Assembly (NCBI GenBank): GCA_003415625.1
Contig: PYIU01000004.1
Coordinates: 4,588,001-4,652,000 of the forward strand
Length of the DNA: 64,000 bases
Source of the DNA: Aquanectria penicillioides
Taxonomy: Eukaryota > Ascomycota > Sordariomycetes > Hypocreales > Nectriaceae
Direction of reading: 5' to 3'
Position 1 is the first letter of the stretch. Each line of letters begins with the position of its first letter. Below, one piece after another: positions 1 to 64,000 of the stretch. The notes under the pieces were generated by a model. The model made no database searches. It was not told the DNA's origin and saw only the letters and a list, made by a program, of their open reading frames with translations. The position numbers and the translations under genes were made by a program.

Positions 1-693
1 GCAGTTGTCAGTGACGATTTGGTCCGTGTGAGTTCTATTGGCAAAGTCGCTGTGGCAGGGAAACGTGGTTCCGTGGTGGAGACGGATGCCTCCCTTCGCC
101 CCAAGGACGTTCTGGTGGATCAAGGCTGGAGTGGCGTCTTGATGCACAAGGTCGCTGCTGGCATCGGTGCTGCATCGGTAGATTAGAGACCAGTAGTATG
201 ACGGGATTTCAATGTCTTGTTCAGACCAAAGGCATCGGCCTGTCGTATCGTCGAGGTTCTTCACAATCTTCTGCGGCGTGCCAGCGCAGCGTCTGTTTCG
301 ATAGAACTCGAGAACTGGAGCCGAACCATCTGGGCAACTTGGTGATTCGAACACTTTGACATTGTCTCGCATGTAGTACTCTCCCGAGAGGCACACATCA
401 GCACCAAGCTCTATTACCACAATCTCGTCGCTGTTGGAGCACGCTGATGTGGCCTTGCCCATGTCCCTCAGGTCGTCCGGATATGTTCGAGAGCCTGGGT
501 ACAGCGCGATTTTTGCCATTTTGGCATCATCTTCGTTAACAGCGCCATTGCCGGGAAAGAAATCGGAAAAGGAATCATCTCCGTTGTCCATCGGATCCAG
601 AGGCTTCTGATCCGCTTGTGGCGCTTCAGCAGTGACGCTACTGAGGCAGACAGCAGCTGCGGCGACCAGGGCACCGAGACGCCGGACCGCCAT
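1..693 (-). CDS. Secreted cysteine-containing protein of unknown function, 3' part outside the window
   Basis: The minus strand is open for 231 codons from an ATG at 693 down to base 1, with no stop, so the gene runs off the left edge. The first 22 or so residues (MAVRRLGALVAAAAVCLSSV, then TA) form a clear signal peptide with a hydrophobic core and an Ala-x-Ala-like cleavage region. The mature part is acidic at first and then contains scattered cysteines (for example near CSNSDE, ADVCLSG, PSCPDG, RRCAGT, GRCLW and IYRCS), as expected of a disulfide-bonded extracellular protein. I do not recognise a named family. Role unknown; it could be a small secreted effector-like or cell-wall protein. 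No intron is needed in the visible part. Confidence 0.7.
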   Translation of the reverse strand, partial: MAVRRLGALVAAAAVCLSSVTAEAPQADQKPLDPMDNGDDSFSDFFPGNGAVNEDDAKMAKIALYPGSRTYPDDLRDMGKATSACSNSDEIVVIELGADVCLSGEYYMRDNVKVFESPSCPDGSAPVLEFYRNRRCAGTPQKIVKNLDDTTGRCLWSEQDIEIPSYYWSLIYRCSTDASSDLVHQDATPALIHQNVLGAKGGIRLHHGTTFPCHSDFANRTHTDQIVTDNC

Positions 694-1025
694 GATGATA
701 TTTGGTGATACAGAAAGTATTGTGTTGTATTCAAAGTCTTGAGGCTGTAGATCTGAGTTTTTTCACCTTTTACACGATATTCGGATTGTTTGTTGTTTGC
801 GGGACATCAGGCAGACTCTCCTGTCAGCACGGCTGAATGGGAACCGTGAAGGATTCTCACGTGCCCAATGAATTCATGCGCTCGGCGACTACTACATCGA
901 GTTAGCGACGCGACAACTCACGCTCAGAAATGGTTTGATAAACAACTGAGGAACCAGGTTTAGTGCCAATTGGGTACGGAGTATTCTTCTCTCACTAAAT
1001 GAATCCCTGTCTGTCCTATGTACAA
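694..1025. other. Intergenic region upstream of the secreted protein gene
   Basis: About 330 bases between the start of the secreted protein gene and the end of the transporter relic. It would hold the promoter of the minus-strand gene; a pyrimidine/T-rich stretch lies near 750-775. I see no gene. Confidence 0.4.
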
Positions 1026-1600
1026 CTACTTCCTAAGCTTGATGCGGTACAACCAAGTGAAGAACCAGATCCATGCCAAATTGAACAGCCCGAAACCAAG
1101 AACAACCGCCCAGTCTCTCTATCCATCTCCATGATGATAGTCCAGAGTCTGCGAATAGTCGTCTCCCGTGTTGTACCTGCAGTATCCACAAGATGATGCC
1201 GCGTTTGGGTTTGTCAAATAGCCCGGGGTTCGTGACAAGAAACTTTCGGCATATTCTTGACAGGTTTGGTTTGCTGGCGGATCAAAGAGCGTGATGTCAT
1301 TCTCGCCACAGACTGCATCAACCCTATGCAGCACGTTGGAGACGGTACCGCCAATAAAGTATTTAGCGTAGTGGATCAGCCTGGAATATCCAATGGCGGT
1401 AAAACGAGTTCATGCTCTGGTGAGGCACCACGGTGCCTGAGAAAACAGTGAGCACAACAAAGAACAAAGAGTTGGCGTATCCAGAGAGTGCCGGGTTGGG
1501 AAAGGTGGCAAAAGTAGTAGAGAATAATTATAAAGCCAAGAACATGAAATAGGTGTATCCGGCGGTGCTGGTGAAAGCAGGGCCAGGGAATGCTTTCCTT
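1026..1600 (-). pseudogene. Decayed C-terminal end of a PDR-type ABC transporter
   Basis: Minus-strand translation gives unmistakable pieces of the last membrane domain of fungal pleiotropic-drug-resistance (ABCG) transporters, spread over different frames. One piece reads like transmembrane helix 10-11 (YTYFMFL, then LFSTTFATFPNP and FSGTVVPHQSMNSFYRHW). The next is the extracellular loop with its cysteine pattern (NQTCQEYAESFL, SSCGYCRY), followed by the final helix and tail (RDWAVVLGFGLFNLAWIWFF, ending RIKLRK and a stop at 1026-1028). At least three in-frame stops and one frameshift (near the PLR/GGTVSN junction, about 1345-1355) separate them. The rest of the transporter, including both ATPase domains, is not seen upstream, so this is a broken relic. 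Stops of the TGG-to-TAG kind would fit RIP-like mutation, but that is inference. Confidence 0.8.
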
Positions 1601-3738
1601 GGTCGCTACTGTATTTGCAGTTGACGGCGTGTCTCGTCTTTTTCATGAAGCACAGGGACTCTGTCGGTCACATCGCAATTTGGATTGCCGACACGGCGCA
1701 CAGCTGATGGGCTTCCGGAATCGTCGTCTTTTTTTTTTGTTGATGAAGATGAGGGCTCCGTGCTGTTTCCGAAACTGGAGGCATAGCTTCTGCTTTGTTT
1801 CTCAGGGGATAAGCCGATGCAAGTATGCAAAGAGTAGAGAAATTGTACATGTTGAAGATATCTCCGAAAAGTTTTGTCCGTTGACGTGTGGGTCATCTCG
1901 GAGACGCTTGATCACCTATGTGGGTCTTTTCGGACTTGGAGAATGCGCTTCTGAGACGGGCGGAGAAATCCATTCAGATGGTTTTAGAATAGTTTAACTT
2001 GTAAGCTCCCTATGACGTATAGAAAAAGCTACGGTTCAAAGACTCGGGAATAATTGTAGAGGGGCCAGAGAGAGACGACTGCGGAGAGTCTGAATTACAA
2101 ACCTAACATGTGGTCACCATTATTCCAACCTCCGTAACTGTAAAAGTAGGTGGCATCCCTTAAGAACATCGTGTTTCAGTATAGTCATTTAATATGTCGT
2201 AACTAAGATAGAAAAAATTATCGGTGCGCAGTGGCAGTGCCGTGAAGTGGATCATCAGATTCGCCGTCGAGGGCTGGGTTATACTGAAATATGAAAGGTT
2301 CTCTGCTTTGTCTACCTTCATTTGATGGTGCTAATTTCTTCCGGGTGTTTCACAAACTCTAAAAAGCCGTTGTATCGTCTTTATCCGGTCCGGACCCATT
2401 AAGTTAAATTGCGACTCTATCTCATCATAACCCACTTCGGACTTTCTTCGCCAATATTGACAACTGGTGACGCTGTTTTGCGTGGAATACCAAACCTCGT
2501 AGTTGGGGAAGAAATCACCTAAGCGAAGGAATAAATATGCCGGACAGTGTTACATACACGCCAAATCCTATGAAGATGAACATGAATCACTAAGATTTCA
2601 ACTTTGGTAATAACAGGGGCCCAAACCGTCATGTCAGTCCTACAGGCACCCTTATTTCTATGCATCACATTTTCTCAGTTCAACTACGAAGGAAATGAAT
2701 ATCCGGTATGAAGAGAATGTGAATCCATGCGTCTCGGAACGTGGGACAATCTCATAAATATGTTGGGCCACCGTTCCGATTCCGATATGTACCACAATCC
2801 GATGTGGGCCGCCATCCCGGGTGTACCACCACCCGATTTAACTGGCGATCCCAAAAGTAGGTAAAGAATTTCTATCCTTTTAGATTGAGAATTGGAGATC
2901 TGAAATATGGATAAATCTTTTTAAGGGGGGCATGATCGGATCCGGTTGGTCAGCACGGGTATTTTCTGAATGCGATTCATTGTAGGTATATCTATCCATG
3001 ACGTTTATCATTTTATGCCATCTGACAGGCCGAGCATTTATTTCAACGATTATATACTATTTGGCTTGTCCTTTACATATACCATTAGAATGGCGACTAT
3101 TAAAAACTCTCTCACGTTCACTAAATGAGGACATATTCTGCTATCCTATGGACCGTAAAACCTCGGCTGGGATTGTCATACCATAACGGCATTCCTATGA
3201 CCTGTTCCCCGCAGTTATAGCAGGGATATTTATGGTTATGTTGCTCGAAAGGCCGAAAGAGTGGAGCAAGGCAGGGAAGCAATGCAGCTTAAAGCGATTA
3301 TTCCGAGCAGAGCTACATCAACTCTTGAATTGGAACCAAAGGCCTATGCCCTAGTAATTATTTACCTTGCTGTTTCCATGGTTCCTTGTTTTCCCCGCAA
3401 TATCGCAGAATTGTGGGGAGCTAGCCCAATCCTCGATATTCAGTTCCTCCAGCAATAGCAATCCATGCTCTGTTCGATAGTATCCGCAAGCATGCAGAAG
3501 TATCCCATTTCGATGTTGATACCGAATTTCATTCTCCTCCACATACCGAGTGGTTTTCACACATGCGTTGGTCATGCTAGCGCAATGTTGATCAGACCGT
3601 TCCCAAGTATATATAGTTCCATCTTCAACCATCAGTCGTGGGGATATTGGTTAGTAGCAGCCACAGAGTGTTCACTGCCCTCGTGTTTTGGTCCAATAAC
3701 TATTCTTTTGGAACCATACTTTAGCATTCAGACTTACC
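1601..3738. other. AT-rich stretch without a supported gene
   Basis: About 2.1 kb with short open frames only. None carries recognisable domain motifs or consistent intron signals. A 93-codon minus-strand frame at 3351-3632 has reasonable codon use but no recognisable relatives, and it may be a fragment of a lost gene. The section next to 1600 may hold further decayed transporter sequence, but I could not match it. The part just before 3739 is the presumed promoter of the beta-helix gene. Confidence 0.4.
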
Positions 3739-5227
3739 ATGGTTTCCCTGCTTCTCGCATCGTTGCTCCCGACAGTGGTCTTAGCCACGCTCGGCGTGGA
3801 AGACCCATCGGACGTCATTGACCCGGACCTATGGGCGGATGACAATGCACTTCTTGCAGACTACAGTGTCAAGGTTCCAACTACGATGCCCTCCGAACGT
3901 AAGTTGACTGTAATTAACTTCACCGAAATTATTCAGCTAATCACTATTTAACCCATGTGGTAGTTGTTGCGGCATATGAATACGACACCGACACTTCACT
4001 TGACCATGTATTCCTATCCGTCAATGCCAACGACACTAGCGTCATCATTGCAGCAAACGCATCCACCCTCACGCTAACTGATGTCGAGATTCTGAAATAC
4101 GGCTACTACTCGAACCTCTATGCATCAAGCTTCTGGGGCTTCAACGCCGCAGTTAATATTGTAAGCCTCACTGTATTTCAAATGCCTCGAGAACTATTCA
4201 CTTACATTAATATCCCAAGGCAAATGCCACTACCGCATACATGGAGGAGGTTAACATCACCGTACACAATGGGGCTGCCAACATCTACGCCTACGGCTCA
4301 GACACTGTTGTCTACATCAGTGATTCCTGGCTATACAGCAGCGGTCCCGTATCCCATGCCCTATATGCCTCTGGCAATGGGACCATCATTGGGAAGAACC
4401 TCCAGGTCTATAGCGGAGGCATGCGATCTTCCGCATTCTCAGGTGACGAGCCGAAAGGTGATGTCTACGTTTACGACTCAATTGCCCGCACGGCTGGGGT
4501 CGGATCCGCTACGTATTATGCCCTTGGTACTATCTACGCAGAAAATGTTCTTTCTCTGTCTGAAAATGGCCCAATAATCTTCATGGACGGTAACCGGAAT
4601 GCTACTCTTGTTAACTGCGATGCCACTGCGGGTCTTCTCGGAGGCGTAGCCATTTTCAGTTCAGCCCAGCGAAGATCAGGCTCGACCTTGAAGCTCCAGA
4701 AAACCAAGGTCACAACTATTAACAATATTCCCGGACTTTGGTTTGGAAATGTCGTCGCAGATATCACTTTGGACCGTGTTGAATTGGAAACTGACTCTGG
4801 GGTCCTTATTGTGGCAAACTTTTCGTCCATCACCCAAGATTTCGACCACTACGCATCCTACGAAGAGAACACCAGTCTCCAGCCTTCAGAGCTAACTGTC
4901 ACCATCACTGAATCTGAGCTGGTCGGAGATATTGTGGCTTACAATGGTAGCTACATCTCTTGGGACCTCGGATCCTACAGCTCATGGACCGGCGCAGCTA
5001 CCTCTGGATATGGAGATGCATACTTTGACATCACTTTGGATAGTACCAGTAATTGGACTTTGACGGCGTCATCGACTATCCAAACGCTCGTTGATGCCAA
5101 CACTGATTTATCAAACATCTTCAGCAATGGATTTACTTTGTACTATAATTCTAGTGTGTCGGAAAACAGCTGGCTAGATGGAGAGACAATCTCGCTCTCC
5201 GGAGGTGGATATGCCGTGCCATTCTGA
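3739..5227 (+). CDS. Secreted parallel beta-helix protein
   Basis: Three exons: 3739-3898, 3964-4160 and 4220-5227. Both introns (65 and 59 bp) have GTAAGY donors and AG acceptors and keep the frame, giving 454 residues. The protein starts with a signal peptide (MVSLLLASLLPTVVLA) and has no other membrane segment. The body is rich in Thr, Ser, Asn and short beta-prone repeats such as YASGNGTIIG, AYNGSYISWD and NGPIIFMDGN, typical of right-handed beta-helix proteins of the pectate-lyase-like fold. Many N-x-S/T sites suggest heavy glycosylation. I see no catalytic signature that assigns it to a lyase or hydrolase family, so it is better called an extracellular or cell-wall beta-helix protein. 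It stands alone between a decayed region and the photoreceptor-like gene. Confidence 0.8.
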
Positions 5228-5802
5228 TCTATGTATAAACGATGCAATTGAAATATGTTTCTGAGTTTTTCGCAATAGTATCTGGTATGTTCACAAAACG
5301 CATGACGCTTATACGGGATATTGTTTTGACATTTTTACATCACTATAAGTTACCTATTCCCTTGATTACTGACGGACCAACATCTGGTCGTTTGCTCGTG
5401 CTTGATTCTATGAGCACAGATCCATCTCCAACCCGATACCCGTTCGTGAAGCTTTGTTTGACGAGTGTTATTTTCTGTATCGCAGATCGCTAAATCTTGC
5501 GCTATCTTGATCTGGTACAGCGACAGCAAGTCAACGAGGGTTTCAGGCCGCAAACAGTGATAACAACACTAGTTTCGGGCTTATAGGATTGGGCCGATTG
5601 TCGCCATTTAGCGGCTGAAGCCTGTGGCTTGCTTTCTGTGACTAGCTGCGAGACCTGAAACCCTTCATCTCATTGGTGTGTCCATCACATGCGCAAACAA
5701 AGTGGCGGAGCATGACGTGAATCTTCCCCGCGCAAGAGCGTTCTATGAGGCCATTGTTCTCGATCGCACAGCTGTCCTCGCGGCTATCGCGATCTCGCCG
5801 AC
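5228..5802. other. Intergenic region before the LOV-STAND gene
   Basis: About 570 bases between two plus-strand genes. It should contain the terminator of the beta-helix gene and the promoter of the next gene. Short open frames here have no supporting features. I see nothing else in it. Confidence 0.4.
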
Positions 5803-8481
5803 ATGTCCGACCCGCTCTCCATCACGGCGAGCGTCATAGGCATCATCGGCGCGGCTCTTCACGGTTCTAAGCGGCTCTTCGAGTTCATCGACGGGCTGCG
5901 GAACGCACCAAGCGATATTGCGGCTCTCAGCACCGATCTGAGGGCGTTGTATGAAGTTCTTGCTCGTCTCTCAAGCATACAACAAGACCTGGCGAACAAC
6001 CTGGCACTTTGCGATTGTCTAAAAACACCACTTGAAAATTGCTTGAATATCTTTGACGATTTTATGCTCGTGTTGCAGAGTTATACCCAGGTTACAAGAG
6101 AAGGCACCGTCAGGATCCGGACATGGAAGAATATTGCGTGGGCATTCAAGGACAAAGAAATACAATTGTTTCGAGATACTATTGCCACTTACAAGGGATC
6201 TCTTGATTTGGCAGTCAATGCCGCGGTGTTGTAAGTATTCCAATTACTGATAATCCAATGGTGTGTTGTTAATATTTGCCATAGCTCGACCGTCGCCGCC
6301 ATAGACGAGCGGACAAAACGTTTAGAGTCCGGTTTTAAAGCCGAATTTAGGACCCTCCAGTCCAAGATTCAAGGGCTCGACGCTGATCGCATAGAATTAG
6401 CCAGCATAGTTGGACATGAAGGTTCTGATTGGCGCGGCACCGATGCAAATTTTGCCCTGGGAAGATTCCTTGAGTTTGCTGGTTCGATATGCGATTCTCC
6501 TCCCTCTTCATTTCCCGGGTCACCAGTACTCTCACACTCTGAAGCTGGCAATGATCACGGTACGATGAATGGGACACAGGACTCATTATCAGAATTGAAC
6601 AGTGTCTCAGCCACTTGGCCGCAATTATCCGCTCCATTAGCAATTCGGGAATCTGTTCCGGATATCAAACCGCCAGATACGACGCAAACTTCACGGACAG
6701 AAGTCCAAATGGATGGATCACCCCGAAAGGCAACCCTTTCTCAGGCACAGGCGCCCAAAACCACAAATTCCACAAGTGCATCTCAAGTCTTAGTGAAGCC
6801 CGCCTCTGTAAACAGTAGAAGCGGCTTTGATATGCTGAGAGCGCTCGGGCTCGTCGCTGCCCGAAAGAACCCCAAGGTAAACCTGGGGGCCATTGACATG
6901 TCGTGTTCCTTTGCTGTCTCCGATGTTACTTTGGATGATCATCCGATTATTTACTGCTCTGATAACTTTCAGCAACTCACCGGATACAGCCGCTACGAGA
7001 TTCTTGGTCGAAACTGTCGGTTTTTGCAAGCCCCCGACGGAAGGGTTGGGCGTGGGTCGCGCCGGGAGTTTGTTGATAATGGTGCTGTCTTCAATCTCAA
7101 GACATCTATCCAAGAAAGAAAAGAGATTCAGGTGTCCTTGATCAACTATCGGAAAGGAGGCAAACCATTTCTTAACCTACTGACAATGATTCCAATACCG
7201 TGGCAAAACGAGGATGAGATACGATATTACATTGGCTTCCAAATTGACTTGGTGGAGTCTCCAGATGCTATAACTCCAGGCGATGATACAACGAGTTTTA
7301 AAGTGAATTACAAGCACTCCGACATTGGACAGTATATATGGACTGCACCACAGCCCAACCTTTCTGACCTGGATAGTGGAAAAACGCTCGGCGTGGAGGA
7401 CGTGTCAGCAATTATGCAACTATTCAAATCTACTGGCCCAGCATCGAGCATTGTAAGGCAATCATGGGACACGATGCTCTTGGAGAACATGGATGACCTT
7501 GTCATGGTCCTATCTCCCGACCTTGTCGTCTCGTATCTTTCGCACAAATGTCGCCATATTCTCGAATATGATTCCACAGATGTGGTGGGTACTAAACTAT
7601 CGAGCATATGCCACCCATTCGACACGCCGCTTGTGGAAAAGCGGCTTAGGGATGTGGAGGTTGGCGACGAAATCGATATAATCTTCAGAATCAGGAGGAG
7701 ACACAGTGGGTACCTTTGGTTCCAGGTACTTGGATCTGTCTTCTCCAACAATGATGGAGGCCGCGGCTTGCTGCTTTTTGGACGCCCTCATCCCGTGTTT
7801 TCTCTCAGCCGAAGGCTCGTCGAATTGAATGACAGTTTCGTCTACAATGAGATTTGGACAAAGCTTTCAACTTTTGGACTGGTGTTATTTGCTCCCTTCA
7901 TTGTTCTCCCCTTATTAGGATATGAGTCACAAAGCCTTATCGGACAAAGTATCCAATCTCTCATCCCTAAAGAGTGGCGGTCAGAGATCGAGCGTTGTTT
8001 GGAAAAGACAAGGCGTGGCACAATTTCCGTTGTGAAGCACGAAATTCAAGATGTCTATGGCCACCTTCACCAGGCAGAAACAAGATTATATCCAATGGCT
8101 TCATCTGCTGGAGAAAAGGCTTCATTTATCTTGGCCCAAACCAATTTATCTTCCGTTTTACCGCTTCATAAAAGTATTGAGTTAACCAGTGCGCATGGTG
8201 AGGCATTGGCACTGAAAGACAAGGCCGAAAGGCTACTTTGGCTTGACCACCGGCTACCGAAATCCGGGTCAGATATGGATATAGAACAAAAAGGTACACT
8301 TGGACCTAGGGACAACTTGTTCTATGAACTAGAAGCCACTCATTCTATTAATTGGGAAACAGAAGTGGGGCGTTTAAAGGAGGAGAATCGAATCCTCACA
8401 GAGGAGTTGCTTAAACGACTGGGGTTGGAGGGCCCTCTTGGAGATGACGAAAAAGTTTCATCGAAGACGGACGCTTTTTAG
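5803..8481 (+). CDS. White-Collar-1-like LOV/PAS protein fused to a STAND-type N-terminal domain; no GATA zinc finger
   Basis: Two exons, 5803-6230 and 6285-8481. The 54-bp intron (GTAAGT...ATAG) joins the frames exactly, giving 874 residues. Residues 1-200 or so match the 'Fungal N' domain usually found at the start of STAND/NLR-like fungal proteins (opening MSDPLSITASVIGIIGAALH). Residues about 340-460 are a LOV domain very close to WC-1. It has the flavin-adduct motif GRNCRFLQ with the photoactive cysteine at residue 387 (codon 7015-7017), the flavin-contacting Asn residues in NYRKGGKPFLNLL and the Gln in IGFQIDL. A second PAS domain lies at about 535-650 and a third PAS-like region at 665-760. 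A coiled coil (VGRLKEENRILTEELLKRL) ends the protein where WC-1 continues into its GATA zinc finger, which is absent here. Blue-light sensing through FMN/FAD is well supported by residues; signalling through the N-terminal domain is inference. Confidence 0.88.
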
Positions 8482-9223
8482 ACACAAATAACCTAAAACT
8501 CTAGAGCCCTAGATTCCAAGATCAACAACAGTGAAAAGTTGCTCAAGGAGGCGTAGCTCATTGCTGGTATTAGGCGAATGCGAGTCGTGACGAGGCCATG
8601 ATACGTAACACGGTTTGAAATACGGCGTCTGAGGGCATTTATCCTCAGTCAGAGTCTCTTGTGACATCAAAAGCCGAATATAATTATGATTCTCCGCATA
8701 TCTCAAATACATATAAGTGCAACTTTACCATACTTCATGATCTTTTGTGGCGGCATTTTTTAGCGTACCTGATATGGTTTATGGGGCTGTAGTTCATCGC
8801 CTCTAAATAGTGGTTTAAAGTGATGGTATGCTTCAGTGACGTGAAATTTGCTGTTCGGGGGATACGGTGTTGTCAGATCACTTTATGGTCTAAAGCCGGT
8901 GTGCTTATTTCGATTTAAATAGTTTGTTCTTTCTCTTAGGCGTTTAATTGTGCTCGCCAGATAATAACGCTTTTATCAACCGGTTTCGACATATACAGTG
9001 GTAATAGGATGTTAGTTGGCCATGTCCAGGAGTTGAAAGAACCGTGGAAAAGATAGATCTGATGATTCTTTGACCAATGCTGCAACATTAAGCCACCAAT
9101 GCATATAAAAACAGACATCGGATTACACCAGGTCGACGAAAGCCACCCTCGGAGCCTCGACTGGGAACTATGGAAGGTAATAGCAGCTGCCGGTCGTTAC
9201 GTGTACAGGCCTGAGGTGAGATA
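8482..9223. other. Intergenic region without a supported gene
   Basis: About 740 AT-rich bases after the LOV-STAND gene. No residual GATA zinc-finger coding sequence is visible just downstream of the stop codon. I see no convincing gene. Confidence 0.4.
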
Positions 9224-9634
9224 TTGGACATAAAACCCGGAGCAATCATGGTTGCGCCTTCAAATTACACGCTACTGACTCATATAATACATGAGACCGA
9301 GGTTGGCCGAACTTTTGTCTTTCAGCAACAAATCTTCTTGAAGCGATTACGTTTGAGGTTCTACTTGGGATATGAACAGGCTTATTCATCGCATAGACCT
9401 TGCCTTTCCCGCCAAAGTCTGCAGGAGTTTATGCGTTTCTGTCAGGAGCACAACCTTCAACTCATCAGTGATGAGACATATGGCCTATCTGTTTGGGATA
9501 ACACAATGGTCCCAGATGGCCAGTCGTCTCACTCTATTCTATCTATTGATACGACGAATATAATCAACCATGCTCTTGTTCATGCTATTTGGGGGGCTAC
9601 TACATGCTCATTCAGCGCACTTGTTCGATACTGA
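9224..9634 (+). pseudogene. Relic of a PLP-dependent aminotransferase (ACC-synthase-like)
   Basis: The segment about 9390-9610 encodes a stretch resembling the cofactor-binding core of fungal 1-aminocyclopropane-1-carboxylate-synthase-like class I/II aminotransferases. It reads LQEFMRFCQEHNLQLISDET, then YGLSVWDN and SILSIDTTNIINHALVH, ending with IWGATTCSFSA where an intact protein has WGMSKDFGANG. The lysine that binds PLP is not present, the preceding part of the fold is only traceable in scraps, and the frame ends at 9632-9634. It is a fragment rather than a working enzyme. Confidence 0.6.
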
Positions 9635-9639
9635 GCAGC

Positions 9640-10082
9640 GGTACCCAATGATATTTGATCTGTATGGTCTAGGCTATGTGTTGTTGCAAATTGGGTTATG
9701 GTGTGACCTTAAACATATTACAGATGACCGACTTCCAGCTTTTAAATCTAGAATCAACAACTTTGGCTTTAAAATGGATGAAGAAGCAAAAAGTGTCAGG
9801 TCAGACAATTGGTTGGTGGAAAGCATCGCAATGTGGCAAGATTCATTGGTCAGGCGGCAGGGTTTGGTTCATCAGCGTGATGGCATTGCTGCCTTTGAAT
9901 CACCAAGACGGAGTTTCCAAGAAACGCTCGTCAAAGAACTTCCAGAGCTGCTCTTTGAGTCAATAAGGGAAACAAATACCAAAGTCGTTGCTCGTTGCTT
10001 AACCAGTAGAAAGCCCAGTCAAGTCTCCTATATTAGCTGCAATGAAGCTTTCCCAACTTACATGACAGTATTTAGTTATTGA
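9640..10082 (+). pseudogene. Possible relic of a kinase-like (HET-s/LopB-associated) C-terminal region
   Basis: In an overlapping frame, right after the aminotransferase relic, the sequence reads IFDLYGLGYVLLQIGLWCDL. This resembles the 'D-YSLG-VLLEIGLW' signature in the catalytic-loop-distal part of kinase-like domains of fungal prion-inhibition/HeLo proteins. The rest (to the stop at 10080-10082) is moderately similar at best. No ATP-binding part is visible upstream. Two unrelated domain fragments side by side suggest genomic debris. Alternative: a spurious open frame. Confidence 0.35.
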
Positions 10083-11018
10083 TGTTTGCAGCCTAGCAGA
10101 TTTCTATCGCCTAAGCATTATATTTTGCATTCTAAAATGACTTTTAATTTACTATCTGACTCTCCCTTCCCTTCCCTTTGAAAATGTCCCAGTTACCGGT
10201 ACATTAGGAAAATTACCCTGTAGAGCCTTGGAATTCTTATGCACGCAGAACCTTGAAGCAAACTGAAAAGCCGATGAAAATTAAGAGCTGCACATTTCAA
10301 GTTCGTCAACAATATGCATGGTGATGACATCCTGCAATAGGTATTTCTGGTAAGCCTTCGTCAGTCTTGACCTCGAGATCATCCAGTGCCAAGCCGCCGT
10401 TCTTGATATCGCCTTGTGTTGCCCCTCATCGGCCTTCGCGTTAATTCGAAGCCTTCATTTCCCCGAAGCCGACGCTATGCCATTCTCGTCATCCTATAAA
10501 GATCAAGGATTTGGGCTGGAATTATGGGGAATATTTCTCAAGCAGATCGGCTGTCGCGTTAATCCAGGGCCATACTTAGGCCGATGCCGCCCCCAAACCC
10601 ACGCCATGATTGCGGCTAACAATACGGCCGCCTTCACTTGACCTGATTACCGGATTACTGTCTGAACAGCCCACAAATGCCTCCCTATTATGGACTAGGA
10701 GATACTTGCTACATAGCTTCTAGGACAAGCTTCCTCGCCCGAATAAATTACAACTACCTTTTGATTGGTCAACTCTATTTCCCTATGTTGGTGGTACGTT
10801 AAGCTCCACGTCTCTAGAATGCCTCGCCTTGGCATACTCTAATTGGATTCTCGGCCCATCACGCGGTGGTCCTTGGCATTTTGGGGTTTCTTGGGGTTGC
10901 GGGGTATAAGTTTCAATCGCGAGCTGGTCTTGTCGTCAAATATACGAATCTCATAACTAGTCTGTGGAATCTCAAGCCAACAAGTTCAGCTGCCCTGTCA
11001 GGTACGGGCCTAGCAATC
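10083..11018. other. Region upstream of the GH115 gene
   Basis: About 930 bases with no confirmed gene. The frame of the GH115 gene is open back to about 10818 but has no ATG there. The nearest upstream ATG (10819) is in another frame and meets a stop after seven codons. Any signal-peptide exon for the downstream gene would have to lie here, but I could not identify it. Confidence 0.4.
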
Positions 11019-14000
11019 ATGTTTGAGGATACTTTCGTTGAGTTCGCTACTTCCAATCACGATGCCGCCTGTCTTGTTGGCGCCACCATCTTGATAGATG
11101 AATCCGACTTTGCGGGGGTCAAGATTGCCGCCAATAACCTGTCTCAGGACTTTGCCAAAGTCACGAGGAAAGATGCCAGCCCTGTTAGCGTAGTGCACGA
11201 CTGCAAAGTCATTGCAGGCTCCGCAGTATCAAGGGTGGCCATTATTGTTGGTTGCATCGAGTCTAGCCCTCTACTCCAACGCCTTGGAAATGAACACGAC
11301 ATCGACCTTAGCGGTATCCGGGGGAAGTGGGAAACATTTCTCACAGCCCTGGTGGACAAGCCTTTCCAAGGGGCATACGACAGAGCACTTGTCATTGCCG
11401 GGAGCGACAAGAGAGGCGCTATTTTTGGAACATATACTCTATCTGAGCAGATTGGTGTCTCTCCGTAAGCGTTCCAGATACCTACGGGCATATTCTTGTA
11501 CTCACGACCCGGCCAGGTGGTACTGGTGGGCAGATGTGCCCTCAAAATTTAATCCAATCATTTATGCTACCCAAAAGACAACAAAGCATGGCGAGCCAAG
11601 CATCAAATATCGCGGCATCTTCCTAAACGATGAGGCCCCAGCCATGACGGGCTGGGTCCTAGAAAAGTTTGGCAAGTACAATTCCGAATTTTACAAGAAG
11701 GTGTTTGAGCTGTTACTGCGCCTCAAGGTGGGAATAAGAAACTCATTTCAACACTCCGGATATCAATGCTGATTGTATAAGGCAAATTTTATGTGGCCTG
11801 CTATGTGGCCTGGCTATCCAAACCCAGGAGCCAACTTCTTCGTTGACGATCCAGACAACCAGCGAGTAGCCGATGACTATGGCATTGTAATGTCAACATC
11901 TCATCATGAACCCATGCAGCGTCTGACCAACGAGTGGTTCCTTGAGAATCAGGAGAAGAGTTGGAACTGGGAGACTAACAAAGAGAAGATTACCGATTTC
12001 TTCTCAGAAGGCGCGAGCAGGGCAAAAGGATACGAGTCTTACTTTACTGTCGGCATGAGGGGGGAGTACGATCGGAGAATTGAGGGCTCTGATCCAGCCG
12101 CGATCATCACCGACGTCATCAGAACTCAGCGCAAGGTGATTAGCGATGTGTACGGCAGCGCAGACAAAGTTCCTCGTGCGTAGCCGTCCTCAACATGCCG
12201 TTCTACTTGGAGTTACTAACAGCATTCATCAGAACTCCTTGCACTGTATAGAGATATTGAGCAGATTTATGATACTGGCCGAATCGAGCTGCCTGATGAC
12301 GTGACGCTGATGTTTCAGGATGACAACAACGGAACTATCCGCCGATTGCCCACCACGAAAGAGGCCGCGAGAAAGGGCGGTGCAGGAGTCAGTCAATAAT
12401 TACTCCTACTTCACAGTTCCAATTTGATGGCTAACATTTTGGTAGTTATACTACCACTTTGAGTACGTCGGACTCCCACGCAGCTACAAATGGACAAACA
12501 GCGTGTCCCTGGTATGTCTTAGCGCTCTTCACTTCTCTTTACTTTTTCCTAACGAGATGCAGGGGAAAGCATGGCACCAGCTCAGGCACGCGTACAACCG
12601 GAATGTCAGACAGATCTGGCTATTCAATGTTGGTGACTTGAAGCCCCTGGAGACACCAATTACATGGGCAATGGCCCTCGCCTGGAACGTGGAGAGCTTT
12701 AAACCCGACAGCCTTCAGCCTGTTCTTCGTACTGTAGCAGCGAGGGATTTCGGTCCAGAGCTGAGCGACGAGATTGGTGGCATCTATCACAGATACACTC
12801 GCTTAGTTTCTCTACGCAAACATGAGCTCATTGAGCCAGACACGTTTTCAATGTTACATTACAGTGAAGCTGAGACAATCGTCGACCACTGGAAAGACCT
12901 CCTCACTAGGGCAGAGTCAGCATACAACCGCCTTACAGAGGAGCAAAAACCTGCAGCATCTCAACTCATCCTTCAGCCCGTCAAGTCGACTTATGTCTTC
13001 ATTGCCCTACGAGTAATGCAGGCACGCAACCAACTATACGCTCATCAGAGACGCAACATGGCCAACACGACTGCCCGGCGCGCACTCGATCTGTTTGACA
13101 CGGACTATGACGTGCAGGAAGAGTTTCACGCACTACTAGGAGGGAAATGGAATCAAATGATGCGACAACCACACCTTGGTTACGGAGATACATGGCACGC
13201 ACCTTCTCGCGATATGATCATGGGTCTGGGCTACGTACAACGTCGTCAAGACTCAAACTTGATTGTTGGTCAGATGGGAATTTCTGTTGAAGGCCATGCG
13301 GGCGTTCGTCCAGGCCGGATCAATGAAGAGTCGGAACGCACGCATCCCAGTCGCCGGGATCTTGTGCCAGGGTTAACTCTAGGTGCCATGAGCCGATATG
13401 GCCCTGCTACTCGATGGTTTGACATCTGGACCCGTGGCACTCCAACCATTCACTGGACGGCGTCAACTCCATATGCTTGGCTACGATTATCTAGCTATTC
13501 CGGAATTTTGGTGCCTGGAAGGGATGATGCACGTGTTGAGATCTCTATTGACTGGGCGCAAGTCCCAGAGACCTTTGAAGACGAAGTCTTGATCGATGTT
13601 CGATCTGCCATTGGAGATTTCGAACAGATCCATCTACCCATTACCGGACGCCACGTGCCAGCTTCCTTTATTGATGGCTTCGTGGAGGGTCCCGGCTATG
13701 TTTGCATCCCTGCTTCAAAGGGGCTTCTTGCATCTGATTACCTGCATATGCCCGACAGCGGCAGGTCTGAGAATGGATCTGTCGGACTTGATATCACTCG
13801 TGATGTTACCAACACCACCCAATTCCTCGAGTATCCTTTCTACCAATTCTCAAACAAAAACTCAGCAAAGGTGTCGCTTGAATTTGGCATCACACTAAGC
13901 ACATCTTCAGAGGATGTGACTTCATATGACCTTCAAATAGATGACGGGCCAATCACGCATCACAACATTGAGGAATTCACCGACGAGAGTATTCGATATG

Positions 14001-14215
14001 GCCTCAAGTTGGGAGTCCCTCGGGCTGCTGGTTGGATGAAAGCGGCTTCAGACCTTGTCTGGAGGGTTCGGCATGACGTGGACGGTCTAATGACCGGGCC
14101 TCGGGTGATCAGAATCAGGTTGTGCCATGCAAACATACTGCTTGAAAAGTTGGTAATAGACTTTGGCGGTGTTAAAGAGAGCTACTTGGGACCACCGCCA
14201 AGTTTTAAGGTCTAA
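11019..14215 (+). CDS. GH115 xylan alpha-1,2-glucuronidase family protein, 5' end uncertain
   Basis: Six exons are supported: 11019(?)-11464, 11517-11727, 11782-12175, 12233-12387, 12446-12511 and 12563-14215. Each of the five introns (52-58 bp) joins the frames. The product is a glycoside hydrolase family 115 protein. It has the N-terminal Rossmann-like part (ALVIAGSDKRGAIFGTYTLS, EQIGVSPWYWWADVP), the barrel (YRGIFLNDEAPAMTGWV, FMWPAMWPGYP, YGIVMSTSHHEPMQR, RQIWLFNVGDLKPLE, WAMALAWNVE) and the long C-terminal region. The family removes 4-O-methyl-glucuronic acid side groups from xylan outside the cell. Homology begins near 11010. The first in-frame ATG is at 11019, and I see no signal peptide in front of it. 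Either a first exon was missed or the start has been lost. The neighbouring Zn2Cys6 gene could regulate it, but nothing shows this. Confidence 0.87.
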
Positions 14216-14891
14216 GGTTTTCTAGAGTCTAGATTATATATGATTTCCTTTTAGGTACCTAATTTTACGTTTTTCGGGTTTCTTCATTTCCTTCGCAAGT
14301 CATCAGACAGTCATCGTCCTTGAATTGGAGTGGGGTATCCAATTTCATTTGGTGGAGAAACTTGCCTACCCTACACTTTACAACATCTTGCCTTTTAACC
14401 GCTATACCATCTTACTACTACTATGGGAGTGATTCATTTCTATTTTGGTCCTTTTTCTTTTTACAATTTTTAGCGCAGTTAAAACAAGTCTCTTTACTAC
14501 ATCACTTACTTGCACGGAAGATGTTGATGTTACCTCTAACTCAGAGGGATCATCGACTACTGACAACCAACATTTTGTTATCACATCTCGTATCAGACTT
14601 TCTTCCCAAACCTGCCGTTTGTACCAATACTCTAGTCCACAACGAAACAATAATTAGAATAGAAGCATTTCTCGGGACCCTATCCGGTCAACGATCAAGA
14701 TGCCAATTCTAGGGCCGCGTATGATGATCCCTCGCGTTTCCCCGCTTCCAACACCACGCGATCTTCACAAAATTCGGCTCCAATTGTGGGGTAATCAACT
14801 CTGGGGAAGATATTTAAGGGGTCGACTTCGCACTAATTTACCCCACCTTTTTGCCCGAAGCCCGATTCTCCGTTTCGTTGATCAATGCAAC
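14216..14891. promoter_or_regulatory. Upstream region of the 14.9-kb Zn2Cys6 gene
   Basis: About 675 bases with long pyrimidine-rich runs (for example around 14440-14470), as is common in fungal promoters. The short open frames here show no domain. There is a TATTTAA-like box near 14810. No specific operator was recognised. Confidence 0.4.
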
Positions 14892-17800
14892 ATGGCGCCT
14901 TCTCCGGCGGCCGCATATCCTCCTGCAGAGGCTGATATTCCCACGTGTCACGGGTGTCGTTATAGGAAGTTGAAGTGTTCGAGGGAACAGCCGACATGTG
15001 CCCGTTGCCAGCGGTTAGGTGAGTCACCAACTACATCTCTTTGCTAGCCTTGGGGGTGACTGAACGCAACAGAGATTCCGTGCGTGTACGATGCCAAGAA
15101 AAGCAAACCGGGCCTCAAAGCTGGGGCAGTCGAAGGCCTAAGCAAACGTGTTGGTATGCGTTTTAACCCCCCGTCCAATGATGCTGATAAAGGAGTGCCT
15201 GACGCATGCTTTCATCTCCCTAGAGGCCCTCGAGCAAGCTTTCAATGATCGGAAACAACAAGACGAAGGTGTTCGAAATCATGACTCCAATAATGTATCA
15301 TCTAATATGTCCCATCTGACGGGAGCACTCGCTACTCTGGCCTCAGAGGTTCAGAAGTTTACTTCGCGACTTGACCCTCTGGCTACACACGCGCTCACGC
15401 CATTTCCCTCCACAGTGCACAATGGCGGAGCGGGTTTCAGACAATCTTTCAATATCGAAGCAGATCGCTTTTCAAAGCGAAGAAGGATCGATATTGAATA
15501 CGAGCACTCCCCAGGACACGAAAGTCTACGATCACCAGAAACGCTTAACCCACTTCTCCCGCCAGGCTTAATGGAGGAGGCTGTTCAGTTGTACTTTGCC
15601 AGAACGTTTCATTGGATCCCCATGATCCATGTTGGTCGGTTCAACGACGAAATTAAGCACATTGCCAACAGAGAGCGGCTTGGCGTGGTTCTCAACGCAA
15701 TATTAATAGCAACATTACGATTTGTCGACCGCCGTAAATATGACCTATCGATTCAAGATGTACATCGCATTGTTGAAGAAAAACGTAACTCTGTAGTTCT
15801 GTCGACAATGAATGGGCTTTCTTTGGAAAACCTGCAAGCTCTGATTATCGTGGCCTTCACAACAGTAAGTTGATACTGTCATTTAAATATGGCTGCACTT
15901 GCCGACTACGCTTCCCTGCATCCAACGCTGTATTGAGTTGCTGACGGGGCTTTACAGATTGGTGATGGAATGCCATCAAAGGCATGGCCGCTTATTGCGT
16001 CAATGACGAGAACTGTTGAGTACTTGCAGTTAACCGTGGAGGAGGACGATCGCAAGGGGCGACTCTTGAGACCTCTTCAGTCAACCTCACCTCCGCAAGA
16101 TTGGGTGCGCGAAGAAGAGCGGCGACGAATATTCTGGAACGTTTTCAATCTTGACAGGCAAGTATGAAGCTAACAGCGTTTGGTGCCATAGCTAACAGAA
16201 TCACATAGATACTGTTCCATAACAACAGGGTTCGCATTCTTGCACTGGAATGATCTATCCATAGCTGACACATACTAGTTGGAACACAAGTCTCACAGCA
16301 AATGACATCAGCCGCAGGCTACCAGCCAATGGTGCCTACTGGTATGCTGAATCGCCTGTTTCATGTCCATACTTCAGTATTTGGAACAGCTCAGTAACAC
16401 AAATCGGCAACTCAATCGCACATTACACGACCCTGGACCAAGTGTCAGCTGCAAGCTATCAGAGCTCTCAAGTTGCGGCTCCAGATCTATCTCATGGAAG
16501 GAATACAAATCCAGTATCTATCGAGGAGTCATCTACTTTATCACTGCTTGGTGGCTTTTCCTATGCGGTGCAGGCAACCGAGTATTTGAATCGAATCGCC
16601 ACCTGCTTTCTCCATCAAAATGTTGATTTCGATGACCAGCTGGAAGTCACAAAATGGTTGACTCGATTCAAAGAGCTCGATCTTCATCTAGTCCAGTAAG
16701 CTAGTCTCATCACGGTTCTATTCGTAACATATCGTTTGTCCTAATATGCCCCCAGTTGGAAAATGTATCTCCCTAAAACATGGCGAGATCCAAACCGGGC
16801 CCCAGACACATCGACAGGACCACACGATCTTGATCATAGTATGACATTAGCTCATGTCACTCACAACACATCGATGATTCTGCTGCATCACCGTATCGCT
16901 TATCCGCCGACAGAATGGCGCCATGTAGTACCACTCCCAAGCGATTGCAGTGCTGAAACTTGTCGACTAGCCGCCACCAAAACCAGCAATATTACGGAAA
17001 CATGGCTTAGTGTTTGTCCCGAAGAAATTATTGTTCCTCCCCAGATAGCATTCTGCACCTATGTTAGTGCGCGGGTGCTTCTTGGTAAGGCCAATATGAT
17101 ATAGAATCGTTCGGGCAGCAACTAACATGATTCTAGTTCACAGTAGGCACTACAACCAAAAGCTGCTTCCCCAGTTTTGGATTTTGGTTCGAAGTCTGGA
17201 ACACATGTCTAGACGCTGGGAAGGGGTGCCTAGCTATGATAAACAACTCTGTGTTAATCTTGCATCCAAGTATGCAGTTCATCTTCGGAAGCTCTACGCC
17301 AGGTGGAGCGCAAACCCTAGGTTTAGAATTGACGTGCTGGACTACGGCGAAGATATACTATCACCAGAAAAAAGGACGCAAGGGAGCGAAGTCAACGATG
17401 ATTACTACTACTACCACGCCGAGTCACCCAACAACAATAAGAATAGCATGTATTGCAGTTCGGCATCACCTTGCACTCCGCAGACAAAGGCCTCGCAATC
17501 ACAGGCCACTCTTCATGCATCTAATCAGCGAGCTAATGGCGAAGAGGGTAGCTTTTACTCCACCACCTTTCGTCCAAATCATCTCATCTCTCTGCAAAGC
17601 CAAAATACGCCCTCCGCAACCACCCCGCGAATTCCGACTTTTCCAGGTCCCGGACAATATGAGCAAGTCGACGGAGGCCAGGCCATCTCCAACAATCCCG
17701 ATGAAGCGCAGAACATCCCAGAGGACTTGCTAGCAATATCGCAAGCTCTGATGGACCAAACATTCGCAGAAATGGATCGGATCATCGCATTGGATGATTC

Positions 17801-17960
17801 CTTCTTCGAAGCTGCCGCACTGGCATCGAACATGACCCTGTTACCCCAAAATGACTGGAGCACAGCTGGGATGGAGACTTCTACTTTAGCAGACCACACA
17901 GGGACTGAAAGAAGAACCCAAGATCATCCTCATCATTTCTACAACGAGAACATGAGATAG
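14892..17960 (+). CDS. Zn2Cys6 transcription factor with fungal-specific middle homology domain
   Basis: Eight exons can be joined: 14892-15018, 15073-15153, 15224-15864, 15958-16157, 16209-16229, 16279-16695, 16756-17084 and 17137-17960. They sum to 879 residues. The N-terminus has a perfect binuclear cluster, C-x2-C-x6-C-x6-C-x2-C-x6-C (starting [11 protein letters not shown]), split by intron 1. A linker and dimerisation coil (SKRVEALEQAF) follow, then the fungal transcription factor domain with its hallmark [16 protein letters not shown]. Intron 4 has a GC donor (AG|GCAAGT) and is followed by a 21-nt exon that encodes the conserved segment YCSITTG, so both are real. The tail is low-complexity and acidic, plausible for activation. 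Nuclear DNA-binding regulator; targets unknown. Its neighbours are a GH115 gene upstream and an antisense-overlapping small gene downstream. Confidence 0.9.
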
Positions 17961-18426
17961 TACTTGCTTGGATGAATAAATCAGTGTTTAGTGATAAATC
18001 AAATAAAATACCCCCTTCATGCCACACGTACTCCTCGACATAGACTACACATTCCCCATTGGCATACTCAAGACCGAGGACTGAGACTGTTCCATGTCCG
18101 TAAGCTCTAAAATCAACCGGTGTCTCGTAAAAATGCACCTTGGGCTCCAATCCTACAACCCGAAAGTAATTCTCTACAAGGGCGAGTTGATGAGGCAGCG
18201 CGACGTCGCCACTAGATGACGCACATACGATATGCATGCTGACTGATGGAAAATAACGATTCGGGTTATGCTCGTATGGGGTATTCTGTGCGAAATTGGG
18301 CCGTGGCGGGAGGTGAGCGAGAATGGCAGCAAAACCAAACAAAGTAATTGCAGTACTGCATCCATTTAGGTCTGTGGTGCCGATAACAGGCATGTCCGCG
18401 AGGTGGACGATTTGGGCATCGCTCAT
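17881..18426 (-). CDS. Small conserved-looking protein, possible CheD-like deamidase fold
   Basis: A single open frame gives 181 residues from the ATG at 18426; an alternative ATG two codons upstream is at 18432. The start MSDAQIVHLADMPVIGTTDL is followed by NGCSTAITLFGFAAILAHLP. A Gly-Cys-Ser/Thr motif before a beta strand, then 'AAILAH-PP', resembles the cysteine-containing strand of CheD-type glutamine deamidases, and fungal proteins of this general shape exist. That link is my inference from the pattern and is weak. No signal peptide or membrane segment. The last 80 bases overlap, on the opposite strand, the 3' end of the Zn2Cys6 gene, so the two transcripts are convergent and probably overlap in their 3' ends. 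Confidence 0.6.
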   Translation of the reverse strand: MSDAQIVHLADMPVIGTTDLNGCSTAITLFGFAAILAHLPPRPNFAQNTPYEHNPNRYFPSVSMHIVCASSSGDVALPHQLALVENYFRVVGLEPKVHFYETPVDFRAYGHGTVSVLGLEYANGECVVYVEEYVWHEGGILFDLSLNTDLFIQASTISCSRCRNDEDDLGFFFQSLCGLLK

Positions 18427-18432
18427 GTTCAC

Positions 18433-19316
18433 AAGTTCTGCTCAACCTTCTTTATAGAAGGAAGTAAGAATGGAGCTAGCATGCGGCATGATGGTAAGGC
18501 CTGACAAGGAATGGAAGGATCAATAAGGGTGGATAGGATAGGATACACAAATATCAATTTTTGACTTTTCTTTCGCGGGAAATTGTTATGTTACGCAAGT
18601 TTATGATGTTCGCCCCGTGGATATTTAAAGCCCTGTAGTGATGACATTGATGCTACCAACCCACGTATACCATCTGTGAGTAGTCCATAATATCTAGACA
18701 TGTCTCAATGACAGTTTCGGCACTGAACGGCATGATCTACTAGCGCTCATCAAAATCTATCCGGGCTGGGTTGCATCATTCCCAACTTTCTCAGTCTAAT
18801 AGTAACTAGGGCGAGTCCGAAACCCTAGCTCGCCTTGTCTTGACTAACAACCAATCTATCTATGTCCAGCGATATTCATCATGCAGGGGATAATGGAAGA
18901 AAGTGCGAGAAATTTTGAACGTGCCGCAGTCAGTGACTAGGCGCAAGTTCATGAAATACGCCAATCGGAGCTGAGGAGATTAGGCTGCGGCGGTGAGTGA
19001 TGCAGCCACTTGACAACACCCTCATTGTAGTCATCATCGGTGGAACGTGACACAAAGACTTGCTGGTCGCATAAAGTCAGTGAAATATCGTTGGGTTTTG
19101 TCTTTTGTCTTTCCTATCACACTGGACAATTTCGTATCACGACCTTTTGTGACTGTTTGTCTATCACCCTCAGCTTGGCAGTCACTGAGCTCTTGAGCTA
19201 CGAGCGTCAAAGAAGGTGCTTCGTCTCAACTTCAGTTTTCTGTTATCAATCTCTTCTAATTTTTGGGGATGCGAGGGCTTTGAAACATATTCCTGACTTG
19301 AATCACCGCCGTCAAA
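18433..19316. promoter_or_regulatory. Divergent intergenic region between the small protein and the ankyrin gene
   Basis: About 880 bases separating two genes that are read away from each other, so it should contain both promoters. I see no domain-bearing frame and no clear operator. Confidence 0.4.
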
Positions 19317-20180
19317 ATGAGTGAGTGTGATACGGATCTGACGTTGGAGGACGTGCTTGAAGACCTTTCAGCTTCATTGGCTGCTAAAAATGAAGACAGA
19401 TTTACGTCTGTGTTGGTTGCATTTGTCAACTCTCGGCCGCGTATTAATATCTTGAAGCTGGGTCCTATTATGGAACAAGTAATACGTGGAGATGAAGCAT
19501 ATTTTGTTTCAAAACTCCTGCAACAGGGCATGCAGGTTCGTAATCGCGATATTCAAGATGCCATTGGCGCCAAAGCGAAAAAGTGCCTAGAGGCATTCGT
19601 GCTGAATGGCTGGGATATAAATGAACTTGTGAGTGAGACGCTGCCCAGCGCAATGTTGTAAGTATGCCATCTTTTCATTCCCGGTGGCCTGCAGCTTATT
19701 GTTCCTCTTAGCTATGCAGTCAAGAACGAGGCAATGGCACTTTGGTTTCTGGACCACGGTACCGATCTTGACAAAGCAACGTATTTAGGCGACACGCCAA
19801 TGTCTTTCGTTGTTCAAGATGGCTCGCCCGGTCTCATTCAAGAATGTCTCAACCGGGGGGCTGATATTCACAAAGGGGAACTTTTACAACGTGCCATTTC
19901 CCGCCCACATGACCAAGTCGAAGTTCTCGCTCTGTTGTTTGACAAAGGTGCGCCAATCAATGCGATCAAGTCTGTGTGTCCAGCGGATATTGGAATGTTC
20001 TGGGAACGTGGTACGCTGTTGCATACGGCTGCGAAACGAGGGTTGACTAGTGTTGTGAGGTTTTTGCTTGAACGGGGAGCAGATCCTACCATCAAATCCA
20101 CGGGAGGTCGAACAGCAGCAGAATGGGCTGAAGCGGCTGGTCATGGCGAAATCTTGAGAATTCTGAGGGAGGAGGCCTGA
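19317..20180 (+). CDS. Ankyrin-repeat protein
   Basis: Two exons, 19317-19657 and 19712-20180. The intron (GTAAGT...TTAG, 54 bp) keeps the frame, giving 269 residues. The second half holds about four ankyrin repeats, the best being GTLLHTAAKRGLTSVVRFLL followed by ERGADPTIKSTGGRTAAEWA, with weaker ones in the DHGTDLDKATYLGDTPMSF and NRGADIHKGELLQRA segments. The first third is helical and has only degenerate repeats. No catalytic domain, signal peptide or membrane helix. A protein-interaction role is the only safe statement. These short stand-alone ankyrin proteins are common and variable in filamentous fungi. Confidence 0.85.
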
Positions 20181-20807
20181 AGCGTATGGATTTCCATGAC
20201 TCATTACTTACACCAAGCGTTTATTGTGCACATTTAGCTGTAGGCAGATAGGTTCAGATTTATTCATTGAGGCACACGTTCTTCACCAAATGTTGTGTCG
20301 TCAAGGCAGCACCCTTGGCCTTTATTGGCGCGGGCTATCAGAAAAGCTCGCAATTAGCTGTGTTTGAGATGAGAAGCTAATCTACAGTAGCTAGAGAGGT
20401 CCAGAAATTGCGTGGCTAAGCCAAAAGGCAGAAACGTGACTTCGTGTGAGCCTCGTGTTGCCCTTATTCTAGGCAAACGCGTCTTAGAGCCAGCCACATT
20501 CTCCGGATCGAGTTAATCTTGAGTGCCAAGCGACGAGTCTACTCACCGCCTACCCCACCCTTTTCAGCTGAGGGACTACGTTGCAAGTATTTAATATGCT
20601 GGCAAAGAAGACGATATCAAGGAGGCGTGTTCTCTTCTGACGCTTGACGGTCTGCGCCAATTCCTCCGGTGTTGTCAACCCATCATCCTCAGCTTGTAAG
20701 TGCCCCTGTTGCCAGCTCCCACAACCAATGACGAAGAATCCAGAATAAGATTCTAATTCGTCCCTTCGGCCGTGTTTGTAGAGCTTCGCAACAAAATCGC
20801 TTGTACA
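20181..20807. other. Intergenic region before the DUF4246 gene
   Basis: About 630 bases, presumably holding the terminator of the ankyrin gene and the promoter of the next gene. No supported coding sequence or recognisable repeat. Confidence 0.4.
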
Positions 20808-22751
20808 ATGCAGAAGAGAAAGCAAGATGGAGAGGGAGAGGCTTCAGACATGACAGCCAAGAAGCGTGCTCCAGAGACCGGGTCCATCAATCTTCCCGGC
20901 TTTGGGCTCCCACTGCACCACCTACCAGAGGAACGCTTCCCCATCTTGATCGGCGCCCAGGGTGAAGATTGGCAAGCAGCCACGCTTGCAATTCGCGAAG
21001 TGTGCATGCTCGACTTCATGGAGCAGATCACCAACAAGCCCAATTGGTGGGTAAAGGTCAATGACGAAGAGATCGCTGCCAAGTGGAAGAAGGAGGTAGT
21101 GGGGATGCCTTGGGCCGAATACCATGAGCACGGTGATTTCACTGATGACATGGCAGATGCTGTAGGTGAACAATGCTCCTTCATCCCGGGCGGTTGTTAA
21201 CACACACGGCAGTGCATCAAAGAGCTGCAGAAGAAGGCAGGCATCTATGAGAAGACCGGCCTGGTCCCTGTGATGGACTACTCCGCCTGTGCCATCAAAG
21301 CGGATAACATCATCTCTGATGAACTCAAAGAGTCCCTCAAGTCTGCTGTGGCTCCCCTAGAAAATGTCCCTGATGAGCAAAAGGACTGGCACCCGGGTAG
21401 CAACGACAAGGTTCTTGATCTTGTTCATCCATCGCTGTGGCCGCTCGTCTTCGGCCGTTCCCACATCCTCCCGGACAAGAGAATCACTCTTCAAGACTGT
21501 ATTGATCACTGCGGAATGGGCGTTGTTGTGCCGAAACCTGACATCCCCGAGCCGAAAACCGCGTCCAGGTGGGAAAGCTACGACATCAAAATGCTGTCCT
21601 CTCGCTTCCAGTGGCTCCCCTGTGATGTTGATCTGGCAGGCGAACGCCCTCGTATCGACAGCTACATCAACAATCTCCATCCCTTCAAGAATGCAAACCT
21701 CTATCCGGTTATCGAAAACTTTATTGAAAAGGCGTTGCCTGCGTGGGACGTTGTTTACAGATGGCCCAAGGAGTTCCAGATTCAGCGCATGACCACTAAA
21801 AGCGTCGGCAAAGAGTGTAGCACGCCTGAAATTTGCGATAATGATGGCTACTCCTACTGCGCTGCGGTAAATCGACCTCTCAATGAGGGCGAAGAACCGC
21901 GCGTTGAGGATGAAGAGTATGAGGAAGAGTACGAGGACTCTGAACGCCAGCGACTTGACGAGGAGTGGTTCGACACAACACACAAACTGTTTCTGCCGGA
22001 TCCTAAGACGGAGCTCGATGAATTGATCAAGATGAATGCATCTGACGTCAAGACATCGGGCTTCTTTGGCGGTGCAAGCCGGATCCAGGTCATTGTCAAG
22101 CTCGCTAATATACATCTAACGCCGGAAAAGCCGAAATATAACGGCGGTTCGTGGCATGTTGAGGGCCAACTCAACGAACATATCTGTGCGACGGCTCTTT
22201 ATTACTACGATTCTGACAACATCACCGACTCTCGTCTTGCTTTCCGCACTCCTGGAAATGTAGAGGCGATGGAGATGGAACTTGGATATGAGCAGAGCGA
22301 CTTCAGGTCAATCTCGGGAACGTTTGCACTGGAGAACGATGAGGCAACGCTGCAGGAGATTGGAAGCGTTCTGACCCGTGAGGGACGCATGCTGTTCTTC
22401 CCCAACGTGTACCAGCATCAAGTCCAGAGTTTCGAGCTGGCTGACAAGACTCGGCCCGGCCACCGCAAGATCCTGGCTCTGTTCCTCGTTGACCCTGCCG
22501 TGCCCGTCATTTCGACAGCCAACGTTCCCCCTCAACAGCAACATTGGTGGAGTAGCGAGACATTGCGTCAGAATCGCTTGGGCCAGCTGCCACCGGAGGT
22601 AACGGATATGGTCCTGGATAACATGGACTTTCCCATTTCCGAAGTCGATGCTAAGAAGCTTCGCGAGGAACTAATGAACGAGCGCACCGTGTTGAAGGAG
22701 ATGACTGATGGAAACTTGAACAAGGTCTCGTGGAGTTTCTGCGAACATTGA
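20808..22751 (+). CDS. DUF4246 family protein, probable 2-oxoglutarate/Fe(II)-type fold
   Basis: Two exons, 20808-21161 and 21213-22751. The intron is 51 bp (GTAGGT...GCAG) and joins the frame at ADA|CIKEL. The start ATG at 20808 gives MQKRKQDGEG. The protein (about 630 residues) belongs to the fungal DUF4246 family by its landmarks GFGLPLHHLPEERFP, SRFQWLPCDVDL, INNLHPFKN, YNGGSWHVEGQLNEHICATA, LYYYDSDNIT and FPNVYQHQVQSFEL followed by RPGHRKILALFLVDP. The H-x-E (WHVEG), the later His (YQHQV) and the Arg/His in RPGHRK have the spacing of a jelly-roll Fe(II)/2-oxoglutarate oxygenase, which is inference. There is an acidic tract (DEEYEEEYEDSE) in the middle. Cytosolic or nuclear; substrate unknown. 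Confidence 0.88.
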
Positions 22752-23058
22752 GCAGTATTGGTTGTGTTTTTCCGTGACCTGAAGGATGTGACTACGATTG
22801 CACAACTGGGACTTTAGACCTGTAACCAACATTTAAGTATTGATAGTTCAAGTCAATCTATGACTTGGTCTCACAATGTCCACCAACGCCAGTTGAAACG
22901 TACGCTATCAGAAACCCACGGATTTAGCGCATCACGGTGATGATGTAGCAAAAGTGAAAGAATTCAGCCGCAACGCAATGCACTGCATCATAAATCTACA
23001 TAATCCTACATGGACAGATCTTGAATATGAAAACCACAATGATATGACTGATGTGCTT
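22752..23058. other. Convergent intergenic region
   Basis: About 300 bases between the 3' ends of the DUF4246 gene and the citrate synthase gene. It should contain the two polyadenylation regions. I see nothing else. Confidence 0.4.
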
Positions 23059-24610
23059 CTAAAGCTTGGGCTTGATGAGCTCTCCTCGCTCATCTCTGTA
23101 CGTGGCAAGCTGGTTTCGCTTGCTCTCCCCTCCGTGGCTGACCGGAACGGGGGCGTCAAATACTCCACTGTCCTTGGCCTCTCTCTTTTCTGCCTCAACA
23201 TAGTCCCGCTGTCCATGACCGAGGTACAACTGCCTGGGCCTCCAGATTTTAACGCCGGATGGGTTGAGCATCTGCTGCCTCCAATGGGCCAGCCATCCAA
23301 CGCATCGAGGAACTGCAAATAGGACAGGGTAAAAGCTGGAGTTACACAGTTAGCAAAGAGAGGGGATAAATTAGAAATAGGGGAACCACATACTCTAGAG
23401 GGAAGCCCATGGCTTGGTAGATCAGGCCCGAGTAAAAGTCCACGTTGGGGTAGAGATTTCGGCTGCGCATAAACTCGCTTTCTCGTGCATACTTGGCAAG
23501 GGTAGTAGCAGTGTCGAGAAGCTGGTTTCGGCCCGTAACCTTGAAAACCTCCTCTGCAAGCTCACGGATGGCGGTGGAACGAGGATCCACGTTCTTGTAC
23601 ACTCGATGGCCAAAGCCGACGAGCACTCTTTCGCGCTTCTCCACCTTTTCCATGAAGGCGGGGACATTCTCAGGGGATCCAATTTCCATCAGCATGCGAA
23701 TGGCGCTTTCTGATGCGCCGCCGTGAGATGGCCCATAGAGGGCTGCACATCCAGCTGCCACTACGCTGTATGGGTCAACCAGGGAGCTGCCGACCTGCAA
23801 AACTGTGGCTGTGGAGCAGTTGACTTCGTGGTCAGCGTGGATGATGAACAGAGCATCGAGTGCCTTTTCCAGAACGGGGTGTGGGCGATAATCATGGCCG
23901 GACAAGTGGTCCAGGAGATAGAGGAAGTTGCCCGTGTACGAGAGTCCCTGGGCTGGTCTGTTGAAGGGACGGCCCTGGCGCATGCGGTAAGACGCCGCCG
24001 CCAGCGTAGGAGCCTTTCCAATGATGCGGAGAATCTGCTTGTCAAGGACCTGGAGAGCTTCAGGGTCTCCTGTTGCGGCGTTGGTGTACAGCTTCTGGCC
24101 GCGCAACGAGGGGTTCGCCTCTGGTGCAAAAGCGCCAAGAGTGGCAAATGCCGAAGTCAACATAGACATAGGGTGCGAGTCATAGCGGAACGACTTGAAC
24201 ATGCCCTCGATGTCGCTGTGAATGTAAGTGTGGTGCATGATTTCATCTTGCCAGTTGCTGAACTGGGAGGTTGTGGGAAGCTCTCCGTAGAGAAGCAGGA
24301 ATGCCGACTCGAGAAAGTTGCTCTTCGTGACCAGCTGCTCAATGGGGTATCCGCGGTATCTCAAGACGCCATCCTGGCCGTTGATGTAGGTAATCTTGCT
24401 CTGCACCACTGCCGTGTTCATATAGGCAGGGTCGTATACTCTGAGGCCTTGGCTGGTCTCATCCTCGGGACGGTCATCTGGCGACTGCGCCTTGATCTTC
24501 TTGATGTCCGTGGCCAGCACCGAATTGTGCTTGATGGGGAGCTCATAAGCCTTGCCCGTCCTATTGTCCACTACCGTCAACGACTGCCGGGGGACGCTCT
24601 TGATGGCCAT
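23059..24610 (-). CDS. Citrate synthase, non-mitochondrial type
   Basis: Two exons on the minus strand, 24610-23394 and 23335-23059. The intron (GTATGT...CCAG, 58 bp) falls inside the conserved GFPL-D-FYPVLFAVPR segment and keeps the frame. Active-site landmarks of citrate synthase are present: the first His in IIHADHEVNCSTATVLQVGS, the second His in ALYGPSHGGASESA, VGFGHRVYKNVDPR, and the Asp in NLYPNVDFYSGL. It condenses acetyl-CoA with oxaloacetate, or propionyl-CoA if it is a methylcitrate synthase. There is no mitochondrial presequence. The N-terminus (MAIKSVPRQSLTVVDNRTGK) is that of the cytosolic/peroxisomal clade. A C-terminal extension (IWRPRQLYLGHG and beyond) ends in KPKL, which is at best a weak PTS1-like signal. 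Housekeeping-like; no evident tie to the PKS cluster. Confidence 0.92.
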
Positions 24611-25450
24611 CCTGGATACTCAAGCCGCTGGCTGGTGAGACGATGACAGACCGCAGGGACACTCGGATAACCCAGGGGCTAGAAGCGATGGGGAAATCTC
24701 GGTCCGGACAGATTTGGGAATATATGGATTATCGAAACACAGCGTTCTCCGCGAGAAAGGGCGAGCTTTTACACGACACCCTGGAATCCTCGATGGACAA
24801 GGGAGCCGGCATACATACATGTGATTGGACCCGCGGAGCTCGAGCCACATGTTGATGTGGGCTTGCCGAGGTTTGCAGCGGGAATTAATATTTCCGGGCC
24901 GCTTATAAGCCCAATTTTGCCGCGGTTTGTTTTTCTCGGCTATTTCGGGCCTCAAATGCCGCGTTGTCCACAATGATTCTGCGCCCCATTCTTGGTCCCA
25001 TGTGCAATTTGCGTGTCAGCTGTCACTGTGACGGCTGACGGCAATGGCAATGTTCAGGTGATGAGCTGGTCGATGATGTGTTGAAGTGCCTGACATTTGC
25101 ACAGCGCGTTGGTGCCGTCCAAAGCGATGGATCTACTCATTACAGAAGCATACTGGCGAGACTTATATTGTGTCTAAGTAGCATCGTCCAAACACATGAG
25201 ACAACTTGAGCTTCATCATTCACGAGTATGTGCTACGTACTGTAAACGATTAGACACTGGCTTGTGAACCAATCACTGTTGGATGATTGGGTATCGATTC
25301 GATGCCTTGTCTCACTTCATTCCGCTACTGCTGTCCCGCAAGCAACAAGATGACGCAGCCGAGGCAATCCAATGCTACCTGATCACCAATTTGTGATACG
25401 TATTTCTTGCACAACAAATCACTATTCATCCGGTCATCGATAACAACTCC
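24611..25450. promoter_or_regulatory. Upstream region of the citrate synthase gene
   Basis: About 840 bases. The part next to 24610 is the likely promoter of the minus-strand citrate synthase gene, and the far end is the 3' flank of the esterase gene. Short open frames are not supported. Confidence 0.4.
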
Positions 25451-26702
25451 CTACTCGCGAGCCTCTTGCAAAAAGTCCCGGATAATATCCGCTGAAAGCA
25501 CGACACAGTCGCTCGCCTCTAGGGGAAGCTCTACAAATGCGTGAGGTGCACCAGGCACGAATTTAACCGTAGCTGGGCCACCTGCCATCTGCCAATGGGC
25601 CGACATCAAAATCGTATCATCAAGCAATGGATCAGCCGTTCCGCAGAGAAACAGCGCTCGTGGAAGTCGTGATTTTATCGCATCCATCCGACGATAGAGG
25701 GGCGATGCTGCAGGATGCTTGATGGGGTGATCATATGGCATCCCGCGCTGGGCAAGGATTCCATACTCAGCTTCGAAGCTGTCAAACACGTCCACGCTGT
25801 TATCTGCGCCCTTGGAGAAAATAAGGTCTCGGAACCCTTTAATCTTTTGCGTATTGACGCAGACGGGGTCCTGTAGAGTGAAGGCCCCTGGTAAAATGGA
25901 CCAAGAGTAACAGCCATACGACAGGACGAGGCCTTTCAGCGTATCAAATTCTGGCTTTGTACCTATAAGATGGAAGAAGGTATGCATGGTAAGAAAGGCC
26001 CCGGCGGACTGTATCATTTCTCGCGAGTCAGTATAAACGTCTTCATCGTTCTGCGGCTTCGTTTCAAATGAGAGAGGGAGTCATTTACCTCTCCACCGAT
26101 AAACCTCAAGGGTCCGCCAAACTCTTTTGAACCGTGCTCAACAAGATAGTCTGCCACATCAAAGCAGTCCTGGATTGGGAGAGGAACCGCATTCTCCGGT
26201 GCCAGTCGATAATTTACCGATAGGGCAACGCATCCCGATGCATCGGCAAATCGCTGGAGAAGCGGATCGTTCCTATTGTCATTAGCACATAGGCAAATAT
26301 CATCCATGAGACACCAACTTATCATGTGAGCCGATCACCACGCCGCCACCGTGGAAGTGAAGAAAGGTGCCACGCGGTGGCTCTTTGAAACTAGGCCGAA
26401 CCAAGCGACAGGTTATAGTGCGACCATCCTCTCTGGACTTGATCTCAATATTGTCAATGCCCGGCAGGTTCACCGACATCCATCCTGCCCTCATCTTCTC
26501 TACATCACCCTATTCGCAAGCGTGTCAGCAAATCGGCTATTAATTCGTAGTCAGGACGAATACGCCGATGCCGTGTTCGACTTACAAAGTCTGCATCTGT
26601 AGCCTCATCAGTCTTCCGCATGGATTCGCATAGCTGAGTTGTGCTCGGAGTAATCTGACTCCCGTCAAACTGGGCCGGATTGATTGTGAAGTCTGACTGC
26701 AT
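25451..26702 (-). CDS. Alpha/beta hydrolase of the hormone-sensitive-lipase family
   Basis: Four exons on the minus strand start from the ATG at 26702 (MQSDFTINPAQFDGSQITPS). The introns join DADF|GDVEKM, SHDK|NDPLLQRF (donor GTTGGT) and GGE|SAGAF. The frame-keeping splice at about 26070-26010 rebuilds the nucleophile elbow GESAG exactly. The oxyanion-hole motif HFHGGGVV lies upstream, with the acid in GTADPLLDD and the catalytic His in GAPHAFVELP. All four landmarks of HSL-like esterases (bacterial family IV type) are therefore present. The protein has about 330 residues with no signal peptide. It probably hydrolyses small esters or lactones in the cytosol; the substrate is unknown. No functional link to neighbours is visible. 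Confidence 0.88.
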
Positions 26703-27841
26703 GTTGATGGGTTGCTACTATTCACTTTGATCAACATCAAGGCGTGCGATCTGAAAAGTCGGGGAAGAAATGTCTAGACATAGATTTGCTTAATATTGGA
26801 TTCGCCTCTTGTTTATTGCTGATGGATATTCTTACTACTGTGATGGTCCACCGACTTGGTCCTCGTCATCAAACTCGGGATCACATTGCAGCGAGTAAGC
26901 TCCAGACGCGGGGTTCCGGATGATGTCGGCTCATTTGGAATCACTTCAACCGTGTGGATCAATTACGTCTGACGCTCCATTTTGCGCAAGTTTCCCTTAT
27001 GTGCTCAAGGCTATTGGCATCCTGTGGAGTCTTAGCTGAAACACTTGGACCAAACTTTTCATAACTCGTGGCAATGAAGTCCATCACATGGTCATGGGAT
27101 CGAAATTAGCTCAACAGTACTGCCTTGGAGTTTTCTATTTGCACTTTCAAGTAGCCCGACTCGAGAAGCCTTTGATATGTTTAAAAGGGAAAAGTGTTGG
27201 CCCCCTTTCTACTGATATATCCTATAGAGGCCGTTCACTATCACTAAATTATGATCTCGGGCATTGCTTAAATGGTGGTATTAAGGCACGAACCGTTCAC
27301 CAGACCTACCTACCCTACACCCATAGCGCTCTTTTTAGTCGTCAAGACGGTAAAAACTCGCCAAATTTATATCATGTGTTTGCTTTTTATCAGCACGATC
27401 CAGTGCTTCTATTGGACATCCTGCCCGCTCCCGCGCTTTTATGGGTCAATCATGCTCGCTTGATGATATTTTGTGACAGGGCGCTCATTAATTTCTGAAG
27501 TATTCCCATCTTCAATTGAATAGTAGGTGCAATGTAGGCTCTGGGACAATATGCAGGCATCCAATTACGACGGATGACCCAAGGAGTTCGTCCTGTCAAA
27601 CACCTTTTTTGTGCAGGGGTGTCAAATCAGTTGATTTCCGAGCCTTGCGGGCTACTGATATGCACGTTTCTCACGTGAGCTGCCGCCCCGCTTGAAAAAT
27701 CGCCATGAGAGCCTGATTCTGACAGACGTTTGATAAACGCTCAAGATTCTTTTCGCTTGTGTGAGACAGGACTTTCATGGTTGTGGTCGTGGAATCACGC
27801 TTCATCCTCCCCAAAAGAGTCCCAAGCGACCGAAACACACG
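26703..27841. other. Divergent intergenic region between the esterase and NACHT genes
   Basis: About 1.1 kb with no domain-bearing frame. It should include promoters for both divergent genes. A 136-codon plus-strand frame at 27088-27498 shows no recognisable motif and was not accepted as a gene. Confidence 0.4.
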
Positions 27842-30517
27842 ATGGAGGCTTTGGCTGCGATTGGATTGGCGAGCAACCTGATCCAATTCGTAGACGTCTC
27901 TTCAAAGCTGATCAAGATTTGCAGGAATATCTGGAACGGCACAGAACACCACCATGAAGAAAATCGGGAATTGTCGTCAGTCGTAAAAAGCCTACAAGAT
28001 ATGCTGCAAAAGGTGGAGACCGACAAACTCTGCTCGACCGACCAGACACTTCTTTCGCTTACAAAGAAATGCTCGAAACTAACGACTGACTTGCTCTATA
28101 TATTGGATCGACTCCAACAAAAGCCGGAGAAGAAGAGTCTTGAAAAGTTTATTCAACATGTCGTTTTATCGATGAAAAACGTTGTGCGAAAGAAGGACAT
28201 TGAGGAACTGGAAATAAGAATTAACAGGATGAGAGATGCCGTGTTTATGCGGTTGAATTTTCACCTTCAGTGCGTAGATGGCGAAGCATCACGAAGACAA
28301 TGCTAATGGCTGCAGAAACCGATTGAAAGAAATGACATCACCCGGAACACATGAGACTATCTCTGGAATCCAGAGAGAAACAACCTTGGGGAAGTCACAT
28401 CAACATTACGCATCGAATTAGAAAAGATTACCACCGCGTTAGACCGCCATGAGCATGACACTGAGCTCATCCGGAAAGTGGAAGACGGGGGTTCAGGCAT
28501 GCGCATAATTTCATCCAAGCTGGAGATTCTCCCCAAGCGGCTCCCGGGTCTTCAACGCGAAATGGAGAAGCTTAATAAAACCCGCGAACTTGTCGCTGGC
28601 CTATATTTCCGTCAAATCCGGGAACGAGAGTCCGAGGTAGCAGCAGCACATAAAAGAACCTTTGAGTGGATATTCACAGATGGTACTGATATCAACTTCA
28701 AGGAGTGGCTTCGATCACCAGCTGGTATTTACTGGATTTCTGGAAAAGCCGGATCTGGCAAGTCCACTTTGATGAAATATCTGGTCCAACATTCTGAAAC
28801 TCGCAAACAACTTCGAGCCTGGGCCCATCCGCACACGCTCATCGTGGCAAAGCATTTCTTCTGGAGCGCCGGCCCTCCGATTCAAAAATCTCAAGACGGC
28901 CTTTTGCGGACAGTTTTATTTGATCTTCTCGTGAATTATCCCGATCTGGCTCCAACAGTATGCCCACGCCGCTGGAATGACCAGTCACTTAGTTACCTTG
29001 ATGCTTGGACTCGATCTGAGCTGCTAGAGTGTTTAAATAACCTTGCGGCAGCGACGGCTCTATCTGCTCGTGTCTGTCTGTTTATTGATGGACTGGACGA
29101 ATATAGCGGCGATCATGGAGAACTTGCCAGCGTCCTTCTTAGACTCAGCAATTCGCCTAATATTAAGATTTGCACATCGAGCCGGGCTTGGGTTGACTTT
29201 GTAGATGCATTTGGCTCAAGTCCTTGGAAGTTGTACATCCACGAGTTAACCAGTACGGATATTGACATCTTTGTGTCTGATATGCTTCTCTCGAACCCGC
29301 AGTTTCACAAGCTGCAAGAGTCCGATAACAATGCCGCAGAATTTTTAATAGCTGAAATCGGATCAAAAGCCCAAGGTGTCTTCCTTTGGGTTTATCTTGT
29401 TGTCAGATCCTTGTTAAGAGGCCTCAGAAATGAGGACGAGATTTCAGATCTAAATCGCCGACTCACCCAGATCCCCGTTGAGCTCGAAGAAGTCTTTCGG
29501 CGCATGCTTGATAGCATTGACAAGATCTACTGGCAACGAACTGCTCGTCTTCTCCAGCTCATAAAATATGCCTCAGGCCCCATTCCTTTTTTGACATTGC
29601 TTTACATCAACTTGGATGGAAATGGGAGAAGCATTGAAACATCAATTTCAATGAAGAACTGGCCTGATCTTGACTCGACATCAGCGGAAAGGTTGAGGGT
29701 CAAGAAAAGACAGATTTCAGCTCAGTGCAAGGATCTGTTGCACATCACTGCGATCCCCAGCCAACCTACTCTTCTCAGCGAAAGACTTGGGCCTCTTCAT
29801 CGAACAGTGAATGACTTTCTGAAAACAAGCGACATTGACCGGTTGCTTCTTGAGCGTGCTGGGGCGGAGTTTGAGCCCTGGACAGCATTATTCTCAGCTA
29901 CGATATGTCAAATGAAGGCTTTGCTACACATGTCTCGGTTGGTACATATTTCAGAAAACCTGCCTCTGTGGTTTAGCGATTCACTTCTTTACGCACGTCA
30001 CATGGAAGTTGAATCTAACCACACCGAGACAGAGCTGCTAAACAGCATGGAGGATGCATTGGTTCATCACAGTGATGCAAGGGGGTGGACCCTGGAGTAC
30101 TGCATGGCCAGTATCCTTGGGCAATTTAACTGTCGATGCTTTCTTGATCTTGCTATTGAGCACGGATTGACAATATATGCGAAGGAGAAGGTCGAATCAA
30201 GTTTGGAATCTGAGAAGATCATCTTCCTTGAATGTGCATTAGGCGGAAAACCGTGCGCAGGGAAGCAATCGACCTTCGAAGAGGGTCAGACAGGGAAGCG
30301 AAACCCCCCCGTTGTTGATCACTTGCTGGAAATGGGAGTCGTACCATCTTTAGAGATGAGGATCAGTGGGTTTACGGTCAGTATCTACGCGGGAAGTTCT
30401 TCAGGTTCCGAGACTGGACTAGCAGCAAATGGTTCACACAACTGGGCGCGGATTAGACGGGGGAAAAATAACCCAACAAAGTCTTTTTGGGGGGTTTTGA
30501 GACAAATGTTTTATTGA
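27842..30517 (+). CDS. NACHT NTPase (STAND/NLR-like) with N-terminal helical domain
   Basis: The start MEALAAIGLASNLIQFVDVS at 27842 is the typical beginning of the NACHT-associated N-terminal helical domain of fungal NLR-like proteins. The main exon carries the linker ending in HKRTFEWIF, then Walker A GKAGSGKST (28742-28768), Walker B LFIDGLDEY (about 29080-29104), the sensor-like KICTSSRAW, and the helical region with FLWVYLVVRSLL and PLHRTVNDFL. The C-terminus has no WD, ankyrin or TPR repeats and ends soon after. Such proteins act as intracellular switches in heterokaryon incompatibility and related immunity. The link between the N-terminal frame (open to 28306) and the NACHT frame (open from about 28365) is not clean. 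A short intron with donor GTGCGT at 28270 is possible but needs a poor acceptor, so either an unusual intron or a small frameshift lies there. Confidence 0.8.
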
Positions 30518-30660
30518 GACTCACATTGCTTTTGAGAATAGAACACTTACCAGAAACACGGTATTGATACCATCAAATCTACTTTAATAACTCAATCGAG
30601 CCAATTGACTCAGGGAATTGTGACCGTATTTCTGGACCACCCTTCTCCAAGATATTAAAT

Positions 30661-31985
30661 CTACTCATCCCAGATAGTGGAAACGACCGCCCCAGTCAAA
30701 GTAACTTGTCCAAGCTTGCCACCGTCCTCTTCCAGAATAATCTTGCCTGATTTGATGTCTCGTTTCCAGATAATCACTGTGCGGTTGTTCTGGTGGCCCA
30801 CTGCAATCTTGTCTCCCGCCTTGTTAAACGAAAACTGACGAGGTGACCAACCGCCCGATGGAGCAAGTTGCACAAGACTGAGAGTTCCATCTTCCTTGAT
30901 GCGGAAGGTCGACAATGTGTCGGAGGGTCCGGTTGCCCGGATGACAGAGTCCCTGAACGACTTTTCGCGGTTGGATACAACAAGGAAGCGCTTATCAGGC
31001 TAGTGAAGACCAAATCAGCATCCATCTCAAGTTAATGAACGAGAAGAGTGGAGCAATGGGTACTTACGCTCATGGCAATTTCGCTAGTCGGGGCTGTACC
31101 AGCAGGTAGCTCGCCATCGACAGCAGGAATCTCGAACACCTTGGTAAAGGACAAGCCAGTTGACGTATACTTGACTCGATAGGAATAAACATTCTGGTCA
31201 ATTTCGCCGTTGAAGAAGAAAAAGGTATCGCCATTCTTCATGACGCGGAAGAATCCGTGGCGTGGTCCACTGCCGGGCTCGGCCGTGAGACCATCGACCT
31301 CAGCAATGGGAGCCACAGTGTCCTTGTTATATGTGTAGACACGGCAGCGATCGCCTCCAAGATCTGGAATGACGATGTACTTGCCCGTGGGGTCACGGAT
31401 GACATGGTGGAGATAACTCCTGTCCTGTCGAGAGGGAACAGGGCCTGTTTGGTTGATGGTGGGGAAGATTTGCTGCAATGGGCCGGTTCCAGGCAGAGCG
31501 CCCTTCTCTCCAAGAGCAAACACAGCAGCTGCACTCTTGTTGCTGTGGTGGGTTAATATTGGATCGAATCCCTTGGTCCTAGGTTGCTCTACTTACTATG
31601 AAGCACTCACATAGCCTCGCGCTCCTGTTTTCGTTGTGATAATCTCACCAGCTACGCCGCTGAAGGGTGCGTCAACTCGCGCAATGCGAGTCAAGGCTCC
31701 ACCATGGCCGATTGAAAATGAGTTCAGAGACCCAGAGACCGAGGTGGTGCCTCCGCGGTCGAGACAGTAGAGCACGCGGTTGTGTTTGTCCAGAGTGAGC
31801 CAGGACGGATTGACTTCACAATCGGTCGTCTTGGCCTTTACTTCGAGAGTGTAGTTGGACTTTGATCCGAGAAGCGATAGCGTAGTCACATTACCACCGG
31901 AATCAGCGGCAAACAGAGTTACGGCGCTGCAAGATGCGATCCACAGAGCGGACCCAACGGCCGCGCTGAGATGAAAGGGACGCAT
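30661..31985 (-). CDS. Secreted lactonase-like seven-bladed beta-propeller protein
   Basis: Three exons on the minus strand, with introns near 31610-31540 and 31073-31000. The second joins EIAMS|PDKRFLVV in frame (GTAAGT...CTAG). The protein starts with a signal peptide (MRPFHLSAAVGSALWIASCS) and then shows propeller repeats: LFAADSGGNVTTLSL, VNPSWLTLDKHNRVLYCLDR, YLHHVIRDPTGKYIVIPDLG, PRHGFFRVMKNGDTFFFF, PDKRFLVVSNREKS and WSPRQFSFNKAGDKIAVGHQ. These belong to the lactonase/6-phosphogluconolactonase-like (also muconate-cycloisomerase-like) family. Secreted, so probably not a pentose-phosphate enzyme. It may act on an extracellular lactone or cyclic metabolite. It is divergent from the FAD oxidoreductase at 32755, so a role at the edge of the polyketide cluster is possible but unproven. 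Confidence 0.85.
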
Positions 31986-32754
31986 AGTTGTGTTTCGGAA
32001 GTTTGACGAATTATATCCTTTGCAGCCAAGGCTCCAACAGAGACACCAAAGTATCGACACAGATCAAAGTCGAGCGCAGTGACGAACCCCAACCATATTA
32101 AATGGTTCATAGCCAACACTTTCTATACCGGTTACTAATAAACCTCTACCCAGATTGAGACCTTGACAGACCAGATCGACAGCTTCCACCTATGGAATAA
32201 GACTAGTTCATTTTGCCGGTAGTGGCGGAAATTAGAGGGGCCCCGGATTAAACTCTTTCTCGAATCCGCCAATGATCTCCCTGTAAGGATCAGATTAGAC
32301 CACATGCCTGGCAGGAAATGGTTGGCCATTGCGTGTTGAACGACGAAAGCTAGATCGCAAATGACACGGAGCGAGGCATGATGGAAGTCGACGGAAGAAA
32401 TCATGTCCACTGCCAAGAAACGAGCCCGGTTGAGTGGCGCACTCAACGTTAAAACGAAGCCCTGCCATGTTCGGCTAGCATCCCCGGTTTTTAAGCTTAT
32501 GGTGAGAGCTCTCAAACAACATAGCACGCTGGAAGGAAGCGAAACATGTCAGATTGACGAGGCCAAGCGAAAAGAAGGTTTGCCCTGCCGCACTGGCGTA
32601 GATGATGGCATATCCACAATCACGAACCGTTATGGAGATCGCTATCAGAAGGATTGCTGTTAGAAGGATGAAAATAAATCGAAGCCGTTGCCATTCCACC
32701 CGCTCCAACTTGATTCTCATCGTGAACTGTTACTACAGCAGGCCTGCAGCAGTC
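31986..32754. promoter_or_regulatory. Divergent promoter region between lactonase-like and FAD oxidoreductase genes
   Basis: About 770 bases separating two secreted-protein genes read away from each other. The FAD oxidoreductase frame is open further upstream (to about 32602), but the signal peptide fixes the start at 32755. No clear regulator site was identified. Confidence 0.45.
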
Positions 32755-34272
32755 ATGTATACTCAAAACTCCTTGGGACGCTTTGCCGTCGCCTCTCTCC
32801 TTTGTCTAGTTTCTCCACTGGTCGCAGCACAAGACAATTCCACTGCTCCGGCCCTCCACTCTTGCTTGAGCAACGCAGGCGTGCGCAGCATCGTCAGCTC
32901 CGATAGCTCCTGGGCCGATGAGACGGTGCAGTTCCAGAAGCGAATCAAGCCTGACCCAGCTTGCATTGCCTTTCCTGAGACCCGAGACGATGTGGCTCTG
33001 GCTCTTGAGTGTGCTCGCAACACATCTGTAAAGGTTTCTGCTCTTGGTCCTGCCCATTCTTTCCAGGGCTATGGCTTCGGCAACCCCGGAAACCTCGTCA
33101 TTAACATGGCTGCGTTTAACTCTGTCAGCTACGACGAGTCGAGCACCCTCCTTACCTTTGGAGGCGGTACTCATGTTGGTCCTGTGGTCAAGTATCTCTG
33201 GGATACTGCTGGTCGCCATATTCCTCATGTCAGAGGTGCTCATGTTGGTGTTACTGGCTCAAGCATTGGTGGTGGCTTTGGATCTACGTCTCGAGTCTTT
33301 GGTACTCCCATGGACAACATTGTGTCTATAGAGTACATGCTGTACAACGGTACGATTGTGCAAGCTGAGAAGGGCTCGGATCTCCTTTGGGCTGCAAAGG
33401 GGGCTGGTGCCTCCTATGGCATCATCCTTTCCGTGACTACTAAGACACATAAGCCTGAGTTTGCAACTGCTGTCAACTTTACCGTCTCTATCGGAAAGGC
33501 TTCTCTTGATGCTGGAGCCAAGGCTCTGATTGCCATCCAAGATTATGCCACCAGCAAAGCCTGCCCAGATGAGTTTGCACTCCGTTGGAGCCTCAGTGCT
33601 CCTCCATACACTGGATCTGGCTACTTTTATGGCAACCCCGACAAGTTCGACAAGGCCATTGCACCTCTTATGAAGAGCCTCCGCAAGATTAGCAACGAGA
33701 CCACCATTTCTAAGACAGAACTTCCATTCTGGGACATGGAAGTTCAAGTTGCTGGGCCAGGAATGAATGCTCCCGACGGTGGCGCTCTTGGCGGCCGAGC
33801 TTTCTATACTCAGGCCTTGACGACAACAACCGATCACCCCTTGACATTTAAACAGGCGCGCACTTTATTCAACAGCACTACTCTGGCGTTCAACCGGACT
33901 GATCTTCGAAAGTCTGGGTTCTTGGATCTCTGGGGTGGCGTCTCGCGATCCATTTCCGATTCCGACACTGCATATGCTCACGGCAAGAACCTGTGGCTCA
34001 TCCGATGGGAAGCTAACTCTGTCGATGCCAACAACTACCCTTCGGACGGCCCGGCGTACATGAAGAGCTTGATCAAGCCCTTTGAGCAATCTTTGGTGGC
34101 CCGTGGCGCTCGCCTTCGAGGATTCGTCAACTATGCCGACACTGAGCTGAGCGAGGCCGAATGGAGCTCCCGACTATATGGCGCCAATTACCAACGCCTG
34201 AAGGAGATCAAGGCTAAAATCGACCCGGAGGGCTTGTTCGTCAACCACGCACAATCCATTCCTCTTCTATAG
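32755..34272 (+). CDS. Secreted FAD-linked oxidoreductase (berberine-bridge/AA7 type) lacking the flavin-linking cysteine
   Basis: One exon, 505 residues, start chosen at MYTQNSLGRFAVASLLCLVS because this gives a good signal peptide ending near VAA-QD. The FAD-binding domain (PCMH type) is clear: PDPACIAFPETRDDVALALE, then VSALGPAHSFQGYGFGNPGN with the likely flavin-linking His, LLTFGGGTHVGPV, GGGFGSTSRVFGTPMDNIVS and WAAKGAGASYGIILSVTTKT. The C-terminal BBE segment ends YQRLKEIKAKIDPEGLFVNH. Where bicovalent family members have GTC-x-x-VG, this protein has VRGAHVGVTG, so the cysteine is missing and the flavin should be attached only through His. In sorbicillinoid clusters a related oxidase acts late on the product, so a tailoring role here is a reasonable inference. 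Many N-x-S/T sites fit secretion. Confidence 0.9.
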   Translation: MYTQNSLGRFAVASLLCLVSPLVAAQDNSTAPALHSCLSNAGVRSIVSSDSSWADETVQFQKRIKPDPACIAFPETRDDVALALECARNTSVKVSALGPAHSFQGYGFGNPGNLVINMAAFNSVSYDESSTLLTFGGGTHVGPVVKYLWDTAGRHIPHVRGAHVGVTGSSIGGGFGSTSRVFGTPMDNIVSIEYMLYNGTIVQAEKGSDLLWAAKGAGASYGIILSVTTKTHKPEFATAVNFTVSIGKASLDAGAKALIAIQDYATSKACPDEFALRWSLSAPPYTGSGYFYGNPDKFDKAIAPLMKSLRKISNETTISKTELPFWDMEVQVAGPGMNAPDGGALGGRAFYTQALTTTTDHPLTFKQARTLFNSTTLAFNRTDLRKSGFLDLWGGVSRSISDSDTAYAHGKNLWLIRWEANSVDANNYPSDGPAYMKSLIKPFEQSLVARGARLRGFVNYADTELSEAEWSSRLYGANYQRLKEIKAKIDPEGLFVNHAQSIPLL

Positions 34273-35217
34273 ATGTATGGTGATTTAAACAAGGGAGCGA
34301 TTCTTTTGATTTTGTATATAGACGTGGGCTCGAATATTTCTTTCAATCATTGAACCTCTACCAAGTATATAGAAGGCTGAATTGTGAAATTGGCTTTAGT
34401 CAGGATTACAATTTAATCCAGACCTATAGCTAATGGCTAAGGAAGCAGATCCAGTTATATCTTAGATAGACTACTCAAATTTGCTAAACTCCTCCTATTT
34501 TATCTGCAAACTATCATCAAACTGACCGATTGCAATAAGCACAGCATCTCGAAGGAACAAGAATTCACCTCGACAAACCGTGCTGGCCAGTCTTTTGTTT
34601 TGCTTCCAAAAAAGTCGGCGAGTTGAAATGAACAACTAACTTCATTGTGTTCACTAAGCTCATCATGCTGACACATATGTTTCCAAATTGCCGAGGCAGA
34701 GTCCGTGGTTAATGCCTTGAAAGTGATGAATTCAATTCGACATTATTTCTTACGCGCGCGAAAAATGAGCGACAATTCAAAGGACATCTATCGCTAATCG
34801 TTTGAAACAATTTATCTTGGGGAGCATAGTGTGGAATATTCCTGATTCATTTACCCAACCTTAAAGTTCTATATATCATATTAGACAAAGGAAGGTCTAG
34901 TTTGAGATATTCTATATTACAGATGTTTGTTCGCAAGCTGCCACCTGTGACTCATGCTAAGAGTAAGCTCATTCATCCACGATATTCCTTCGAATCTGAT
35001 TGGGCCATGGAGTAACACAATGGCCGCCAGACTCTTACTGAATATCCCAGCTTGATGGATAAGTGTAAATTTATCGGACCTTAATCTATGGTCTAATGGA
35101 TTGCCAAATTTTCTGGACACCTTTAGAGTCAAAATGTTGATACCGTAGCCGTCTCGGACGTCCGCTATCAACCACATGTAATGGCCAGAGCTTGTGGGTT
35201 GCACAGTTCTCAGATTT
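34273..35217. other. AT-rich intergenic region
   Basis: About 940 bases between the 3' end of the FAD oxidoreductase and the 3' end of the minus-strand Zn2Cys6 gene. It is AT-rich, with no supported gene; it contains the two convergent 3' flanks. Confidence 0.4.
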
Positions 35218-36677
35218 CTATCGCGTAGCACCGACTTCTAGTAAGCATAAATGTTCGTGCACTAAGCTATTCATGTCCCTCAGGCCCTGTAATGTGGTGA
35301 GCAGCTGCTGCTCTACCTCACCGTCTATTTCTGTGGGTTCGGATTTTCTCGCCATGAGGAATCTATTTGCGATTTCCAGTGTATCGGGTAGACATGGATG
35401 GATCTGTATGGAAATTAATACAAGTCAATGAGGCATGCATAATTTAACGACATTAGCTATTGGGGCCCTCGGGTACTGATCCCATTATATACAACCATGA
35501 CAGACTACTCTTGGCCCATTGCACATCACTAGACATACCTTGATGTATTCGAGATGAGGCACTGCCTTGGCCAGGACGGCTGTATATCTGGCAGCTTGAA
35601 ATGCGCATGTTTCGTAATCGACGAGATTATTAAGTTGGTACCCATATTCCTCGAGATGGAAAGGAGTTATTTGAGCGGTATGGTAGAGATAGATGACGGC
35701 ACTGTTGGTAAGCAGACGGGAAAAGACGACCATGGGGTCTCTTTCAAGAATTGGCGGGGAAGAGGTTGAGTTTGTCACGCATCTTTGCACTCGTTTCTCT
35801 AACAGAGCGAAAAGCCACTCGAACTGACTCCAAACATTGCACAGGCTGGTGCCAGAGATGACAGCTGCGCGAGCCAGCCGCCTGTGTGTGATGCAGCGGC
35901 CGTAGAGAGCTGTTGTGACAATGCATTTTGCAAACGGAGACAAGGTGAAATCGCGGCCTCCGTTTTCCACCGCTCCCGAGAGGAAGCCCATCTCGATTGG
36001 CTGATTATTTTGAAAATTTGTCTCAGGCGCAGGGAGGCGAGTGCAGATCTGCGGTGAAGATGATGAGCTGGCTAGGAATGTGACGAACTAGTCATAATGA
36101 AATGTCGTAAGCTTACTCACCGATTCTTCATGCAGGGTCAAGGTTGATTCGTTCCGCGTACTGAGAAAGCGATCCAGAGCAAAAGCAAGCCAAAATGTTC
36201 GCCGTTTCTCTTCGGCTTCAGAAAACGCCTCTTCCGTCATGGTAGAGGAATTCGGAGACAGACATTCGCTATCAACGTCATACAAACGGAGCATGTGAAT
36301 CAACCGAAAGGCCCGGCCAGCCGTCAGCATAGCCCTGTGCTCGTAACGTTTCAATAATTCGTAGTGGGCCAAGAGTAAGCAGGCTTGGATTTGCTCGAGT
36401 TGGACCGTCTCCGGCTCCAAGACATTGAGCATATCCAGTATTTGCCTCGTCTTCGCGCACAGCCCCTCAGCAAGGTTGCGAAATGCCGCTGACGCCGCAG
36501 CCGCCATTGTCCACATGGCAGCACGAAGACATTCCTGGGCCAGTTTGACGTGTTCATGTCCAGCCCAGGAAAAGTAGCGGCGTTTGTGTACAATGGGCGC
36601 AATCTCGTGCACGTGCTCAAAGTACACTTGATCCCTGGGTTGGTCATTTCAACATATTAGTCGGCTTCGCTATAGCG

Positions 36678-36711
<34 letters not shown>

Positions 36712-37461
36712 CTTGATTAGTGTAATCAACGTACAGTTCTGCTTGCACAAGACTTGTCATATTCAACTCCTCAATGGGTAACGGTTGGCTTGTCGTACAC
36801 GGCGTGCTTGTGCCTGTGGTTGTCGGACTGGGTGAGATCAAATATTTGTTAAGTGGATGAATTTGTGAATCGTCTTGGTATATTTGCGGTGGCGTGATGC
36901 TTGCTGTATCTGTGAGCAAGAACCCGTCACTGAATTTATCATGCTTCAACGTGTCCACGATGGACATAAAACTTGTGGTGTCGTTGGCCTCCAGATCTGT
37001 GGCTCTGCCAACACTGTGGTCCGTTTCCTGAAACATGACTTCGACCGGCGGCACCGGTGCTGCAACGGCAGCAGTAGTATCAGGACCTGTAACTTGATCA
37101 GCTGCAAGCTCAGTGCAAGCCAACTGATGAAGTAGTTGCCGCTCAAGTGTTGCTGCGAGTCAAGGTTAGCCGTCTGGATCAGGGAACTGCATGACAGCAA
37201 CAAGAGTGAGTTTGATCTTGCAGAGAGTTTCTCGATCAAGCACATCGCATCCTCAAGGGGCCCAGACATACCCACTCGGTTGCGCAGGGACTTGAGCTGG
37301 CCCTTCTTCGGCCCTCTTTGCGGCCGTTTATCGATCACCACGCACGAAGCCCCAGACTCAACGCAGTGACCACACTGTGGTCGTACCCGATCGCATCTTG
37401 CCTTGCGTCTCCGGCATTCTTCACAGGCGAGCCCTGGCTGCTGGCGAACTCCCACTGGCAT
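35218..37461 (-). CDS. Zn2Cys6 transcription factor, cluster regulator 1
   Basis: Multi-exon gene on the minus strand. The start is set at MPVGVRQQPGLACEECRRRK; an in-frame ATG 22 codons upstream (37527) is possible. The binuclear cluster reads C-x2-C-x6-C-x6-C-x2-C-x6-C and is followed by a basic linker (RPQRGPKKGQLKSLRNRVG). The middle homology domain is seen in pieces: YFEHVHEIAPIVHKRRYFSW, LEQIQACLLLAHYELLKRYE, EAEEKRRTFWLAFALDRFLS. The last exon starts IHPCLPDTLEIANRFLM after a 137-bp intron and ends at the stop 35218-35220. A (TG)16 microsatellite lies in the intron at about 36.65-36.74 kb. It is divergent from the second regulator. By position it resembles the paired regulators of sorbicillinoid clusters, so control of the PKS genes is inferred. 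Confidence 0.86.
36679..36710. repeat. (TG)16 dinucleotide microsatellite in an intron
   Basis: Uninterrupted TG repeat of 32 bases on the plus strand (CA on the coding strand). It lies inside an intron of the minus-strand Zn2Cys6 gene, between the exon ending near QAEL and the exon with YFEHVHEIAP. Reading it as protein would give a Thr-His repeat, which I reject. A length-variable intronic marker. Confidence 0.9.
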
Positions 37462-38374
37462 GCTGAGGGTGGATTGACGTCGGTCCAGGCGCCTAGATTG
37501 GCAACCAAGGCCGTTGCAGACAGACACGGATCGAGTTATATATCTCCCACTAGCAAGGAATGGCTTGCTATGATTGCACGGGCACTGCTATATAGGGCAT
37601 ATCCTGGGCCCATTACGCTTTTCCACTTCCAGGTACATTGTCTCGTGAGATAGACCGAGGTGTCTGTTGCAACCGGATGCGGGCTCATCCATCCGTTTGG
37701 CCTTGTTGGGTTGGCTTACCGGTGCGCGAATGCCGGGTACCTGAGCTGATAGGACCATGGCGGATCGAGTTGCAGCAGCATTTACCTAACTGGTACCGAG
37801 TGAAAAGGCTGTGCAGTCCAATGGACGGCGACGGTTCTCGAACCATCCGAGCCCAACATGAGCGCCCGTCCGCCCAGATACGATTCTAGTCGCCGAATTA
37901 ATTTCTGGCCCCCAGCTCTGAAGCTCTTGGAGAGAGCGCTGGGGCCCCCCCCTGTCACCAGTGCTGCATGTCATCACCCAACTCAGTCTGTCCACTCGAC
38001 CAAGGTGACATTGGGCGGCTTGTCAGCTATCAACGGGATCTTCCACAAACGAATCGAATCGAGCCATCATCCCACCCCCCCAAAAGGACAAAGCCATGTC
38101 AGATATGGCGGTGGCAAAAGCGGAAGATCAGGAGAAGTTGAGCCTCGCCAGGAATTCCCCGTGGGATGCGGCGCAGATATATGACAAGTACAACGGTCGG
38201 TACCAGAAGGTCGACAACGAGGCGTCGGGGTGGCTGACGGAATTCAAGTCCGTCCGTCTCCTGACGTTGGTCCGGAGTCTCATTTCCTCACAGCGGAATC
38301 CGTGCCGCCGATTCCTATTCCCGCACTTCAATCCGGCAACTCGTCTTGTTCGACTCGGTGACCACGCAATCAGA
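37462..38374. promoter_or_regulatory. Shared divergent promoter of the two Zn2Cys6 regulators
   Basis: About 900 bases (about 850 if the upstream ATG at 37527 is used) between two regulator genes read away from each other. It contains two close short palindromes, GTCCAATGGAC at 37816-37826 and GGTTCTCGAACC at 37833-37844, which could be operator half-sites. There is also a C-rich run near 37946-37954. The plus-strand frame is open across the last part (from about 38096), but the regulator most likely starts at 38375, just before its zinc cluster. Confidence 0.5.
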
Positions 38375-40446
38375 ATGGAGAGGAGAGCCGCCCCCTGTCG
38401 GACAGCGCCGTACGGGCAAGCTTGCCTGCATTGCTTCAAGGCGAAATGCAAGTGTATCGTTCGGACTGGCGAGCGCGGCTGCGAAAGGCGAGTCTCCTAG
38501 CCCCGTCTGTCGCTAGCCCATAGCCGTTGACAACAGGTCTTTAGATGCCACCGCTTGAACAAGCAATGCGTACCGTCAGAGTCTGTTCGCTCGCGGAATG
38601 CACAGCAAACCAAAGACGCGGGGGCCAAGATCGCCCAGCTCGAGGGCAAGCTAAACGCCGTCGTCTCCGTCTTGCAGTCGCTGGCCAACTCGCCCGACAC
38701 GACAGAGGCCCTGCACAGCCTTCTCGACCAGCAAGGCGTGGTCAACCAGGGGCCACTATCGTCGTTGTCCAACGGCGCAGCCGGAGCAGAGGCAACGCCG
38801 AATTCGTTGCTGAGTTCTGCCAGTCCTTCTACTGATGGCGGCGCTGTCTTCCCGTCGAGTGCCGGGCCACTCCGATTCCCGCTCGCGTCTGTACAGACGC
38901 CGCAGCCGTCCCTTGACGAGGCCAGGAGGTATCTCAGAAACTTTCAGCTGCACATGCTGCCAAATCTCCCATTCGTGTATCTTGCCGCCGACGTGAATGT
39001 CGAGCAGCTGCGTCGCGAGCGGCCCTTCTTCTTCCGTGCCATAGTTGCTGTGTCGGCAACCTCGATACAGGATAAGCTGAAGCGTGGGAGAGAGTTGAAA
39101 TGTTTGCTTGCGCAAGAGTGTCTCGTTGACAACCGATCGAGCCTCGATCTTCTGCTGGGGCTGCTCACGTATTTGGCTTGGGGCTCCGAACAGTTTCTCA
39201 CCAAAACAGAAACGTTGTCTCGTCTCGTAATGATGGCTATGTCTATAACCAATGACTTGGGTCTGAATAAGCTGCCCCCACCAGACGAACACATGATGGG
39301 GTCCTTTGTTCCCGACTTTCAATGCCCTATCCGAGTTACGCCTCGGGAGACCGGATTGCCACTGCTTGAGCAGCAACGGGCAGCTCTGGGTTGCTTTCTA
39401 CTCAGTTCCATGTGCGTAATCCCATGGATACGACAGTAATCCGGATTCATGCGCAGAATCAAGTCGAGCTAACAAATCACAGCATCTCATCTTACTTTAC
39501 ACAAATAGACACCATGCGGTGGACACCTCAGATGGAGGCGCATTTGCGTGCGGTGTCAGATCGCAAACATTGCGCAAGCGATGATGCATTGGTATACCAG
39601 GTGCGCTTGCAGCTTCTTGCACAGGAGACCGTGAAAGCTAGAGACCATTTACAAGAAAGTCACGGCCAGATATCAACATCAACGGCAGCACCGCCCTCGG
39701 CTTTTCTATTCCTGGGCGCGGTGCAGACACAGCTGTTAGAGTTGAAAAGGTCTATGCCCTCGACTCTGCCATCACAAGGTGAGTGCTGTAGACGTCATCC
39801 CCCGATCCGTGGCTGATTATTTTGTGATAATTGATTTGTTGAAGCCACAGATATGCTTATGCTTCACGTGCATTACATCGAGCTCTGCATCTCGGAGACG
39901 GGCCACACGGCCAACTCCAAGGCTCCAGTGCTTTCTACAACGGCAATTGGAACCAGCAGCAACAGCTGCGGCGTACCCAACTTTGAGCGAGTGGAATACC
40001 TGTGGCGGTCGGTAAATGCCATAAAGGCGTGGTTGGACATCTTCCTGAGCATGCAGCCTTCAACCTGGCGCGGTCTTTCGTTTCTATCTTGGGGGCAACT
40101 CGCACGTTGTTTGGTGACGCTCATACGGCTCTCCACACTCGAAGACGCGTCTTGGGACCGCCAGGCTGTGCGCAACGTAGTGGATCTACGTGTGGTACTC
40201 GACCGCGCGGCTGAGAAGATGGACTTGGCCAGTAGCCAAGGAGCCGACTTACCTCCCGACGAGCTGCTCGCACAGTTTCCGAGAACTGCGCGGATTCTGC
40301 GAGCTTGGATAAGCACTAAGATTGCACCGGAGGAACAACCGGCAGAGGAACAAGTAAACTGGGCCAACTTTGCTGACGAAGGGATGGGTTTTGAGTCTAT
40401 AATGCCATGGCTTACGGATGATATGGATACATGGACTACATTTTAG
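38375..40446 (+). CDS. Zn2Cys6 transcription factor, cluster regulator 2
   Basis: Four exons, 38375-38487, 38545-39411, 39483-39778 and 39851-40446, giving 623 residues with all phases consistent. The zinc cluster begins CLHCFKAKCKC and has the spacing C-x2-C-x6-C-x8-C-x2-C-x6-C. Intron 1 cuts it between the fourth and fifth cysteines and uses a GC donor (AAAG|GCGAGT); only this splice gives the motif CERCHRLNKQC. A coiled coil (AKIAQLEGKLNAVVSVLQSL) should dimerise it. The middle region (HMLPNLPFVYLAADVNVEQL, PFFFRAIVAVSATSIQDKL, LGLLTYLAWGSEQFL) is typical of regulators in secondary-metabolite clusters. It sits 0.9 kb upstream of the MFS gene and is divergent from regulator 1. Nuclear; PKS targets inferred. 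Confidence 0.88.
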
Positions 40447-41328
40447 CTTTTGAGGCTGTACGGCTTGGTAGGACGACAAGTGTCCAGTTGTAAGCCTGCG
40501 TGCGTCACTTGTCCTTGGCGTAATGATACCGCTCAACGAATACCAGCTCGCGGCTCTCGCAACCAGGCATCGACATTTCGCTTGCGCGTATAGATAGATA
40601 TCTATTATATTATATATGACTTAGACAGCCAGTAGGATCTTTGCGCATACTTAGGCTACGTCCAGCGCGAGACTGGGGTTCCTGGTCTGTTGGCTGCGTA
40701 ATCCTCTTTCGTACCGCATTCCCACCTCGTAATTCTGACCTACTTCATGCGGGTGTTCGGAGGATTCCAATCAGGAGACCTTCGTATGTTTAGTTAGCAC
40801 GACGAGCTGCTTTGCCGCTCTTTTGCAGCCGAGTGTCCCACGGCACATGGCCCGCATCGCCTCGATGCAGATGACGGATCTGGCTCCCCGGCATCTCTTG
40901 GCAAAAGAGATTACTCCGTACAAATCCTGACACTTTCGACGGGTCGGCCCTTGTCCGGCAATCGGCCAGCAACGGACTTCGGCGGACCAAATCCGGCCTG
41001 CAGCGGATTCAGGAATTCCGCCCCGACGACTCCGTGCTTGTATGAGACGAAGGGGGGAACAGGTGTATGCTGGCCTCAAAAAAATTCAGCATTGTTGATA
41101 TTAAAAGAATTCTATCCAAAGTCCAGTAGTTGTTGTAGTTGAGCAAGACTAGTCACACCAGCCTGGACCCGCATGATTCTCGCATCGCAACCTTTTCGAG
41201 ATCTTGGTTTAAAGTTTAAAGTTATCACTCGGCTGGGACCAATGAGACGCTGAGATTCAAGAACCCGGTTACGACATCACGATACTCTGGCAGCGCCTTT
41301 GTCCTTTCGCAGGAGGCCCGAAGCCAAC
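40447..41328. promoter_or_regulatory. Promoter region of the MFS transporter
   Basis: About 880 bases. A GC-rich block near 40940-41000 contains several CGG/CCG triplets, among them CGG-N7-CCG at 40983-40995, of the kind Zn2Cys6 proteins contact. No coding sequence accepted. Confidence 0.4.
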
Positions 41329-43449
41329 ATGTCCGAGACTTCGCAGCCCAGCTCCAAAGGCGAGCCGCCGACAGAAGGTGTAATATCCGAAGCGAAGAAG
41401 AATGAGCCGGTCTCGCCACTCCAGGTCACGCTGATTCTCATCCCGCTTACCATGTTCTATTTCCTGGTCATGCTGGACAACTCAATCATCACCACGGCGA
41501 TCCCTTCCATCACGAACAAGTTCAACTCGCTGCTCGACGTCGGTTGGTGAGTAGCGCCTCTCCCATATCCGGGCGTATCCTTCCTTTGAGATCGAATCTG
41601 GCCAAGGCACCTATTAACATGGGAGATGCAGGTATGGCAGCGCGTACCAGCTCGCCAGCGCTGCCACTCAGCCTGTTAGTGGCAGGATCTTCACACACCT
41701 CAACACCAAGGCAAGTACCCACGCCTAACTACAAGCCTAACCTAACCAATGTATGACATGCAGTGGTCATTCTTTGTCTTTATCATTCTCTTCGAGGTGG
41801 GATCCGCCATTTGTGGCGCGGCTACGTCCTCAGACATGTTCATCATAGGAAGAGCAGTTGCTGGGATAGGTGCTGCTGGTGTCCTCAACGGGGCCTTGAC
41901 TATCATTGCATGTATTCTGCCGCCGCATAAACAGGCCATGGTCATGGGTGTCAACGTAGGCCTGGGCCAGATCGGTGTCGCCATTGGGCCTCTACTTGGT
42001 GGTGCCTTTACCGAGAAAGTATCCTGGCGCTGGTGTACGTGTTTAGCTTCCTTCTTGGAGCCATGCCCCCTCCAAGTCAACGTGAGTAACCAACTAAATG
42101 AGTTTCTGCCTAGGCTTCTACATCAACCTGCCTCTTGGTGCTGCCGTGATGGTGCTCTACTTCTTCACACATATCCCCGAGGTCCAAGAGAAACCTCCAG
42201 TACGAGAGGTCCTACTACATTGGTTCAAACTATTCGACATGTGGGGTTTCGTCCTCATTGCTCCAGCCTCCATCATGTTCCTCTTGGCTTTACAGTATGG
42301 CGGCAATACTTTCCCATGGGATAGCTCGCAAGTTATTGGCCTCTTCGTCGGCTCCGCGGTCACCCTCGTCGCCTTCTTGGTTTGGGAAAGCCGACTGGGG
42401 CACGACGCCTTGGTGCCTCTTTACATGCTGAAGAATCGCATTGTGATGAGTGCCTCCTTCACCTTATTTTTCCTGTCGGGTTCTTTATACCTTGGCAATT
42501 ACTACCTTCCTATCTACTTTCAGTCCATCAAAAACGACTCAGCCATCATGAGTGGTGTGCATTTCCTGCCCAGCACTATAGGACAAGCCCTGCTTGCTTT
42601 GATGGCTGGTGTTCTAAGTAAGCCAGTCCAGATATGTCACATATACATTATCATTTTCCTTTGGTCGTATCATATCTTGTTCGTCGTTTTGGCGTTTCTG
42701 CATCATCAGCTGACTGCGTCACAGTTCACGCACTCGGATACTACCTCCCTTGGGTCATTATCGGGAGCATGATCGGGGCTGTTGGATATGGTGTGCTGTC
42801 ACTTCTTGGGCCCGATACCTCTGTGGCCAAATGGATTGGCTACCAAATCCCATTTGCCGTCGGTGTAGGTGCTGCCTTTGCGCCCGTAAGTTGCCTCATT
42901 CTTCGATTGTGACAATGCTGCGCTGTGATCAGTTGATGCGTTGGCCTACTGGTTCAAAACAAAACTAACGCCATTTCTTTCATCAAGTCATTCATCGCTA
43001 TTCAGAACGCGATTCCTGCTGCCGAGATTCCCATCGCCATGGCTATTGTCATCTTTACCCAGTACCTTGGCGGTGCCACGTTTCTGGCAGGCGGCCAAAC
43101 CATCTTCACCAACGTTCTAAAGAATGAGATTGAGACTAAAGCTCCAGGAGTCAATGCCGAACTCGTCCTGGCTGCTGGAGCAACGGCATTCCGTCAAGTC
43201 GTCCCCCCTCAGCAACTGCAAGGGGTTCTGGAGGCGTACAGCACAGCCATCAGCCGCGTCATGTATCTTGGTGCTGGCATCACCGTGGCCGCCCTTCCTT
43301 TTGGATGTGGTTTAGGATGGAAGGATATACGTGTAAACAATGTAACGCAGGATGCAGAAGCTCAACGCCAGAATGAGAAACCACCCCAGTCTGAGGTGGA
43401 GAGCAGGGCAGCTGCGGCAGAAGGTCAGGTGTCACAGGTGTCATCTTAG
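41329..43449 (+). CDS. MFS exporter of the DHA2 (14-helix) type
   Basis: Several short introns interrupt the gene. Start [14 protein letters not shown] at 41329. Frame-keeping joins are seen at GW|YGSAYQL (41547), LNTK|WSFFVF (41711-41763, GC donor AAG|GCAAGT), WRW|CFYINLP and two later sites. The protein has a charged N-terminal tail and then hydrophobic helices with MFS landmarks: [14 protein letters not shown] (motif D1 region), [40 protein letters not shown] (motif C/antiporter region), [20 protein letters not shown]. The tail is charged and cytosolic. The family exports drugs and fungal metabolites by proton antiport at the plasma membrane or in vesicles. Between a regulator and the PKS genes, it is the likely exporter of the cluster product. 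Confidence 0.9.
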
Positions 43450-43920
43450 ATCTCAACCTCAAGTCTTGAGGTCTTGTATAGAACCGTTGGTAGTGCATAC
43501 ATGCGATAGACTTGTGTTGTTTGTTAATACTATTATGGAGGAGGCCAAGTGTGGTCGGCCCACCCAGTCGCTGATCATATTGACATATTCCGGGTTTTCC
43601 ACGCAAAATGCTTAGCCTGGATGAGGGCTATCAAGGAGGCCTAATTCAATCAAAGCAGAATCTAAGATCTCCATTTAAATCTACATGCTATCACTCTCCA
43701 TGTCATTTGTTCTTTGTTTTTCTCTCAAATTGGGATGCACCTCATGCATGTTCACGTTGGAGTCAATGATGTTCAGTTCACTATAGGGTAGTTCAACTAG
43801 AGTTGCAAAAAGTAAATCTATTCTGTAAACGTCCTCCATACTGTAACTAACATGAGAGATGATCGCAAAACCACCAGAGCGCCGAAAAATACAAGGGACA
43901 GCACAAACATCAACTTGATC
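43450..43920. other. Convergent 3' region between MFS and HR-PKS genes
   Basis: About 470 bases holding the 3' ends of two convergent genes. No gene or repeat seen. Confidence 0.4.
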
Positions 43921-46900
43921 TCAAGAAAAACTGACATGTGCACTCTTAGCGGCAACATCGGCCGCAAGCGCTGCTAGAGACGCTGTCTGCATGATCCCAA
44001 AGATGGACACTTCGGCTGCGGCCTGCTGGAGCAACATGTTGCGAAGCTCAACGGCGACAAGGGAGTCAATGCCGTAATGTGCTGGCTTATTGGCCATGTC
44101 GATGTCAGCGACAGGGATCATGAAGATGTCAGACAGCTTCTCCGCGATAGCCGAGCCTACAACCTCGTTCGCCTCGTCTGTCGAGCTAGCGGCAGATAAC
44201 TTACTCGCGAGCGAATCTCCGGCAGCGATGTTGTCACCCCCGTCCCGCTGCTTAGGGTCCCGGGCCCGTATCCCGGCGAAGCGGGCGTCCCGCGCCAACT
44301 GAGACTCGCTGCTGGCTTCCCAGTGATGACCGGGGCCAGTGTTGAGCCCCACGACGACTTGGGGTTCGCAAGGGGCAAGAATCGCGGTTCCGAGAACCCC
44401 GAGAACTTGTTCCTCACTGACCGGGCTGAGACCGAGCCTCCCAAGACGCGTCAGCACACCAGACGTCTCCGCTGCCACGCCGATGGCCTTGACGGCAGCG
44501 AGGTCAATCGACACGGCAGGGAGGCCCTGGGTGACGCGCCATCGTGCAAGGGCGTCTTGGTAGGATCCAGCTGCAGCGTAGTTGGCCTGGCTGATGTTGC
44601 CTGTCACGCCAACAACTGACGAGAGCATGACGAAGAAGTCTAGGGAGTCACTGGCCTCGAAATGTTTATGCAGATTCCATGATCCTTGGACCTTGGGATT
44701 GATTGCAGTCTTGAAATTATCCAAAGTCATCTGTTCCAAGACGGTATCCTAGGAAATAGTTCGTGTCAGTTGCTATCGACCAGAAATGAGGGTGAGTGAG
44801 AGCTGCCACTGGAGACTAGCCCGTGACCGCATTGAATTTAATTACTGTCACTTACCTGAAGAACCATTGCTGCTTGAATGACACCTCGAATAGGTGGGAG
44901 ACCATCGGCCTTGCACAGTTGAAGTGCCTTTTCCAGGTCTTCTTTGTCGGCTACGCTGCAGCTCACAGCCATGATCCGGCAGCCGTACTCGCCCAGATCC
45001 TTGACGAAAGCAGCAGTCTTTTCACTTCGGCCAGCGCTACGCGACAGGAGGATCAAATTTTTGGCACCGTGGTCCACCATCCAGTGTGCGATGGAGCGAC
45101 CGATTCCGCCAACACCTCCCACGAGCAAGTAGGATGCGTGGGGGAGAATCTGATAGTGGGAGCGCACGGAAGAGTCGGGACGAGTTCTCGCGGACCGGCT
45201 GAAAGTACCACCTTGCCCATGTGCTTGCCGGTCTGAAGCAGTCGGAAGGCTTTGGAGATATCACTCATGGCGTATGTAGTGATGGGATGAACAGGAGCAA
45301 TGAGTTTCTGCTCAAACATTCGCGCAATCTCAGCCATGACTCGGTGTACCTCGCGCGGTGCGTGCTGCATAAGGGTCAGGAGGTAAAAGGCTGAGAAGGT
45401 CGCTTGGCGACTGAAGGGGGACATTTCCAGATGGCTGTTGAGCTCTAGATCGCGTTTGCCAATTTCTACAAAATGGCCAAACGGAGCAAGGATGTTGAAG
45501 CTCTCTTGGAGTAGGGGACCAGCCAGGGAATTCAGAACTACGTCGACTCCACGACCGCCAGTGGCTGCGAGAATGCCAGAAGCAAATGAAGCATCTCGGG
45601 AGCTGAAAATGTGATCCTCTGGGATGCCGTATCTCTCCATTACCAGGGCTTTCTTGTCTGGAGTACCGACGGTAGCGTAGATCTCAGCCCCGAGGTGCTT
45701 TGCTACCATGATGGCTGCTTGTCCTACACCACCGGCCGCAGCGTGAATTAGCACCGTCTGTCCGCGTTGCAGATGGGCCAGTTGCATCAGACAGATGTAA
45801 GCAGTGCAGAAGATGACGGGCAAGGATGCGGCTTCTTCGAAGCTGAGGCCCTTTGGCATGTGCATAGCGCCTGTCCATTCGACAACCGCGCGATTCCCAA
45901 ATGGCCCACGCAAAAGACAGAAGACGTGATCACCAACAGCATATCCATGCGCAGCCGCGCGACTGCCCACGCGAGTAATGATGCCAGAGCACTCGAGTCC
46001 CATGACACGCTCTTGAAGTTGACCCATAGCAACCATGACGTCGCGGAAGTTGACACCGTAAGCCCGGGGCTCGATTTCTACTAGTTCGGGCGAGAGAGAA
46101 GATTGTATATCCGTAGAGGAAGAAACGTCCTCTCTAAAGCTTAGAGTATCGAGCAAGCCTGGCATACCCACGTGAAGGCGTAGAGAGCGACCTTCCTGGT
46201 GCAGCGGCTCCATGGTGGTGGCATCAGACGTAGCAGTTCCGGCTTCATCAGGACTCACAATCTTGTTCCGGGAGACATCTTTGAAGAGTCGCGGAACCAT
46301 AAAGACGCCATCTCGCATAGCATATTCAAACTCGCCAGAGTCTGGCGACTGAGACACGCCATCAACCACAGTAGAGCCGAACCCTAGCATCATGACCTTT
46401 GCTACAGCAGCAACCGTGTCGTCGGACCACAGCGGAGCGTTGGGGTCCAAGTCCAGCGACAAAAACGATCGACCAAGGTACTCGTTTCGCAAAGATCGAA
46501 GGAAGCCTAGGGCAAGAGAAAGGTTTGGGTTCTTGCACTCGACTGAGCCGCCCCGCGTTACCCAGAGCAAACCCTTACAGGTAGTCGCCATGGCCTTGAT
46601 GGCTTCCAGAGTCGCGGCGTCAACGTTCTGGAGTAGCGGTTGTTCCACTTCGCCAAGGAAGACACAGAACTTTCCAGCGCAGCATGTTGCAGCCGACTCT
46701 AGAGTGTGGACAATGGGCAAAACACCAGAGGCAGAGAAACTGGCTGCAGAGATGGACGATTGCAAGGGTTCCATCCAGTAAGGTGGAGGGCAATCCTGAT
46801 TGTTGGTGATGAGTATAATATCATCACATGCAGGGAGTCGGGGAACCTGGATTTGTGGCACCTCGCACAGCATAACGCTTGTTGTGACAAGGTCATCACC

Positions 46901-49900
46901 TTCACTGGCTCGAGTGCTAACATCAACCAACTCGAAGCCCGCGGTTCTGAGGAGTCGGCCCCATGATGAAACTAGGCGACCATGTGTAGAGGGCTCGTCT
47001 GTTTGACCTTGCGCCCATTCTGGGAGAAGGCCAAATAGGAGTTGGTCGTAAAGATCATCTGGTGTTGTCTCTACAAGCAACAACTTTGCGGATGGCTTCA
47101 TCAGGCTGTGCAAATGGGCCAAAGCACCGGAGATGGACTGTGTAGTATACAAGGCCTGAGATGAAATGATGACATCGTAGCCTCCAAGCTCAAAACCCTG
47201 TGCAGTAGGATCCTGCTCAATGTTAAGCTTGTCAAACTCCAGTACATCGCTCCACTTGACAAGCTCTTCGCGGGAAGTCTCAAAGCTATCGCTTGAAGCA
47301 CTTGTGAAGTGGTATAATGTGGCCAGCGGACCACCCGACTCGGCTGTTCCCAAGGCTTCGAGCATAGAAACCGTGGCACCTTCAATACTGGCACCGATCT
47401 CAAGGATTCGAGCTCGAGGATTCTCGTGTACGATCCGACGCAAAAGCGCGGCCGCCTGTGACACGGCGGCTCTATTTGGAGTTGTTAGGGAGGCTTTGGA
47501 CGAGTGGTATTGGTCCAGCAAACCATCCCCCTCGAGCAGCTCGAAAGGAGATTTCACACCCTGTAGAAATTCTGCCAAGTGCGGTCCCAAGGAGCAAAGG
47601 AGTTTCCCCTGAATGCTACTGCGGCACACAATATCGATGTGGGACTGTCGCTTCGTCGTGTCGTCCAACAACCATTCCGCACTGACAGACTCGGACGTGG
47701 CTCTCTCCAGTTGGTCTTTCATCCATGCATACACAATGGAGCGGTGGTCGTTCAAGTTGCTGACCTCAGATTCGGGAGTGGAAGCAAGAGCCTCTTGAAT
47801 AAAGTAGAGACACACTCTGCGGAGGTTCATAGAGGTTGATTCTTCAGCTTGACCAAGCTGTCCGTTCAGCTGCTGCTCTATAGCCTGCCGAGGCGCGAGA
47901 TTCAAAGTTGGTGGAGAAGCCCATTCTATCTTGCTGCAGAGCTCCCTTTCCCAGCTGTTGGGCTCGCTGCCGGCACCGCGTCCCAGAGATCGACTGACGA
48001 GACCCTTGATTTCGAGGACAGGAGTTGCCTCAGCGGACTCTCCGTCAACAACCACAATTTCTGATTCGATGCCCTGCGCGTCGGCATGGTTGAGGAAAGT
48101 GTGGCACTTGAAGGTGTGACCTGGCTCGTGACTCATCTTGCTCGATATCCAGAGCTGGTCAATGGACTGGAACACCCTGGGGCTGTCCTGTCGGGACTCG
48201 GTGCCCGGGAGGGCAGTGAAGGTGCACTGAGCTATCGAGTCGAATGTCGCAGGATGTACCACGTGGTTGCGCGGTAGATCGTTTGGAATTGACGTGTCTG
48301 GCACCACGATAGTGCTAGTAGACTTCATCTCCCGGCCTGACTGTACGATGCTTGTGATGTCTCTGAAAGTTGGCCCATAATGAATGCCCATGGCTGTCAA
48401 TACGGCCCACATGTCCTTGGGGTCGATCTGCTTCGTGTAGGGTGCCTGAGGGTCAAGAGGCGTGCGGTTCGGTTTGTTTACTTGAATACCTAGCCCGTTG
48501 GCTTCGGCCGGGACTCCAAAATCAACTGAGATGAGACCCTGGGCATGCAGAGCCCACTGGTTGTCAGAAGTAACGGAGTAAACCTCAAACTGCTTCCAAC
48601 CACGCACGCCAATGGATTTGTCGCTGACTGGATGAAGCACGGTTTGAATCTCGACGCCCTCGGGTGTGTCTGGAACCACAAGAGCTTGCACAACCTTCAC
48701 CTCTCGCAACCTGAAGCCGGATATATCTTCCACTGTTGTTGTTTCCTCACCCCGTTCCTCCATCAGCGCCACCTGCTGCTTGATGGCCTCAACTGCCAGG
48801 GTAAGGAACCCACATCCCGGATAGAGCATATTGTTCTGGACAGAATGGTCTCTAACCCACGGAGACTCAGAAACACGGAGACAGTGTCGCCATGCCGGTG
48901 CTCCAGGATTGGTCCCGGGCACAAGCATTCCGAGTAGTTCGTGAGGAACCTGCGATCTCTCACGAAGGGCTTTGTTAACCCGGGGTTCCATCCAGTGGCT
49001 TGTCTGATGATTCCAAGGATAAGCGGGAAGATTTGTGAGCACCTGCACCTGCTTGCTTCTGCCGTGGGGAAAATTGATGGCCTCCATGTCCACCGTGTAG
49101 CCTTCTCGCACCAGGTTTGCTGCAAGGGCCTGCATGCTCTCCATGGCGTTGGTATGGCGCACCAGACAACCGTAGTAGGGTAACTTGATCCCGTCGAACT
49201 CAGGAAGCTCCAAGGTCTGCTGGATAGGACCTCCCAGAGCTGTGTGTGGACCAACCTCGACGACAAGATCCACACTGGGACCCTCCGTATCCAAGTCCCC
49301 AAGGATCATCTCCGTAAAGGAATCAATGAATTGTACTGGCTGTAACAAGCTTCTGACCCAATGCTCCGGGTCAGCAATCCTCTTGCCACTGTTGATGCGG
49401 TAGCCCGTCACTGGAGATGAGAATGCTACTGAATCCAAATACTCATTTGTATCAGTCTCGTTGGTTGGCATGCTGCGAAGTGCATCGCGGTAGTCATTGG
49501 CGGCAGGTTTCATGTGATGAGAGTGGTACGCAGTGCCCACGCGAAGGCGTCTACCAAATACGCCGTCCGCCTTCAATAGAGCCTCGAGCTCATGAATGGC
49601 AGCAATGTCACCTGCCACCGTCGTGCTGGAGGGACTGTTGATGCAGGCGACGACGGCCTTGGCACCGCATGTAAGCTTCTCCAAGTACGCTTCCGAGTCC
49701 TCACGGCCAAGGCCTACGGCAATCATGCCTCCTTCAACCGGCTTGCCGAGAGTCATATCAGCAACCAACTTGCTTCGGTAATAGGCGATTCCCATGGCCA
49801 TACGATAGCTCACGGCCCCTACAGTATAGGCAGCGGCGATTTCACCACTGGAATGGCTCGTAACGGCAGTTGGTTTCACTCCCCATGATCGAAGAAGGTT

Positions 49901-52117
49901 CACAAGCGAGATCTGCAAAGCCGTGCAAATCGGGATGCTAAAGGCAGTTCCGTTCACGTTTGTCGTTTCAGCATCGCGATTCAGCTCCTCGACGAGTGAC
50001 CAACTTGCACCGAGCAATCTCAAATAGGCGTCCGCTTCGTGAATGGATGCTTCGAAAATTGGGTAAGACATTAGTTCTCTACCCATGGCATACCACTGTG
50101 CACCCTGGCCGGTGAAAACCATGCCAATCCGAGGCTGGCGCGAGGTGCGGGATGCTCGGAACTTTGGAGTTTCTAAAGTGCTGATAACTTCACTCAAGCC
50201 AAGGGAGAGGGGAATGGGGTGTGCAGCAACCCAGGGAAAGGCTGTTCGACGTTGTCCCAGCGTGTAAACAAGCCTCTGCAGCAGCGTTTCGACATCACGT
50301 TCTGATTTGTTCTGATCAACCGCTGCAAGAAAATCTTTCAAGTTGGAGACCATCTTGGTACAGGCTTGTTCGTCCTTGGCGCTGAGAATCAAAAGTCTGG
50401 TTTCATGGCTAGCCGGGGCATGGCCATTGAGAAAGCCGTTGGTCTCGGATTTGGTGTGATTGCCATTGGCGCCGTTTGTACCGTTCGTACCGTTCGTACC
50501 GCTTGCGGCAGCGATGCCGAGAGCTCGCAACGAGGATTCCGCATCTTCCATGATAACATGAGCATTGCTTCCTCCGTATCCGAAGTTGTTGATCGAAGCA
50601 CGGCGGATGCCATTCGCAGACGAGGGCCAATTTTCTAACTCAGTAGCCACCTTGAGATTCCACGCGTCTAGATCCAGTCTTTTGTTAGGTTTCTCAAAGT
50701 TGATAGTCGGCGGAATCATGCCCCTCTCGATGGACAAGACGACCTTGAGAATGCTGGCCAGTCCGCTCGTCGCTTCTGTATGTCCGATATTTGTTTTCAC
50801 TGAGCCGATCCGAAGAGCTTGCCTTACAGATCCCCCAGGGCCTTGGAAGACTGCACCAATCGCCCCAGCCTCAATGGGATCACCAGTTGGAGTACCTGTA
50901 CCGTGGGCTTCGAAATACTGCGTATCCAGCGTATCTATTCCAGCGCTAGAATAGCATTCACGCATCAGTGCCTCCTGTGCTGCCTGGCTTGGCGATGTGA
51001 TGGTTTCTGTTTTTCCATCTTGGTTGAGAGCCGTCTCACGGATGACGGCGCGGATCGGGTCGCCTGCCGCAACCGCGTCTTTCAGTCGCTTGATGAGGAT
51101 TGTGGCCACGCCCTCGCCGCGCCCGTATCCATTTGCGCGTGAATCAAAGGTAAAACACTTTCCATCGGGCGAAAGGATGCTAACACAGGTATCAGACATG
51201 TCAGACGTGATGGCATTCAAGGGAAATAGCATACCCTAAAGATCCCATAGCCTTGAAGTTATCAGGATTTAACAGGACATTGGCGCCAGCGACGATGCTC
51301 ATATCGCTTTCTCTATTTCGTAGATTCTGAACCGCTTGGTGAAGGGCCACCAATGTTGTGGAACAACCCGTGTCTATTGTCATACTGGCCCCCTCAAATC
51401 ATAGAAATGAGATATGCGGTTGGAGGCCATGGCAGCACCAACCCCAGCAAGAAAGAATCTTGGGAGGTTATCTTCATCACGTACCAAGGAGTCTCGATAG
51501 TCATGAACAAATGTACCGGCAAACACAGATGTGTTGGTACCTGCAACCTCTGTGAGAGGAAGGCCGGCTGTGAATCAAGGGTTGAATCAGTATCCAGTCC
51601 TTGAATGCAACAAGGGATAAGTAGTAGGGATGTCAATACGAACCATTTTCTAGGGCTTCATAAACCGACTCAAGCTGGAGGCGGAACTGAGGATCCAATG
51701 TCTACAAACGTTTCTATTAGTTTCTCTACTATCAAACCGCAAAGTAGAGTGGAGAGTGAATTGTCATCGTACTGCAGCAACCTCTGCGGAAAGATTGAAA
51801 AATGCGGCATCAAACTGTCCGAGATCCTGATCTAAGAAGTGCCCACCCCGAACATTCATCTAATTTGCATCCATTAGCGCCGAACTCAAGGCAAGCTCTA
51901 GGGTTCAAGGAAGACATGCTGTGCTTAGTTTCTCATGGCTTGGATGGTAGGCCCCCGTAGCATTGAAGCGGGATGTGGGAAACTCGCTCCACGCACTTCT
52001 TCCTTCGGACAATAATTTCCATAATTCCTCAGGGCTGGACGCGTCTCCAGCAAACTTGCAGCTCAAGCCAATTACGGCTATCGGCTCGTTTACCCAAGAC
52101 TGGCCAGTAGATCCCAT
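43921..52117 (-). CDS. Highly reducing iterative type I polyketide synthase (KS-AT-DH-MT-ER-KR-ACP), frameshifted before the KR
   Basis: Minus-strand gene with at least five introns; start [20 protein letters not shown] at 52117. The KS is spread over the first exons. Its active-site Cys is in [12 protein letters not shown] (codon 51365-51363; DTG instead of the usual DTA), with [10 protein letters not shown] and [10 protein letters not shown] downstream. Exon 1 ends with a GC donor (51919). Next come the AT ([19 protein letters not shown]), DH ([17 protein letters not shown]), MT with a degraded SAM motif ([10 protein letters not shown]), ER ([11 protein letters not shown]), KR ([10 protein letters not shown]) and ACP ([10 protein letters not shown], Ser codon 44064-44062). 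The long frame containing AT to ER does not connect to the KR. At the five-G run 45140-45144 (plus strand) the frame shifts by one base, and no intron can account for it. If the shift is real, KR and ACP would be lost. An intact enzyme would make a reduced, unbranched starter for the neighbouring NR-PKS. Confidence 0.93.
50471..50503. repeat. Short tandem repeat in the KS-AT linker of the HR-PKS
   Basis: About three to four copies of a 9-bp unit (GTACCGTTC-like on the plus strand) encode a Gly-Thr-Asn repeat in the linker after the KS domain. In frame, low complexity, and likely to vary in length between strains. Confidence 0.75.
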
Positions 52118-53325
52118 GTTGAGAAGGGAGAAAGTCTATATCAGTTGAAGGACAAAAAAGGACAACGAGTGAAGGAGCTATAGGACTGAAGAAAGATGGT
52201 AGCTCCGTGACCGAATAAGTTGTACAATATGGTTTCCCAAATCTATGTGCTACGGATTGGGAGTTATAATAAACATCACTGTGGCGAACGGTCGGCAATG
52301 TAATAGCTACCAGCAATACGCAAAGGACAAATATTCAAACTGCCAATCAAACCAAGCCAAGCATATCCATTATCACGACCATCTTTCCACTATTCACTAT
52401 CTTCTGATTAAGTTCCATCTTTTGTCCGACTCGTTGTACAGAGTCCAGCATTGCTTCGTTGATAGGCAGGCCAAGACGAATCACCAGGGTTGAATCCTTC
52501 TCGTACGAGTGGGGGTGGCTCTCTGAGTTTCCCCGGAGTAAAGAAAGCGACCCCCACTTATTGAGGGATATTACTCCATGGTCTTGTACCACAGCCCTTT
52601 GTTAAGTGACGTTCCATATAGCATCTAAGCCGCCTAAGCTCGATGCTGCAGCCCAGCCCTGCTAACGTGAGCAGCAGGGGGTTCTCTCCAATCAGGCCGG
52701 AGACACGCTATGGCTCACCTGAATTGCGTCGTACCCGTTGTCTGGGCGCCTAATCGTGAATACACCACAGCTGCGCCGCCCAACGGCCGGACCCGTTGGG
52801 ATAAGGCAAATGACACAGCCGTCGTGGTGTGATCCGGCTGCAGACGGAAGGTGACTATCTTCTCAGTGCGGCTGGTCGCAAGGCGGCAGTGAAGCACCGT
52901 ACAACCGGAGTTTCTTTTTGCCTTCGCTTATCAGTCATTCGAGAAATTAACTTCTCACGGACTATAGTTGCGGGCGAGACGAGGTGCCAATGCGATCTAT
53001 GCGAAAGGGCCAAGGGGTAGAGACATAGTCCTAGAATGGATATGATTGACAATTTTTGATTTGCTCACTTTTGCATCTATATACTACATGCGTCGACTGT
53101 GAAAGAATTTACTACACTTTCTTTACTACAACAACTGGCCTCCTTATAGACTCTCGCAGGACTTTTTTGTTTCTTTCCCTCGTTCAGATTTATGCCCATT
53201 CCGCCTATTTCGGCTGATACCTACTCTGTCAAGAAGCGAGTTCGGCATCCAGCACTGATCGAGACTAGTCTTGGGGGATTCCAAGACCAGAAAATCAACC
53301 GAAATTGAGTTCGTTTCTGGCCGCC
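52118..53325. promoter_or_regulatory. Bidirectional promoter between the HR-PKS and NR-PKS genes
   Basis: About 1.2 kb separating the starts of the two divergent PKS genes. It contains the perfect inverted repeat listed separately at 52779-52800, other CGG/CCG triplets around 52690-52870, and T/C-rich stretches near 53100-53180. No coding sequence is supported. Shared control of both synthases from here is the simplest reading. Confidence 0.6.
52779..52800. promoter_or_regulatory. CCCAACGG-N6-CCGTTGGG inverted repeat, a CGG-N6-CCG type Zn2Cys6 site
   Basis: Two perfect 8-base arms face each other across a 6-base spacer (CCGGAC). The core is CGG at 52784-52786 and CCG at 52793-52795. This is the inverted CGG-N6-CCG architecture used by dimeric Zn2Cys6 proteins such as yeast Ppr1. 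It lies about 660 bp from the HR-PKS start and 530 bp from the NR-PKS start. Binding by one of the two cluster regulators is inference. Confidence 0.6.
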
Positions 53326-56300
53326 ATGGGCAGCACTGAGCAACTCGGCAAGGATGCCGCTGTTTTGCTATTTGGATCACAAGTAGCATCTCTTAGTGAT
53401 GAGTCGTTGGATGGAATTACCAAAACGCTGCTCGAGAGTCCATGCCGGAAATGGATTCTGGAAACTCTGGCTGAGCTGCCGACATATTGGGATGCTCTAG
53501 CTAAAGCAATCCCTAAGATAACAGATACTATTGGACCGGGAGGAATTCATCAGCTTCAAGGCCTTGAGTCGTGGCTTAGACATGATGGGAATATAGACAG
53601 TGCTACCCTAAAGCAGCCTTTGCCCAGCGTGGTGCTCTCGCCACTCATCGTGCTCACACAGCTAGCACAATATCGCCAATATCTCGAACTCAATCGGCCA
53701 AGTCCCCAGACTGGGGCCAAATCAGATTTACACGCAAAGGTGGTCGCGCTGGGAAAGACATCAACACTCGGGTTCTGCATGGGAATAGTAGCAGCACTTG
53801 CCCTTGCCAGCGCTCGCAACGATGAAGAACTCGACAAATACGGTTCGATAGCAGTGCGCCTTTCCATGGTCGGCGGCGCTTTGATCGACGCGCAAGATGA
53901 GTGGAATGAAGAACTAGGTATCGGTTCATCTCAATCCTTTGTCACAGCGTGGCGCAACCCAAAACAAAAGGCCGAATTGCACCGCATTGTAGACAGCCTC
54001 TCCCCAGATGCATACATCTCAGTGTTGTATGACGAAGCTCGCGAGACCGTCACAACCTCGGGTCGTGCGGCACCGCGTCTCTTACGACAGCTTCACAAGG
54101 CCGGCATCACCACCGCCGAAGTTGGATTCCATGGAGAGATCCATAGCCCCAAGCCTGAGGGCCGCGCCATCACGGACTCTGTGATGGCCTTCTTCAACTC
54201 TTTACCGGGCCTCCAGTTTCCGGACGCCGCTCAAATTGCATTGCCGAGTTACACCAACGCCGGAGACGGAAAGCCCATTGACTTGGGGGCGGGCCGTTTG
54301 CACGAGATTGCTATGCGCACCGTCTTCACCCAGCAGTGTCGGTGGTACGGGACCTTCTCCGAGGTGAAATCAACGCTTCTCGATCACAACGAAGATCTTG
54401 TGGTGTCCTTTGGTCCGGACCAGTGCGCGCCACCAACCATGGTGAGCCGTTTGGGCAGTAGATTGGTCCATTTTGCAGACTTGAAATTACCTCGCGATGC
54501 AGTGCCGCCCGCTCCCAAGGAAGAAGGGAGCCGTGTACAACAAGAGAGGAGCCAGCCCCAGCCCAGAGAACCACAGCTGCGAGACAAAAACACCACTTAC
54601 ACGGACAAGTTTTCTCTTGCGGACAAGGATGCCATTGCGGTTGTTGGAATGTCTGTCAAAGTCGCAGGTGCTGATGACTTGGACGAGTTCTCCGAGATGG
54701 TTCGTTCGGGCGTCTCCCAACACAAACTCATTCCTCCAGAACACATGAACTGTGAGTCACTATTCCGCGACAAAGAAAAGGTGCCCCAGGGTCCGTGGTA
54801 TGCCAATCTTATGCGCGATACCGATGCGTTTGACCACAAGTTCTTCAAGCGCAGCCCCCGCGAGTCGGCCACCATGGATCCGCAGCAACGTCTAATCCTA
54901 CAAGCCGCTTACCACGCAGTCGAGCAATCCGGTTACTTTACAGAAAAGTCCCGAGGCTCACAAACGGACGAAAAGGACCGAGGCCATACCGGTGTGTTTA
55001 TCGGCGTCCCAGCTCTCGATTACGACCAGAACATCTCAAGCCACGACCCGAATGCCTTCACAGCCACCGGCAACCTGTTGACGTTTGTAGCCGGAAAGGT
55101 GGCACACTTTTTCGGATGGACAGGCCCTGCGATGGTGTTGGACACTGCGTGCTCGGCTTCAGCTGTGGCAATCCATTCAGCCTGCCAGAGCCTGCTCACG
55201 GGAGAATGCTACTCGGCCCTTGCTGGCGGTTGTGCCCTCTTCCTCAACGCAGCCTGGTTCCAAAATCTAGCTGCGGCCAGCTTCCTTAGTCCTACCGGCC
55301 AGTGTAAGCCGTTTGACGCCAAGGCTGACGGATTCTGCCGTGCAGAGAGTGTTTCATGTGTTTTCCTAAAGAGAATGTCGGATGCTGTGGCCGACGGCAA
55401 TCCCATCTTTGGATGCATCCCCAGCTCCCTCGTGTATCAAAACACGAACTCCACAGCACTGTTTGTGCCCAACTCGCCGTCTCTCTCACAGCTATTCAGG
55501 GACGTCATCAAGAAGGCTCACCTGACCCCGAGTGACATCGCACTGATCGAGGCTCACGGAACGGGAACCCCTGTTGGTGACCCGGCCGAGTATGAAAGCT
55601 TCCGCGAGGTGCTGGGTGGCACTCAAGTTCGCTCTAAGCCGGTACCTCTCGGGTCGTTGAAGGGCCATATCGGCCATACCGAAGGGGTTTCTGGTGTCAA
55701 CTCACTCATCAAGGTATTGCTGATGATGCGCGAGAATTATATCCCGCCACAAGCCAGTTTCTCCAAGCTCAACCCGGCCTTCAACCCTTCGCCTTCGGAT
55801 ATGCTTGAAATCGCCACAGCGATTCGGTCATGGAGCGATGATGATGAGCGCAAAACTGCTTTGATCAGCAACTATGGCGCCGGCGGATCAAACGCAGCCA
55901 TGGTGGCCATTCAGTCGCCATTCAACGACAACGGCCTAGCATCCGCTCCGATCCGCAATCACACGGACGGACAACCACCGAGATTCCCATTTTGCATTAC
56001 AGGTCTTGACTTGAGAAGCATCAAGGCGTATGCCTCCAAGCTCGCCCTCTCAATTCAGTCTAAAACCAAAACTCCGGGAATCACATTGGCGGATTTGTCG
56101 TTCTGCATCAACCGCCTTCATAACCCAGCTCTCCCGCAAGGCCTTGTCTTTAGCTGCTCCTCCATAGCTGAATTGCAGCAGAAACTTTCACGTCTTGCCT
56201 CTGCAACCAAGCAATCCCCCAACTTGGCTGAACTCGGGTTCGAGGCCACTAAGCGCGAACGGCCTGTTATTCTCTGCTTCGGCGGTCAAGTCTCGAGGTT

Positions 56301-59300
56301 TGTCGGGTTGGATCGCAATCTCTACGACAGTGTGGCCATTCTGCGGCAACACTTGGACGCCTGTGAGGCCATCATACGGTCCGAGCCGCTCAGTCTCGGC
56401 AGCATATACCCGGACATCTTCTCTCACACCCCGTGTGAGGACCCGGTCCGGCTGCAAACAATGTTATTCGCTTTGCAATACGCGTGTGCGAAGAGTTGGA
56501 TGGATTGCGGCATCGCCGGCAAGATCGCTGCCGTTGTAGGACACAGCTTCGGCGAACTCACAGCGCTGTGCATTTCGGGTGCCCTAAGCCTCCAGGATGC
56601 CCTCAAATTGGTTGCTCGCCGCTCTCAGTTGGTCCGCGACGTATGGGGTCCGGATAAGGGCGCCATGATGGCTGTTGAGGCGGACGAGTCATTGGTGCGA
56701 GAACTTCTTGATTTGGCAAACAGTCGTCTGCAAGGTCAAGATGCGAACATTGCATGCTACAACGGTCCGCGAAGTTTTACGCTCGCGGGATCCACCGGCG
56801 CCATTGATATGGTTATCGACACTATCAACGCCAATGACAAGTTCTCAGCCGTCAAGTCCAAGAAGCTCAACGTCACCAACGCTTTTCACTCATCGCTCGT
56901 TGACCCTCTACTGGATCAGCTTGGAGAGTTTGCCGAACAGCTAGTGTTCCATGAGCCCAAGATTCCTTTCGAGAGGGCCAGCGAGACTAGGTTTTCTGGA
57001 CCCTTCACCTCGAAATTCGTTACTGATCACATGCGGAGACCGGTCTTCTTCTCCCATGCGATGCAACGTCTGTCCAAGGAGCACCCATCGGCCATCTTTC
57101 TAGAAGCAGGATCCAACTCGACCATCACCTTGATGGCGAGTCGGGCTTTGATGGGACAGAAGGCTTCTGGCAACTCTTATCACTTCCAGGCCCTCAATAT
57201 CACCAACAACCAAGGCCTAGATGGCCTTGCAGATGCAACCACTGCTCTCCTGAAGCAAGGCCTGCATATTTCATTCTGGGCGCACCATGCACTTCAGACG
57301 AATGAGTACGCTTCCATCCTCTTGCCACCCTATCAATTCGAGAAGAGTCGTCACTGGCTGGAGCAGAAATCACCTCTCAAGGCTGTTGAGAAGGCAGCGG
57401 AGCGTTTGTTGGAAACACAGGGCTTCAGTGGAGGACGGCGCAAGCTGAATCAAAACGAGAACGAGGAAGAAGACGAGAAGAGTTTGGGCTTGTGGACCTT
57501 CTTGGGATACCTAAACAGCAAGCCAGAGAAAGGAGGAAAGGGAGCGGGCAATCCCTGCTCGAATCCTCGCTTCCGTATTAACACGAGGTCTGACAAGTAT
57601 GTGGAGTTGATCTCGGGCCATGTCATTGCCGAGACCGCGCCCATATGCCCTGGGACACTCCAGGTCGACATGGCCATCGAATCGCTATTCAGTCTACACT
57701 TGGATTGGAAAGTTGACGGGTTCGTCCCTATTGTCCATGACCTCACCAACCATTCACCACTCTGTGTGGACCCCTCCCGCACCGTCTGGATTGACTTTGA
57801 GCCCATGGACCGAGATCAAACGCAATGGGCGTGGAACATCTGCAGCACAAGTCGCAGCGGTTTTGATAAGAAGCTTCCCAAAGATAAGATGCAGACGCAG
57901 TTGCACGCACGAGCGTGGTTCCAAATAAGATCACCCATGGATCCGGGATACATATCCGAGTTCGCCCGCTTCGAACGGTTGGTCAAGTATACGCAGTGCG
58001 CTGCGGTGCTGGCAGCCGCTGGTCGGGACGGAGATGGCCTCGACGTTGACGTGGTTTCAGGCCGCAACGTGTACCGTACTCTTGACCCGTACGTGAACTA
58101 CTCGGACATGTATCGCAATGTGCGCACAGTGGTTGGCTACGGCGATGATTGCGCCGGCCGTGTGGTCCGTCAACATACCGGTGAAAGCTGGCTCGAAGTG
58201 ATGCTGGACGACAGCTTCAGCCAGGTCTCGGGCATATGGGTCAACTGCATGTCAGACGGTGGCCCTGCCGATATATACATCGCCAACGGATGTCAACTGT
58301 CGATGCGATCCCCGGAGAAGGTTATCGTCTCCAAAGGGAAACAGGATATCTGGCATATATACGCACGCAACGCCCGGCAGTCTGATTCTGGCTACATTAG
58401 CGACCTTTTTGTTTTCGATGGCACGAGCGGAAAGCTGGCTGAGGTTATGATTGGAATCCAGTACTCGAAAGTGCCAAAGGAGTCTATGAGCAGAATGCTG
58501 ACGAACATGACCAAAGACAAGTCTGCGTTGAAGAAGACGACTGCCCTGGCCATGAACCAAACAACAACCGTGGCTAATTCAGGCTCTGGGGTTCCTGGGA
58601 GCAGCAGCAAGTCCAGCAGCAATGTAAAGCAAAAGGAGTCAACAGAGCGGCCTCGAAAGACAAAGGCCCCGACGAAACAAGTAGATATAAGTGACAAAGT
58701 CAAGAAGGTGGTTTCAACCGTGGCAGGAATGGATGCCAGCGATGTCACGCTTGATACTGACCTGGCTGACATTGGCATCGATTCTCTGATGGCCATGGAG
58801 CTTTCCCGCGAGATTACGGCTGTTTTCAAGTGCGAGCTCGAGCAGGCCGACTTGCTGACTGCTTCCACCGTCAGTGGGCTCATCGTGGCAATTTCTAAAG
58901 CTCTTGGAGATAACCAAGAAGAAGAAGAAGCTGTCATGGTTGAAGAATTCACTGTTCGACATGAACCAAGCAAACCCTCAGCCGATCGGCCAGATATCAC
59001 CAACAAGGTCATACAAGTAGTGTCAACAGTTGCAGGCATGGAATCTGACGACGTTACACTCGACACGGACCTTGCCGAGATCGGCATTGACTCTCTAATG
59101 GCCATGGAGCTTGCTCGCGAGATTGAGGCCGTCTTCAAGTGCACTCTGGAGCAAGGAGATTTGATACGAGCCACGAATCCGCGCCAGCTGGTTGCGCTGA
59201 TTTCCAGCACACTGGGTGGTATCGACCAAGACAGTGGTTTCGTCAGTAGTGAAGTCTCGGGCCACGATGATGGAAATCAATCTTCCTCTGATGACTGGCC

Positions 59301-61893
59301 CACCAAGAGCCGCGACGATGGCTTGCACACGCCTCCCTCTCCCTTCGACACGACCACGACAACGCCCTTTGGCGAAACGGCCGTCGTCCAGTCAGAGTCT
59401 CAGAACCCTACCACCAGCCCCTTGGAGCTATTGGGCGCGGATATACTTGACTGCTTTGGAGAAGTCAAGATGAGCACAGATGCAAAGATCCGCGAGTTCC
59501 ACCTCGATAACACTGATCGGGTCATCGTTGCTGCCACCAACCGACTCTGCGTTGCTCTAATCATTGAAGCTTTTGAACAACTAGGCTGTTCACTGGGGAC
59601 CTACGCCGCAGGTGACACCGTTCAGCGTGTGCCATTCCTGCCTCAATATGGCCGTCTCATGGAATGGGTTTACGGCTTCTTGGAAAGTGAGGCACGGCTG
59701 TTGGACAGTGACTCCACGGGTGACGCTTTGACAAGAACAGCAGTACCTATGCCTCTCAAGTCAAGCGAGATCATAAAGGAGGAGCTCTTGGAAGCCTATC
59801 CGGACTGGTCTGTGGCCACAAAGCTGATTTATCACGCGGGCAAACCGTTTGCAGATATTCTTTCTGGCAAGACAGACGGTATTCGTGTCCTGTTTGGTAC
59901 AGCGGAGGGGGCTGAGCTGCAAGCCGCGCTGTACCGGGATCATCCATTCAACGTCATGTTGTCGAGCCAGATGCGGGATCTGATCGGCGGCATTGTGAAG
60001 AAAGTCCAAGACAAGGGGGGTCAGTACGGAACGCTCAAGATCCTCGAGATGGGTGCAGGAACCGGGGGAACAACGTACGCCTTGGTCCCGTTTCTTGCTT
60101 CTCTGGGCATACCCGTCGAATACACCTTCACCGACCTATCCTCTTCCTTGGTTGCCGTGGCACGCCGTACCTTGGGTAAGAAGTATCCATTCATGCGCTT
60201 TGCCGTGCACGACATCGAGAAGCCGCCAGCCGAGGAACTGCGGGGACAGCATATAATCATCGCGAGCAACGCAGTCCACGCGACTCACAGCCTAATCGAA
60301 TCAAACACAAACATACGCAAGTGCCTACGAGACGATGGTTTCCTGATGCTCCTAGAGCAGATTGAATGCATGCCCTTCTCCAACCTGATCTTTGGTCTAT
60401 TCGAGGGTTGGTGGCTGTTCAATGACGGCCGAACTCACGCCTGCGTGTCGACTGAGCACTGGGAGCAGGCCCTACATACTTCGGGCTTTGGCCACGTCGA
60501 CTGGACCGATGGCCAACTTCTCGACAACAAGTTGCAGAGAGTCATCGTTGCGCTTGCCAGTGGACCGATTCGGAAGCGTCTGCCGATACCAGCATCATTG
60601 CCAACCAAAGAAGGAACACTGTGGCTGCCGCCTCCAGATATCAAAGCACGAGAGGCTGAGGCTGAGAGACTCGTGTCAAAGCATACAGCGGGATGGGCGG
60701 AGGGACTGGTCCAAGAGAACCAAGAGCAACGGGGAGCCATCGCTGACAATCATGAGGCCGTCGTCGTTGTTACCGGGGCTACTGGGAGCCTAGGATCACA
60801 CCTCGTTGCCGCATTCGCCGAGCACGTCAGTGTCAAGACAGTTGTGTGCATAAACCGGCGAAGCAACGGGACACCAGTCGAGACGCGCCAGGCCAACGCC
60901 TTCACTAAGCGCGGCATCTCACTCTCGCCTCATGCTCACTCCAAGCTCCGCATCCTCGAAACAGACACATCACAGCCAAAACTAGGCCTTGCAGAGCTAG
61001 AATACGACTGGTTAGCACAGCACGGAACCCACGTGGTGCACAATGCGTGGCCCATGAGTGGCACGCGTCCCCTTGCAGCTTTCGAGCCGCAGTTCCGGGT
61101 GATGCGTAATCTTCTGGACCTGGTGCGTGACATGGCCTCTCGAAAGCTTCCAGAGGCACGTCTCATCGGCTTCCAACTGGTGACATCTATCGGCGTCATC
61201 GGTCATGTGGGCAAGGAGCGAGTGCCCGAGGAGCGAGTGCCCATCACGGCCACGTTGCCCACAGGCTACTGCCAGGGCAAATGGATCTGCGAGCGCATGC
61301 TGGATGAGACGCTACACAAGCATCCCGCTCTGTTCCGACCCATGGTCATTCGTCCGGGCCAAATTGCTGGCTCTACGACAAGTGGCTTCTGGAACCCCAT
61401 TGAGCACTTTGCCGCCCTAGTCAAGTCTGCTAACGCACTGCGTGTCTGGCCCGACTTTGACGGCATCTTGCAGTGGGTGCCAGTCGATGCTGCTGCTGCT
61501 GCAATGCTAGACTTGCTGTATATCGGAGGCGAATCTGCCGCTCCCGAACCCTATGCAGTCTATCACATCGACAATCCTGTTGGCCAGCCGTGGAAAGAAA
61601 TGTCACCAGTGCTAGCGGATGCCCTCCGTATCCCGCGAGACGCTATCATCCCGTTCCGTAAATGGCTGCGACGAGTTTCCCACTCGGCGTTGGATGAGTC
61701 GGATAACCCAGCCGCCCAGCCTGAGCTTTTTGACTTCCTTGATTATAATTTCGAGCGCATGTCGTGTGGTGGCTTGGTGCTAGATACTACAAAGGCGAAG
61801 GAGCACTCTAAGACGATGGCTGGTCTGGGACCTGTCAGCCCTGATGTTGCCAAACGCTATGTCAAGGCCTGGAAGGATATGGGTTTTATGTGA
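53326..61893 (+). CDS. Non-reducing iterative polyketide synthase, SAT-KS-AT-PT-ACP-ACP-CMeT-R
   Basis: A single uninterrupted exon of 2855 residues; the ATG at 53326 sits in a strong context (GCCGCCATGGG). Domains: SAT about 1-360 with GFCMG and Cys151; KS about 434-862 with DTACSAS and Cys609; AT about 980-1300 with GHSFGE and Ser1074; PT (product template) about 1420-1720 with His1432 in SGHVIAETAPICPGTLQ and the Asp region MLDDSFSQVSG. Two ACPs follow, each with GIDSLMAMEL (Ser1820 and Ser1923), then a C-methyltransferase with an intact SAM motif (LEMGAGTGGTTYAL, about 2241) and a reductive-release domain from about 2480 (VTGATGSLGSHL; Tyr2648-x3-Lys2652). All active residues I looked for are present. 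The order matches NR-PKSs that make methylated aromatic aldehydes, as in sorbicillinoid, citrinin and azaphilone pathways. The SAT plus a divergent HR-PKS implies starter transfer between the two. Confidence 0.95.
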   Translation: MGSTEQLGKDAAVLLFGSQVASLSDESLDGITKTLLESPCRKWILETLAELPTYWDALAKAIPKITDTIGPGGIHQLQGLESWLRHDGNIDSATLKQPLPSVVLSPLIVLTQLAQYRQYLELNRPSPQTGAKSDLHAKVVALGKTSTLGFCMGIVAALALASARNDEELDKYGSIAVRLSMVGGALIDAQDEWNEELGIGSSQSFVTAWRNPKQKAELHRIVDSLSPDAYISVLYDEARETVTTSGRAAPRLLRQLHKAGITTAEVGFHGEIHSPKPEGRAITDSVMAFFNSLPGLQFPDAAQIALPSYTNAGDGKPIDLGAGRLHEIAMRTVFTQQCRWYGTFSEVKSTLLDHNEDLVVSFGPDQCAPPTMVSRLGSRLVHFADLKLPRDAVPPAPKEEGSRVQQERSQPQPREPQLRDKNTTYTDKFSLADKDAIAVVGMSVKVAGADDLDEFSEMVRSGVSQHKLIPPEHMNCESLFRDKEKVPQGPWYANLMRDTDAFDHKFFKRSPRESATMDPQQRLILQAAYHAVEQSGYFTEKSRGSQTDEKDRGHTGVFIGVPALDYDQNISSHDPNAFTATGNLLTFVAGKVAHFFGWTGPAMVLDTACSASAVAIHSACQSLLTGECYSALAGGCALFLNAAWFQNLAAASFLSPTGQCKPFDAKADGFCRAESVSCVFLKRMSDAVADGNPIFGCIPSSLVYQNTNSTALFVPNSPSLSQLFRDVIKKAHLTPSDIALIEAHGTGTPVGDPAEYESFREVLGGTQVRSKPVPLGSLKGHIGHTEGVSGVNSLIKVLLMMRENYIPPQASFSKLNPAFNPSPSDMLEIATAIRSWSDDDERKTALISNYGAGGSNAAMVAIQSPFNDNGLASAPIRNHTDGQPPRFPFCITGLDLRSIKAYASKLALSIQSKTKTPGITLADLSFCINRLHNPALPQGLVFSCSSIAELQQKLSRLASATKQSPNLAELGFEATKRERPVILCFGGQVSRFVGLDRNLYDSVAILRQHLDACEAIIRSEPLSLGSIYPDIFSHTPCEDPVRLQTMLFALQYACAKSWMDCGIAGKIAAVVGHSFGELTALCISGALSLQDALKLVARRSQLVRDVWGPDKGAMMAVEADESLVRELLDLANSRLQGQDANIACYNGPRSFTLAGSTGAIDMVIDTINANDKFSAVKSKKLNVTNAFHSSLVDPLLDQLGEFAEQLVFHEPKIPFERASETRFSGPFTSKFVTDHMRRPVFFSHAMQRLSKEHPSAIFLEAGSNSTITLMASRALMGQKASGNSYHFQALNITNNQGLDGLADATTALLKQGLHISFWAHHALQTNEYASILLPPYQFEKSRHWLEQKSPLKAVEKAAERLLETQGFSGGRRKLNQNENEEEDEKSLGLWTFLGYLNSKPEKGGKGAGNPCSNPRFRINTRSDKYVELISGHVIAETAPICPGTLQVDMAIESLFSLHLDWKVDGFVPIVHDLTNHSPLCVDPSRTVWIDFEPMDRDQTQWAWNICSTSRSGFDKKLPKDKMQTQLHARAWFQIRSPMDPGYISEFARFERLVKYTQCAAVLAAAGRDGDGLDVDVVSGRNVYRTLDPYVNYSDMYRNVRTVVGYGDDCAGRVVRQHTGESWLEVMLDDSFSQVSGIWVNCMSDGGPADIYIANGCQLSMRSPEKVIVSKGKQDIWHIYARNARQSDSGYISDLFVFDGTSGKLAEVMIGIQYSKVPKESMSRMLTNMTKDKSALKKTTALAMNQTTTVANSGSGVPGSSSKSSSNVKQKESTERPRKTKAPTKQVDISDKVKKVVSTVAGMDASDVTLDTDLADIGIDSLMAMELSREITAVFKCELEQADLLTASTVSGLIVAISKALGDNQEEEEAVMVEEFTVRHEPSKPSADRPDITNKVIQVVSTVAGMESDDVTLDTDLAEIGIDSLMAMELAREIEAVFKCTLEQGDLIRATNPRQLVALISSTLGGIDQDSGFVSSEVSGHDDGNQSSSDDWPTKSRDDGLHTPPSPFDTTTTTPFGETAVVQSESQNPTTSPLELLGADILDCFGEVKMSTDAKIREFHLDNTDRVIVAATNRLCVALIIEAFEQLGCSLGTYAAGDTVQRVPFLPQYGRLMEWVYGFLESEARLLDSDSTGDALTRTAVPMPLKSSEIIKEELLEAYPDWSVATKLIYHAGKPFADILSGKTDGIRVLFGTAEGAELQAALYRDHPFNVMLSSQMRDLIGGIVKKVQDKGGQYGTLKILEMGAGTGGTTYALVPFLASLGIPVEYTFTDLSSSLVAVARRTLGKKYPFMRFAVHDIEKPPAEELRGQHIIIASNAVHATHSLIESNTNIRKCLRDDGFLMLLEQIECMPFSNLIFGLFEGWWLFNDGRTHACVSTEHWEQALHTSGFGHVDWTDGQLLDNKLQRVIVALASGPIRKRLPIPASLPTKEGTLWLPPPDIKAREAEAERLVSKHTAGWAEGLVQENQEQRGAIADNHEAVVVVTGATGSLGSHLVAAFAEHVSVKTVVCINRRSNGTPVETRQANAFTKRGISLSPHAHSKLRILETDTSQPKLGLAELEYDWLAQHGTHVVHNAWPMSGTRPLAAFEPQFRVMRNLLDLVRDMASRKLPEARLIGFQLVTSIGVIGHVGKERVPEERVPITATLPTGYCQGKWICERMLDETLHKHPALFRPMVIRPGQIAGSTTSGFWNPIEHFAALVKSANALRVWPDFDGILQWVPVDAAAAAMLDLLYIGGESAAPEPYAVYHIDNPVGQPWKEMSPVLADALRIPRDAIIPFRKWLRRVSHSALDESDNPAAQPELFDFLDYNFERMSCGGLVLDTTKAKEHSKTMAGLGPVSPDVAKRYVKAWKDMGFM

Positions 61894-62540
61894 GGATAAA
61901 CTTCTAATCAGGTATTATTGTAGTCTTCTGGAAGCTAGAACTAAGCTTTGTCAATTTTATCAGATATTTCTTCTCTCCAGGTCTCAGAAAAACCTAATAT
62001 CAGAATAGCAATAGTTCCTTGATCAGTCGTCATCAGCTTCATTAGATGTTCGGCAATTGCATCCAGAATGGGTGGGCCAAATGTCTGAGATATAAGACAA
62101 CTACGTAAGTTTGATGTAACCAGAAAGTTATGCAACATTCCGTGAAATCCGATCATGCGGTCCAGCGCATCAAATTCCCCCCAACAGGTAATAACCGATA
62201 ACATCGAGCCAACACATAGCAAGATTATCGTTTCATCTTTCATCATCTTTTCATGAGGTCTCGCAGCGTGGGCCGAGTACATGACGCAAATGCAACCACA
62301 CAGTCGCATTTTTAGTATTCATTGCGAGTATTGATCCTGAAAAGTTGACTGTTGGTCTTCCGTACTCATGGGAAAGAGGATTTCGGGTTTGAATTCCGGC
62401 ATCTGAAAATGTTGAACAAGATAAAATATGATACAGTTTTGCAATGATTGATTCTTGATTCTCGTGCAATATCAGTCTCAACATTCTTCTCTGATTGTCT
62501 CACCCGTTACAAACAGCAAACTTCACTGCAATTGATCACC
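61894..62540. other. Intergenic region between NR-PKS and O-methyltransferase
   Basis: About 650 AT-rich bases. A minus-strand open frame of 122 codons (61941-62309) has no recognisable motif and is not accepted. The right end is the promoter of the O-methyltransferase. Confidence 0.4.
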
Positions 62541-63955
62541 ATGGCTGACACCACACCTCTTCAGAATACCGACATGGCTGAAAAGCTCGAGTCCTTGGCC
62601 CAACAGATGAGTCTCATAGCCCAACGCATCAGGAACAACGAGAGTGTCCCTGATATATTTGCAAAGGAAGGTCCGAAATTCGCAACCTCGGCCAATGAAA
62701 TACTCAATGCTGTAACTGGCCCGCACGAGCAGCTGATGCAGTCCATGATTACCCTAGCCAGGATCTCAGCCCTACGACTGTTTGTGAAATGGAGCGTGTT
62801 TGAAAACATCCCACCTTCGGGTACTATCTCTTACGAGGCACTTGCTGCGAAAGTTGGTGCTGAAACTCCCCTCATCAGTAAGTCATCATTTTCCCCTCGC
62901 ATCGCAGTTTTGACATTCAATAATAGCTCGCTTTGCTTGGATCCTTGTTTCCACCGGGCTTCTCAAGCAAATTGGCACAGATCAGGTAGGACATACAGAG
63001 ACGTCGAAAGCCTTCATGACCTCAAATCCTATTACATCTTTGGTCGAGGTAGGGTGAGTTAAGTCCAGGTCTTCGAAAAACACAGTGCAACAGCCACTAA
63101 CTTGATTCAAGATTCGATACTCACCTACTAGCCCTTGTACACATGATTGAGTACTTTGACGAGTACGGCCTCAAGGAGCCAAGTGGGAGATATCACACCC
63201 CTTTCGCCTATGCCTGTGGCAACCCTAATGTGACGGTGTGGGAGCACATGCATAAAGATCCAGCTAGGCTGGCCAGTTTTATGACTAGCATGGTCGCCAT
63301 GGCAAGTCAATTCCCCATCGTCGGGCCTTACGATTTTAGCTGGCTTCTTCAATCCGCCAGCGATTCAGAGAGACCTCTCGTCGTCGACGTCGGAGGTGGC
63401 AAAGGCCACGCCCTTGCCGCTATACTAAAAGCAACACCAGGCCTTCCCGCAAGTCTATGTGTTGTTGAAGATCTTCCAGAGGTTGTGGAAGCAGCTAAAA
63501 AGGAAGCTTCCGGAGTTCTGGCAGAGGCTCAATATGTTGCTGCTGATTTCCACACCCAGCAACCAGTGAAGGGTAAGTCGAATATTGCACTACCAGTATA
63601 TCTCGGGATTAAGTAACGTGAAAATTACGGCTAATTTAATCATTTTTAAGGTGCTCTCATATACTATATCCGACTCGTTTTACATGACTATGGCGACAAG
63701 GATTCCGTGGAGATTCTGCAGCACATTCAGCAGGCCATGGCACCTGATAGTCGACTCCTCATTGTAGACGAGGTCCTAAGCAACCCACCATCTGCACTTG
63801 CTTCAGCTGGTGACATATTCATGGCTACAATCAATGGAAAAGAGAGAACCCTTGAGAATTTCATGTCTATTGCATCGCAAGCCGGACTGAGCGTTGTCGA
63901 AACGCATTATTGTGCCGGATCAACTATGGCTCTGATTGAATGCAAGAAGGTCTAG
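62541..63955 (+). CDS. SAM-dependent O-methyltransferase (class II, plant caffeate-OMT type)
   Basis: Four exons, 62541-62877, 62927-63053, 63112-63572 and 63651-63955, all with GT-AG introns and consistent phases, giving 409 residues. The N-terminal part is a winged-helix dimerisation region (ARISALRLFVKWSVFENIPP). The C-terminal Rossmann part has SAM motif I (VVDVGGGKGHALAAILK), the VVEDLPEVVEAAKK acceptor loop, and the family's catalytic His in LVLHDYGDKDSVEILQ, rebuilt across the last intron. The tail ends ALIECKKV. It would methylate a phenolic hydroxyl, most plausibly of the NR-PKS product, in the cytosol. It reads in the same direction as the NR-PKS. An O-methyltransferase is not part of the core sorbicillin set, so this points to a modified product. 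Confidence 0.92.
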
Positions 63956-64000
63956 CATCGATGACAAAGTCATAACACCAACAGCCGCTCACCAGTCGTA

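Follow-up and report, generated by a model that had tools for sequence, protein, structure and literature searches.

A gene joining a PF17111 head to a White Collar-1-type LOV-PAS-PAS tail in Aquanectria penicillioides, and its relatives in Hypocreales

Structure of the fused gene

The window analyzed here, a 64,000-nt stretch of contig C8 in the 13-contig, 53.8-Mb genome of Aquanectria penicillioides, carries on its forward strand a two-exon gene which, according to ORF and translation checks, begins with a start codon at 5803, ends with a stop codon at 8479-8481, and yields 874 aa when 5803-6230 is spliced to 6285-8478. Exon 1 (5803-6230) provides residues 1-142 and two bases of codon 143, comprising the main helices of a PigL_N/HeLo-like head, and exon 2 (6285-8481) is an unbroken frame running through the remainder of the head, a linker, and LOV, PAS-B, PAS-C and coiled-coil segments to the stop. 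The C-terminal part of the head (6285-6522) reaches about residue 222 and closes near CDSPPSSFPGSP, a motif common to relatives; it is followed by a variable linker (6523-6822, residues 223-322).

The single intron (6231-6284, 54 bp, GTAAGT...CATAG, with a branch-like CTGAT at 6247) had been taken in a sequence-only reading of this DNA to join the two halves of the protein. The intron is real, and its signals and frame are right, but it does not lie at the junction: it sits at residue 142/143, inside the PigL_N domain. Six other PF17111 genes in the same genome are interrupted at the matching profile position (about 138-144), and the spliced sequence aligns across the join without gaps to most relatives, P0132 being gapped there. 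Better support for the fusion than the intron argument comes from the open frame at 6286-8478, which covers the end of the head as well as linker and LOV domain, with no intron between them, so that the fusion needs no splicing decision.

The 575 bp upstream of the gene contain four overlapping CGATC/GATCG words (three sites), a number reached by 3.4% of window stretches and too weak a signal for use. Among five flanking ORFs scanned with Pfam, the sole match was to a partial glycoside hydrolase family 115 gene located downstream (11194-11769, plus strand; PF15979, E 1.7e-18). Two overlapping plus-strand ORFs at 9215-10082 have no Pfam match, and their translation gives by eye the impression of a broken aminotransferase; on the same strand, 3700-5227 contains ORFs with what looks by eye like a signal-like start, the longest of which (4211-5227) has no Pfam match.

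The N-terminal head

The domain search bore out the view that a STAND-type N-terminal domain precedes a WC-1-type LOV-PAS-PAS region. Residues 3-171 match PigL_N (PF17111, earlier Helo_like_N) with an E-value of 3e-21 and a score of 76.2 bits versus a curated cut-off of 27.2, and exon 1 matches it on its own (E 1.3e-21). Helo_like_N is listed among fungal NLR effector domains, and HeLo-like domains are grouped with the MLKL four-helix bundle, in passages of PMC9815663. The head resembles those found at fungal NLR N-termini in its above-cut-off score and in the start of helix 1, which is uncharged and hydrophobic (residues 4-20 of the head are uncharged); it is predicted to form a four-helix bundle, which may be MLKL-like. 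It differs from PF17111 NLR proteins in its partner, a photosensor: the Pfam scan revealed no NACHT/NB-ARC, repeats or other NLR part in the 874 aa. HET-S/HeLo structures are absent among the fold matches listed for the head, a list that may not cover all of them, and the predicted model of one short relative, P0137, has a pLDDT of 55.

The genome contains 33 PF17111 matches, counted by exon piece. A recent origin of the head by copying from a paralogue within this genome was rejected, the next best head match being 29% identical among the best candidates scored. Heads of the same type also occur with other partners: in P0163 from Purpureocillium lilacinum the head is placed on ankyrin repeats and is about 90% identical to that of the LOV fusion P0003, and P0127 from Thelonectria olida, filed as a histidine kinase, combines it with a different PAS domain lacking the LOV Cys motif.

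The LOV domain

The LOV domain with its N-cap (6823-7254, residues 323-466) is matched by PAS_9 at residues 358-465, and in a search of solved structures this stretch finds VVD best (E 4e-36), followed by ENVOY and phototropins. Cys387 (7015-7017), Asn430, Asn440 and Gln462 (7240-7242) are all present, in agreement with the earlier claim that the photoactive cysteine and the flavin contacts are intact, and because of these four residues the domain should bind flavin and form an adduct. Among relatives, with P0138 (half a LOV) omitted from the counts, the photoactive Cys is kept in 34 of 35 family clusters, the equivalents of Asn430 and Asn440 in 32/35 and 33/35, and that of Gln182 in 28/35; the changes include one at the Cys and five at the Gln. 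The family member P0140 from Fusarium oxysporum has Gly in place of the photoactive Cys.

One position in the linker is unusual. The window gene has Asn319 (6811-6813) where 31/35 relatives and all 163 of the other LOV-bearing clusters compared have Tyr, and the structure-match alignment, together with the construct numbering, makes this position probably that of VVD Tyr40. In VVD, Tyr40 is a dimer contact, according to a passage of PMC4682037; since Asn replaces Tyr, VVD-style dimerization of this LOV domain is less sure.

Short LOV proteins of the VIVID/ENVOY type share with the window protein the LOV domain with N-cap and Cys, and are its best solved-structure matches, and the short relatives likewise end soon after the LOV. 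However, the N-terminal extension of VVD, about 70 residues as described in part of PMC10056346, is not a PF17111 head, and the window protein has, within its 874 aa, a head, PAS-B/C and a coiled coil in addition. A separate VVD-like LOV gene (L012) is found in the same genome at C8:1226392-1226811, its match crossing two stops, probably an intron.

The WC-1-type tail

Downstream of the LOV, residues 541-742 yield further matches to PAS_3, PAS, PAS_4 and PAS_2, corresponding to two diverged PAS domains, PAS-B (7477-7791, residues 541-645) and PAS-C (7792-8181, residues 646-775). A WC-1-like coiled coil is recognizable at 8311-8409 by tblastn with the 202-residue WC-1 C-terminus, and the LXXLL, basic patch and GATA finger, which come next in WC-1, are all absent from the gene. 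The order of LOV, PAS-B, PAS-C and coiled coil is that of White Collar-1 (WcoA/LreA/BLR1), from which the protein differs by the loss of these three elements and by the PF17111 head that replaces the WC-1 N-terminus.

That the coiled coil is kept and the finger absent had been proposed from the letters alone, together with the caution that a downstream exon encoding the finger might have been missed; both searches of the window agree with the proposal, and no such exon was found in it. Across the entire window, the best 30 tblastn matches of the same 202-residue query comprised the coiled coil and then hits at E 0.096 or worse, and the finger alone gave E 0.16 or worse, with none below E 8 in 8200-11500; nor does any of the three forward frames of 8300-12000 contain a C-x2-C...C-x2-C pattern.

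Elsewhere in the genome lies a complete WC-1 with the finger (C9:3062763-3065926). Its closest named counterparts among 133 proteins compared are from Mariannaea (78.8%) and Neonectria (77.6%), which points to a probably nectriaceous fungus. Adjacent PAS and GATA matches on contig C7 look like WC-2. The LXXLL is kept in this WC-1 (LGGLL) and in P0001, P0003, P0004 and P0136. In WC-1 it lies ahead of the finger and recruits NGF-1, according to passages of PMC6628569. Because the window gene is without LXXLL, direct promoter action by its product appears less likely, although WC-2 could still bring the protein to DNA.

Distribution of head-LOV proteins

The architecture, which had been thought unique, is not: head and LOV, as detected with purpose-built profiles, occur together in 36 of the 209 protein clusters compared, the window gene being additional to these. 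Among the best 120 of 1190 matches in the whole-protein search, four clusters (P0001-P0004) have PigL_N and a long WC-1 tail and one (P0064) is short. Searching with residues 1-230 yielded 18 proteins at E 0.001 or better, of which 17 combine PF17111 with PAS_9 and one is the Thelonectria P0127, with PF17111 and another PAS, and a profile search added more relatives among the best 120 of 664 matches. The named carriers are Fusarium, Ilyonectria, Dactylonectria and Purpureocillium, so that the fusion is not, as had been allowed for, missing from all relatives. All belong to Hypocreales: Fusarium is placed in this order, as are the families Nectriaceae, with Ilyonectria and Dactylonectria, and Ophiocordycipitaceae, with Purpureocillium.

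The GATA finger is present in only three of the 36 clusters, P0001-P0003. P0004, P0157 and P0158 keep PAS-B/C without the finger, as in the window gene, and 30 clusters stop at most 98 residues past the LOV, without PAS-B/C; these counts are approximate, because models in the databases may lack sequence at one end or the other, and many, at 264-469 aa, have a truncated appearance. P0136 has a coiled coil but neither PAS-B/C nor finger. Database records name several head-LOV genes "white collar 1" or "GATA transcription factor".

The 2023 review "Fusarium Photoreceptors" (PMC10056346) gives as flavin receptors WcoA, VvdA, LovA and LovB, in a list that is not necessarily exhaustive and in which the head-LOV family does not appear. 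LovA and LovB (RGS-LOV; 674 and 663 aa) are likewise fungal LOV proteins outside WC-1 and VVD, but section 4.3 of that review describes an RGS domain in LovB and a PF17111 head for neither. Our literature searches found no description of the head-LOV family, and passages of PMC10219052 hold nothing on it. Within the reach of these searches, LOV receptors derived from WC-1 and bearing a HeLo-like head are undescribed, although databases already contain them, often labelled as WC-1 or GATA proteins.

Origin of the fusion

Trees were built with a selection of available WC-1 proteins. Over 459 columns of LOV-PAS-PAS, with P0005 excluded for its internal duplication, a single clade of the window gene and P0001-P0004 was rejected (p 4.7e-5), and smaller sets were not: window gene plus Ilyonectria (p 0.18), with P0003 (p 0.146), with P0001/P0002 (p 0.069). 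In this tree, P0001 and P0002 are nested within Fusarium WC-1, with P0003 next to WC-1 of P. lilacinum. In the head tree, P0001 joins the Fusarium short forms (support 93/100), the P0003 head has as its sister the head-ankyrin protein from its own species (100/100), and a single clade of all fusion heads was rejected (p 5.7e-8). Along P0001, a mosaic plot resembles the short forms first and WC-1 later, the change falling at about residues 380-430. Thus, a single origin of all fusions is rejected on the head and, for the five long forms, on LOV-PAS-PAS, whereas the LOV alone does not reject it (p 0.146; 14 fusions, 143 columns).

The P0001 mosaic, the placement of the P0003 head, and the rejected single clades for both head and LOV-PAS-PAS suggest that the joining of WC-1 tails to the same PF17111 head type, or their conversion behind it, took place more than once, with Purpureocillium as the clearest case; gene conversion of tails may be an alternative to new fusions. 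For the Nectriaceae fusions, one origin was not rejected with heads (p 0.19) or LOV (p 0.34 with P0001 left out, 0.35 with P0001 included). One LOV tree places the window copy with Fusarium short forms (97/79), which fits one Nectriaceae fusion; another LOV tree left it unplaced. Its presence in related fungi, where the two parts seem to have come together on more than one occasion, makes the combination look like a family of light receptors not yet described, and not like an isolated accident.

Constraint

The LOV of the window gene is 76% identical to that of the genome's own WC-1, and PAS-B and PAS-C 49% and 50%; the corresponding values between this WC-1 and a Fusarium WC-1 are 95, 94 and 93%. 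Over the LOV and PAS segments, third codon positions differ from the genome's own WC-1 by 0.49-0.68 and first and second positions by 0.13-0.42, with no stop; because dS is saturated between the two, dN/dS is not given. In simulations of unconstrained change, the share of runs leaving 212 codons stop-free was 10.8% at 10% divergence, 0.5% at 20% and 0.1% at 30%. Ten Fusarium short forms keep 91% of the head, 76% of the LOV and 49% of the linker, and WC-1 LOVs from seven Fusarium clusters are 98.9% identical; the head is thus the best-kept part of these short forms, and their LOV is freer than that of WC-1.

Possible function and alternative explanations

Our preferred reading, which we hold tentatively and at slightly less than an even chance, is that the gene encodes a second blue-light receptor derived from WC-1, one that signals through its N-terminal HeLo-like head and no longer through DNA. 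A duplicate of the WC-1 tail (LOV-PAS-PAS-coiled coil-finger) would have been placed behind a PF17111 head in an ancestor within Nectriaceae, and lineages would later have dropped the finger, and often everything past the LOV, while retaining head and LOV. Blue light would generate the flavin-Cys adduct, the conserved Gln would signal to the N-cap, and, because the head is attached to the N-cap via the linker, light may alter head association; the head might then act on a membrane or a partner, by analogy with HeLo/HELL/MLKL bundles. We infer that light could in this way be coupled to an immunity module. A bolder version, in our view unlikely, would make the protein a light-gated member of the MLKL/HeLo superfamily, in which LOV-driven clustering at membranes would let light switch cell fate directly, without transcription, a design that would have arisen at least twice in Hypocreales from the same head type and WC-1 tails.

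The main rival, which we hold to be somewhat unlikely, is that the protein modulates the White Collar complex. In its long form it would pair with WC-2 or WC-1 via LOV/PAS and either act at promoters without a finger or block WC-1, short forms would behave like VVD through LOV-LOV contact with WC-1, and the head would be a localization or stability device. The genome's complete WC-1 and the WC-2-looking matches on C7 agree with it, as do the PAS-B, PAS-C and coiled coil retained by the window copy; moreover, the finger of Neurospora WC-1 is dispensable for light responses (in passages of PMC6628569), and VVD acts via LOV contact with WC-1 (likewise PMC10056346). On the other hand, the window copy has lost the NGF-1-recruiting LXXLL (PMC6628569, same passages) that P0001, P0003, P0004 and P0136 have kept; PAS-B/C are among its least-kept WC-1 parts and are missing from 30/36 relatives; the head is better conserved than the LOV; and the Tyr40 equivalent is Asn.

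A decaying WC-1 duplicate, fused by chance and losing function progressively, as finger loss and fast LOV change might be read, we consider improbable. Fast evolution of LOV and PAS-B/C, the many truncated-looking database models and the one Cys and five Gln changes would all be in keeping with decay, but 731 codons of exon 2 are open with a codon-position bias, 212 codons stay stop-free in at most 10.8% of the simulated runs, the Cys is kept in 34/35, and the combination recurs in Fusarium, Ilyonectria, Dactylonectria and Purpureocillium besides A. penicillioides. That two adjacent genes were read as one is hardly credible: the model comes from genomic sequence, but part of the head lies with the LOV in one intronless ORF, and database annotations of many species have the same join.

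Implications

Blue-light signaling in fungi is largely told as WC-1 acting on DNA and VVD damping it. A family in which the photosensor is retained, the DNA-binding end lost and an NLR-type head set before the photosensor would represent its own branch of output, in genera that are well studied. Repeated joining of these two parts, if it did occur, would mean that the combination is probably of use. At 500-540 aa for many of them, the short forms are of a size that can be tested, and they might find use as modules for clustering under the control of light.
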